DNA of 42,641 bases from contig JAMPEU010000024.1 in NCBI GenBank assembly GCA_023664865.1, positions 1 through 42,641 on the forward strand. Reading direction: 5' to 3'. The notes beneath the pieces were generated by a model, which saw only the letters and a list, made by a program, of their open reading frames with translations, was not told the origin of the DNA and did not search any database. A program made the position numbers and the translations under genes. Position 1 is the stretch's first letter, and each line of letters begins with the position of its first letter. Positions 1-42,641 of this stretch are shown piece after piece. Origin of the DNA: Butyrivibrio sp. GTDB taxonomy: Bacteria > Bacillota > Clostridia > Lachnospirales > Lachnospiraceae.

Positions 1-746
1 TTTGTTTCGCTGTCTATATTGCTATATGCTTCTTTGTTCTCTTCCATGACTTTCTTAAGCATCTCCTTGTCCTTTGAATACCTGACTGCCTCAAATACCT
101 GTCATAAACCAGTGCGATATTCATTGAAAGTATCATGCTCCTGACAATCGTATAGGTTCAGTTTATAGTTAGTTACATATTCCTTAAGTTCGTCGTCGAT
201 ATCAAGAAGGTCATGCAGACACCTTGCTCCGTCCCACTTATGCTCGTCCCCGAAGTATACTACAAGCGTAATAATGGGTGCAAACTTTTCATCCTTCTTT
301 ATTCCTGAAAGATATTCGTCTTTACCATTTAAATCGCCTGCGGCTGTATGTAACCGCTTTTTCTGTTTCCACTGCTTGCGGTATCCAACGCTCTCTGAAA
401 GCATATTCCGCAATACCATCTGGTAATCAACGTAGTTCTGGTTCTCCACTACTAGTATATGGAGTTTCCTGCCTTTCCAGACGCGCGCCTTGTCCACTAC
501 CGTCCTGATGCTTTCGCTTTCGGATTTTTGTCTTCTGTTTTTTCCCTTACGGCTCTTCCTGTCGCTTTTACCTTCCTGCCTTACATCGCAGTCAATAATT
601 CCCGTGCTTACAATCTGCGAGTCTTCCGGCTCCAGCTCTTCCGGCTTTACAACCTGTGTTCCATTGAATAATGCTCCGTTTATCTGGTCTGCAAACCTTG
701 TGTTGTCGTCCAGATAATCAAACTGATAATCGTCTTTTCTTCCCAT
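1..746 (-). pseudogene. Rpn family (PD-(D/E)XK) recombination-promoting nuclease, nonsense-interrupted and partial
   Basis: The reading frame starts at 746 behind GGGAGG and resembles the Rpn/transposase-like nucleases common in Lachnospiraceae. The N-terminus has the usual opening (ADQINGALFNGTQVVKPEEL, residues 18-37). A core strand ending in VVENQ corresponds to the E-x-Q/K element of the PD-(D/E)XK fold. It is followed by a YxxxLRNM helix and an IITLVVYFGDEHKWDG strand. A TGA at 104-102 ends the frame after YRTGL. The same frame then continues without a gap to the window edge as QVFEAVRYSKDKEMLKKVME, which is the expected next part of the family. The stop therefore looks like a single-base change, probably of an Arg codon such as CGA. 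The 3' end lies outside the window. Family function: DNA nuclease promoting RecA-independent recombination in E. coli RpnA. Activity of this copy is doubtful. Confidence 0.75.
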
Positions 747-846
747 CAGTCGTCCTCCCTTATTTTATTGTCCATATAAGGGATTCAGATTCCATGACGT
801 GAAAAAAGATTTTCCAGAATTTAAGACTCCCAGATATGTTTTATTA

Positions 847-876
847 ATCATAGCATAGTTGTTGTAATTTTGTAAA
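847..876 (-). promoter_or_regulatory. Candidate sigma-A promoter for the Rpn gene
   Basis: Read on the minus strand, TTTACA (876-871) is followed after 18 bp by TATGAT (852-847). The leader to the start codon at 746 is about 95 nt. Both hexamers match the housekeeping consensus at five of six bases. Confidence 0.5.
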
Positions 877-933
877 GAGGGATTTTGAATTTATTTGCTA
901 AACCTCATTTTCTAAAATGAAAAGGTATATGGA

Positions 934-1123
934 GCGTCAGCGGCACATAGGCTAACTGAAAAGGCACACTCTCGTTCCAGTGGATAAACAAACGAATGCC
1001 ACGCTACGCGGACATTCTTATTGTTACGCAGCGGTACTAAGTTCAAAAGCCGCTTTGCGCCTTTTTCACTAACTACCGGCGTTTTCCAAGGACCTTTTCA
1101 GTTAGCCTATGTGCCACTGACGC
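934..1123 (-). repeat. Family A palindromic element, copy A1 (with extra hairpin)
   Basis: Arms at 934-964 and 1093-1123 are inverted repeats that match at 30 of 31 positions; the one exception is a G-U type pair on the minus strand. On the minus strand the core reads GGTCCTTGGAAAACGCCGG ... GAACTTAGTACCGCTGCG ... GAACGAGAGTGTGCC, as in copies A2-A5. Unlike the others, about 45 bp replace the short strand that should pair with the GGAAAA segment. The insert carries its own hairpin (GAATG...CATTC around 993-1017). The arms share only a loose pattern with other copies. No open reading frame belongs to it. The rest of the gene-free stretch 747-933 holds only the Rpn promoter and leader; 1124-1230 is AT-rich with nothing recognisable. 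Confidence 0.8.
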
Positions 1124-1230
1124 CTGACAACTGTAAATAATAATGGAAAAATAAAACCATAAAAAAATAGAGCCATAAAAAATAAGTGAAATAGATAATG
1201 TTTCAGGCTTGTGGCAGCATGAATGGCATG

Positions 1231-1461
1231 AAGATATAGTACACAAAATGTTCTTTCGCGTTCCTGTGGAGTCGTATGAGATTTTCTTAATATTCCGCAT
1301 CGTATATCAGCAATTTCGGGACACGGAAGTCCCGAAAAGCCTGCATTGAGCATGGATGCGAATTGCAGGCGGTTGCGTGGGGTTATTATATCTTGACGGA
1401 ATATTTAGAAAATCCATTCGACGAAACCGGACGCGAGAGAACATTTTGTGTACTATATCTT
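1231..1461 (+). repeat. Large structured palindrome (element C), single copy
   Basis: Outer arms 1231-1264 and 1429-1461 pair over about 33 bp with one G-T pair and one bulge. A second, less perfect pair of arms lies inside it (about 1269-1296 with 1396-1425, sharing AATATTCC / GGAATATT). Two hairpins sit in the centre. One has a 9-bp stem with a 6-nt loop (1314-1337, TTTCGGGAC / GTCCCGAAA). The other has a 7-bp stem (1339-1370, GCCTGCA / TGCAGGC) with an inner GCAT-GG-ATGC. It has no protein-coding frame of note. The G-T pair in the outer stem is a wobble on the plus strand. It could be a MITE, a structured RNA or a mobile-element remnant; I do not recognise it. Confidence 0.7.
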
Positions 1462-1474
1462 ACTATCTTCCCTT

Positions 1475-1514
1475 AGAAAAAGCTCCCGAACTGCAGATAT
1501 GCAATTCGAGAGCT
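1475..1514 (-). terminator. Intrinsic terminator of the secreted repeat protein gene
   Basis: Minus-strand hairpin with a 15-bp stem (AGCTCTCGAATTGCA with TGCAGTTCGGGAGCT, two G-U pairs) and a 4-nt loop, directly followed by TTTTTC. It lies about 50 bp after the stop codon at 1566. Confidence 0.85.
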
Positions 1515-1565
1515 AATTTTATTATTAATTATATGTATTAGATTTACTTCTAAGTTGTAATGCAC

Positions 1566-2612
1566 TTATTCGGTAACTTCAACTGTTTCAGGAGTAGTTT
1601 CAGTTATATCGCTTTCAACAGTTGATGTTGTTGTAGGCTCAGGGACGTTCGACGACTGTGTAGTAGTTCCCTCACAGCCACTAACGGAACAAGTATTATC
1701 TTGGTGTGCTGTTGTCGCTGTACAACCGTCATATTGACAATAATGCATATTATTATCATTCAAAGTAGCACTCCAAAATTGACTATGCGTATGCGTAAAT
1801 ACATATTCACACACTGAACATTTTGGAGTACCATCGCTAGTATGTCCATTCCTATCATGGTCTCCATAAACCCGCTTACACACAGAACACGTATGCTGAT
1901 ATTCAGTATACTTAACATAAACATGCTCCTTACCCTCACACGGATCTGGCAACGGTGTGCAACCACCTTCTTCCTCATCTTCATCATCATCGTCATCATC
2001 ATCCGGCACAACTTCCGGCTTGCTTGCCGCTACAATCGTGGTCTCTACTGCTTCAACCAATGTATCCTGTACCTGTACCAATGCTTCCTGCACTGCGGGT
2101 TCGTCTGCCATTGAGCCTTCCATAATTGCCAATATCGCCACTGAACCCGGAACAGCTTCTGCTCCGACACTCTCAAGCGCGCTTGTCATAGCCGCTTTCA
2201 AGCTTGCAACAGTTGAGAGCCTCATATCTTCTGATGCCCTTCTGCTTTCAAGTATTCCGTATGCAACATAGTGCTGGAACAAAACATCAGGGTCGTTGCC
2301 AAATTCTGCAACAACATCGGGATATAAAGCCGCATATTCTTCTGCATTGAAGAGCCTGCGAATCTTCGCCTCCACATCGACGCTGTTAGCCATACGGCAT
2401 TCTGTCTTTCCAGCCAGTTCATAGTGTAATTCCAGCATTTCCGGTGAATCTCCTAATGCAGCAACCACGTCAGGGTTCTGCTCTGCATACCATAATGGAT
2501 CAAACGCTGCCGCATTAGAGGTGCTGCAAACCTCATAGAGTATACATGCTGCAAGCCCCAAGACTGCTATGCGCCTTACCGCCTTAAATACTGATTTCAT
2601 AAATTCTGCCAT
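1566..2612 (-). CDS. Secreted repeat protein with acidic linker and Cys/His-rich C-terminal region
   Basis: I do not recognise a named family. The ATG at 2612 follows GCAGGAGGAAAAGAA and is preferred over an upstream TTG. Of 348 residues, roughly 1-35 form a signal peptide (basic start, then VLGLAACILYEV, Ala-rich end). Two tandem repeats follow at about 38-72 and 88-125. They are of the type FDPLWYAEQNPDVVAALGD...HYELAGKTECR, matched by FNAEEYAALYPDVVAEFGN...HYVAYGILESRR, which is seen in many clostridial surface proteins. A run of about 8 Asp and 4 Glu (GAT codon repeats) leads to a C-terminal part with paired CxxC motifs (CSVCKR, CSVCEY) and HTH...W...H.YC patterns, suggesting metal-binding or disulfide-linked modules. 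A Thr/Glu-rich tail without LPXTG ends the protein. Likely exported; role unknown. It is monocistronic, with its own promoter and terminator. Confidence 0.75.
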   Translation of the reverse strand: MAEFMKSVFKAVRRIAVLGLAACILYEVCSTSNAAAFDPLWYAEQNPDVVAALGDSPEMLELHYELAGKTECRMANSVDVEAKIRRLFNAEEYAALYPDVVAEFGNDPDVLFQHYVAYGILESRRASEDMRLSTVASLKAAMTSALESVGAEAVPGSVAILAIMEGSMADEPAVQEALVQVQDTLVEAVETTIVAASKPEVVPDDDDDDDEDEEEGGCTPLPDPCEGKEHVYVKYTEYQHTCSVCKRVYGDHDRNGHTSDGTPKCSVCEYVFTHTHSQFWSATLNDNNMHYCQYDGCTATTAHQDNTCSVSGCEGTTTQSSNVPEPTTTSTVESDITETTPETVEVTE

Positions 2613-2655
2613 TTCTTTTCCTCCTGCCTTCTTTTGATATATCACATAGACAATT

Positions 2656-2688
2656 ATTATCGTACTCAATCCCCCCCCGCGAAGTCAA
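2656..2688 (-). promoter_or_regulatory. Candidate promoter with an 8-G tract in the spacer
   Basis: On the minus strand, TTGACT (2688-2683) is followed by a G8 run (2678-2671) and then TACGAT (18-bp spacing) or GATAAT (21-bp spacing). The secreted protein gene starts about 45-50 nt further on. G8 stands out in very AT-rich surroundings. Slippage in the run would change the -35/-10 distance, as known for phase-variable promoters such as Neisseria porA. The remaining spacer up to 2785 shows no other signal. Confidence 0.45.
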
Positions 2689-2785
2689 TGGTAAAATTAC
2701 ATAAAAAATTGTAATATTTCTGTAATAAATGTCCAAAATTCTTACGAAACGTAATAGACGGAATTTTTAAATCCCTGAAATGAAG

Positions 2786-3337
2786 TTAGAATGATTTTAC
2801 AAAGAAATACGCCGCTAACTGCGCCCTTGAGCTGAATTCCTCAGTTTCCAGCAGTTCGCGCACTTCTTCCTTGCTGTAGAAACGGGCTTCAATCAGCTCG
2901 TTATCGGAAGTGTGGTCTTCAAACTCTCCTTCCGCCTCCACAAACGCAATCTGTGTCTTAATATCGGAAATGGCGAGCGCGGAAAAAGACGGCGGCAGAA
3001 TATCCACAACCTTCTTAAGCATAAGCCCTGTTTCTTCATACAGTTCTCTTTGTATGCACTCTTCAATCGTTTCGCCGTCTTCTATCATGCCGGCGCAGAG
3101 ATTATACACATAGCGGTTTACGCCCATGCGGAACTCTTTAAGCAGCAGCATTTTATCATCGCAGTACGCCACGATGGAGACGCCGCTGACATGGTTACCC
3201 AGCTCATTTTCATCTGCGAGGTCGTGTCTGCTGACAATCTCATAGACTTTTTCCCTGTCCTTCTTATTCAGGTATGTGAGTTCATAGTTTTTCAGGTATT
3301 TTCCGTCCTTAACCTTCTTTAGATGCAGCAATTTCAT
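2786..3337 (-). CDS. NUDIX hydrolase, ADP-ribose pyrophosphatase-like
   Basis: A 183-residue protein with a complete Nudix box at about residues 88-110: G-MIEDG-E-TIEECIQ-RELYEETGL (pattern GX5EX7REUXEEXGU), which binds the divalent metal. The N-terminal strand region and the phrase LLKEFRMGVNRYVYNLCAGM are typical of ADP-ribose pyrophosphatases (NudF type), where an Arg contacts the substrate. Predicted role: hydrolysis of ADP-ribose or a related nucleoside diphosphate derivative in the cytoplasm. The ATG follows AAGGAG with a 10-nt spacer and lies 4 bp after the RNase G stop, so it is the last gene of that operon. Substrate is not certain from sequence alone. Confidence 0.85.
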   Translation of the reverse strand: MKLLHLKKVKDGKYLKNYELTYLNKKDREKVYEIVSRHDLADENELGNHVSGVSIVAYCDDKMLLLKEFRMGVNRYVYNLCAGMIEDGETIEECIQRELYEETGLMLKKVVDILPPSFSALAISDIKTQIAFVEAEGEFEDHTSDNELIEARFYSKEEVRELLETEEFSSRAQLAAYFFVKSF

Positions 3338-3341
3338 ATTT

Positions 3342-4583
3342 TTAAGACTCCTTACCTTTCATCTGTTCTGCAAACGATTTATTTTTCTTCTTCCTTGTAA
3401 TCTCCATCAGCCCAAGCCCCGTTATATCTACCACGCTCGCAGGAACGGAATCTTTTTTAAGCAGGCTCTTCATATAATCCATTAATTCCTGAGTATGTTC
3501 CCTGCTTTCCATATTGATAAAATCAACCAGTATCATTCCTGCAAGATTTCTTGCACGAAGAGCTATTGCTATTGCTTCAGCGGCTTCCATGTTGATTTTG
3601 AAGTAAGTTTCTTCCTGATTTTTCTTCTTGGTTTCATATTTTCCCGTGTTGACGTCTATCGCCGTCAGCGCTTCGGTATTTTCAATCACAAGGTACGCGC
3701 CCGATTTAAGCCAGACTTTTCTATCCAAAAGACCGTCTATCCTCGACTCTATAGAGTAGAGTTTATATAGCGGCAGCATTTTATCTTCATAGAATTTGAC
3801 CTTAGACGGATTAACAGCCGCGTCTTCGATAAGCCTGTCATAAATCTCTTTTTCATCAGTGATAATCTCATCATATTCCGCCTGATAGCAGTCCCTTATA
3901 AACATGATATACTCAGGCGCGGCCTTGTAAAGGCAGGTAAAGCAGATGCGTTTATCGCCCATGCTTAGGATATATTCCATCTGTGCGGCAAGTTTCTTTG
4001 CCTCATCTGTTATGACTGATACATCGTCCGTTTCGGCGGCGTTTGTCCGCACTATTACGTCAAAGCGTTTGGCGATTTCTTTAAGCGGCTCCAGATTTTT
4101 ATAGAGCTGATGGTGTTTTTTGCCAAGTTTCGATGAAACTTCAACTTCTCCGTCCCTATTGCCGATTCCTGCATCGTTCGCCTGTCTGTATTTAACCACT
4201 ACATAAGAGCCCGACAAAGACAATTCTGCGGACACTCCCGCAAGCTTGGTCTTTACAGGCTCTTTAACAAGCTGGACGAGCAGTTCGTCGCCCGCTTTGA
4301 GACAGTCGCCTTTTCTATTAACGATAATGGCGTCCTTTGCCTTATCAAGCGGTAGAAAAGCAAGTTCGCCTTTTTTTATTTCTACAAACGCCGCGCCGAT
4401 ATTGGCGGATATGTTTTGGACTTTTCCTACATAGATATTTCCGATTGAGGAGGCTTTATTTTCGCCTAAATCATCAATGTCCTGCGCCTGAATCGCCAGA
4501 ATATTTCTATTGCAGACAAGGATGGAGAGCAGCTTGTTATAGAGTTTTAAAATCAGTATTTTTCCTTTTTCTGTGTCCTGCAT
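3342..4583 (-). CDS. rng: Ribonuclease E/G family protein
   Basis: 413 residues from the ATG at 4583, which has AAAGGAG 12 nt upstream; ATG codons at 4628 and 4622 overlap the preceding gene and lack a site. An S1 RNA-binding segment (GNIYVGKVQNISANIGAAFV and the following AFLPL) lies near the N-terminus. The two metal-binding Asp motifs of the RNase E/G catalytic core are present: LTAIDVNTGK and GMILVDFINM. Family role: single-strand endoribonuclease in rRNA maturation and mRNA decay. It is shorter than E. coli RNase G (489 aa) and ends soon after TRKKKNKS, so the C-terminal part is reduced. It is the third gene of a tight four-gene operon behind two radical SAM-related genes, a common clostridial order. 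Confidence 0.9.
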   Translation of the reverse strand: MQDTEKGKILILKLYNKLLSILVCNRNILAIQAQDIDDLGENKASSIGNIYVGKVQNISANIGAAFVEIKKGELAFLPLDKAKDAIIVNRKGDCLKAGDELLVQLVKEPVKTKLAGVSAELSLSGSYVVVKYRQANDAGIGNRDGEVEVSSKLGKKHHQLYKNLEPLKEIAKRFDVIVRTNAAETDDVSVITDEAKKLAAQMEYILSMGDKRICFTCLYKAAPEYIMFIRDCYQAEYDEIITDEKEIYDRLIEDAAVNPSKVKFYEDKMLPLYKLYSIESRIDGLLDRKVWLKSGAYLVIENTEALTAIDVNTGKYETKKKNQEETYFKINMEAAEAIAIALRARNLAGMILVDFINMESREHTQELMDYMKSLLKKDSVPASVVDITGLGLMEITRKKKNKSFAEQMKGKES

Positions 4584-4608
4584 GCAATGACCATGCTCCT
4601 TTTTCACA

Positions 4609-5343
4609 CTATTTGCCAACATCAGCAAGCGGTATTAACTCTCCGTCTTCTGACTTTGTATATGTCTCCGTTCTTATAATCTGCCAGTTATGCGCCTCAT
4701 ATTCCGCATGGCAGAAATCCATAAGCTCTTCCATCACCATTACAGGCTTGATGTTTCCGCTGCTGCTTGCGTCCAAAAGCATATGAAAAGCAAAGCTGTC
4801 ATTTGCATCTTTAGTGGGAAGATTTATGCCCTTCCCTGTGTTTATTTCCAAAATTCCGGGTTTTATATCAAGCTCAAGCACGCTTTTTTTCGTGGTCTTC
4901 GTAACCATAATCGACTCCTGCGCGCAAAAAGCCGCCAGCTTGTCCTCAATATCATCAATAGGACAGTTCTTAGCGCCGTCCTCCGCTTTATATACAACCA
5001 GATAATCCGCGGCTGCCACGCTTGCCATGGCGTTTTTTACAGTGTCGGGGAGCAGAGTCACATCAAGCACGGACATGCCTTCTACCATAGCCTGATTAAG
5101 CGCTTCCTTCATATCCTCTACGGATGTAAGGGAATTTACTTCGATATCCAGATATTCCCCCATGCTCTCTATGCCGACGCCTAACGGCGCGGCAAAAGAC
5201 ATTGTCTGGTGTGGGCTGAAACCTTCTGAATATTTGATGTCGATATCCGCTCTTCTGATCGCTTTCTGGAAAAACCTCATCACATCAAGATGCCCTATGA
5301 ACTTCATCACGCCATATTTGGCGAACTTTATCCTAACTTTCAT
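4609..5343 (-). CDS. TIGR03936 family radical SAM-linked protein (DUF2344)
   Basis: 244 residues from the ATG at 5343, chosen because GGGAG lies about 10 nt upstream; the start overlaps the end of the preceding gene by 11 bp. The opening VRIKFAKYGVMKFIGHLDVM and the following RRADIDIKYSEGFSPHQTMS are characteristic of the DUF2344 family. That family is fused to, or encoded directly after, TIGR03960-type radical SAM proteins. No catalytic motif is visible and the biochemical role is not known. The conserved pairing suggests it acts with the radical SAM enzyme, possibly in RNA or ribosome modification given the RNase G neighbour, but this is inference. Confidence 0.88.
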   Translation of the reverse strand: MKVRIKFAKYGVMKFIGHLDVMRFFQKAIRRADIDIKYSEGFSPHQTMSFAAPLGVGIESMGEYLDIEVNSLTSVEDMKEALNQAMVEGMSVLDVTLLPDTVKNAMASVAAADYLVVYKAEDGAKNCPIDDIEDKLAAFCAQESIMVTKTTKKSVLELDIKPGILEINTGKGINLPTKDANDSFAFHMLLDASSSGNIKPVMVMEELMDFCHAEYEAHNWQIIRTETYTKSEDGELIPLADVGK

Positions 5344-7225
5344 TACTAACAGACTCCCTTTTTTCAAAGCACACCCCGCAGCCGAATCGCATCACGCCGC
5401 AGCCCTGACATTTACTCCTGCAGTTAGGCGACACGATTTCTTCTTTCGCTTTTTCCCACTCCCGCAGAAGAAATTCCTTCGTCACGCCGCAGTCTATGAA
5501 ATCCCACGGAAAAACCTCGTCTTCTTTCCGCTCGCGGATTGTATAAAAATCGGGATTAACGTCACATTCTTCAAAGCATGACATCCAGATGTCGTTGTGG
5601 AAGTATTCGCTCCATGAATCGAACATACAGCCCTTCTCATATGCCTTTAAAATCACTTTTGCAAGTTTTCTGTCACCTCTTGCAAGAATTCCTTCAATCA
5701 CGCTCACGTCGGCTTCATGCCAGTTGTACTTGATGCTCTTCTGGTTAAGCTGCGATGCGATGCCCTGTCTGGTCTTATACGCTTTTTCTATAAATTCCTC
5801 TTTCGTACACATCTTCGCCCACTGAAACGGCGTAAACGGCTTGGGGATAAAGAAAGATGTGCTTGCGACAATCTGGACTTTACCGTTTATGCGCTTGTCC
5901 TTCGGCACAGTATCGAAAAAGACCGCTGCGATTTTATTGGACAAATCGCCTATTCCTGCTATATCTTCATCGGTCTCCGTAGGCAGTCCCAGCATAAAAT
6001 ATAATTTAACCCTCGTCCAGCCGCCCTCAAACGCAAGCGCCGCCCCATCCAGAATGACTTGTTCGGTCAATCCTTTGTTTATGACGTCCCTTAGCCGCTG
6101 GCTGCCTGCCTCCGGCGCAAACGTAAGGCTGCTTTTTTTTACGTCCTGAACCTTGCTCATTACATCGAGCGAAAATGCGTCGATTCGTAAGGATGGCAGG
6201 GAAATATTTATATGCTTTCTGCTGCACTCATCAATCAGGTATTTAAGCAGCTCGTCCAACCCGGAATAGTCGCTTGAACTTAACGAGCTTAGGGAGATTT
6301 CTTCATATCCCGTGCTGTCTAACATTTCTTTGGCGTATTTTTTGAGTATCTCGACGTCGCGCTCCCTCACGGGCCTGTATAGCTGTCCCGCCTGACAGAA
6401 ACGGCAGCCTCTGATGCAGCCGCGCTGTATCTCCAAAACCACCCTGTCCTGCGTTACCTGTATAAAAGGCACGATGGGCTTGGTTGGATAATAACTGTCA
6501 GACACTTCCATTAGGATTTCTTTAAGAATCGTATCCGGAGCTTTATCATACAGCTTCTTACGGCATTTAACCGTGCCGTCTAAGTTATATTCTTCTTCAT
6601 AGAATATCGGAACGTATATGCCCGGAATCTGCGCAGCTTTTTTAAGGAAATCAAGACGGCTGCCTTTTTCCCTCTTATTTTCCTTATATACGTCCATAAG
6701 CAGACGGTACTGCGTCTCGCCCTCGCCTATATAGAATAAATCAAAAAAATCCGCAATCGGTTCGGGATTGTAACTGCATGGTCCGCCCCCGATTACAATC
6801 GGCACATCTTCGCCTCTGTCTTTTGCAAGAAGGGGTATCTGCGATAAATCGAGTATCTGCAGGACATTGGTATAGCACATCTCATATTGGAGCGTGATGC
6901 CTAAGAAGTCCATATTTTTCACAGGCTCCTGAGATTCTATGGCAAACAGCGGGATATGCCTATCGCGCATGATTTTATCCATATCCGTCCACGGGGAATA
7001 TACGCGTTCACACCACACATCGTCCCATGAGTTGAACATGCTGTATAAGATTTGAATACCCAGATGCGACATGCCAATCTCGTAGACGTCCGGAAAGCAC
7101 ATGCAGAAGCGGATGTCTACCTGATTTTTATCTTTCATAACGGAATTAACTTCATTTCCTATATAACGCGCCGGTTTCTCAACCTGCAATAATATTTCAT
7201 CTGATAATGCCAGTTTCCTTGCCAT
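5333..7225 (-). CDS. TIGR03960 family B12-binding-domain radical SAM protein
   Basis: 630 residues; ATG at 7225 behind AAAGGA. The N-terminal ~200 residues form a B12-binding-like Rossmann region (CFPDVYEIGMSHLGIQILY). The radical SAM core has the 4Fe-4S motif CIRGCRFCQAG (Cx3Cx2C), then ISLSSLSSSDYSGL and LPSLRIDAFS. The C-terminus has a cluster of Cys (CRSKCQGCGVMRFGCGVC) that may bind a further iron-sulfur cluster. Predicted to cleave S-adenosylmethionine to start a radical reaction; the substrate is unknown. It heads an operon with the DUF2344 protein, RNase G and a NUDIX hydrolase, all within 11 bp overlaps or 25 bp gaps. Confidence 0.92.
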   Translation of the reverse strand: MARKLALSDEILLQVEKPARYIGNEVNSVMKDKNQVDIRFCMCFPDVYEIGMSHLGIQILYSMFNSWDDVWCERVYSPWTDMDKIMRDRHIPLFAIESQEPVKNMDFLGITLQYEMCYTNVLQILDLSQIPLLAKDRGEDVPIVIGGGPCSYNPEPIADFFDLFYIGEGETQYRLLMDVYKENKREKGSRLDFLKKAAQIPGIYVPIFYEEEYNLDGTVKCRKKLYDKAPDTILKEILMEVSDSYYPTKPIVPFIQVTQDRVVLEIQRGCIRGCRFCQAGQLYRPVRERDVEILKKYAKEMLDSTGYEEISLSSLSSSDYSGLDELLKYLIDECSRKHINISLPSLRIDAFSLDVMSKVQDVKKSSLTFAPEAGSQRLRDVINKGLTEQVILDGAALAFEGGWTRVKLYFMLGLPTETDEDIAGIGDLSNKIAAVFFDTVPKDKRINGKVQIVASTSFFIPKPFTPFQWAKMCTKEEFIEKAYKTRQGIASQLNQKSIKYNWHEADVSVIEGILARGDRKLAKVILKAYEKGCMFDSWSEYFHNDIWMSCFEECDVNPDFYTIRERKEDEVFPWDFIDCGVTKEFLLREWEKAKEEIVSPNCRSKCQGCGVMRFGCGVCFEKRESVSNES

Positions 7226-7276
7226 GTAAGGTATTCCTTTTCTTCATATTTGCCGCTGTCTACAGCATTATGGTAT

Positions 7277-7723
7277 TTATGGGTTCGTATCCGCCGATTC
7301 GTAGATATTAAAATAATCCTCGGAAATCATTCCGCATACGTCGTTCATCGAGAAACCGAAAATCTTATATTGTCCTGCGTCGCACAAAAGAAACGCTATA
7401 AAGAGTATGACGGCGGCTGCCATCCGCAGTCTGAATGTACTTGTACCGCTGTTTGGAAGTTCCTGTTCACGCATACCGTTCATGCCCATACCGTCATAAT
7501 CGGCACGCATAATCTCGTCCATGCGCATTGAATCATTCCTATTCCATACAAGCGGCAGGTTATCTTTCGCTCCGTACAGTATTCGCTCCCGCTGTCTGAC
7601 TTTCATACGGTTATCCATATTTTCAGCCCTGATATATTGAGCTAATTTAAGCTTTTTATCCACAGGCGTTTGTCTTCCCAGCCTATAGCCCTGCTCTATC
7701 TGATTTGACGTCGTTCTTTTCAT
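7277..7723 (-). CDS. Small single-pass membrane protein of unknown function
   Basis: The start is uncertain: ATG at 7741 has no spaced site, whereas ATG at 7723 follows GGGGA by 11 nt, so 7723 is used (148 residues). The N-terminal two thirds are polar and rich in Arg, Asp and Met (RQRERILYGAKDNLPLVWNR). One hydrophobic helix (MAAAVILFIAFLLCD) lies near residues 103-118, and about 30 residues follow it. With no signal peptide, the layout suggests an inner-membrane protein with a large cytoplasmic N-terminus. The gene is 51 bp downstream of nothing on its own strand except the his operon end (140 bp) and precedes the radical SAM operon by 51 bp. I do not recognise the family. Confidence 0.65.
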   Translation of the reverse strand: MKRTTSNQIEQGYRLGRQTPVDKKLKLAQYIRAENMDNRMKVRQRERILYGAKDNLPLVWNRNDSMRMDEIMRADYDGMGMNGMREQELPNSGTSTFRLRMAAAVILFIAFLLCDAGQYKIFGFSMNDVCGMISEDYFNIYESADTNP

Positions 7724-7864
7724 CACAAACAATTTCCCCATTCCTGCTCAAACTGCAAGTTTATGTCACAAGCCGCCAGCGATAAAAACCTCTTCGATGC
7801 CTGTACAAACTGCTTTCTTTACAGAATTGTATGTAGAAAAGCTCAGAAAAAGAACATCCGAGGA

Positions 7865-9145
7865 CTATCTTTTCGCCAGTTCGGCAGTGATTTCCTCCCA
7901 TGTGACGCCTTTTTCAGCCATCAAGACCATCATATGATATAAAAAGTCCGCAATTTCATATTTTATCTCATTGGCGTTCGGATTTTTCGCGGCAATAACT
8001 ATTTCGGTAGCTTCCTCGCCAAGTTTCTTAAGTATCTTGTCTATTCCTTTGTCAAAAAGATAATTGGTATATGAGCCGTCTTTGGGGTGGACCTTCCTAT
8101 CTTTAATCACGTCGAATACCTGTTCAAAAACCCGCAGCGGATTGCTCTCGTCATACTCTTTGCGCATTATTTCGTTAAAGAAGCACGAATGTGCGCCCGT
8201 ATGGCATGCGGCTCCAATCTGTGATACTTTGGCAAGAATAGTGTCCTTGTCGCAGTCAGCCGTTAAGGATTTAACATATTGGTAATGCCCGCTCGTCTCG
8301 CCCTTAACCCACAGCTCATCGCGGCTCCTGCTGTAATAAGTCATTTTTCCGGTCTCAATCGTCGCATTAAACGCCGCTTCGTCCATATATGCCACCATCA
8401 GCACTTCGTCGGTCTTATAATCCTGCACGACCACGGGAACATGACCGTCTGAGTTGAGTTTAAACTCCGACCATTCGATTCGCGCCTCAAACGTATTCAT
8501 GGAGATGCCGTTTGCCTGACACAGCGTCTTTACGGCAAGAAGCTCTTTCGCATTCTCGTTGATGGCATAGCCTGAAATACCACAGATGTTTTCTAAAGAA
8601 AGCATCTCGATGATTTTATCTAAAGACACCTCCGGCACGGATACAATCATGGGGAACCTGGAGACCGAAATCGCATCTTTAATACAGTGTTCCTTCACTA
8701 AGATAAGCTTATCGGCATAAGCGTCAAGCAGCTCCTCGTTATCCGTAATCTCGTTTGTATCAGAGATACATACGGCGATTTTATCTTTACCGAACTTCTT
8801 CGACACTTCTTCCGTAATCTCGATGTTTCCTGCCTTGGAATAGTTCAAAGCCGCCATTTTGCAGCCCGCATAGATGAGCTTCTTGACGTCTTCCATTCTA
8901 TGTACGTTGCCGGCTCCGATTACCGGAATTTCCGCTTTCGCGCAGATGTCCTTGATAATATCGAGCGCCGCTTCATGCTCTGTATCACCGCTCGAAAGAT
9001 CATATACAATAAGTTCATCGGCATTGTTATCGCTGTAAAATTTAGCCAGCGCGGCAGGATCGGTATTGATAATCGTCTTATCTGAAAAATCTTTTACCGC
9101 GTTTTCCTTATACAGATATATACATGGTATCAGTTTTTTGTACAT
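7865..9145 (-). CDS. hisIE: HisIE: phosphoribosyl-AMP cyclohydrolase / phosphoribosyl-ATP pyrophosphatase with N-terminal HisF-like barrel
   Basis: 426 residues, ATG at 9145 behind GAGAGGG. Residues 1-215 look like a degenerate HisA/HisF TIM barrel (LIPCIYLYKE; PVIGAGNVHRMEDVKKLIYAG). Residues ~220-330 are HisI with WVKGETSGHYQ, ADCDKDTIL and CHTGAHSCFF, the zinc and magnesium ligands of the cyclohydrolase. Residues ~340-426 are HisE (KLGEEATEIVIAAK, EIADFLYHMMVL). HisE and HisI carry out steps 2 and 3 of histidine synthesis. The HisF-like part lacks the two catalytic Asp: IPCLDV of HisF is IPCIYL here, and the second position reads AVCISD. It may be structural only. It is the last gene of the his operon, 34 bp after hisB. 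Confidence 0.93.
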   Translation of the reverse strand: MYKKLIPCIYLYKENAVKDFSDKTIINTDPAALAKFYSDNNADELIVYDLSSGDTEHEAALDIIKDICAKAEIPVIGAGNVHRMEDVKKLIYAGCKMAALNYSKAGNIEITEEVSKKFGKDKIAVCISDTNEITDNEELLDAYADKLILVKEHCIKDAISVSRFPMIVSVPEVSLDKIIEMLSLENICGISGYAINENAKELLAVKTLCQANGISMNTFEARIEWSEFKLNSDGHVPVVVQDYKTDEVLMVAYMDEAAFNATIETGKMTYYSRSRDELWVKGETSGHYQYVKSLTADCDKDTILAKVSQIGAACHTGAHSCFFNEIMRKEYDESNPLRVFEQVFDVIKDRKVHPKDGSYTNYLFDKGIDKILKKLGEEATEIVIAAKNPNANEIKYEIADFLYHMMVLMAEKGVTWEEITAELAKR

Positions 9146-9179
9146 TGTAATCCCTCTCGTCTTATATTATGTAAAAATA

Positions 9180-9770
9180 TCAGCATAGACTCCCTTTCGT
9201 ACTAAGTACGTCAATAATGCGGCTGTCGCGTTCTACCGCCATATCCAACGCTTTTGCAAACGCCTTGAACATCGCCTCAATCATGTGGTGCGCGTTGCTG
9301 CCCGAAAGCATCTTAATATGTATGTTCATTCCCGCGCTATAGGACAGCGCATAGAAAAATTCCTTTACAAGAGCCGTATCCAGACTGCCTACGCGCTCTG
9401 CATCAAATCCGCACTCATATGAAAGATAAGGCCTGCCGCATAAATCCACGGCGCATAAGCATAACGCGTCGTCCATCGGCAGAATGAAAGAACCGTAACG
9501 TTTGATTCCCGCCTTGTCTCCGAGCGCTTCTTTAATCGCCTGCCCTAAAACTATGCCGGTATCCTCCACAGTATGATGTCCGTCCACTTCCAAATCCCCG
9601 TTGACTGATACAGTCAAGTCGAAAAATCCATGCTTGGCGAAGCCTTCAAGCATATGGTCGAAAAATCCTATGCCCGTTTCAATCTCGCCTTTCCCCTTGC
9701 CATCTAAAGCGAGCGTCACAATTATATCCGTTTCCTTTGTCTTTCTTTTCACAGAAGCTGTTCTTGCCAT
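9180..9770 (-). CDS. hisB: Imidazoleglycerol-phosphate dehydratase
   Basis: 196 residues, the usual length of the monofunctional enzyme. It shows the manganese-binding His/Glu motifs of the family: FFDHML near residue 36, DGHHTVEDTGI near residue 63, and SGSNAHHMIEAMFKAFAKAL in the C-terminal half. The enzyme removes water from imidazole glycerol phosphate to give imidazole acetol phosphate, step 6 (IGPD) of histidine synthesis in the cytoplasm. The ATG follows AAAGGAG with 5 nt spacing. It lies between hisD (with element B1 in the 140-bp gap) and hisIE. Confidence 0.97.
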   Translation of the reverse strand: MARTASVKRKTKETDIIVTLALDGKGKGEIETGIGFFDHMLEGFAKHGFFDLTVSVNGDLEVDGHHTVEDTGIVLGQAIKEALGDKAGIKRYGSFILPMDDALCLCAVDLCGRPYLSYECGFDAERVGSLDTALVKEFFYALSYSAGMNIHIKMLSGSNAHHMIEAMFKAFAKALDMAVERDSRIIDVLSTKGSLC

Positions 9771-9823
9771 AATGACTCCTTTTCTTTTTTATTTAAATAA
9801 TTAATTGCAAATTTTCATTCCTA

Positions 9824-9903
9824 GAGTTTAATCGAAATGAACAAAATAAGGGGTGACTTGCCACTGCATCGGAACCCCGTTTTTGTTCATTTGGATTAAA
9901 CTC
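9824..9903 (+). repeat. Family B palindromic element, copy B1
   Basis: 80-bp inverted repeat in the hisD-hisB spacer, 8 bp after the hisD stop. The arms (9824-9853 and 9875-9903) pair over GAGTTTAATC...ATGAACAAAA with one G-G mismatch and a small internal loop, and close with GGGGT / ACCCC. The inner ATGAACAAAATAAGGGG and GACTT segments are shared with B2, while the outer arm differs but stays self-complementary. There is no T-tract on either side, so a plain terminator is unlikely. Confidence 0.75.
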
Positions 9904-9910
9904 ATAACTG

Positions 9911-11200
9911 TTATCCAAACCTCACGCTGATGGAATTGGCATGTGCGGTAAGCCCTTCTTTTTTTGCAAACAGTTCTATATCTTTATGCGCGGATTCCAA
10001 CGCTTCCCTTGAATAGGAAATAATGCTTGTCTTTTTAATAAAATCGTCTACGCTAAGCGGCGAGAAAAACCGTGCCGTGCCGTTGGTAGGCAGGATATGG
10101 TTAGGTCCCGCATAATAATCTCCTAACGGCTCCGAAGAATATTCCCCTAAGAATATCGCCCCTGCATTTTCAATCTTAGTCATAACCTCATACGGATTCT
10201 TTGTCAGAATCTCAAGATGTTCGGAAGCGATTGCATTTGCCGCCGCAACCGCAGAGTTCATAGAGTCCGCAATTAAGATATATCCGTAATTATCTAACGA
10301 TTTGCGTATAATATCGGCTCTTGAGAGTTCTCCTAAAAATCCGTCTGTCTGCGCAGATACTTCTTCTGCAAGCGTGCGGCTTGTCGTAATCAGAATCGCA
10401 CTTGCCAATTCGTCATGCTCCGCCTGAGAAAGCAAATCGGCAGCGACATAGCGCGGATTCGCCGTTTCATCGGCAATTACCAGAATCTCGCTCGGACCGG
10501 CAATCGAATCAATGCTGACATATCCGAAACAAGCCTTTTTCGCAAGAGCCACGAAAATATTGCCCGGTCCCGTGATTTTATCCACCTTAGGAATGCTTTC
10601 CGTGCCAAACGCCATAGCCGCGATTGCCTGCGCACCGCCCACTTTATATATCTCGTCCACTCCGGCAATCCTTGCCGCTACCAAAGTCGCCGCCGGCACT
10701 TTGCCGTCTGTTCCCGCCGGAGTAGTCATAATAATCTTTTTTACCCCCGCTACCTTAGCCGGAATGACATTCATAAGCAGACTGCTCGGATAAGCCGCCT
10801 TGCCGCCCGGCACATACACTCCCGATATCGCTATCGGCATAATCCGCTGCCCTAAAATGGAGCCGTCAGGCTTCGTGTCTATCCAACTGTTGCGCAGCTG
10901 CTTACGATGAAAAGCCTCAATATTGGCTGCACTCCTTTTCATCACCTCGATAAATTCAGGCTCCGTGCCAGCATAGGCTTCTTCAATCTCTTCTTCCGTC
11001 ACCCTGATATTATCTGCATTAATCTCCCATTTATCAAAGTTTCTCGTATATTCAAAAACCGCCTCGTCCTTCCTTTCACGGACATTCACAATAATATCAG
11101 CAACCACAGCCTCATACTGTCCGTAGTTGTTCGGACTCCTCTTCAAAAGACTCTCAAGCAGACTGCTCTGCGTCTTGGTATTTAATTCAACAATATTCAT
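9911..11200 (-). CDS. hisD: Histidinol dehydrogenase
   Basis: 429 residues, normal length. It has the conserved glycine-rich and zinc-site segments: GGKAAYPSSLLMNVIPAKVAG, GPGNIFVALAKK, GPSEILVIAD, LLSQAEHDELASA (Gln and His zinc ligands), IASEHLEI (catalytic Glu-His) and DYYAGPNHILPT. It oxidises L-histidinol to L-histidine with two NAD+, the last step of the pathway. The ATG at 11200 follows AAAGGA with 10 nt spacing. It lies in the his operon between hisG and hisB; both flanking spacers carry a family B palindrome. Confidence 0.98.
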   Translation of the reverse strand: MNIVELNTKTQSSLLESLLKRSPNNYGQYEAVVADIIVNVRERKDEAVFEYTRNFDKWEINADNIRVTEEEIEEAYAGTEPEFIEVMKRSAANIEAFHRKQLRNSWIDTKPDGSILGQRIMPIAISGVYVPGGKAAYPSSLLMNVIPAKVAGVKKIIMTTPAGTDGKVPAATLVAARIAGVDEIYKVGGAQAIAAMAFGTESIPKVDKITGPGNIFVALAKKACFGYVSIDSIAGPSEILVIADETANPRYVAADLLSQAEHDELASAILITTSRTLAEEVSAQTDGFLGELSRADIIRKSLDNYGYILIADSMNSAVAAANAIASEHLEILTKNPYEVMTKIENAGAIFLGEYSSEPLGDYYAGPNHILPTNGTARFFSPLSVDDFIKKTSIISYSREALESAHKDIELFAKKEGLTAHANSISVRFG

Positions 11201-11258
11201 ATGAACTGTATCCTTTCTATAATCTATTCAAAATATAATTATAATTCTTTCATACCCA

Positions 11259-11344
11259 GAGTTCAGGCAACATGAACAAAATAAGGGGCGACTTACCGCT
11301 TTTCAGGCATTGGAGCCCCGTTTTTGTTCATGTTGTCTGAACTC
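11259..11344 (+). repeat. Family B palindromic element, copy B2
   Basis: 86-bp inverted repeat in the hisG-hisD spacer, 20 bp after the hisG stop. Compared with B1 the outer arm changes from TTAATC-AA to TTCAGGCAAC, and the opposite arm changes with it (GTTGTCTGAA). The closing pair is GGGGC / GCCCC instead of GGGGT / ACCCC. The one arm irregularity (G opposite T) is a wobble on the plus strand, that is, antisense to the his genes. Confidence 0.75.
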
Positions 11345-11364
11345 GTGACAGCACATCAGCCTTT

Positions 11365-12009
11365 CTAAATCTTCTCCTTCATCGCCGTAATCAGCCTCTT
11401 AATCCGCTCCGGCTCCATCTGCATACTGACCTGATTCACAATCATGCGCGCCGACAACGGACAGATTTCCTCAAGCACTTCCAGCCCGTTCTCTCTAAGC
11501 GTAGAGCCGGTCTCCACGATATCGACTATTACGTCCGAAAGCTGCACAATCGGACCTAATTCCACGGAACCGTTCAGCTTGATAATATCCACGGTCTGAT
11601 GCTTTTTGTTATAAAAATAGTCTTTGGCGATATTAGGATATTTGCTTGCTACGCGAATCATTTCATGATGCTTGAGCAGCTCCCCTGCGCTGTGCGGTCC
11701 GCAGACGCACATACGGCATTTGCCATAGCCTAAGTCCAGCACCTCATACACATGGCGGTTCTCTTCCATAATCGTATCCCTGCCGACTACGCCGATATCC
11801 GCTGCGCCGTACTCAACATATGTAGGCACGTCAGGTCCTTTTGCAAGGAAAAATTTCAATTTCTTCTCCTCATTTACGAAAATCAGCTTTCTGGAATCCT
11901 TATCCTTCATTTCTTCGCAGGTAATGCCGATTTTCTCAAGCAGTTCCATTGTTTTATTTGCCAGTCTTCCCTTTGCCAGCGCAAAAGTAAGATATCTTTC
12001 TTCGCTCAT
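11365..12009 (-). CDS. hisG: ATP phosphoribosyltransferase, short catalytic subunit
   Basis: 214 residues, which is the short form without the C-terminal ACT-like regulatory domain. It starts LTFALAKGRLANKTMELLEK, contains GPDVPTYVEYGAADIGVVG and DIVETGSTLRENGL (phosphoribosyl-pyrophosphate-binding region). It catalyses ATP + PRPP to phosphoribosyl-ATP, the first committed step. Short HisG needs HisZ, encoded directly upstream. The ATG follows AAGGAG with about 13 nt spacing. Feedback inhibition by histidine would act through HisZ, as known for the family. Confidence 0.97.
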   Translation of the reverse strand: MSEERYLTFALAKGRLANKTMELLEKIGITCEEMKDKDSRKLIFVNEEKKLKFFLAKGPDVPTYVEYGAADIGVVGRDTIMEENRHVYEVLDLGYGKCRMCVCGPHSAGELLKHHEMIRVASKYPNIAKDYFYNKKHQTVDIIKLNGSVELGPIVQLSDVIVDIVETGSTLRENGLEVLEEICPLSARMIVNQVSMQMEPERIKRLITAMKEKI

Positions 12010-12087
12010 TCCTATGTCTATACTCCTTCTACAAGCTGTAAATTTGTGGCAGATTTTATTCAGACAGTTTTCTATTCTTTCGCGTGT

Positions 12088-13200
12088 TCAACGCTTTGGC
12101 AGCAGTTCCACGTTCTTGCCGTCTGAGCGCAGCGATTTTGCCTCTCTTAATTTCTCACTGAAATTATCTTCTTCATAAAAAATCTGTATAGGTTTCTCGG
12201 TATGCGAACCCACTACTTTCTGCCTGTCCATTGCAAGCAGCAAATCGTCTACCGATACCATAAAGCCGATTGCCGCAGCGTCCTTACCGAAACGGCTAAG
12301 CAGCGTATCATATCTGCCACCCTTTACGATTGCGTCGCCCACGCCATATGTATATCCCTTAAAAATAATGCCTGTATAATAATTATACTTGCTAAGCATG
12401 GTAAGGTCAAAAGAAATATATTTTTCCACGCCGTAATCACATAACGCCTCATATACCTGCTTAAGCCTTTTGATTGCGTCGAGCGAACGCTTATTTTCTA
12501 CCGCTTTCTCCGCTTCTATAAGCATATCGTAAGAGCCGAAAAGGTCGCTTGTCTTTAACAAAATCTTCCTTTCTTTTTCCCCTACGTTCTTATTCTCAAG
12601 AAGTTCTTCCGCGCCGAAATAATTTTTGCCTGATATAAGCTCCCTAAGTGTAAGTTCTGTATCTTCGTCCAAGCCTGCCTCTGCACATATTCCTTTAAAA
12701 TACTCAAGGTTGCCGATGCTGACCTGAAAATCATTAAGCCCCGCGTGGTAAAGAGTCTCTACCGTCATTGCTATCATTTCTGCGTCGGCTTGGACGGAGG
12801 CATCTCCGATAAGTTCTGCGCCCATCTGCGTAACTTCCTTTAATTTGCCCTGCAGATTAGATGTATTGGTAAAGGTGTTTCCTTTATAACAGAACCGAAT
12901 CGGCGCATCGCTTTCCATGAAATACTTCGCCGCACATCTGGCAATCGACGGCGTGAAGTCCGGCCTTAACACCAGCGTATTTCCCTCTTTGTCAAAAAAT
13001 TTATATAATTCCTTGGACGGCGTCGTGCCGATTTCCTTGGAAAAAACATCAAAAAACTCAAAGGTCGGTGTCTGGATGTCGCGGTATCCGTATGCGTGGA
13101 TGCGCTCGCTAAGAAGACGCTCCACATTAAGCTTCTTCTCTTCCTCATCTCCATATATATCCCTGACGCCTTCCGGCGTATGCACTAATTTACTACCCAT
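12088..13200 (-). CDS. hisZ: ATP phosphoribosyltransferase regulatory subunit
   Basis: 370 residues, homologous to the catalytic core of histidyl-tRNA synthetase but lacking the anticodon-binding domain. It has HTPEGVRDIYGDE at the start, LRPDFTPSIARCAAKY (motif 2-like), RFCYKGNTF, YYTGIIFKGY and a GGRYDTLLSRFG segment. It ends with LRSDGKNVELLPKR, as usual for HisZ. It activates short HisG and carries the histidine feedback site. The ATG at 13200 is preferred: AAAGG lies about 11 nt upstream, whereas the TTG at 13209 is too close. It is the first gene of the his operon. Confidence 0.96.
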   Translation of the reverse strand: MGSKLVHTPEGVRDIYGDEEEKKLNVERLLSERIHAYGYRDIQTPTFEFFDVFSKEIGTTPSKELYKFFDKEGNTLVLRPDFTPSIARCAAKYFMESDAPIRFCYKGNTFTNTSNLQGKLKEVTQMGAELIGDASVQADAEMIAMTVETLYHAGLNDFQVSIGNLEYFKGICAEAGLDEDTELTLRELISGKNYFGAEELLENKNVGEKERKILLKTSDLFGSYDMLIEAEKAVENKRSLDAIKRLKQVYEALCDYGVEKYISFDLTMLSKYNYYTGIIFKGYTYGVGDAIVKGGRYDTLLSRFGKDAAAIGFMVSVDDLLLAMDRQKVVGSHTEKPIQIFYEEDNFSEKLREAKSLRSDGKNVELLPKR

Positions 13201-13257
13201 ATCCGTCAATCCTTTCGCATAAATTACTCTTTAAAACAATTTCGTCCCTCTAAATAA

Positions 13258-13274
13258 GGCTTGCGCAATGCCTA
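13258..13274. promoter_or_regulatory. Operator-like palindrome in the his leader
   Basis: AGGCTTGCGCAATGCCT lies just downstream of the his promoter. It is an imperfect dyad with a TTGCGCAA centre flanked by AGGC / GCCT. It could be a repressor site or a small leader hairpin. No T-box or leader peptide rich in His is visible. Confidence 0.3.
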
Positions 13275-13285
13275 AATTACACTTA

Positions 13286-13314
13286 ATTATATTGTTAAAT
13301 CGCATATTTTGCAA
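13286..13314 (-). promoter_or_regulatory. Probable sigma-A promoter of the his operon
   Basis: On the minus strand, TTGCAA (13314-13309) and TATAAT (13291-13286) are separated by exactly 17 bp, immediately after the recU stop codon. The predicted leader before hisZ is about 80 nt. Confidence 0.7.
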
Positions 13315-13317
13315 GCA

Positions 13318-13851
13318 CTATGCTCTGTCATCCAAATCTTTCTGCAACATATCCAGATATGGCACGAGAATCCCATGCTTTTTAGGCAGGACGTATTCGG
13401 GATTGAGTTCCTCGTAACGGAAACTTTTTCTTCCCCCTCCTTTGGCCCTGTCCCAGAAAAACCGCAGCATTTCATACGGCAGATAATAGAAAATGTCTTT
13501 ATGCGTATAATAAATCAGGAAAAACGCTATCCCCTTCTGCTTTTCAAACTGTTCCATAAAAAGAACCTGATGTTCATGTATATTCTGCAGGGAAAATGTG
13601 TCCGTGGCGCATTCTTTGGCATCAAAGCACACGGGAATCCCCTGTACCGCGCCGATATAGTCCACGGTGCTTTTCTGCTCAAAATATGCAAGCGTGATAT
13701 GCCTGCTCTGTTTATCAATATTAATCGGGGTAATCGGAGTAGGAATTTTCTGGATCAGCGCCAGACCGTTATCCAGATATTTCTCATTTGTACGGTTAAT
13801 CAGGTCTTCCAGCGTAGAACCGCGGAGTCCTCTTGAGTTCCAAGTCGCCAT
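13318..13851 (-). CDS. recU: Holliday junction resolvase RecU
   Basis: 177 residues. It aligns by eye with Bacillus subtilis RecU: RGLRGSTLEDLINRTNEKYL, QKIPTPITPINI, the STVDYIG...GIPVCFDAKEC catalytic segment (Asp and E/D-x-K of the nuclease fold), FSLQNIHEHQ, and YEMLRFFWDRA...GRKSF. It cleaves four-way DNA junctions during recombination and chromosome segregation. It lacks the basic N-terminal extension of the B. subtilis protein. The ATG at 13851 follows AAAGGAG with 10 nt spacing. It lies 15 bp after a pseudouridine synthase gene, probably in one transcript. Confidence 0.93.
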   Translation of the reverse strand: MATWNSRGLRGSTLEDLINRTNEKYLDNGLALIQKIPTPITPINIDKQSRHITLAYFEQKSTVDYIGAVQGIPVCFDAKECATDTFSLQNIHEHQVLFMEQFEKQKGIAFFLIYYTHKDIFYYLPYEMLRFFWDRAKGGGRKSFRYEELNPEYVLPKKHGILVPYLDMLQKDLDDRA

Positions 13852-13866
13852 TATAAATATGCTCCT

Positions 13867-14850
13867 TTAAATATCGGTAACTTTATCAAAAATCTCCGGC
13901 AGCGGTGCGGTAAACTCCCTGCCGCTTATATCGCCAAACGGCTCGCCAAGCTGCGGAAATACCACCTTATAAGCATGAAGGAGTTGATATTTAACTCCGT
14001 ATCTTGCACGGTACTTGTCATTCCATGCCCTGTTGCCGTATTTATAATCTCCCAAGACCGGATGCCCGATACCTGCCAGATGCGCCCTTATTTGATGGGA
14101 CTTTCCGGTAATAAGCTCCACTTCCAGTAAAGTTTTATCACCGTACTGTTTTATGGGCGCGTATTTTGTCTTTATATAAGACGCCTTTTCGACAGAATCA
14201 GAACGAATCTGCACCTTATTGTTCTTTTCGTTCTTTATCAGATAGCCTTCTATCGTTTTTTCTTCTGTAATACTGCCTTTCACATACAGTCTGTAAAATT
14301 TACGGATACCGCGTTCTTTAAGCGCATTTCCAAGCATCTGCGCCCCACGCACGGACTTAGCACACAGCACTATGCCGCTCGTATTCCTGTCAAGCCTGTT
14401 ACAGACTGACGGACGGAATGTTTTAAGCGACTCTTCCGTTATATTGCCATTTTCAAGCAGATATTGTATAAGCCAGTCATTCAGCGAAAAATCATCTGCC
14501 TTAGCTTTCTGGCTAAGCAGCCCCGCGGGTTTATCCGCTATCAGAATATGCTCGTTTTCATATATAATCGGCAGATTATAAGTATGCTTTGGCATTTTCC
14601 CTACCGGCTCTGTGTAGTTTTTCTGCCTCGTTCCCATAAATTTTTCTAAAGTTTCATCAGAAAAATAGACCTGTACGGTATCTCCTGCCCGAAGTTTCTC
14701 ACTTCCATCAGCCTTTGCACTGTTTAGCACAATATTCTTTTTGCGCAGCATTTTATAAATAAAGCTATTGCCTGCTTTGGGAAGCAGCTTGTGCAGATAC
14801 CTGTCAAACCGCTGTCCTTCTTCGTTTGCCGTAACCGTCCTTGCATACAT
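13867..14850 (-). CDS. RluA/RluD family 23S rRNA pseudouridine synthase
   Basis: 327 residues from the ATG at 14850 (AAAGG 7 nt upstream; the longer frame begins at a TTG without a site). An S4-like RNA-binding region covers about 1-70 (GQRFDRYLHKLLPKA...YKMLRKKNIVLN). The catalytic region contains NRLDRNTSGIVLCAKS with the catalytic Asp of the RLDxxTSG motif, plus HQIRAHLAGIGHPVLGDYKYG. The family converts specific uridines in 23S rRNA to pseudouridine. Which of RluC or RluD specificity applies cannot be decided here. First gene of a short operon with recU. Confidence 0.92.
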   Translation of the reverse strand: MYARTVTANEEGQRFDRYLHKLLPKAGNSFIYKMLRKKNIVLNSAKADGSEKLRAGDTVQVYFSDETLEKFMGTRQKNYTEPVGKMPKHTYNLPIIYENEHILIADKPAGLLSQKAKADDFSLNDWLIQYLLENGNITEESLKTFRPSVCNRLDRNTSGIVLCAKSVRGAQMLGNALKERGIRKFYRLYVKGSITEEKTIEGYLIKNEKNNKVQIRSDSVEKASYIKTKYAPIKQYGDKTLLEVELITGKSHQIRAHLAGIGHPVLGDYKYGNRAWNDKYRARYGVKYQLLHAYKVVFPQLGEPFGDISGREFTAPLPEIFDKVTDI

Positions 14851-14891
14851 GTTAAAGCCTTTCTGTCGTGACCTTTCTTCCAATTATGATT

Positions 14892-14920
14892 ATTATAACA
14901 TTTACAATATAATGAAACAA
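14892..14920 (-). promoter_or_regulatory. Probable promoter of the pseudouridine synthase-recU unit
   Basis: On the minus strand, TTGTTT (14920-14915), 17 bp, then TATAAT (14897-14892). Three 34-bp tandem repeats start about 20 bp upstream of the -35. Confidence 0.6.
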
Positions 14921-14941
14921 TCAATATTTATAAAAATCAGC

Positions 14942-15043
14942 ATAACTGCGTACTCTAATTATAAATAACGGTTTTATACCTGCGCACTCTAAGCATAAAT
15001 GGCATATCTATACCTGCGCACTCTGGATAAAAACGGTTATTTC
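14942..15043. repeat. Three tandem 34-bp repeats
   Basis: Units start at 14942, 14976 and 15010 with exactly 34-bp spacing. Each opens with ATAMCTGCGYACTCT, strongly conserved, followed by a more variable AT-rich half. The conserved part contains TGCGCA, a 6-bp palindrome. The regular spacing is close to three helical turns, which would place the sites on one face of the DNA. Only three units and no 20+ nt invariant repeat, so not a CRISPR. The rest of the spacer, 15044-15222, shows no clear feature. Confidence 0.65.
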
Positions 15044-15222
15044 ACACTTGTACATTGCAGAAATTTATGATATTTTATACTAAATATGAAAAACGCATCG
15101 GGCAGCCTTATGTAATTGATACTAAAACTACCGTCAAAAAGATGGAATCATATATATTCCGGCGTATATGACTATGTGCCTGTGAGTAAGCGCCTAATGA
15201 AGGCTTTCATTAAGATGCCCTC

Positions 15223-15795
15223 TTACAATGAAACCGAATACAACGTCTTAATTATCTCATTTTTATTTTTGTTATCTTCCACATATGACGACGACATTTG
15301 ACTCAATCGGTCAATATATTTGTCCATATTATCGAAAATCTTAATCGTGATATTCTTATATCCGTCCTGCGCTAACATCTGTTCTAAGTGCTTTTCGCCC
15401 GCATTGCAGTCGCATTTGGCATCTTCCGTATAAGCGCATATCGCACTCCCCTTAAGCGCCATATGGCTTATAGCGAAATTCTTCTGGTATGAAGTAAAGT
15501 ACATATCGTAAAATCCCGTCAGCTTATCATCATATGGCGATATTTTCTCCCGCGCCTCATCGCTGCAGCCCTTAGCCGTCAAAAACATTATCATGTTTAT
15601 CGCGCTTTTGCACGACGGCAAACAGCCAAGCACAGCCACGACGGTAAGCAGATTTTTACTGCTCCCCGTAGAATATATGCCGATTCCATATACCAGCATG
15701 GATATTGCAAAATATGCGCATGTCCTGAGCGCGGTAAACGCCTTCATGTATCTTATATAGCCGTAGCTCCCTTTAGTTATTCTTTTTTTCACCAA
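15223..15795 (-). CDS. Two-helix membrane protein of unknown function
   Basis: 190 residues starting with GTG at 15795, with a good GGAGG site 6 nt upstream. The N-terminus is basic (VKKRITKGSYGYIRYMK). Two hydrophobic helices lie at about 20-42 (LRTCAYFAISMLVYGIGIY) and 48-72 (LLTVVAVLGCLPSCKSAINMIM). A cytoplasmic or external domain of about 115 residues follows with SYQKNFAISHMALKG and CDCNAGEKHLEQML. I do not recognise a named family; it looks like an uncharacterised clostridial membrane protein. No helpful neighbour: the SDR gene upstream is 65 bp away on the same strand. Confidence 0.7.
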   Translation of the reverse strand: MVKKRITKGSYGYIRYMKAFTALRTCAYFAISMLVYGIGIYSTGSSKNLLTVVAVLGCLPSCKSAINMIMFLTAKGCSDEAREKISPYDDKLTGFYDMYFTSYQKNFAISHMALKGSAICAYTEDAKCDCNAGEKHLEQMLAQDGYKNITIKIFDNMDKYIDRLSQMSSSYVEDNKNKNEIIKTLYSVSL

Positions 15796-15860
15796 AATCC
15801 TCCGTTCTTATTCAGACTGCAAGTCCAAACCCGCATGTAAAAATTTATCTTTATGCCAAA

Positions 15861-16628
15861 TTATACCAAGCCCCTCGTCAGTGCATACAACATTTTCATC
15901 GGTACGCCGTAGATGGAAAGTTCTTTCTTTCTCTTACAGTCTTGCAATGCCTTATGTACGACCTTCTCAGGCTTTGCCATCGTGAGCTTTTTAAGCATGT
16001 TCATCTGTCCGTATCTCCCATAGGCATGTTCCAGAAACGGCGTATCCACAGGACCCGGACATACTACTGTCACGGTTATGCCTTTTTTCTTAAGCTCTTT
16101 GGCAAGCGCCCTTGCGAAAGAATACACATACGCCTTTGATGCGGCGTAAACGGCGAAATCTTTCTGCGGAAGAAACGCCGCGCCCGACGATGCCTGTATT
16201 ATCTTGCTGCCTTTTTTCATATAGGGCAGACAGAATTTGGTAATCTGCGTTAATGCAAGCACATTTAAGCGCACCATCTGCGCCGCCTCGTCCCTGCTTA
16301 AATTTTCAAAAGCCCCGTATGTGCCTACGCCCGCGCAGTTGACAAGCACTGATATGCCCGCATTCTTTATCATTAAAAGTTCCGCAAACTGCGCAAGCTG
16401 CGCATCATCAGTAATATCAATCGGCACGGCGCGTACTTTAGGTGTACGATGCGAAACATTTATCCGTTTCCTAATTATCTCTTTAAGTTTTATCTTAAGC
16501 TCGTCTAATACATCCTTTCTTCTTGCCAACAGCCAGATTTCGTCTGTCTTATGCAAGGTGGGCGCAAGCTGCATGGCAAATTCCTTCCCCATTCCTGAAG
16601 ATGCCCCTGTAATAATAGCGATGTTCAT
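15861..16628 (-). CDS. Short-chain dehydrogenase/reductase (SDR) family protein
   Basis: 255 residues from the ATG at 16628, preceded by AAAGGGG. Classical SDR layout: TGASSGMGKEF (cofactor-binding TGxxxGxG), LLARRKDVLDEL, NCAGVG, a Ser in IQASSGAAF and the catalytic YAASK at about residues 153-157, then VVCPGPVDTPF. An NAD(P)(H)-dependent oxidoreductase of the YqjQ/DltE-like group is likely; substrate unknown. The gene starts 18 bp after the stop of the YgiQ gene and probably shares its transcript. Confidence 0.9.
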   Translation of the reverse strand: MNIAIITGASSGMGKEFAMQLAPTLHKTDEIWLLARRKDVLDELKIKLKEIIRKRINVSHRTPKVRAVPIDITDDAQLAQFAELLMIKNAGISVLVNCAGVGTYGAFENLSRDEAAQMVRLNVLALTQITKFCLPYMKKGSKIIQASSGAAFLPQKDFAVYAASKAYVYSFARALAKELKKKGITVTVVCPGPVDTPFLEHAYGRYGQMNMLKKLTMAKPEKVVHKALQDCKRKKELSIYGVPMKMLYALTRGLV

Positions 16629-16645
16629 AAAAATCCCCCTTTTAT

Positions 16646-18502
16646 TCACTTATTCTTATGACCATTAACCTTCTTTTTCGTCTTTTTAATGCTTTCCGCC
16701 CTCTTTTTAATTTTCCTCGGCGGAATCAAACATTTTTTATCAAAACCTATTAAGTCCCCTCTTCCCGCTTTTATGAGTGCCTCGTGAACCAAATCATAAT
16801 TCTTCGGGTCGCGGTATTGTATCAGGGCGCGCTGCATCGCCTTTTCATGCGGATTTCTGCATACATACACATTCTTTTGACTAATAGGGTCAACACCTGT
16901 ATAGTACATTACGGTAGAAACCGTAGACGGCGTAGGATAAAAATCCTGCACCTGTTCCGGTTTACAGCCTGTATCTCTTAGGTATTCCGCCAATTCGACC
17001 GCTTCTTTTAACGAAGAACCCGGATGCGATGACATAAGGTACGGCACAAGAAACTGTTCTTTTTTAAGTTTACCGTTTATTTTATCATATTTGTGTACGA
17101 ATTGCTCATATACGGCACGTTCAGGCTTACCCATTCTAAGCAGCACAGCATCCGAAATATGCTCAGGCGCTACCCTAAGCTGCCCGCTCACATGGTATTT
17201 AAGCAGCTCTATGAAAAATGTATCATCCTTATCGGCAAGCAGATAGTCAAATCTGATTCCCGAACGGATAAACACCTTCTTTACGCCGGGCAGACTGCGG
17301 AGCCTGTGAAGGAGCGCAAGGTAATCCGAATGGTCTATATGCAGATTAGCACATGGCTTGGGAAAAAGACATTGCTTATTTGTGCATACGCCCTTTGTCA
17401 TCTGTTTCTCACACGACGGATGTCGGAAATTGGCGGTAGGTCCCCCGACATCGTGGATATAACCTTTAAAGTCAGGTTCTTTTATCATAAGTTCCGCTTC
17501 CCTTATAAGCGAGTCGTGGCTTCTTGCCTGGACTATCCTGCCCTGATGGAAAGTCAGCGCACAGAAATTACATCCGCCGAAACACCCTCTGCTGCTTGTC
17601 AGGGAAAACTTAATCTCAGTAATGGCGGGTACTCCGCCTTTAGTTTCATAGGACGGATGATAGGTACGCATATACGGAAGTTCATGCACAGCGTCCATCT
17701 CCTCGGCAGTAAGCGGTTTCTGTGGCGGATTCTGCACCACATACACCTGATGCGGATATTCTTCTATCAGGCACTTGCCGTTAAACGGATCGGTATTCTT
17801 ATACTGAATACCAAAGCTTTCCGCATAACGCCGCGGATTAGCCTGCATTTCTTCATAGGAAGGGAGTTTTATACCGTCATAGACTCCGGAAATATCCCTT
17901 GTCTTATATACGGTTCCTGCTATAAAGCCGATATCCTTTACATCAATGCCGCTTGCCAAGGCGTCGGCGATTTCCACAATAGACTTCTCTCCCATACCGT
18001 AGGAAATGATATCAGCCTGACTGTCAAGCAGTATGGAACGTCTAAGGCCATCAGACCAGTAATCATAATGCGCAAGCCGTCTTAAACTCGCCTCGATGCC
18101 GCCGATTATTATCGGCACGTCTTTATAAGTCTTTCTAATCAGATTGCCATAGACTATAGTTGCCCGGTCAGGGCGTTTATAAGCTTCTCCGCCGGGCGAG
18201 TAGGCGTCGCTTGTCCTATGTTTTTTTGACACATAATAATGGTTTACCATGGAATCCATGTTTCCTGCGGAAATCAGGAATCCAAGCCGCGGTTTACCCA
18301 AAACGGCAATACTCTCATCCTTTTTCCAGTCCGGCTGCGATATAATCCCCACGCTGTAGCCGTTTGCTTCAAGCACCCTGCTTATTATAGCATGTCCGAA
18401 GGACGGATGGTCCACATAAGCATCGCCTATTATGTATACAAAATCAGGCTGCTCTATTCCTGCTCTTTGCATATCTTCTTTCGATATCGGTAAAAATCCC
18501 AT
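16646..18502 (-). CDS. YgiQ family radical SAM protein
   Basis: About 618 residues from the ATG at 18502 ([11 protein letters not shown], the usual YgiQ opening, with GGGGAG 13 nt upstream and 4 bp after the preceding stop); further upstream in-frame starts would overlap the HAD gene. N-terminal B12-like domain ([20 protein letters not shown]), then the radical SAM motif [16 protein letters not shown] (Cx3Cx2C). Conserved family segments include [26 protein letters not shown] and [20 protein letters not shown] second Cys group (CEKQ...[12 protein letters not shown]) may bind a further cluster. Biochemical role of YgiQ is not established. The C-terminus is Lys/Arg rich. Confidence 0.93.
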
Positions 18503-18506
18503 CGTC

Positions 18507-19169
18507 TTATACAAGCTCCCCATAATCGAAAATATAATAGTCGGCAAGTTCTTTCTTTTCTTCGTCCTGCTGTATGGACGCCTCATCATATACGGCGCAT
18601 ACTTTCATGCCCGCCGCCTTGCCCGCCATAATGCCATGCACGATATCTTCAAAAACCAGACAACGCTGCGGCATAACCTTAAGTTCATTGGCTACCGCCA
18701 GATAGATATCCGGCGCGGGCTTGCCTTTCATGCCATCTGAACCAGTCATGATGCTGCCAAAATAACCGCCTAAGCCGTTGACGGCAATAAGATTTTCCAC
18801 AAGTTCCCTGGAATTGCTGGTGGCTATTCCAAGCTTGATATTATTCTCCACACAGATATCCAGAAATGCAAGCGCGCCTGCTTTAAGCTTGACGTCACGG
18901 CTGTATTTATCCCATGCCATCTGATTCCAGTCGGCTTTTATCTTCTCAAGGTCGTCAGCAAGCATAAATGTTTCCTTGAAAAATACCGCCGTTTCGTTGA
19001 ACGTCCTTCCGCCGATGCGGGAATGGAGGTCTTTAGGCGACTCAATGCCGAACCTTGCCAGATATTCTACGTCTATCTCCTGCCACATCCATGTCGAATC
19101 CACCAAAGAGCCGTCCAAGTCAAAAATAACGGCGTCTATTTCATTTAGCGACAATTTATCCTTCTGCAT
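18507..19169 (-). CDS. HAD family hydrolase, beta-phosphoglucomutase-like
   Basis: 220 residues from the ATG at 19169, which has GGGA 9 nt upstream. Motif I is [14 protein letters not shown] (nucleophile Asp and acid/base Asp). Motif II is GIATSN, and motif III with [13 protein letters not shown] is followed by [19 protein letters not shown] (motif IV). The four-helix cap between motif I and II marks the PGMB/phosphatase subfamily C1. It likely removes or transfers a phosphate from a small sugar phosphate; substrate unknown. It is divergent from the YlbJ-like gene (77-bp shared upstream region) and leads into the YgiQ gene with a 4-bp gap. Confidence 0.9.
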
Positions 19170-19246
19170 ATCTTTTCTTCCCTTTTTCATATACTGAAAT
19201 ATGTAACCTTGCAAACCACGTTTTCATGGAAAGGAATAGAAATATC

Positions 19247-20185
19247 ATGCTGACCAAAATATTCGATTCTTTCACACGAGCCATATTCACGCTGCTTGCA
19301 ATATATCTGACGTTTCTTCTTCTGCGCTATCCCGCCCAGTCGTTAAACTATGCCTCCACAGGCCTGCTTTTGTGGTTTCAGAAAATGATTCCTACCCTGC
19401 TTCCTTTTATGATAATATCAGGCGTAATGGTGCGCATGAATCTTACTGAGCGTTTTGCCAAGTTTTTTCATCCGTTGTTCCACCTAATCTGGGGTACTTC
19501 CTTAAACGGTTCATATGTTATCCTGATGGGTATGTTATGCGGATTCCCCATGGGCGCCCGCGTCATTGGCGAATTGTGCCGTTCAGGCAGATTATCCGAA
19601 GAAGAAGGGGCTTTTCTGCTGGCTTTCTGCAATAATATAGGTCCGATATATTTTATCAGTTTCGTAATGAGTACGCTTTCTTTATCCGGAAACTATATTC
19701 CGTTCCTTATAATGTACGGCGTCCCGCTATTCTACGGCTTTTTACTGCGTTTTTGTTTAAAACGGCGTGATAACCGCAATGCCGTCTGCGGCATAACTAA
19801 CCATATTCCAATCATAGCCGCCAATACGCCTTCCCTTCTTGCCGCCGTCGATGACTCCATAGTATCAGCCCTTATCGGCATCGGCAAACTCGGCGGATAT
19901 ATGGTTCTTTTCAATCTCCTCAATATTATGCTGATTCCCTTTTCTTCCCTGCCCGAAAAGTTCTCCTTAGTCTGCAACTGCCTCCTCGAAATCACAAGCG
20001 GCATAAGCCGCCTGGGAGTAAACGGAACTTACATAATCCTCATTCTGCTACCCTTCGGCGGTTTCTCCTGCATGGCACAGACTTACAGCATGATAAAAGA
20101 TACCAACCTTTCAGTTTCAGGCTATTTCGCACACAAATGTATTCAAACCATACTAACAGCCGTCATATATATCTGCATTTTATAG
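19247..20185 (+). CDS. YlbJ/SpoVV-like nucleoside-recognition (Gate) domain membrane protein
   Basis: 312 residues from ATG 19247, with AAAGGA about 11 nt upstream; the ATG at 19226 has no site. Six to eight hydrophobic helices are visible (for example AIFTLLAIYLTFLLLRYP, SYVILMGMLCGFPMGARV, YIPFLIMYGVPLFYGFLL). Family hallmarks: MIPTLLPFMIISG, CGFPMGARVIGELCRSG and FLLAFCNNIGPIYF, matching the Gate-domain proteins that include YlbJ. In B. subtilis this family member (SpoVV) helps move dipicolinic acid during sporulation, so a sporulation role is plausible but not shown. One of only two plus-strand genes; its stop codon overlaps the first base of palindrome A2. Confidence 0.75.
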   Translation: MLTKIFDSFTRAIFTLLAIYLTFLLLRYPAQSLNYASTGLLLWFQKMIPTLLPFMIISGVMVRMNLTERFAKFFHPLFHLIWGTSLNGSYVILMGMLCGFPMGARVIGELCRSGRLSEEEGAFLLAFCNNIGPIYFISFVMSTLSLSGNYIPFLIMYGVPLFYGFLLRFCLKRRDNRNAVCGITNHIPIIAANTPSLLAAVDDSIVSALIGIGKLGGYMVLFNLLNIMLIPFSSLPEKFSLVCNCLLEITSGISRLGVNGTYIILILLPFGGFSCMAQTYSMIKDTNLSVSGYFAHKCIQTILTAVIYICIL

Positions 20186-20365
20186 CAGTTCAGCCCTCAG
20201 GCGCATGGACGCATATGCTCCCGCGCAGAGGTCCTTAAAAAACGCCGGCACTTAGTGAAAAAGCTGCAAAGCGGCTTTTGAACTTAGTACCGCTGCGTTT
20301 TTTACGGAACGAGAGTGTGCCTCAAGCGGGAGCATATGCGTCCATGCGCCTGAGGGCTGAACTGC
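20185..20365 (+). repeat. Family A palindromic element, copy A2 (perfect 40-bp arms)
   Basis: Arms 20185-20224 and 20326-20365 are perfect 40-bp inverted repeats. The core between them follows the family pattern: GGTCCTTAAAAAACGCCGG, AAAAAGC-TGCAAA-GCGGCTTTT hairpin, ACTTAGTACCGCTGCG, TTTTTTACGGAACGAGAG, GTGCCTC. AAAAAA pairs with TTTTTT where A3 has GGAAAA with TTTTCC. It fills the gap between two convergent genes, touching the YlbJ-like stop codon and ending 3 bp from the amidase stop, so it may also act as a transcript end. Confidence 0.85.
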
Positions 20366-20368
20366 CTC

Positions 20369-21838
20369 TTACCTCCGTCTCCTTTTATACCCACTAAGGA
20401 TTAACACCATCGAAAACACCATCGCCACAATCAGGGCGACACACACTAAGGATACTTTGAGAAAATATGATATCGTAATCTCCTGTTCCTTATCTTCTAT
20501 TTCGTCAAGGTCATGTGCAATGTCTATGTACTCGGTTTTATTATCTGATAAAGCCGCAGAATTTTCGCCTATGCCGTCTAAGCCTGAACTTCCTGTCGTA
20601 CCCGACACTCCATTCGCGCTGCCCGGATTACCCGCACCGGCTTCGCTTTCCATACTGCCCAAATTATCCGCCCCGCCGTCATTTCCCACACCGTCAATAT
20701 TGTCCAAGCCGATTCCCGTATCTACATCATTATCCGTCTCAAACGTCTTAGTAGGCACGGGACTCAGCATCAATATATTGCTCGTGGTATAAAGGTCATA
20801 TCCGTTATAGGCATTGACCGCAACCTGCGGCGTTGTGCCGGGCGGCACGTTAAAAGTAAACTCAAAGGTATCCTTCGACTTATCCGGCCATCTTTGCAGT
20901 TCCGAAAACGTCTCTCCGCCGTCATAACTGTATGTATAATAAAGCATCCCGCTGTCATAATCCGCGGCGGATACCCTGATTGTCACATCGCCGCTCAGAG
21001 TATCCTGTTCTACCAGCTCAATTACGCTGATATCCGGCTCCGTATAATCCGGCTTCACCACCTGCGATGGTACATTTACCTGTATGTTCTGATAATTGCT
21101 GTAGTCTTTGCCCAGAATCGTGGAACGCAGCCCAAAATATCTTGCCACTGCCTCGGCATCCAGCCTGCCGAAAGCCTCCAACTTCTCCTTATGGTCGTAA
21201 AACGGCTGGTCGTTTATCTGGTCAAGATGGCAGTGTTCAATAATCACGCTTGGCATCCCATATTCCGTAGCATGCCGTATGATTCCGTAATAATCCACCC
21301 CATCTTCATTGAGCCTCGTCTTAATCCCCCTCGAATACAGCCCCATCTCCTGTAAGAGCCCGATTTCGATAGAGGCAAAAGCATATCCTTTGCTATATTG
21401 CTCCCCAAAGGCGGAAATCCATGTTTCCGCGCCAAACAGCGTATGGTACGCCGACATATTATAATGCAGGCAGAATAAAAAATCCGCATTAACACTTGCG
21501 GCAAAATCACACCGCTCCTGCAATGACATCTCTTTATCGCCCGTCCTCGTCATATACACGGTAATGCCTTCGTACTTTTCAAGTTCTTCCTTCATGGCGT
21601 TTGCCGTTATAAGCGTAATCTCTTTCTCCGTATAGTCCTCATACTCAGCTCCCAGATTGCCGCCGCCGTGTCCGGGATCGATTACTATGACGACATTTTC
21701 ATCCGCCCATACTTTCGACATGCCACTATCCGCCAGTCCGAATAATCCCGTGCATACAAATGTCATTATTATAAATGCCGTGAAAAATAATAAGCCGGCT
21801 TCCATGCGAAACCAGCTTATTATGAACTTTTTGTCCAT
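20369..21838 (-). CDS. N-acetylmuramoyl-L-alanine amidase (Amidase_3), membrane-anchored at both ends
   Basis: 489 residues; the ATG at 21838 (MDKKFIISWF) has GGGGAG 8 nt upstream and is preferred over the longer frame. An N-terminal hydrophobic helix (~13-35) is a signal peptide or anchor. The Amidase_3 domain follows: VIVIDPGHGGG (zinc His), EYEDYTEKE (zinc Glu), YMTRTGD, FLFCLHYN (zinc His) and PSVIIEHCHL (catalytic Glu). It cuts the bond between N-acetylmuramic acid and L-alanine in peptidoglycan. A beta-sandwich-like region (TIRVSAADYDSG) and a Gly/Asp/Ser-rich linker follow. A second hydrophobic helix (VSLVCVALIVAMVFSMVLIL) ends in KRRRR. Starts 2 bp before the end of the upstream coiled-coil gene. 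Confidence 0.92.
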   Translation of the reverse strand: MDKKFIISWFRMEAGLLFFTAFIIMTFVCTGLFGLADSGMSKVWADENVVIVIDPGHGGGNLGAEYEDYTEKEITLITANAMKEELEKYEGITVYMTRTGDKEMSLQERCDFAASVNADFLFCLHYNMSAYHTLFGAETWISAFGEQYSKGYAFASIEIGLLQEMGLYSRGIKTRLNEDGVDYYGIIRHATEYGMPSVIIEHCHLDQINDQPFYDHKEKLEAFGRLDAEAVARYFGLRSTILGKDYSNYQNIQVNVPSQVVKPDYTEPDISVIELVEQDTLSGDVTIRVSAADYDSGMLYYTYSYDGGETFSELQRWPDKSKDTFEFTFNVPPGTTPQVAVNAYNGYDLYTTSNILMLSPVPTKTFETDNDVDTGIGLDNIDGVGNDGGADNLGSMESEAGAGNPGSANGVSGTTGSSGLDGIGENSAALSDNKTEYIDIAHDLDEIEDKEQEITISYFLKVSLVCVALIVAMVFSMVLILSGYKRRRR

Positions 21839-21839
21839 A

Positions 21840-22463
21840 TTAATTGCTCCCCTGAACCAAATCCAGATTAACAGCTTCTTCAGGTTTAGCATCAGCCTCT
21901 TCCTGATTCATCATTTCTTCTACCTGCTGCGGTATCAGTTCCGCCCGATTCGCCTTTACAACTTCGTTATAGTCGTTAATCGTATTAAAAAAGCTGTCAT
22001 AATGCGCAGTCGTGGCATTCAAAGCGTTAGTCATCAAAGCCTCAAGATTGGCAAGCATCTCATCCAGATAATTTACCGCGGCAGCCCTCATGCCGTTGGC
22101 CTCCATAGTCGCATTATCCAGAATCTCCTGAGCCTGATGCGTAGCAAGCGTAACCACCTCATTCGCCTGCGCATATGCCTGCTGCATGATTTCATGCTCG
22201 CTGATAAGCTCGTTGGTATGTACGGTAGCCTCGTTAATCAACGCTTCCGCTTTAGCGCGGGCATCATTCAAAATCGCTTCCTTATTGGTAAGCATCTTCT
22301 GATAATACTTAATCTCTTCCGGAGTCTTCATCCGGAGTTCGCGCAGAAGTTCGTCGATTTCTTCCTTATTTACGATAATATTCGTCTTAGAAAGAGGCTG
22401 ATACCTGCATCCGTCAATATAGTCTTCAATCTCATCAATTAATTGTTCGATTTTGCTGCTCAT
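21840..22463 (-). CDS. Coiled-coil protein, V-ATPase subunit H / DivIVA-like, function unknown
   Basis: 207 residues from the ATG at 22463 (AGGAG 5 nt upstream). No hydrophobic segment. Almost the whole chain, about residues 30-180, is predicted helical with long Ala/Glu/Gln/Lys-rich heptads (NDARAKAEALINEA, AQEILDNATMEANGM). This resembles the stalk subunits of ATPases and DivIVA-like scaffold proteins often found beside coaD in Clostridia. The start is 8 bp after coaD, so it is in the rsmD-coaD-coiled coil-amidase transcript. Placement before a peptidoglycan amidase fits a division or cell-wall role, but this is inference. Confidence 0.75.
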   Translation of the reverse strand: MSSKIEQLIDEIEDYIDGCRYQPLSKTNIIVNKEEIDELLRELRMKTPEEIKYYQKMLTNKEAILNDARAKAEALINEATVHTNELISEHEIMQQAYAQANEVVTLATHQAQEILDNATMEANGMRAAAVNYLDEMLANLEALMTNALNATTAHYDSFFNTINDYNEVVKANRAELIPQQVEEMMNQEEADAKPEEAVNLDLVQGSN

Positions 22464-22471
22464 TGCTACTC

Positions 22472-22960
22472 CTATCTTGTGTGGCCGTATTTTTCGTAAA
22501 TCAATTTCCCTACAAAGTCGGGAACGCATTGCGATATGTCGCCGTTAAAACTTGCAATTTCTTTGACGCTTGATGAGCTTAAGTAGGCATATTCAAGACT
22601 GGTGGTTAAAAATATCGTATCCAGTCCGCCGCCCGAAAGCTTCCTGTTAGTCTGGGCAATCTGTAATTCATACTCAAAATCCGTGATTGCGCGCAGCCCC
22701 CTGATTGCTACATGCACTCCCTTTTGCTTTGCATAGTCAATCAAAAGCCCGCTGAAGGAGTCAATAGACACATTAGGAATATCTTTAGTCGCCTCTTCTA
22801 ACATTCTAACACGTTCTTCAACAGAAAACAATGGAGTCTTTACGTTATTATTCAACACACTCACTGTTAATTCATCAAAAATCTCGGCGGCACGTTTAAT
22901 TATATCCAAATGCCCGTATGTCACTGGATCAAAACTACCCGGATAAATTGCTGATTTCAT
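22472..22960 (-). CDS. coaD: Phosphopantetheine adenylyltransferase
   Basis: 162 residues, normal length. It has the nucleotidyltransferase signature [14 protein letters not shown] (TxGH), [24 protein letters not shown] and the [13 protein letters not shown] segment. It transfers AMP from ATP to 4'-phosphopantetheine to form dephospho-CoA, the fourth step of coenzyme A synthesis. ATG at 22960 follows AAGGGAGACGAGT. It lies 70 bp after rsmD, the usual rsmD-coaD order. Confidence 0.98.
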
Positions 22961-23030
22961 ACTCGTCTCCCTTTATATTATATCAATTTTCCAAAAAAGT
23001 CTTTACTAATTTTAAAAAAAGTCAAAAAAT

Positions 23031-23579
23031 TTATATTTTTTTGAAAAAAACATGCTTATTCGTCTTATACCGCTTATCTTTAACAATAGTATAACCCAGC
23101 TCTTCTGCATATGAAAAATCAGTTGAAAGCAGCGCCTCTACAACGATGAGCGTATTTTCCGTCACATATGGCATATGGATTAGCCGCTCTAAAATGCGCC
23201 TCTCATATTCCTGATTGTATGGCGGATCCATAAAAATAATATCGGCTTCTTTCTCATGGATACCTTCTATCGCCACCAGCGCATCCTGCTTTAATACAGT
23301 GGCTTTCTCTGTAAACCTTGTGAATTTGAGATTATCAAGTATACAGGAAAGCGCGTCTTTTTGTATTTCCACAAAATACGCATGTTCCGCGCCCCGGCTC
23401 AACGCCTCGATTCCTATCCCGCCGCTGCCGCTGAACAAGTCGATAAAAACCGCCCCCGGTACATACGGCTGCAGCATATTAAACAACGTCTCCTTAATCC
23501 TGTCCGTTGTTGGTCTTGTATCTAATCCTTCCGGAGTTTTCAACCTCAGGCTCCTCGCCCGTCCTGCTATCACCCTCAT
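23031..23579 (-). CDS. rsmD: 16S rRNA (guanine(966)-N(2))-methyltransferase
   Basis: 182 residues from the ATG at 23579 (MRVIAGRARSLRLKTPEG, the typical RsmD opening), with GGGGA 7 nt upstream. The longer open frame upstream runs into palindrome A3 and is not coding. Motifs: TRPTTDRIKETLFNML, FIDLFSGSGGIGIEALSRGA (S-adenosylmethionine binding) and IIFMDPPYN (DPPY catalytic motif of N2/N6 methylation). It modifies G966 of 16S rRNA in the small subunit. First gene of a four-gene group ending with the amidase. Confidence 0.96.
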   Translation of the reverse strand: MRVIAGRARSLRLKTPEGLDTRPTTDRIKETLFNMLQPYVPGAVFIDLFSGSGGIGIEALSRGAEHAYFVEIQKDALSCILDNLKFTRFTEKATVLKQDALVAIEGIHEKEADIIFMDPPYNQEYERRILERLIHMPYVTENTLIVVEALLSTDFSYAEELGYTIVKDKRYKTNKHVFFKKI

Positions 23580-23624
23580 ACTTTTATCCCCATATTCATT
23601 TACTATACTAATCACAACCGTGGG

Positions 23625-23775
23625 GCGACATGGACTCATATGTTTCTTATTGAGGTCCTTGGAAAACGCCGGTTCTTGGTGAAAAAGCTGTTTTTTAGCT
23701 TTTGAACCTAGCACCGCTGCGATTTTCCACGGAGCGAGAGCGTACCTCAATATGAAACATATGAGTTCATGTCGC
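23625..23775 (+). repeat. Family A palindromic element, copy A3
   Basis: Arms 23625-23656 and 23744-23775 match at 30 of 32 positions; one exception is a G-T wobble on the plus strand, one a T-T. The core carries GGTCCTTGGAAAACGCCGG, AAAAGCTGTTTTTTAGCTTTT, CCTAGCACCGCTGCG and TTTTCCACGGAGCGAGAGCG. The internal stem TTGGT / ACCTAG differs from TTAGT / ACTTAG of A2 and A4 by a compensated pair. Located between the rsmD start and the ParC-like stop (12 bp away). Confidence 0.85.
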
Positions 23776-23786
23776 ATCCAGCCATA

Positions 23787-26024
23787 TTAAACGCGTATTT
23801 TTGTTCCTTTACTGTCCCTGCTTCCTGATTTAAGCTTATTAAGCTCGACTGTCTTGCCGTGGTACTCGATAGCTGCATCATCCGTATTTCGTGTATAATA
23901 AACCTCTTCCAGCTTATCATTTGCGCCTAACTTCATGCCCCGCACGCCGATAGCGCCTTTCTTCTTCTCAGGAATCTCGGCAATCGGAAACCGTAAGAAG
24001 TATCCGTCTTTCGTCTGAAGAATAATATTGTACTGCTCCTTAAGCGCCGTAACGCTTACCACTTCGTCTCCGTCCATAAGCTTGGTCGCCGCCACAGTCC
24101 TTTTTGCCACGTCGAACTCACCGCCGTCTACGACTTTTAACATCGCGTATCTTGTTACAAAAATCATTCTGTAGAGATTTAAGTCCGTCTGGCTTGATAC
24201 ATAGACAATACTCTCTTTAGTTGAATCATAGTTGCTTATATTGTCAATCGGAATCCCCTTATCCCTGAATTTTCCAAAAGGAAGGTCGGATACTTTAATC
24301 GTATGGAGCTGCCCCATATTGGTAAACAGGCATACTTTTCCGGTATTCTTACACTGCAGCACATACTTATTCTCCGCAATGACGGTCTCCTTATTTCTTT
24401 CATATGTCTGTAAATCAACGGTTCTCGCATATCCGAAACGGTCCATCATAAATATGATATCCATTTCTTCCGCTTTTTTCTCAATATAAACCGCCTCTTC
24501 GGCATTGGTAATCTCCGTCCTGCGTTTTCTGCCGTATTCATCCTTAATGGCATCAAGCTCATTAATAATGACCTGCGCCATTGAATCGCGCCTTGCGAGA
24601 ATATCTTCATAGCGGTAAATATTTGCCATCGTATCTTCATGCTCGTTGATTAAAGCCTCAAGCTCAAGTCCAATCAGCTTATACAGACGCATATCCAGAA
24701 TGGCGTTTGCCTGTTTCTCCGTAAACATAAGCTGCGCCGCCATAATTTTGGATTCTTTGCTTTTGAACTTGATGCCGTCCGTCTTTCCTTCAACCAGACA
24801 GGCTTTCGCCATATTTCTATCTCTTGAACCGCGCAAAATCTCTATAATTAAGTCTATGACGTTACACGCCTTTATCAGACCTTCTTGAATTTCCTTCTTT
24901 TCCAGCTCCTTCTCTAAAAGGTTCTGATATTTTCTGGTAGTGACTTCAAACTGGAAATCCACGTTCGCTTTGATTACCTGCTTAAGCCCCATGGTTTCAG
25001 GCCTGCCGTTTGCTATCGCCAGCATATTTACGCCGAAAGTATCTTCCAGCCTCGTTTTTTTATAAAGAAGGTTCTTAAAGTTCTCTACGTCGGTATCCCT
25101 GCGCAGCTCGATAACGATGCGAATTCCTTCTTTTGAGGACTGGTTCGTGATGTCAACTATGTCCTGCGTCTTCTTCGTCTCGGCAAGAGCTGCTACGTCC
25201 ATTAAAAACTTTCCTATGTTGACGCCTATCATCGTATAGGGAATTTCCGTGATAACAAGATTTATGTGTCCGCCCTTCGCCTTCTCTATCTCCACTTTAC
25301 CGCGGATTTTGATTTTGCCTGTGCCGGTCTCGTATATCTCAAGTAAATCGTCCTTATTGACGACAATTCCGCCCGTGGGAAAATCCGGTCCCTTCACATA
25401 ACGCATTAACTCTTTAGTAGTGATATTTTCGTTCTGCATATAGGCTTTAGTTGCGTTGACTACTTCGGTCAAGTTGTGAGGCGGTATATTGGTCGCCATA
25501 CCTACCGCAATACCCTCTGAGCCGTTTATCAACAGATTCGGGATTTTTACAGGAAGTACGCTCGGCTCTTTTTCCGTCTCATCAAAGTTAGGCAGAAAGT
25601 CTACCACATCCTTATCCAAATCGGCAAGAAAAGCCTCCTGCGTTATTTTTTCAAGCCTTGCCTCCGTATAACGCATTGCCGCCGCGCCGTCGCCTTCTAT
25701 ATTGCCGAAGTTGCCGTGCCCGTCGATAAGCGGCAGCCCTTTCTTAAAATCCTGCGTCATAACCACAAGCGCGTCATATATGGAACTGTCGCCGTGCGGA
25801 TGATACTTACCCATCGTATCGCCGACTATACGCGCTGATTTACGATATGGTCTGTCATAACGTATGCCAAGCTCATACATATCATAGAGGGTTCTACGCT
25901 GTACGGGCTTAAGTCCGTCGCGTACATCGGGAAGCGCTCTGGCAATTATAACGCTCATTGCATAATCTATAAATGATTTCTGCATTACATCGGAATACTC
26001 GGTTTTTATGATTCTGTCGTCCAT
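23787..26024 (-). CDS. parC: Type IIA DNA topoisomerase subunit A, ParC-like (topoisomerase IV)
   Basis: 745 residues. Breakage-reunion domain with YAMSVIIARALPDVRDGLKPVQRR, the quinolone-region YHPHGDSSIYDAL and the catalytic Tyr in AAAMRYTEARL; tower and coiled-coil follow, then a beta-pinwheel C-terminal domain. It cuts and rejoins both DNA strands together with the B subunit. It is shorter than GyrA (about 820-870 aa). In blade 1, where GyrA has the QRRGGRG-type box needed for negative supercoiling, it reads RTVDLQTYERNKETVIAEN. That favours decatenating topoisomerase IV over gyrase. The gene lies next to rsmD and not next to dnaA/recF. It is 82 bp after its B subunit. Older annotations would say gyrA. 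Confidence 0.85.
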   Translation of the reverse strand: MDDRIIKTEYSDVMQKSFIDYAMSVIIARALPDVRDGLKPVQRRTLYDMYELGIRYDRPYRKSARIVGDTMGKYHPHGDSSIYDALVVMTQDFKKGLPLIDGHGNFGNIEGDGAAAMRYTEARLEKITQEAFLADLDKDVVDFLPNFDETEKEPSVLPVKIPNLLINGSEGIAVGMATNIPPHNLTEVVNATKAYMQNENITTKELMRYVKGPDFPTGGIVVNKDDLLEIYETGTGKIKIRGKVEIEKAKGGHINLVITEIPYTMIGVNIGKFLMDVAALAETKKTQDIVDITNQSSKEGIRIVIELRRDTDVENFKNLLYKKTRLEDTFGVNMLAIANGRPETMGLKQVIKANVDFQFEVTTRKYQNLLEKELEKKEIQEGLIKACNVIDLIIEILRGSRDRNMAKACLVEGKTDGIKFKSKESKIMAAQLMFTEKQANAILDMRLYKLIGLELEALINEHEDTMANIYRYEDILARRDSMAQVIINELDAIKDEYGRKRRTEITNAEEAVYIEKKAEEMDIIFMMDRFGYARTVDLQTYERNKETVIAENKYVLQCKNTGKVCLFTNMGQLHTIKVSDLPFGKFRDKGIPIDNISNYDSTKESIVYVSSQTDLNLYRMIFVTRYAMLKVVDGGEFDVAKRTVAATKLMDGDEVVSVTALKEQYNIILQTKDGYFLRFPIAEIPEKKKGAIGVRGMKLGANDKLEEVYYTRNTDDAAIEYHGKTVELNKLKSGSRDSKGTKIRV

Positions 26025-26106
26025 AAAAAATAATCATACCCTTTCTCAACCTGTAAATTTATATGCCACGCCATATATAATGTCTGCAAATATAAATCGT
26101 TTTACA

Positions 26107-28029
26107 CTATACGTCCAGCTCAGCCTCGTTTGCATGACGGTAAATAAACTCTTTACGCGGCGGAACTTCCGTACCCATCAATAATTCCGTCATTTCGGAA
26201 GCCATACGCGCATCTTCTATTTCTACCAGCTTAAGCAGCCTTGTCTCCGGATCCAGCGTCGTTTCCCATAGCTGCTGTGCGTCCATCTCGCCAAGTCCTT
26301 TGTACCGCTGCAAGGTAAACGGTCCTTTATGGCTCTTTCTGTATTTTTCCAATGCCTTATCATCATAAAGATACTCTTCTTTACCCTTTGAGGGCATTGC
26401 CTTATAGAGCGGCGGCATCGCTATATATACATGTCCTTCATAGATAAGCTCCGGCATGAAACGATAAAACAATGTAAGTAAAAGCGTGGAAATATGCGCG
26501 CCGTCCACATCGGCATCCGCCATAATTATAATCTTATCGTAACGCAGCTTGGAAATATCAAAGTCGTTGCCGTAGCCTTCCGAAAATCCGCAGCCAAACG
26601 CATAAATCATGGTTTTAATCTCGGCGTTGGCAAGAACTTTATCAATGCTTGCCTTCTCTACGTTAAGAATCTTACCGCGAATCGGCAGAATTGCCTGAAA
26701 CATACGGTTTCTTGCGGTTTTGGCGCTGCCGCCCGCCGAATCACCCTCGACTATAAAAATCTCGCACTTGGAAGGATCTTTAGACTCGCAGTTGGCAAGC
26801 TTTCCGTTAGAATCAAAGGAAAACTTCTGCTTTGTCAGCATATTGGTCTTCGCTTTTTCTTCCGCTTTTCTGATTTTAGCGGCTTTTTCGGCGCAGCCGA
26901 TAATACTCTTTAAGTCTTCCAGATTTCTGTCAAAATACCTGACTATTTCATCGCCCGAAACCTTGCTGACTACCTTAGCCGCGTCCTGATTATCCAGTTT
27001 CGTCTTAGTCTGTCCTTCAAATCTGGGATCCGGGTGCTTAATGGAGACTACCGCCGTCATACCGTTCCTGACGTCGGCTCCGGTGAAATTAATATCCTTA
27101 TCCTTAAGGATATTCAGCTCTCTCGCATAAGTATTAATTATGTTGGTAAACGCCGTCTTAAAACCCGTAAGATGGGTTCCGCCCTCGGCGTTATATATAT
27201 TATTGCAAAAACCTAACACGTTTTCATGAAATTCGTTTACATACTGGAAAGCGACTTCTACGCTGATGCCTTCCGATTCACCCTGAATATAAACCACTTC
27301 GTTAATGGTTTCCTTAGTCTTGTTCATGTCCTTGATAAATCCGACGATGCCTTCCGGTTCATGATATTCAATATGCTCCGGCTCTTCTTTTCTCTTATCT
27401 TCAAAAATTATCGTCAAATTGGGATTAAGATAAGCTGTCTCGTGCAGGCGGCTCTTAACGTCGTCTTCCTTAAACCTGGTCTTGTCAAAAATCGTGTCGT
27501 CGGGAAGAAAGGTTATCTTGGTCCCTGTTTCTTTCGTCTTGCCTATCACAGGAAGCAGTCCGTTTTTTAACTCCATTGCCGGAATGCCGCGCTCGTATTT
27601 ATCTTCATAGATGCAGCCGTCTGTCTTTACCTGAACATGCAGCCATTCAGACAGCGCATTGACGACTGAAGAGCCTACGCCGTGCAGACCGCCGCTTGTC
27701 TTATATGCCTCATTGTCAAATTTACCGCCTGCATGAAGCGTGGTAAATACCAGACGTTCGGCGCTTATGCCCTTTTCGTGCATCCCTACCGGAATACCGC
27801 GCCCGTTGTCTTCCACTGCGGCGGAGCCGTCAGCCTCCAAGGTAACGCGTATGGTATCGCAATATCCGGCAAGATGCTCGTCTACCGCATTATCAACTAT
27901 TTCATATATTAAATGATTCAGACCTTTGGTGGAAACGCTTCCGATATACATACCCGGTCTGACTCTGACCGCTTCAAGCCCCTCAAGGACTGTAATGCTG
28001 GAAGCGTCATACTTGACATCTTTCGCCAT
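26107..28029 (-). CDS. parE: Type IIA DNA topoisomerase subunit B, ParE/GyrB-like
   Basis: 640 residues from the ATG at 28029 (MAKDVKYDASS); the ATG at 28041 sits too close to AAAGGAG. GHKL ATPase domain: EIVDNAVDEH, EDNGRGIPVG and the loop GGLHGVGSSVVNALS. Toprim domain: IFIVEGDSAGGSA, ILPIRGKILNVEKA and IIIMADADVDGAHI. C-terminal TLQRYKGLGEMDAQQLWETT as in all GyrB/ParE. It binds and hydrolyses ATP and provides the Toprim metal site for strand cleavage. By sequence alone GyrB and ParE are hard to separate; the ParC-like partner downstream decides the call. Own promoter at 28068-28097. Confidence 0.85.
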   Translation of the reverse strand: MAKDVKYDASSITVLEGLEAVRVRPGMYIGSVSTKGLNHLIYEIVDNAVDEHLAGYCDTIRVTLEADGSAAVEDNGRGIPVGMHEKGISAERLVFTTLHAGGKFDNEAYKTSGGLHGVGSSVVNALSEWLHVQVKTDGCIYEDKYERGIPAMELKNGLLPVIGKTKETGTKITFLPDDTIFDKTRFKEDDVKSRLHETAYLNPNLTIIFEDKRKEEPEHIEYHEPEGIVGFIKDMNKTKETINEVVYIQGESEGISVEVAFQYVNEFHENVLGFCNNIYNAEGGTHLTGFKTAFTNIINTYARELNILKDKDINFTGADVRNGMTAVVSIKHPDPRFEGQTKTKLDNQDAAKVVSKVSGDEIVRYFDRNLEDLKSIIGCAEKAAKIRKAEEKAKTNMLTKQKFSFDSNGKLANCESKDPSKCEIFIVEGDSAGGSAKTARNRMFQAILPIRGKILNVEKASIDKVLANAEIKTMIYAFGCGFSEGYGNDFDISKLRYDKIIIMADADVDGAHISTLLLTLFYRFMPELIYEGHVYIAMPPLYKAMPSKGKEEYLYDDKALEKYRKSHKGPFTLQRYKGLGEMDAQQLWETTLDPETRLLKLVEIEDARMASEMTELLMGTEVPPRKEFIYRHANEAELDV

Positions 28030-28067
28030 TATAACAACCATACTCCTTTACATTAACATTCTTGAAC

Positions 28068-28097
28068 ATTTTATCATAGGAAACTAAAAATTGTAAA
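28068..28097 (-). promoter_or_regulatory. Candidate promoter of the topoisomerase pair
   Basis: On the minus strand, TTTACA (28097-28092), 18 bp, TAAAAT (28073-28068). It lies between palindrome A4 and the B subunit gene, with a leader of about 40 nt. Confidence 0.5.
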
Positions 28098-28111
28098 GGG
28101 TGAATATTAAG

Positions 28112-28298
28112 TAACAGTTCAGCCCACAGGCGGCAGGGACACATATACTTCTGTGCAGAGGTCCTTAAAAAACGCTGGTCCTTAGTGAAAAAGCTGTTTT
28201 TTAGCTTTTGAACTTAGTGCCACTGCGTTTTTTACGGAGCGAGAGCGTGCCTCAAACGGAAGTATATGTGTCCCTGCCGCCTGTGGGCTGAACTGTTA
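28112..28298 (+). repeat. Family A palindromic element, copy A4 (43-bp arms)
   Basis: Arms 28112-28154 and 28256-28298 match at 42 of 43 positions; the exception is a T-G wobble on the plus strand. Its outer 15 bp (CAGTTCAGCCC...) are shared with A2 and A6, while the middle (GGCGGCAGGGACAC) is its own. The core is like A2 with GGTCCTTAAAAAACGC, AAAAGCTGTTTTTTAGCTTTT and TTTTTTACGGAGCGAGAGCG. The last three bases supply the TAA stop codon of the downstream minus-strand gene. Confidence 0.85.
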
Positions 28299-29033
28299 CA
28301 GGATAACCTCGTACAAGTATTCCCGTCCTCGCTTGCCGTTTCGTTCTATAAGCCCCATATTATAGAGGATATGCAGGGTGACTTGTGCCAAATCGCCGTG
28401 TATATGCGCCGCTTTGGCAAATTCTTTGACTGTAAACGCCTCTTCAAGCTCTACGGGGATTATCTGGATAAAATCTTCCTTGCGCTCGAAACATATCTCG
28501 TCGTACAATTCTACCGGCATTCTGTCATAGCGCGTCCCACGTTTTCTCCATGCCTTGTCCTTGGCGTCGCGCACCCTGTATTCGTCCATATCAATCAGTG
28601 GAAAGGCAAAAGAAAGATTGGGATGGGTTAAATAGTCTTTTATTTTATATAGTTCCGGAAAGGCGCTGTAAATGCTGCCTGTCAGCGGAGATTTGCGCCT
28701 TTGCGAGAGTTCGCCGCTGTCTTTATCCATCCATATAAGCCATCTTGTATGCGGAATCGGCAAGACCACCATGACCTTATAAAGCGGCAGGAAAGCCTTA
28801 AGCTTGTCCCTTAACCTGTTAAAATTCCCATTCTGTATCTCGATAATGCGCTCCCCTGTATAAATATCCGCAATGTATCCCTCAATCGGCACTTCATGAT
28901 AGTCCTGATTAGGCTCATAGTACGATTTCATCACAGCATGCACGGTCTTTTCCTGTAATGTGCCGAAACCGTGCTGCTCATACCTCCCAAGCAGAACGCT
29001 GACCTTCGCCTGTTCAAACGCTTCCTTGTCCAT
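28296..29033 (-). CDS. Uncharacterised nuclease-like protein with C-terminal winged-helix-like domain
   Basis: 245 residues; ATG at 29033 behind GGAGA. I do not recognise a named family. The N-terminal half has EVPIEGYIADIYTGER followed by IIEIQNGNFNRLRDKL. A strand with Asp followed by E-x-Q is the pattern of PD-(D/E)XK nuclease folds (D-Xn-E-X-Q variant). The middle has LPIPHTRWLIWMD. The C-terminal ~70 residues (EAFTVKEFAKAAHIHG...LHILYNMGLIERNGKRGREYLYEV) look like a winged helix-turn-helix. A DNA-acting enzyme or regulator is a fair guess, not shown. Its stop codon lies in palindrome A4, and its promoter region has short direct repeats shared with the divergent diguanylate cyclase gene. 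Confidence 0.7.
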   Translation of the reverse strand: MDKEAFEQAKVSVLLGRYEQHGFGTLQEKTVHAVMKSYYEPNQDYHEVPIEGYIADIYTGERIIEIQNGNFNRLRDKLKAFLPLYKVMVVLPIPHTRWLIWMDKDSGELSQRRKSPLTGSIYSAFPELYKIKDYLTHPNLSFAFPLIDMDEYRVRDAKDKAWRKRGTRYDRMPVELYDEICFERKEDFIQIIPVELEEAFTVKEFAKAAHIHGDLAQVTLHILYNMGLIERNGKRGREYLYEVIL

Positions 29034-29061
29034 CTGTTATTTCTCCGCTGTTTTTCATATT

Positions 29062-29133
29062 TTATAACATATCTATGACAATCTATGACAATTATAACAC
29101 AATCTATGACGCGCTACGACAATTATAACATTT
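29062..29133. promoter_or_regulatory. Direct-repeat regulatory region with candidate minus-strand promoter
   Basis: Plus strand shows ATCTATGACA twice in a row (29071-29090), then ATTATAACACA, a third ATCTATGAC (29102-29110), CGCTACGACA and a second ATTATAACA. The repeats overlap a minus-strand promoter candidate, TTGTCA (29091-29086), 18 bp, TTATAA (29067-29062), for the nuclease-like gene. Clustered sites between divergent genes suggest regulator binding. Confidence 0.45.
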
Positions 29134-29138
29134 TTTAA

Positions 29139-29167
29139 TTTACTTTATGAGCGTTTTACTATATAAT
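29139..29167 (+). promoter_or_regulatory. Candidate promoter of the diguanylate cyclase gene
   Basis: TTTACT (29139-29144), 17 bp, TATAAT (29162-29167), about 40 nt before the start codon at 29209. Confidence 0.6.
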
Positions 29168-29208
29168 GTTTTTATATATGTATTTTATAAGGAAACCAAA
29201 AGACAACC

Positions 29209-30318
29209 ATGAAAAAAATCCAAGATGTACTTCAGTATATAAAAATTAACTTTTCAGACGACAGATTCAAATACCGCATTTTGTTGTATGCCATTACCTC
29301 CGTGCATACATTTCTTGTTGTGCTTTTTGCACTTCTGCATGTATTTCTGCTGGTATTCTTTAACATTGCCAGCGTGATTATATATTTATACTGCATAAAC
29401 ACTACCAAAATTGAAACCGAAGATAAACTTATCAGAGTCTTCTATATCACTTATGGCGAGATTATCCTACATTCACTTTTTGCAACATTCTGCATCGGCG
29501 GGCATTTCGGCTTTTCGCAGTATATTACCGGGCTTGTTCCGTTTGGATATTATATCTGCGTGAAAATGTTAAAGTTCCGCATAAATAAAAAATATATTAT
29601 TGCTACCTCGTTTGGAATATTTGCTTTAATTTCATATATATGCTGTAAATTAATGTCAGTCTATAGTGAGCCTATTTTTATAGTAGATGTGCCGGTTGGA
29701 GTAGAAATGCTGATTTATGCTTTTAACGCCATATGCAACTTTGTATTTCTGTTCCTTGTTACCCTAATCTTCCTTATGGACATGCAGATGTCGGCCAATA
29801 AACTCTCCGACCAGAACGCTATCTTAGATAAAATGGCAAGCGTTGATCCGCTGACTGGTCTGTACAACCGCCGCAGCATGAAAGCGTTTTTCGACCATAT
29901 AATAGAAGCCGAAGAACCTTTCTGTCTGGTTATGTGCGATATTGACGATTTCAAAAAGTGCAACGACAATTATGGGCATGACTTCGGAGACATAGTGTTA
30001 AAAGAGATTACCGGAATTATACACGAACTTGAAACAGACCACGGATATGTATGCCGCTGGGGCGGTGAAGAAATACTTATCTTAAGCAATGAAAATCTGG
30101 ACACTACCTGCATGATTGCCGAGAACATTCGTAAAGACGTAGAGGCGCATGATTTCATATATAATAATAAAATAATCCACTGCACCCTTACCCTTGGAGT
30201 CGCCTCCCATAAGATTGGCAACACCATAGAAGATACAATCATGCACGCCGACAGGCGGCTGTATCATGGTAAGAAGAACGGCAAGAACAGAGTCGTAACC
30301 CCATATGATGCGCCTTAA
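29209..30318 (+). CDS. Membrane-bound diguanylate cyclase (GGDEF domain)
   Basis: 369 residues. The N-terminal ~200 residues hold about six hydrophobic helices (for example AITSVHTFLVVLFALLHVFL, FNAICNFVFLFLVTLIFLM) that form an uncharacterised membrane sensor. A short linker (SDQNAILDKMASVDPLTGLYNRRS) leads to the GGDEF domain at ~210-365. The active-site motif is RWGGEEI, an active GGEEF variant; CDIDDFKKCNDNYGHDFGD holds the metal and GTP contacts. The RxxD inhibitory site expected five residues before GGEEI is not present, so product inhibition is probably weak. Predicted to make cyclic di-GMP from two GTP. The ribosome site AAGGA is 15 nt from the ATG, so the start is a little uncertain. 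No EAL or PilZ gene is near. Confidence 0.92.
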   Translation: MKKIQDVLQYIKINFSDDRFKYRILLYAITSVHTFLVVLFALLHVFLLVFFNIASVIIYLYCINTTKIETEDKLIRVFYITYGEIILHSLFATFCIGGHFGFSQYITGLVPFGYYICVKMLKFRINKKYIIATSFGIFALISYICCKLMSVYSEPIFIVDVPVGVEMLIYAFNAICNFVFLFLVTLIFLMDMQMSANKLSDQNAILDKMASVDPLTGLYNRRSMKAFFDHIIEAEEPFCLVMCDIDDFKKCNDNYGHDFGDIVLKEITGIIHELETDHGYVCRWGGEEILILSNENLDTTCMIAENIRKDVEAHDFIYNNKIIHCTLTLGVASHKIGNTIEDTIMHADRRLYHGKKNGKNRVVTPYDAP

Positions 30319-30356
30319 GCAAATACACTAAGCATCATCATATGGGGCTGTTTTTT
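30299..30356 (+). terminator. Intrinsic terminator of the diguanylate cyclase gene
   Basis: 12-bp stem CCCCATATGATG (30299-30310) with CATCATATGGGG (30336-30347), then CTGTTTTTTAT. The left arm overlaps the last codons of the gene. The T-tract runs into the 3' end of the convergent gene at 30355. Confidence 0.8.
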
Positions 30357-31101
30357 ATAATTTCTTCGTGTTCCTGTCTCCACGCAGAATCCGCTCTCTA
30401 TCGGAAGCATTGAGTTCAACCATTTTTCCATTCCTGTCATAATAGGTTAAAAGAGTCGAATTAATTGCTACCGTTTTCTTTCCGTTGTCGGTAAGAAGGC
30501 TTATGACCTGATTTAAGTCGCCCTTGCGCAGATAAGGCTGGATTTCGCGGTCAAGACGCGCTTCTTCGGATTTATGTGCGGCATATGACTCCGCCAAATC
30601 CTGCTTTTCGGATTCGGCTGTCATGCTATTGCTACTAACAGCAGCCAAGGTTTCCGCCTCTGTTTCCGTGCCTTCGCCGACAGTCAAGCTTTCTATCCCT
30701 GTTTCCGCGCCATTATCAGCAGCCGCTGCATCCGTCTTCGGTTCAGGATCATTCCATATCTTATAGAATATATCCTTAACCGCAGATACCATCGCAGACA
30801 CAAGTTCCCTTAACATTCCGAAAATTGACTGTTGGTTTTCTGTCGCTTGTGCTTTAGATTCTGCAGCCTTCGCCCTGTCTGCCGCCGCGTTTTTACCGCT
30901 GCTTGAGAGTTCCAGCTTGACGCCACTTTCGGCATCCCTGCCCTTTTCCGACTCACCCGCCTTGTCTTTTTTCTCACTGTCCTTAGCCTGAAGTTCTTCG
31001 TTATTATAATTCAGGTTGAACTTCTCGCCAGTATTTGAGATATTAATATTTCTTGTCTTTGAATACGTATAGTAGTTCTTGTCGTCGATTCTATTAACCA
31101 T
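30355..31101 (-). CDS. Unknown low-complexity protein with a conserved-looking C-terminal domain
   Basis: 248 residues, ATG at 31101. No signal peptide. Residues ~35-90 are rich in Lys, Glu, Ser and Ala (KDSEKKDKAGESEKGRDAES). A short amphipathic stretch at ~92-117 (SIFGMLRELVSAMVSAVKDI) is followed by an acidic Ala/Thr/Glu linker to ~175. The C-terminal ~60 residues (IQPYLRKGDLNQVISLLTDN and LLTYYDRNGKMVELNASDRE) look ordered. Convergent with the diguanylate cyclase gene, which may be coincidence. I do not recognise the family; the C-terminal region resembles a small domain seen in uncharacterised Lachnospiraceae proteins. Confidence 0.7.
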   Translation of the reverse strand: MVNRIDDKNYYTYSKTRNINISNTGEKFNLNYNNEELQAKDSEKKDKAGESEKGRDAESGVKLELSSSGKNAAADRAKAAESKAQATENQQSIFGMLRELVSAMVSAVKDIFYKIWNDPEPKTDAAAADNGAETGIESLTVGEGTETEAETLAAVSSNSMTAESEKQDLAESYAAHKSEEARLDREIQPYLRKGDLNQVISLLTDNGKKTVAINSTLLTYYDRNGKMVELNASDRERILRGDRNTKKL

Positions 31102-31127
31102 AAACTGACTTTCCTATACCTTTCTTG

Positions 31128-31287
31128 TGCGTCATGAACTCATATGATTCCTCTTGAGGTCCTTGTAAAACGCCGACCACTGCAAGTGGTCTTGTACTTC
31201 AGCGAGGTCTTTTCGAGCTTAGTACCGCTGCGATTTTACACGGAGCGAGAGCGTGCTTCAAGGGGAAGCATATGAGTTCATGACGCA
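31128..31287 (+). repeat. Family A palindromic element, copy A5 (most diverged core)
   Basis: Arms 31128-31159 and 31256-31287 pair over about 32 bp; four departures are visible, three of them G-U wobbles on the plus strand. The core keeps GGTCCTTGTAAAACGCCG and CCGCTGCGATTTTACACGGAGCGAGAGCG, with GTAAAA pairing with TTTTAC. The central hairpin is replaced by another self-complementary segment (GACCAC-TGCAA-GTGGTC) plus a diverged stem (TGTACTTCAGC with GAGCTTAGTACC). It ends 8 bp before the leuD stop codon. Confidence 0.85.
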
Positions 31288-31295
31288 TTCAACTA

Positions 31296-31787
31296 TTATG
31301 CCTTTTGGTTAATATAATTAACCAGCCCTTCCGCCGCGATAATCTTCTGCATAAATTCAGGGAACGCCTGCCCTTTATATGTGGTGTTCTTGGTAACGTC
31401 GGTAATAACGCCTGTATCGAAGTTTACCTCTACGCAGTCTCCTGCTTCAATATCCTTAGCCGCTTCCGGACATTCAATAATCGGAAGACCGATATTAATA
31501 GCGTTCCTGTAAAATATTCTTGCAAATGTTTCAGCGATAACGCAGCTTACCCCCGCCGCCTTGATTGCGATAGGCGCATGCTCCCTTGACGAGCCGCAGC
31601 CGAAATTCTTGGTTGCCACAATAATGTCGCCTTTTTGCACCTTATTTATAAAATCCTTATCAATATCTTCCATACAGTGTGTCGCCAGTTCCGCCGGCTC
31701 TGAAGAATTCAGATAGCGCGCCGGGATAATCACGTCTGTATCAACATTGTCGCCGTATTTAAAAACAGTTCCTTTTACCGCCTTCAT
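31296..31787 (-). CDS. leuD: 3-isopropylmalate dehydratase small subunit
   Basis: 163 residues from the ATG at 31787 (GAGGAG 8 nt upstream; the upstream in-frame starts overlap leuC). It has [16 protein letters not shown], the swivelling-domain substrate loop [23 protein letters not shown] and [19 protein letters not shown]. With LeuC it converts 2-isopropylmalate to 3-isopropylmalate in leucine synthesis. This is the short, homoaconitase-like form typical of archaea and Clostridia. It lies 23 bp after leuC. Confidence 0.96.
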
Positions 31788-31810
31788 TTTCTTATCTCCT
31801 CTCTTAACAA

Positions 31811-33073
31811 TCAAAGTTTACAGGGACAGGTAATCTTACCCGCAACCGCGCTTGCCGCCGCTACCGCCGGACTTGCAAGATATATTTCCGACTCCACATG
31901 TCCCATTCTTCCGACAAAGTTACGGTTGGTAGTGGATACGCAGCGTTCGCCCGCCGCAAGGATGCCCATATATCCGCCCAGACACGGACCGCATGTAGGA
32001 GTGCTTACAACCGCTCCCGCTTCTATAAAGGTCTTTAACAAGCCTTCTTCCATTGCCTGCATATAGATTGTCTGAGTAGCCGGAATAACTATACATCTCA
32101 TGCCTTTTGCCACATGCCTGTCCTTCAATACCTCTGCGGCTATACGCAAATCATCAAGCCTTCCGTTCGTACATGAGCCTATGACTACCTGATTGATTAC
32201 GATATCCTCTGTGATTTCATCAATTGTCTTGGTGTTCTCCGGCAGATGCGGAAATGCAACCGTCGGGCGGAGCGTACTTAAATCAATCGTATACTCTTCG
32301 TCATATACAGCGTCGGAGTCGGCTGTATAAATTGTGTAATTTTTCTTGGAATGTTCCTTCATGTAGGCGATTGCCGCCTCGTCCACGGGGAAGATGCCGT
32401 TTTTACCACCCGCCTCAATCGCCATATTGGCAATCGTGAAACGGTCGTCCATCGTAAGGTTCTTTATGCCCTCTCCTCCAAATTCCATTGATTTATAGAG
32501 CGCGCCGTCTACGCCAATCATGCCGATTATATGTAAAATAACGTCCTTGCCGCTTACCCATTTATCCGGCTTGCCTATGATGTTGAACTTAATTGCCGAC
32601 GGCACCTTGAACCATGCTTTTCCTGTCGCCATGCCCGCCGCCATATCCGTGCTGCCGACTCCCGTGGAAAATGCCCCCAGCGCGCCGTAAGTACAGGTAT
32701 GCGAGTCTGCGCCGATTATAACGTCGCCCGCCACTGTCAGACCTTTTTCCGGGAGCAGCGCGTGTTCTATTCCCATCTCGCCTACTTCAAAATAGTTGGT
32801 TATCTCATTGCGATAGGCAAATTCCCTCACGCATTTGCAATGCTCCGCCGATTTAATATCTTTATTGGGTACGAAATGGTCTGGTACAAGCGCAATCTTG
32901 TCTTTATCAAAAACGCCGTCCACCTTCATTTTCTCCATTTCTTTAATCGCAACCGGACTTGTTATGTCGTTGCCAAGCACCAAATCCAAATCCGCCTCTA
33001 TCAACTGTCCGGCTTCTACCTTATTAAGTCCTGCATGCGCCGCCAGTATTTTCTGCGTCATCGTCATTCCCAT
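31811..33073 (-). CDS. leuC: 3-isopropylmalate dehydratase large subunit
   Basis: 420 residues, the shorter clostridial/archaeal type. Start ATG 33073 behind AGGAGG. The three Cys that hold the 4Fe-4S cluster appear in the segments [13 protein letters not shown] and [14 protein letters not shown]; aconitase-family signatures include [20 protein letters not shown]. It isomerises isopropylmalate with LeuD. It has its own promoter behind the ilvC terminator, so leuCD form a separate two-gene transcript. leuA and leuB are not in the window. Confidence 0.96.
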
Positions 33074-33105
33074 TATAATTTCCTCCTGTCTTTGCTTGTC
33101 TTTCT

Positions 33106-33133
33106 ATTGTAACATATATTATTATTTTTTCAA
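33106..33133 (-). promoter_or_regulatory. Probable promoter of leuCD
   Basis: On the minus strand, TTGAAA (33133-33128), 16 bp, TACAAT (33111-33106). The leader to leuC is short (about 30 nt), so no T-box or attenuator fits between promoter and start. Confidence 0.6.
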
Positions 33134-33224
33134 TGTCGCAACTTATTCTGTCTCATATGGGTTATATGCTTTATATTGAATCTTTTCATATATTATACTC
33201 AATATGGCGATTTTCTTCAATCAC

Positions 33225-33251
33225 AAAAAGTGGGAAGCCCGCGCTCCCCAC
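33225..33251 (-). terminator. Intrinsic terminator of ilvC
   Basis: Minus-strand hairpin GTGGGGAG-CGCGGG-CTTCCCAC (33251-33230) followed by TTTTT. It is 30 bp after the ilvC stop and separates the ilv group from leuCD. Confidence 0.85.
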
Positions 33252-33281
33252 CCTGCTGTTCATCAATTTCATTTATTGGTT

Positions 33282-34319
<1,038 letters not shown>

Positions 34320-34346
34320 TTAATATATTTTATATGGTTTACATAA

Positions 34347-34844
34347 TTACAGATATGTGACGTTCTCCGTCCCTCTTCCCAAGCCAGCGATGCCGGTTCT
34401 GGCAAGTTCAAGAATCTCGTATCCATCCAGCAGATTAATAAAAGCGTCAATCTTATCCTGATTACCCGTCAATTCTATAATCAGGCTGTCTTTCGATACA
34501 TCGACGATTTTGGCACGGAAAATATCCGCAATCGCTATAACGCCCTGACGGTCTTCTGCAGACGCCCTGACCTTAATCATCGTAAGTTCGCGGTAAACGC
34601 TCTCGCCCGGCTTAAGTTCCTTAATATCCCTGACGTCAACCAGCTTAGCCACCTGTTTCTCAATCTGGTCGAGAATCTCGTCGTCTCCCGACGTCACAAT
34701 CGTTATTCTGGTATATCTCGGATCTGCGGTCACGCCTGCGGTAATGCTTTCGATATTATAGCCGCGTCTGGAGAATAATCCCGAAATACGGCTGAGTACG
34801 CCCGATGTATTGTCTACCAAAAGCTGAAATACTTTTCTATGCAT
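34347..34844 (-). CDS. ilvN: Acetolactate synthase small subunit (ilvN/ilvH), copy 2
   Basis: 165 residues from the ATG at 34844 (MHRKVFQLLVDNTSGVLSRI), preceded by GGAAAGGCAGGA. ACT domain in the first ~80 residues with LFSRRGYNIESITAG and DPRYTRITIV; the second half is the ilvN C-terminal domain (RELTMIKVRASAEDR, DIFRAKIVDVSKDSLIIELTG). It binds and regulates IlvB, usually by valine feedback. It resembles canonical IlvN of Clostridia. It lies 98 bp after a second ilvN-like gene. Confidence 0.94.
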   Translation of the reverse strand: MHRKVFQLLVDNTSGVLSRISGLFSRRGYNIESITAGVTADPRYTRITIVTSGDDEILDQIEKQVAKLVDVRDIKELKPGESVYRELTMIKVRASAEDRQGVIAIADIFRAKIVDVSKDSLIIELTGNQDKIDAFINLLDGYEILELARTGIAGLGRGTENVTYL

Positions 34845-34942
34845 AAAAAGTCCTGCCTTTCCAATATTTACATTCATTGTGAATAATTGTAGCAACTACT
34901 GTATAAAAAGTCAAGCCAACTATTCCGTATCTGCAGTTGCAA

Positions 34943-35431
34943 CTATTCGGTATCCACACATTTCGGAAGGGCAAGGGTTCCCGTCCTCGCTACTTCGATA
35001 ACGCTGACCGACTGCAGCATAGTGATAAGACGCTTAATCCTCTCAGGCACATCGCAAATCTGTATAATCATTTGATTTTTGGACATATCGACTATATCTG
35101 CTTTCATCATCTGGCATGTTTCCATGATATCGCGCCTGTTGCTTCTGTTGTATTTTACCTTAATAAGCATAAGCTCCCTGCTGATGCTCGCCGTCTCGTC
35201 AAAAGTTTTTACTTTAATGACGTCTAACTTCTTATTAAGCTGCTTCTCAATCTGCTCTATGGTCCGCTCGTCGCCGCTGCTTACAATCGTCATACATGAA
35301 ACCGCGGGGTCGTCCGTCTCGCCTACCGCAAGCGAATCAATATTATAGCTCCTTCTTGAAAAGAGTCCCGACACCTTGCACAATACGCCTGACCTATTCT
35401 CTACCAATACCGAATATATCTTTTTCATCAT
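34943..35431 (-). CDS. ilvN: Acetolactate synthase small subunit paralogue (ilvN/ilvH), copy 1
   Basis: 162 residues, ATG 35431 (MMKKIYSVLVENRSGVLCKVSG) with AAGGGAGACG upstream. Same two-domain layout as the next gene: ACT domain (LFSRRSYNIDSLAVGETDDP) and C-terminal domain (RELMLIKVKYNRSNRRDIME, KADIVDMSKNQMIIQI). By eye it is under 50% identical to the neighbouring copy, so the duplication is old. Two regulatory subunits next to one ilvB could give different feedback. It is located between ilvB and the other ilvN. Confidence 0.92.
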   Translation of the reverse strand: MMKKIYSVLVENRSGVLCKVSGLFSRRSYNIDSLAVGETDDPAVSCMTIVSSGDERTIEQIEKQLNKKLDVIKVKTFDETASISRELMLIKVKYNRSNRRDIMETCQMMKADIVDMSKNQMIIQICDVPERIKRLITMLQSVSVIEVARTGTLALPKCVDTE

Positions 35432-35484
35432 TATTATTCGTCTCCCTTTTGACTAATACAGTCAACATGTTATATCCTTATTCG

Positions 35485-35502
35485 CATATGAGTTCATGCC
35501 GC
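35485..35502. repeat. Probable remnant of a family A arm
   Basis: CATATGAGTTCATGCCGC in the ilvB-ilvN spacer matches the right arms of A3 (CATATGAGTTCATGTCGC) and A5 (CATATGAGTTCATGACGC) at 17 of 18 positions, but there is no core and no partner arm. Confidence 0.45.
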
Positions 35503-35513
35503 CCTCGCTGCCA

Positions 35514-37127
35514 CTACACCAAATCCATCGGATCTATCACACATTCAAGCAGCATTGATTCATCTGCTGCAAGAAATCTGTCAATATTTTCTTCCACCTT
35601 ATCCATAGTGTAAAGGCGCATAAATTTCATATCATATGCCATCGCCAATTTCTCTAAATCGGGGCTGCCGGACAAATCCACTACAGAATAATTATCTTTG
35701 TATGTGAAATGCTGGAACTGCCGCACCATGCCTAGGTAATTGTTTTTTAGGACCACTATTTTTACAGGAACGTCAAACTGTTTCATAGTGGCAAGCTCCA
35801 TCATGGACATTTGGAAAGAACCGTCGCCGCAGACTGCGACAACCTGTCTGTCAGGGCATGCCAATTTCGCGCCCATAGCCGCCGGAATCGAATATCCCAT
35901 CGTCCCCATGCCGCCTGTGGTTAAGAAACGTCCGTTTTTTACAATATGGTAAGCGCATGACCAAATCTGGTTCTGACCTACATCCGCTACATATACCGCG
36001 TCGTCCTGCATTTTCTCAGACAATATGCGTATAAACTCCGCCGGATCCACATACTCCGGATTGGGAGTCCGCTTTAGAGTCATTGTATCCCTATATTTAT
36101 TTAAGGTCTCAATCCATTCTTTATGCCCGCAGTTAAAGTCTTCTTTGTCCAAGTCTTCAAAAATATGTTTTGCATCGCCTACAAGCGGAATTTCCGCACC
36201 TACATTCTTGCCGATTTCAGCAGGATCTACGTCTATATGCACCAGAACCTTGTTTTCCATAATCAAGTCCGGCTGGCTTATCGCGCGATCCGCCACGCGG
36301 GCTCCCACCATGATAAGCAGATCTGATTCATTCATCGCCCTATTGGCGTATGGCTTGCCGTTATTTCCCACCATTCCGTAGTACATGGGGTGTCTTGTCG
36401 GCATGGCTCCTATTCCCATCATGGTCGATACCACGGGAATACTGTGTTTTTGCGCAAACTCACGCAGTTCCCCTTCCGCATGGCTAAGCAGCACTCCGCC
36501 GCCCACGCACATAATAGGGCGTTTTGCCTTGGATAATTCGCCTATTACCTTCTTAATCTGTACGGCATGCCCTTTGACCGTAGGCTTATAAGTGCGCAGA
36601 TTCACTTCCTCAGGATATTCAAATTTTTTAACTGCGGCGTTCTGGACGTCTATCGGTATATCTATAAGGATAGGTCCTTTTCTGCCGGAATTGGCGATAT
36701 AAAAAGCCTCTTTCATGATGCGGGGTATCTCATTCGCATCTTTTACCAGATAGCTGTATTTTACAAAAGATTCCGCCGCGCCGGTAATATCCGCTTCCTG
36801 AAAAACGTCCGAACCTAACAGCTCGCTGTTTACCTGTCCCGTTATGCAGATAAGCGGTATGCTGTCGGCAAATGCCGTCGCAATGCCCGTCAATACATTA
36901 GTCGCTCCGGGACCTGACGTTACTGCGCAGACTCCGACTTTTCCGCTCACCCTTGCAAGCCCGCTTGCGGCATGGGCAGCGTTCTGTTCCGTGCGCACCA
37001 GAATCGTATTTATTTTTGAATCCAATATACTATTATAAAACGGGCAAATGGCAACGCCGGGATATCCAAAAACATATTCCACGCCTTCTTCTTCCAGACA
37101 TTTCACTATTGCGTCTGCACCTATCAT
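35514..37127 (-). CDS. ilvB: Acetolactate synthase large (catalytic) subunit
   Basis: 537 residues from the ATG at 37127 (MIGADAIVKCLEEEGVEYVFGYPG); GGGGGGCAGGA precedes it. Thiamine diphosphate enzyme with the catalytic Glu in ILVRTEQNAAHAASG (the His before Glu in most homologues is Thr here). SGPGATNVLTGIATAF follows, and the cofactor motif is VCGDGSFQMSMMELATMKQ ... NN. It condenses two pyruvates, or pyruvate with 2-oxobutyrate. It starts 58 bp after metH and is followed by two ilvN genes. Confidence 0.96.
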   Translation of the reverse strand: MIGADAIVKCLEEEGVEYVFGYPGVAICPFYNSILDSKINTILVRTEQNAAHAASGLARVSGKVGVCAVTSGPGATNVLTGIATAFADSIPLICITGQVNSELLGSDVFQEADITGAAESFVKYSYLVKDANEIPRIMKEAFYIANSGRKGPILIDIPIDVQNAAVKKFEYPEEVNLRTYKPTVKGHAVQIKKVIGELSKAKRPIMCVGGGVLLSHAEGELREFAQKHSIPVVSTMMGIGAMPTRHPMYYGMVGNNGKPYANRAMNESDLLIMVGARVADRAISQPDLIMENKVLVHIDVDPAEIGKNVGAEIPLVGDAKHIFEDLDKEDFNCGHKEWIETLNKYRDTMTLKRTPNPEYVDPAEFIRILSEKMQDDAVYVADVGQNQIWSCAYHIVKNGRFLTTGGMGTMGYSIPAAMGAKLACPDRQVVAVCGDGSFQMSMMELATMKQFDVPVKIVVLKNNYLGMVRQFQHFTYKDNYSVVDLSGSPDLEKLAMAYDMKFMRLYTMDKVEENIDRFLAADESMLLECVIDPMDLV

Positions 37128-37184
37128 ATTAATTTCCTGCCCCCTTCTTAACCTGCGAATAAAATTTCTATTTTTCATTCCGCC

Positions 37185-39656
37185 TTAATCTATATGCAAA
37201 ATATTCTTAGTGAGCTTCACGGCTTCCGCCGCGTCCTTGGAATAGCCGTCCGCCCCGATTTCATCCGCATAGTCCTGCGTGACAACCGCGCCGCCTACTA
37301 TAACCTTGGCATCCACATGCTTTTCCTTCGCATATTCTATAACTTTCTTCATCTGCTGCATGGTCGTCGTCATAAGCGCCGACAAGGCGATAACCTGTGC
37401 ATTATATTTGACAGCCGCCTCAATAATCTCCTCTTTGGGAACGTCTTTTCCCAAGTCGATAACATTAAAGCCATAGTTCTTAAGCATCAGCACTACCAGA
37501 TTCTTGCCGATATCATGGATATCGCCTTCCACAGTGGCTATGACGACGGTAGGCATTTCCTTGCCGGAGTTATCCTCCATAAGCAGCGGTTCAAGATACT
37601 CTATGGATGCCTTCATCGCCTCCGCGCTGGCTATAAGCTGGGGCAGAAAATATTTGCCCTTATCAAAAAGCTCGCCGACTTCATTGATGCCCGGCAAAAG
37701 CACGTCGTCTAAAATCTTCTTAGGCTCATTTCCCTCTTCAACCGCCTTCACCGTATCCGCGACAATACTGTTTTTATTGCCTTTAAGGACGTCCGCGCGC
37801 AGTTTGTCCAGAATAGACGCATAGGTCTGTTCTTTAGCCGCCCTGCCCGCTATATGGACTCCGCCTGCAGACGCAGCCTTTGCAGCCGTCTCCCCGAGAG
37901 CTTCCCTTTTTTCCTTCACAGCGTCCATCATACTTATGTAACGTATGTCAGCGCCCTCTTTATTAAGCAGTAAATCCGAGGCAAAGGCAAGACTCACAAG
38001 CAGTTCCTGTGAGGGATTGGCAATCGCCATCGTTAACCCCGCCTGAATCGCCATAGTAAGGAATGCCGTATTTACATAGCTTCTCTCCGGCAGCCCAAAA
38101 GAAATATTCGACAGCCCGCAGATTGTCGCAAGACCATTCGCTTTACAATAGCGGATAACCTCAAGCGTCTCTATAGCTGCCGCCTTATTTGCGCCGACCG
38201 TCGCCACCAGGCCGTCCACTATAATGTCTTCTTTGCGAATCCCAAGGCGATATGCGCGCTCTTTAATTTTCTCTATAATATCAATTTTTTCTGCCAAATC
38301 TTTCGGCAGCCCTTCGTCCGATAACGGCAGCAGAATAAACATCGCTCCGTATTTCTTTGCGATGGGCAAAAGGGCTTCTACTTTTTCTTTTTCAAAGGAT
38401 ATCGAATTGATTAACGCCCTGCCCGGATATCTGCGCAGCGCAGCTTCCAGCACATCTATATGGCTTGAATCAATAGACAGAGGCAGATTGGTGACTCCGC
38501 TTACCGCCTCTATCGCTTTCAACATCATTTCTTTCTCGTCGATGCCGCTCATTCCCATATTTACATCTAAGACGGACGCTCCACAGGCTTCCTGCTCCTG
38601 CGCAAACTCGGATACCATTTCCATAGAGCCTTCCTTAAGCTGCGCCTGCAGTTTTTTCTTGCCTGTAGGGTTAATGCGTTCTCCTACAATCATAAAGTTA
38701 TCATTAAGACCAAACTCAACAGTTTTACGCTCGCTGGTAAGGTATCTGGTCTGCCCCTGCTCCTTATGGCTGGCAATGGACATATTTCCTACAGCCGCCT
38801 TCAACGCCCTGATATATGAAGGCGCGGTTCCGCAGCAGCCGCCGACGATAGACGCTCCTGCCTCTACAACGGCTTTCATTTCCTCCGCGAACTCTTCTTC
38901 TCCCATGTCATAGACAGTATTACCGTCCTTATCTAAAGACGGAAGCCCAGCATTGGGTTTGGCAATAATCGGTATGCTGCTCACTTTAGACATAGTTCTG
39001 ATAACCGCCGCCATCTTATCAGGTCCTGTAGAGCAGTTGGCTCCAAGCGCCGCCGCCCCCAGACTTTCAAGCACAATCGCCGCGGTCTTTGCGTCCGTTC
39101 CGAAAAGAGTCCTGCCGTCGGCTTCAAAAGTCATGGTCGCCATAATCGGCAGTTCGCAGACCTCTTTTGCCGCAATCAGCGCAGCCCTGGTCTCCTGTAA
39201 GCTCATCATCGTCTCCACTACCAATAAATCAACGCCCGCATCCGCCAGATATCCAATCTGTTCCTTATATATATTGATAAGCTCTTCAAAATCCATTCTG
39301 CCTATCGGCGCAAGCTGCTCCCCGGTCATGGTAATATTGCCCGCCACATAAGCGCGTCCGCCTGACGCCTCTAAAGACGTCTCCACCAATTCATGATTTA
39401 TCCTGCCAATCTGCCCTTCCAGCCCATATTCTTTTAGCTTAACGCGGTTTGCCGAAAAAGTCGGCGCATATATAATATTAGAACCCGCGTCGATATATTC
39501 CCTCTGCAGCCCTATGAGTACGTCTTTATGCTCCAATATCCATTTCTCGGGGCATACTCCTACCGGCATCCCCCTCTTTATAAGGTTAGAGCCTGTGGCT
39601 CCATCGAGAAAAATCGGATTATTCTTAATTAACGCATGAAATTCCTGCCTGTTCAT
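37185..39656 (-). CDS. metH: B12-dependent methionine synthase, short form without activation domain
   Basis: 823 residues. The homocysteine-binding barrel at ~1-290 has FLDGATGSNLIKRGMP, GANCSTGPDKM and GGCCGTAPSYI (zinc Cys). The pterin-binding domain at ~315-570 has VGERINPTGKKKLQAQL. The cobalamin domains at ~610-823 include EGDIHDIGKNLVVLMLKNYG with the base-on His (DxHxxG). The C-terminal AdoMet-dependent reactivation domain of E. coli MetH (1227 aa) is absent, as in many anaerobes. It moves methyl from methyltetrahydrofolate to homocysteine. The ATG lies 64 bp after the lipoprotein gene; no cobalamin or SAM riboswitch fits in that gap. Confidence 0.94.
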   Translation of the reverse strand: MNRQEFHALIKNNPIFLDGATGSNLIKRGMPVGVCPEKWILEHKDVLIGLQREYIDAGSNIIYAPTFSANRVKLKEYGLEGQIGRINHELVETSLEASGGRAYVAGNITMTGEQLAPIGRMDFEELINIYKEQIGYLADAGVDLLVVETMMSLQETRAALIAAKEVCELPIMATMTFEADGRTLFGTDAKTAAIVLESLGAAALGANCSTGPDKMAAVIRTMSKVSSIPIIAKPNAGLPSLDKDGNTVYDMGEEEFAEEMKAVVEAGASIVGGCCGTAPSYIRALKAAVGNMSIASHKEQGQTRYLTSERKTVEFGLNDNFMIVGERINPTGKKKLQAQLKEGSMEMVSEFAQEQEACGASVLDVNMGMSGIDEKEMMLKAIEAVSGVTNLPLSIDSSHIDVLEAALRRYPGRALINSISFEKEKVEALLPIAKKYGAMFILLPLSDEGLPKDLAEKIDIIEKIKERAYRLGIRKEDIIVDGLVATVGANKAAAIETLEVIRYCKANGLATICGLSNISFGLPERSYVNTAFLTMAIQAGLTMAIANPSQELLVSLAFASDLLLNKEGADIRYISMMDAVKEKREALGETAAKAASAGGVHIAGRAAKEQTYASILDKLRADVLKGNKNSIVADTVKAVEEGNEPKKILDDVLLPGINEVGELFDKGKYFLPQLIASAEAMKASIEYLEPLLMEDNSGKEMPTVVIATVEGDIHDIGKNLVVLMLKNYGFNVIDLGKDVPKEEIIEAAVKYNAQVIALSALMTTTMQQMKKVIEYAKEKHVDAKVIVGGAVVTQDYADEIGADGYSKDAAEAVKLTKNILHID

Positions 39657-39720
39657 AGATTATCTTATCTCTCCGCTATGTATTACTGTTCCATTCACTT
39701 TGCCGCGTTCCTAAGTCTGC

Positions 39721-40281
39721 CTACTCTGACTGAGATGAGTCTTCTGTTTCAGCCTCTGTGTCTTCATCTTCGGACTTATTCATGTAGCCCCCGCCAAATA
39801 TGCCGCTTTCTTCCTCTGTATATATAACGCCTTCTCCTTCAGGGATTTCCCCATGCAAAAGCATTATAATATATTTTATTCTTATATTGGCTCTATTGTA
39901 ATATTCCCTTGCCGCCTCTTCAACGTTCTCGTCATACTCTCCGTTATCATAGACCATGTGGTATAAAAGAACCGCCTGCGTCATATTTTCGCTTGCCTCA
40001 TCAGCCAGATTGTCCACTGCCGCGAACTGCTCCGGAACTTCCAGTGTAGACATCCACGCTACCTCTGCATCCAGCTCGTCCAGCAGCTCAAGCAGCTCCT
40101 GAACATATCCTTCTTCACTTACGTCAATATTGTTCATACTGTCGTCAAATTCTGCGATATGTTCAAAGAAGGTGTTCATGTTCTCCTGATATTCCGTCAG
40201 TTCTTCGTCTTCTTTCTTGCCGCAGCCTGTAAAAATCAGGCAGCATAACAAAATTACACATAAAGCTTTTAGCGTTTTCAC
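39721..40281 (-). CDS. Putative acidic lipoprotein of unknown function
   Basis: 186 residues with a GTG start at 40281 and GGAGG 8 nt upstream. The N-terminus is a lipoprotein signal: MKTLKALCVILLCCLIFTGC with lipobox FTGC, so Cys20 would be acylated. The mature chain is strongly acidic and mainly helical (EEGYVQELLELLDELDAEVAW, EYYNRANIRIKYIIMLL), with a Glu/Asp/Ser tail. No family recognised; length and helical content fit small surface or periplasmic-face lipoproteins. It stands before metH, 64 bp apart; co-transcription is possible. Confidence 0.75.
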   Translation of the reverse strand: MKTLKALCVILLCCLIFTGCGKKEDEELTEYQENMNTFFEHIAEFDDSMNNIDVSEEGYVQELLELLDELDAEVAWMSTLEVPEQFAAVDNLADEASENMTQAVLLYHMVYDNGEYDENVEEAAREYYNRANIRIKYIIMLLHGEIPEGEGVIYTEEESGIFGGGYMNKSEDEDTEAETEDSSQSE

Positions 40282-40333
40282 TTAAACTTCCTCCACGCAA
40301 AATATCATTTGAGTCAAAATACATACATATTTA

Positions 40334-40362
40334 ACTGTATCATAAAGTACGCATCAAGTCAA
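40334..40362 (-). promoter_or_regulatory. Probable promoter of the lipoprotein gene
   Basis: On the minus strand, TTGACT (40362-40357), 17 bp, TACAGT (40339-40334). A perfect 12-bp palindrome TAGGATATCCTA lies upstream at 40405-40416 and could be an operator. Confidence 0.55.
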
Positions 40363-40440
40363 ATCATCAATCGATTTGCGTAAGTAATCGGATAAATAAA
40401 CCTATAGGATATCCTACCGCTTTATGAAAATATAACGCAA

Positions 40441-40488
40441 CAGCCCACAGGCGCATGGACGCGTACGCATCCATATATCTGTGGGCTG
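40441..40488. repeat. Core-less family A element, copy A6
   Basis: CAGCCCACAG (40441-40450) pairs with CTGTGGGCTG (40479-40488); between them GCGCATGGACGCGTACGCAT is a near-palindrome around GCGTACGC. The outer 10 bp equal the A4 arm, and GGCGCATGGACGC equals the A2 arm. The conserved core (GGTCCTT to GTGCCTC) is missing entirely, as if deleted by a hairpin excision. No T-tract follows on either strand. Confidence 0.7.
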
Positions 40489-40515
40489 AACTATTTACCG
40501 CTATTTAATTCTATT

Positions 40516-40698
40516 TTATTCCTTAACAATATCTAATTCCGTGAGATTAACACCAGCAGCCGTTAAGATTGCTTTTAAAGAAATGTAACGCCGTTTCATC
40601 TTTTTATATACTTCTGAATCCTTATCGGCTACCAACATCCAGTCTTGGATTCTTTCAAAATCTTCAATATTTCTTTGTATCATTTCTTTTTCTGTCAT
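40516..40698 (-). CDS. Small protein of 60 residues, unknown function
   Basis: ATG at 40698 with GGAGG 9 nt upstream, a clear translation start. The protein (MTEKEMIQRNIEDFERIQDW...) is charged and predicted to be two or three helices; no membrane segment or signal. It ends TELDIVKE. The size and helices recall small DNA- or protein-binding adaptors, but I recognise no family. It sits alone between the zinc/cadmium-type ATPase gene (120 bp away) and the lipoprotein promoter. Confidence 0.6.
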   Translation of the reverse strand: MTEKEMIQRNIEDFERIQDWMLVADKDSEVYKKMKRRYISLKAILTAAGVNLTELDIVKE

Positions 40699-40818
40699 AC
40701 TGCTGTACCTCCGTATTTATTGATATCTCTATTATATCATTTTTTCACAACTTTACAAGATATCAGCTTCCCATTTTATCTATATAATTTTTTAAGATTT
40801 ATATGGTTTTATACGGCT

Positions 40819-42641
40819 TCACATAAGTTTCTTAGTATTGAGCGTGCGCGTCGCATTGAGTACGGCGATAACCATGACTCCTACGTCGGCAAAAATGGCA
40901 ATCCACATATTAGCTATTCCCAATGCGCCCAAAATCAGGCACAATGCTTTTACTGCCAAGGCAAAAACAATATTCTGGTATACTATCCTAAGGCATCTCC
41001 TTGACAGCCTGATAGCAAGCGAAATCTTCTGCGGATCGTCGTCCATAAGCACTACGTCCGCCGCCTCGATTGCCGCATCCGAGCCTAAAGCGCCCATCGC
41101 GATGCCGATATCCGCCCTTGTCAACACTGGTGCGTCATTAATTCCGTCTCCGGCAAAAATCAGTTTCTCTTTTGCTCCTTTTTCCTTAAGCAGCATTTCC
41201 ACTTTTTCTACCTTATCGGCTGGCAGCAGTTCGCTGTGTATCTCATCAATGCCGATTTCTTTTCCTACCGCTTCCGCTACGGCTCTGCTGTCTCCGGTAA
41301 GCATAACGGTTTTCTTTATGCCCGCTGCTTTAAGATTGATGATTGCCGCTGCTGAATTTTCCTTTATAACATCGGCTATAAGTATATAGCCCGCATAAGT
41401 ATTGTTTACCGCCACATATACGACCGTTCCCGGCTCTGAACATTCCTCGTAGGCAATATTTAACTTTTTCATTAATTTAGCGTTGCCAACAGCCGCCTTA
41501 TTGCCATCTACAACCGCCGTTATGCCGTGTCCTCCGGTTTCTTCGATATCGCTTACCCTGTCTTTATCAAGTTCAGTCTTGCAGGCTTCCCTAAGGCTTA
41601 GGCTTATGGGGTGCGATGAATAGCTTTCAACTAAAGCGGCAATTTCCAGAAGTCTCTCTTCTGCCGTCGTATCAGCATTTTTAGTCACAACACTTTCTTT
41701 TGCAACATTTTCATTCATATTGCTTTCTTTTGCAGCGTTTTCATGCACGATATTTTCTATTGCGGCATTATCCTTAGCAACATACACCTTCTGTACCTTA
41801 AAGACTCCCTGTGTGAGCGTACCCGTCTTGTCAAATACGATATAACCCGCTTCCGATAAAGCCTCAAGGTAGTTTGAACCTTTTACCAGAATACCGCATT
41901 TAGACGCCGCGCCTATTCCGCCGAAAAAGCTTAAAGGTATGGAAATAACAAGCGCACACGGGCAACTAATGACTAGGAAAGTCAATGCCCTGAATATCCA
42001 TGTTCCCCATTCAGGAGCCGCCTGCATAAACAGCATTCTTACAAGGGGCGGAAAGACTGCAAGCACGGCTGCGCCTATACATACCGCTGGCGTATACACC
42101 CGCGCAAACTTGGATATAAAGTTCTCGGATCTGGACTTCTTCATGCTGGAATTTTCCACCAGATTAAGGATTTTACTTACCGTGGATTCGCCAAATTCCT
42201 TCGTTGTGCGTATCCTTAATACTCCCGTCATATTTATACATCCGCTTATTACCTCGTCGCCCGCCTGAGCATCCTTGGGAATACTTTCGCCTGTTAATGC
42301 GCTGGTGTTTATAGTCGAATTTCCTTCAATAATAACTCCATCCAGCGGAATTTTTTCACCCGGACTTACGACAATCGTATCTCCAATCTTTACTTCTTCC
42401 GGTGAAACCTGTTCTATCTCTCCACCTTTTTCAATATTGGCATAATCCGGTCTGATATCCATAAGCGCCGTAATATTGCTGCGGCTTTTGCCGACTGCAT
42501 AGCTCTGGAACAGTTCCCCAATCTGATAAAAAAGCATTACCGCCACGCCTTCGGAATATTCGCCAAGTGCAATCGCGCCTACGGTTGCAACCGCCATCAG
42601 AAAGTTTTCATCAAACACCTCTCCGTGTATGATGCCAAGAA
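40819..42641 (-). CDS. Heavy-metal translocating P1B-type ATPase (Zn/Cd/Pb type), 5' partial
   Basis: The frame runs past the window edge: codons upstream of GTG 42618 read LGIIHGE and join onto VFDENFLM, so the N-terminus is missing. Visible parts: FDENFLMAVATVGAIALGEY (transmembrane helix), the A-domain TGES in SALTGESIPKDAQ, the metal-site ISCPCALVISIP (CPC), the phosphorylated Asp in VFDKTGTLTQG, YSSHPIS (HP motif of P1B), GDGINDAP and closing helices with a conserved Asp in IAIFADVGVMVIAVLNATR. It exports divalent soft metals such as Zn2+, Cd2+ or Pb2+ across the membrane. It carries an unusual Asn/Glu/Ala-rich repeat insert after DKTGT (NIVHENAAKESNMNENVAKE). Confidence 0.93.
   Translation of the reverse strand, partial: LGIIHGEVFDENFLMAVATVGAIALGEYSEGVAVMLFYQIGELFQSYAVGKSRSNITALMDIRPDYANIEKGGEIEQVSPEEVKIGDTIVVSPGEKIPLDGVIIEGNSTINTSALTGESIPKDAQAGDEVISGCINMTGVLRIRTTKEFGESTVSKILNLVENSSMKKSRSENFISKFARVYTPAVCIGAAVLAVFPPLVRMLFMQAAPEWGTWIFRALTFLVISCPCALVISIPLSFFGGIGAASKCGILVKGSNYLEALSEAGYIVFDKTGTLTQGVFKVQKVYVAKDNAAIENIVHENAAKESNMNENVAKESVVTKNADTTAEERLLEIAALVESYSSHPISLSLREACKTELDKDRVSDIEETGGHGITAVVDGNKAAVGNAKLMKKLNIAYEECSEPGTVVYVAVNNTYAGYILIADVIKENSAAAIINLKAAGIKKTVMLTGDSRAVAEAVGKEIGIDEIHSELLPADKVEKVEMLLKEKGAKEKLIFAGDGINDAPVLTRADIGIAMGALGSDAAIEAADVVLMDDDPQKISLAIRLSRRCLRIVYQNIVFALAVKALCLILGALGIANMWIAIFADVGVMVIAVLNATRTLNTKKLM

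Follow-up and report, generated by a model that had tools for sequence, protein, structure and literature searches.

Introduction

MITEs are short, non-coding elements with inverted ends that occur in many copies and are gained among relatives, and the repeats described here as family A share these properties. In contrast to MITEs, however, the arms of family A vary widely while its core is conserved across genera, its cores differ within matching arms, and a partner transposon was not found; target-site duplication, of 8 bp, was seen only in the class of copies with GTAACAG-type ends. Transposons of the IS66 family generate 8-bp target duplications, and their terminal repeats begin with GTAA, as do those of the GTAACAG class. 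Two IS66 examples in PMC12888890 display this start; one IS66-related MITE in the same paper has 4-bp, not 8-bp, repeats. REP and REPIN elements and CGTC-tagged repeats, as presented in PMC3733652, are likewise palindromic, intergenic and arranged in head-to-head pairs, and the CGTC repeats described there resemble family A in being without a known transposase. Whereas the REP and CGTC repeats of that account measure 20-40 bp, family A elements measure 150-190 bp and possess a conserved three-helix core and, in one class, the target duplication. Neither Firmicutes nor Clostridi occurs as a word in the main text of PMC3733652. TwoAYGGAY RNA (RF01731) also carries a structured core in long arms, but the two cores differ, and TwoAYGGAY has an Rfam family whereas the family A core matches none.

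Family A is apparently an undescribed kind of small mobile DNA, now known across many genera, whose fold keeps its shape at the centre while the self-complementary arms vary widely. We analyzed a stretch of 42,641 nucleotides from Butyrivibrio sp. (the window; contig JAMPEU010000024.1 of assembly GCA_023664865.1), part of a draft genome (G000) that is 96.6% complete.

Family A copies in the window

Computational location of inverted repeats recovered all five nested palindromes of the original prediction, with arms matched at 93-100%. These are the five family A copies of the window:

934..1123, minus strand: A1, with a minus-strand core; arms 934-964/1093-1123, 97%
20185..20365, plus strand: A2, complete long-arm copy; arms 20185-20224/20326-20365, 40 nt, 100%, 40/40 complementary
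20229..20320, plus strand: A2 core, about 92 nt, supported by covariation and the family-wide covariance model
20237..20303, plus strand: A2 core helix P2, AAAAAACGC ... GCGTTTTTT, bearing an apical hairpin module; ends located by counting along the sequence
20309..20316, plus strand: A2 core hairpin P3, AC-GAGA-GT with a GNRA-type loop; GC-GAGA-GC in other copies, covarying
23625..23775, plus strand: A3, short-arm copy; arms 23625-23656/23744-23775, 94%
28111..28299, plus strand: A4, long-arm copy; arms 28111-28154/28256-28299, 98%
31128..31287, plus strand: A5, copy with a different apical hairpin; arms 31128-31157/31258-31287, 93%

A2 is located in a gap flanked by two convergent ORFs. The core is common to the copies, as had been proposed, but not uniform: the minus-strand core of A1 holds an insert of about 38 nt, which lies between the GGAAAA half and its partner and resembles that in L003, and the apical hairpin of A5 differs. 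The paired changes noted earlier for one stem (GGAAAA/TTTTCC, AAAAAA/TTTTTT, GTAAAA/TTTTAC) and for a second (TTAGT/ACTTAG to TTGGT/ACCTAG) can be read directly in the sequence. The arms had been described as sharing only a loose CATGGAC-CATATG pattern, which is too narrow for A2 and A4, whose arms extend outward to a shared end, CAGTTCAGCCC. A sixth nested palindrome in the window (1231-1461) holds a TwoAYGGAY RNA (RF01731, Rfam match of 107 bits) and lies outside family A.

Distribution of the family

At least 150 family copies are present in G000, and most copies are intergenic. Related genomes, which the original prediction had suggested searching, also carry the family: it occurs in 22 of 25 same-genus genomes, with copy numbers among these relatives from 0 to at least 77, and a core-only covariance model matched 156 of 397 genomes and 137 of 334 genera of the Lachnospiraceae. 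More than one third of the genomes sampled from this major family of gut bacteria thus contain the core, and family A may add to the intergenic repeats and broken assemblies of Lachnospiraceae genomes. In line with the earlier statement that no known family was recognised, none of the tested cores reached an Rfam gathering cut-off; the cut-off was reached solely by TwoAYGGAY, in other stretches, and one tRNA, and an Rfam match over A5 (22 bits against a cut-off of 249) was at chance level. A description of the core was not found in the open-access literature of one library. Neither plasmids and phages searched with A2, nor plasmids searched with a family C element, nor viral contigs searched with one exact G000-type 23-base pattern gave a match; distant cores would escape such queries.

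Conservation of the fold

The significance of pairing was judged by shuffled and slid controls. Tested on 52 pairs in 31 copies, pairing held in 98.9% of cells as compared to 90.8% in shuffles, double-changed cells numbered 148 versus 35.7, and sliding lowered pairing to 33-51%, which bears out the claim that pairing itself is kept. A family-wide test also exceeded the shuffles, although further pair types, one of its five measures, were reached by 11 of 500 shuffles. The P3 pair 110/117 consisted of 18 GC and 13 AU pairs with zero mismatches (31 copies), and the GNRA loop of this small hairpin was present in 113 of 117 copies and, in a set of divergent copies, in 31 of 32. Among single changes on the core strand, G-U exceeded A-C by 64:29 (p=0.0004) when counted on a single tree, which is blurred by recombination, and by only 26 versus 23 when pair positions were counted. 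The GNRA loops and the G-U bias suggest that selection acts on the fold. They also favour an RNA-like folded strand, in agreement with part of the view that the element acts as folded RNA or single-stranded DNA; that view was incomplete, as the unit is also mobile DNA and, in one of its arm classes, duplicates 8 bp of the target.

Covariation without selection on the fold could arise by palindrome correction, i.e., template switching or gene conversion within the hairpin and between copies. Such a process would accommodate cores that differ in matching arms, two of them flipped, the prevalence of double Watson-Crick over single changes in the arms on the tree (177 versus 67), and the inner hairpin of L030, which is fully palindromic there and mismatched in most copies. 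The ratio of double to single changes, however, was 1/4 at up to 6 differences (a tiny bin), 38/45 at up to 10 and 386/305 at up to 15. This growth of the double-change share with divergence fits stepwise compensation and rejects instant palindrome correction as the only cause. In addition, covariation extends even to the P3 stem of two base pairs, one strand shows more G-U than A-C, and GNRA loops are kept, and we regard palindrome correction as an unlikely explanation of the family's covariation. Because cores differ between matching sites, part of the similarity of the arms may be owed to recombination and not to selection acting on every copy.

Mobility and core differences

A4 was gained, as it is missing at the matching site in the relatives G020 and G010, and A3 is missing at its matching site in G010, G004, and G045. 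At the A3 site, G020 has the same arms with a different core in opposite orientation, and at the A5 site only a short CATATG-centred palindrome. Two further elements (L281 e9710 and e15381) are filled in G000 and empty in G020, while the A2 and L017 sites of G020 are deletion remnants and not pre-insertion sites. Cores differed within matching arms at 5 of the 11 filled sites compared: G000 and G020 had different cores at 5/7, two of these flipped, and two other assemblies had the same core at 4/4.

The duplication-making class has inverted ends of the GTAACAGTTCAG...CTGAACTGTTAC type. For 12 elements with GTAACAG-type ends, flank identity at width 8 was 0.73 versus 0.34 when shuffled (maximum 0.53 of 200 shuffles), and all other widths were inside the shuffled range. 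Seven of the 12 hold a core, with duplication scores of 8, 8, 7, 6, 5, 4, and 1 of 8; low scores were those of A4 (4/8), L041 (1/8), and L325 (3/8). An exact flanking 8-mer was found at two copies with other arms (L069 and L080), and no duplication was seen at a D-class insertion in L109. An arm-independent flank test gave excess matches at most widths without singling out 8, because the arms hold smaller palindromes. Close pairs (<700 bp) were head-to-head in 12/12 cases, of which the L116 pair has a weak partner match.

Origin of the arms by inverted duplication of target DNA, an idea prompted by B element L282:4047 and the G020 site facing L281 e1119, was rejected, as the 'target' stretches proved to be shared B-family arms. 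Insertion of the core into a pre-existing CATATG palindrome was considered in view of the short palindrome at the A5 site of G020 and one solitary palindrome in G000 (L210). Among ten relatives compared at the A5 site, nine reach it, none with a CATATG palindrome by eye, and L334 ends short. A GTCC tag 3' of the right arm (6/51 distant copies) was judged too rare to count as a feature of the family.

Search for a mobilising transposase

The idea of an autonomous element with GTAACAGTTCAG ends found no support among 38 exact end motifs, of which no pair was spaced 0.8-3 kb; a single pair spaced 6.4 kb has genes between its ends whose translations look unremarkable. By eye, no transposase was recognisable in ORFs adjoining solitary ends, ORFs of four further regions at ends were judged from their first residues only, and no recurring neighbour ORF family exceeded 4/58 loci. 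A profile search for PF01797 (Y1), which left out G016, G020, and G022, found matches in 10 of 26 genomes and in 5 of 14 genomes of a control ring; G010, with its 32 copies, had a match, and G000 had none.

Y1 insertion is not expected to produce an 8-bp target duplication. This duplication, together with the lack of a PF01797 match in G000 despite its at least 150 copies, makes it very unlikely that family A is of the REPIN type, with a Y1 transposase (RAYT or IS200/IS605) moving it as single-stranded DNA, even though its copies are intergenic, rich in hairpins, and numerous, and its uniformly head-to-head close pairs match the REP dimers presented in PMC3733652. A role as cis-acting RNA on adjacent mRNAs, be it as a terminator, an attenuator, or a hairpin for processing or stability, would agree with a median distance of 33.5 bases to stops versus 120 to starts (from the model's bounds) but is most improbable, given that orientation showed no significant bias, being the same in 24 and opposite in 38 of 62 copies with codirectional neighbours (p=0.1), convergent gaps were not enriched (7/99 versus 20/208), divergent gaps were (30/99 versus 21/208), and individual copies are missing in relatives; orientation and genomic context led us to reject a terminator.

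Discussion

We consider family A to be, with fair probability, a MITE-like and REPIN-like mobile element that is non-autonomous, has a structured, RNA-like core, and relies on a transposase provided in trans. The core of about 92 nt would form a long, imperfectly paired hairpin whose tip can be exchanged, followed by a small GNRA-capped hairpin, and the long self-complementary arms would close it. Copies of the GTAACAGTTCAG...CTGAACTGTTAC type are most likely moved by a DDE-type transposase, because they make an 8-bp target duplication; that this transposase is IS66-like is a weaker inference from the GTAA ends. Judging from the sequence patterns, the core strand may act as RNA, and the fold may help either mobility or toleration by the host.

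It is tempting, if tentative, to extend this model of a non-autonomous element to mobile RNA modules across the bacterial family, in which a conserved core RNA sits at the apex of a palindrome, arms are swapped between lineages, cores are exchanged between sites, and the RNA could be active in mobility or in trans for the host, with TwoAYGGAY as a second core. Such an RNA might, e.g., recruit or regulate the transposase. Family A lends itself to testing whether mobile DNA can come under selection for an RNA-like fold, and could show how the arms of palindromes are replaced around a centre that is retained. Besides its occurrence in the window, TwoAYGGAY lies next to a core copy in L079.

Copies, spread and relation to known families

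Sequence checks placed the five nested palindromes of family A as inverted repeats at the positions claimed in the original prediction, and the matched paired changes described for their core stems are genuine. The unit has a folded core of ~92 nt (a P2 helix with an apical hairpin, and a small hairpin P3) between self-complementary arms.

Family A copies and the Rfam RNA in the window
934-1123, minus strand: A1, minus-strand core carrying ~38 extra nt as an insert
1264-1429: TwoAYGGAY RNA (RF01731), 107 bits, the window's sole Rfam RNA to reach a cut-off
20185-20365: A2
23625-23775: A3
28111-28299: A4
31128-31287: A5, apical hairpin of another kind than in the other copies

The view that these elements belong to no known family stands, as the cores in the scanned loci all score below Rfam cut-offs; at E up to 5, positions 20100-31400 gave a single, chance-level match over A5. 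The TwoAYGGAY RNA, classed as cis-regulatory by Rfam, is enclosed by its own 31-bp arms (1231-1461) and lies head-to-head with A1. Locus L079 repeats this minus/plus arrangement of TwoAYGGAY and a core copy (1501-1646 minus, 1723-1890 plus). TwoAYGGAY and family A may both belong to one general class of mobile element.

The source assembly is a 3.82-Mb draft of 180 contigs, the window being contig C97. Searched with A2 as DNA query, this genome (G000) gave at least 61 matches, with some copies matched on both strands (40 scored of 176 candidates). A covariance model from 31 copies (R1) found at least 150 copies, with 150 of 1676 candidates scored, all 150 matching and the lowest at 85.9 bits; the true number may be higher. 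As predicted, relatives carry further copies: R1 matched 22 of 25 same-genus genomes, G000 included, and none of 16 genomes of other families; copy numbers per genome ranged from 0 up to 77 or more. An exact-pattern scan of named genomes returned at least 71 stretches; among the matches listed, all came from four metagenome assemblies. A core-only model from 32 divergent copies (R2) matched 156 of 397 same-family genomes in 137 of 334 genera (E <= 1e-4, the best 10 candidates at most scored per genome), a result whose false-positive rate rests on rough E-values because R2 was run within its own family. In 51 of 54 family-wide copies one arm can be aligned to the other, across 22 to 91 columns; by eye the arms vary widely from genome to genome, and certain ends recur (GTAACAG, GGTAATTGCG).

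Conservation of the core fold

The claim that pairing itself is kept is borne out by covariation above controls. Among the 31 copies, both sides changed at 27 of 52 pairs, 98.9% of cells were paired versus 90.8% after shuffling, and the covariation score was 0.289 versus 0.125, neither value being reached in 500 shuffles; in slid controls the paired share dropped to 33-51%. The 32 divergent cores showed double changes at 21 of 26 pairs and a score of 0.491 versus 0.202 shuffled, while 11 of 500 shuffles reached their value for further pair types. A GNRA loop caps the small hairpin in 113 of 117 G000 copies (GAGA 80, GAAA 17, GGGA 12, GGAA 3, GCGA 1; the exceptions are ACAA, AAGA and two long-insert copies), and likewise in 31 of the 32 divergent cores.

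Mapped by parsimony onto a tree, the 117 copies show 301 double Watson-Crick changes. Single changes, whose counts are subject to recombination among copies, comprised 64 to G-U, 29 to A-C and 44 others (G-U versus A-C, p=0.0004). The G-U excess favours selection on the core strand, since DNA processes that treat both strands alike would give equal numbers, with the caution that the pair positions ever showing such a change number 26 for G-U and 23 for A-C. Some of the covariation could be mimicked by recombination between copies. Preserved across more than 100 genera, the fold is probably required, whether for mobility or for tolerance or use by the host.

Cores and arms at matching sites

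Between G000 and the related genome G020, the cores differ inside the same or similar arms at five of seven filled sites compared.

Sites with different cores in G000 and G020
A3: core flipped as well
L282 e5967: different core
L283 e8369: arms less similar, hence a weaker pair
L283 e4695: core flipped as well
L011/L127: difference is an extra A5-like stem

The same core was kept at L282 e14843 and L283 e10098. The former copy (L282:14843-14985 and L286) is identical in both genomes within differing flanking DNA, which suggests recent conversion or strong constraint. JAMPFM and JAMPHJ share the same core at all four filled sites compared between them (L115/L144, L125/L164, L124/L165, L109/L155), so that cores differ at 5 of 11 compared sites in total. 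We know of no described element that differs in its core inside matching arms.

Other sites differ in occupancy. A4 is absent from the matching sites of G020 and of another relative, G010, and longer comparisons showed L281 e9710 and e15381 in G000 and missing from G020. In G020, the A2 and L017 sites hold partly deleted copies, and a small hairpin is left at L281 e3624. At L281 e1119, G000 has a family A element beside half a family B arm, and G020 has a family B element instead.

L282:4020-4230, with copies in L057, L017, L054 and L143: family B, same core type, AT-rich arms (GTTGTACAATATATACAAAACAT)

A core-less, solitary CATATG-centred palindrome in G000 (C103:217882-217897, L210) resembles the A5 site of G020.

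Ends, target duplication and mobility

Elements with GTAACAG-type ends are flanked by an 8-bp direct repeat. Over 12 such elements, five of which belong to family C, identity at width 8 was 0.73 versus 0.34 shuffled (matches of 8, 8, 8, 7, 7, 7, 6, 6, 5, 4, 3 and 1), and at widths 2-7 and 9-12 it lay inside the shuffled range.

L314, L315, L317, L325 and L282:17370-17600: family C, ~185 bp, GTAACAGTTCAGCC ends as in long-arm family A, different interior, 8-bp target duplications in most elements

The duplication is clear in one arm class only; A4 matched at 4 of 8 positions, no clear duplication, and the exact flanking 8-mers found for L069 and L080 are single instances. An end-independent flank test gave an excess at most widths without singling out 8, because the arms hold smaller palindromes. 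Solitary ACAGTTCAGCC end motifs without a partner (L368, L369, L370) lie near ordinary-looking ORFs; these may be either remnants or an independent motif.

Most economically, these are MITE-like units that a DDE transposase would mobilise in trans and whose arms and core would evolve as modules; the function of the core, its transcription and the enzyme are steps that we infer in this proposal. IS66 target duplications are 8 bp. Excerpts of one report describe two IS66 terminal repeats that begin with GTAA and one IS66-related MITE with a 4-bp repeat (PMC12888890). G000 yielded no Y1 transposase. Three points speak against the proposed reading: no autonomous partner turned up, the ORFs beside solitary ends being read by eye; a single arm class has a clear duplication; and recombination could account for some of the covariation.

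Genomic arrangement

Simple ORF calls around 114 copies placed six inside ORFs, probably owing to over-long ORF starts, nine at locus edges and 99 between two neighbours. These 99 gaps were 62 codirectional, 30 divergent and 7 convergent, against 167, 21 and 20 for other gaps of the same loci; divergent gaps are thus enriched for copies (p=2.6e-5). Relative to codirectional genes, 24 copies had the same and 38 the opposite orientation (p=0.1). Among copies less than 700 bp apart, all 5 pairs in G000 and all 7 from other loci were head-to-head, with a weak partner match in one of those 7 (L116); all four orders occur among G000 neighbours farther apart.
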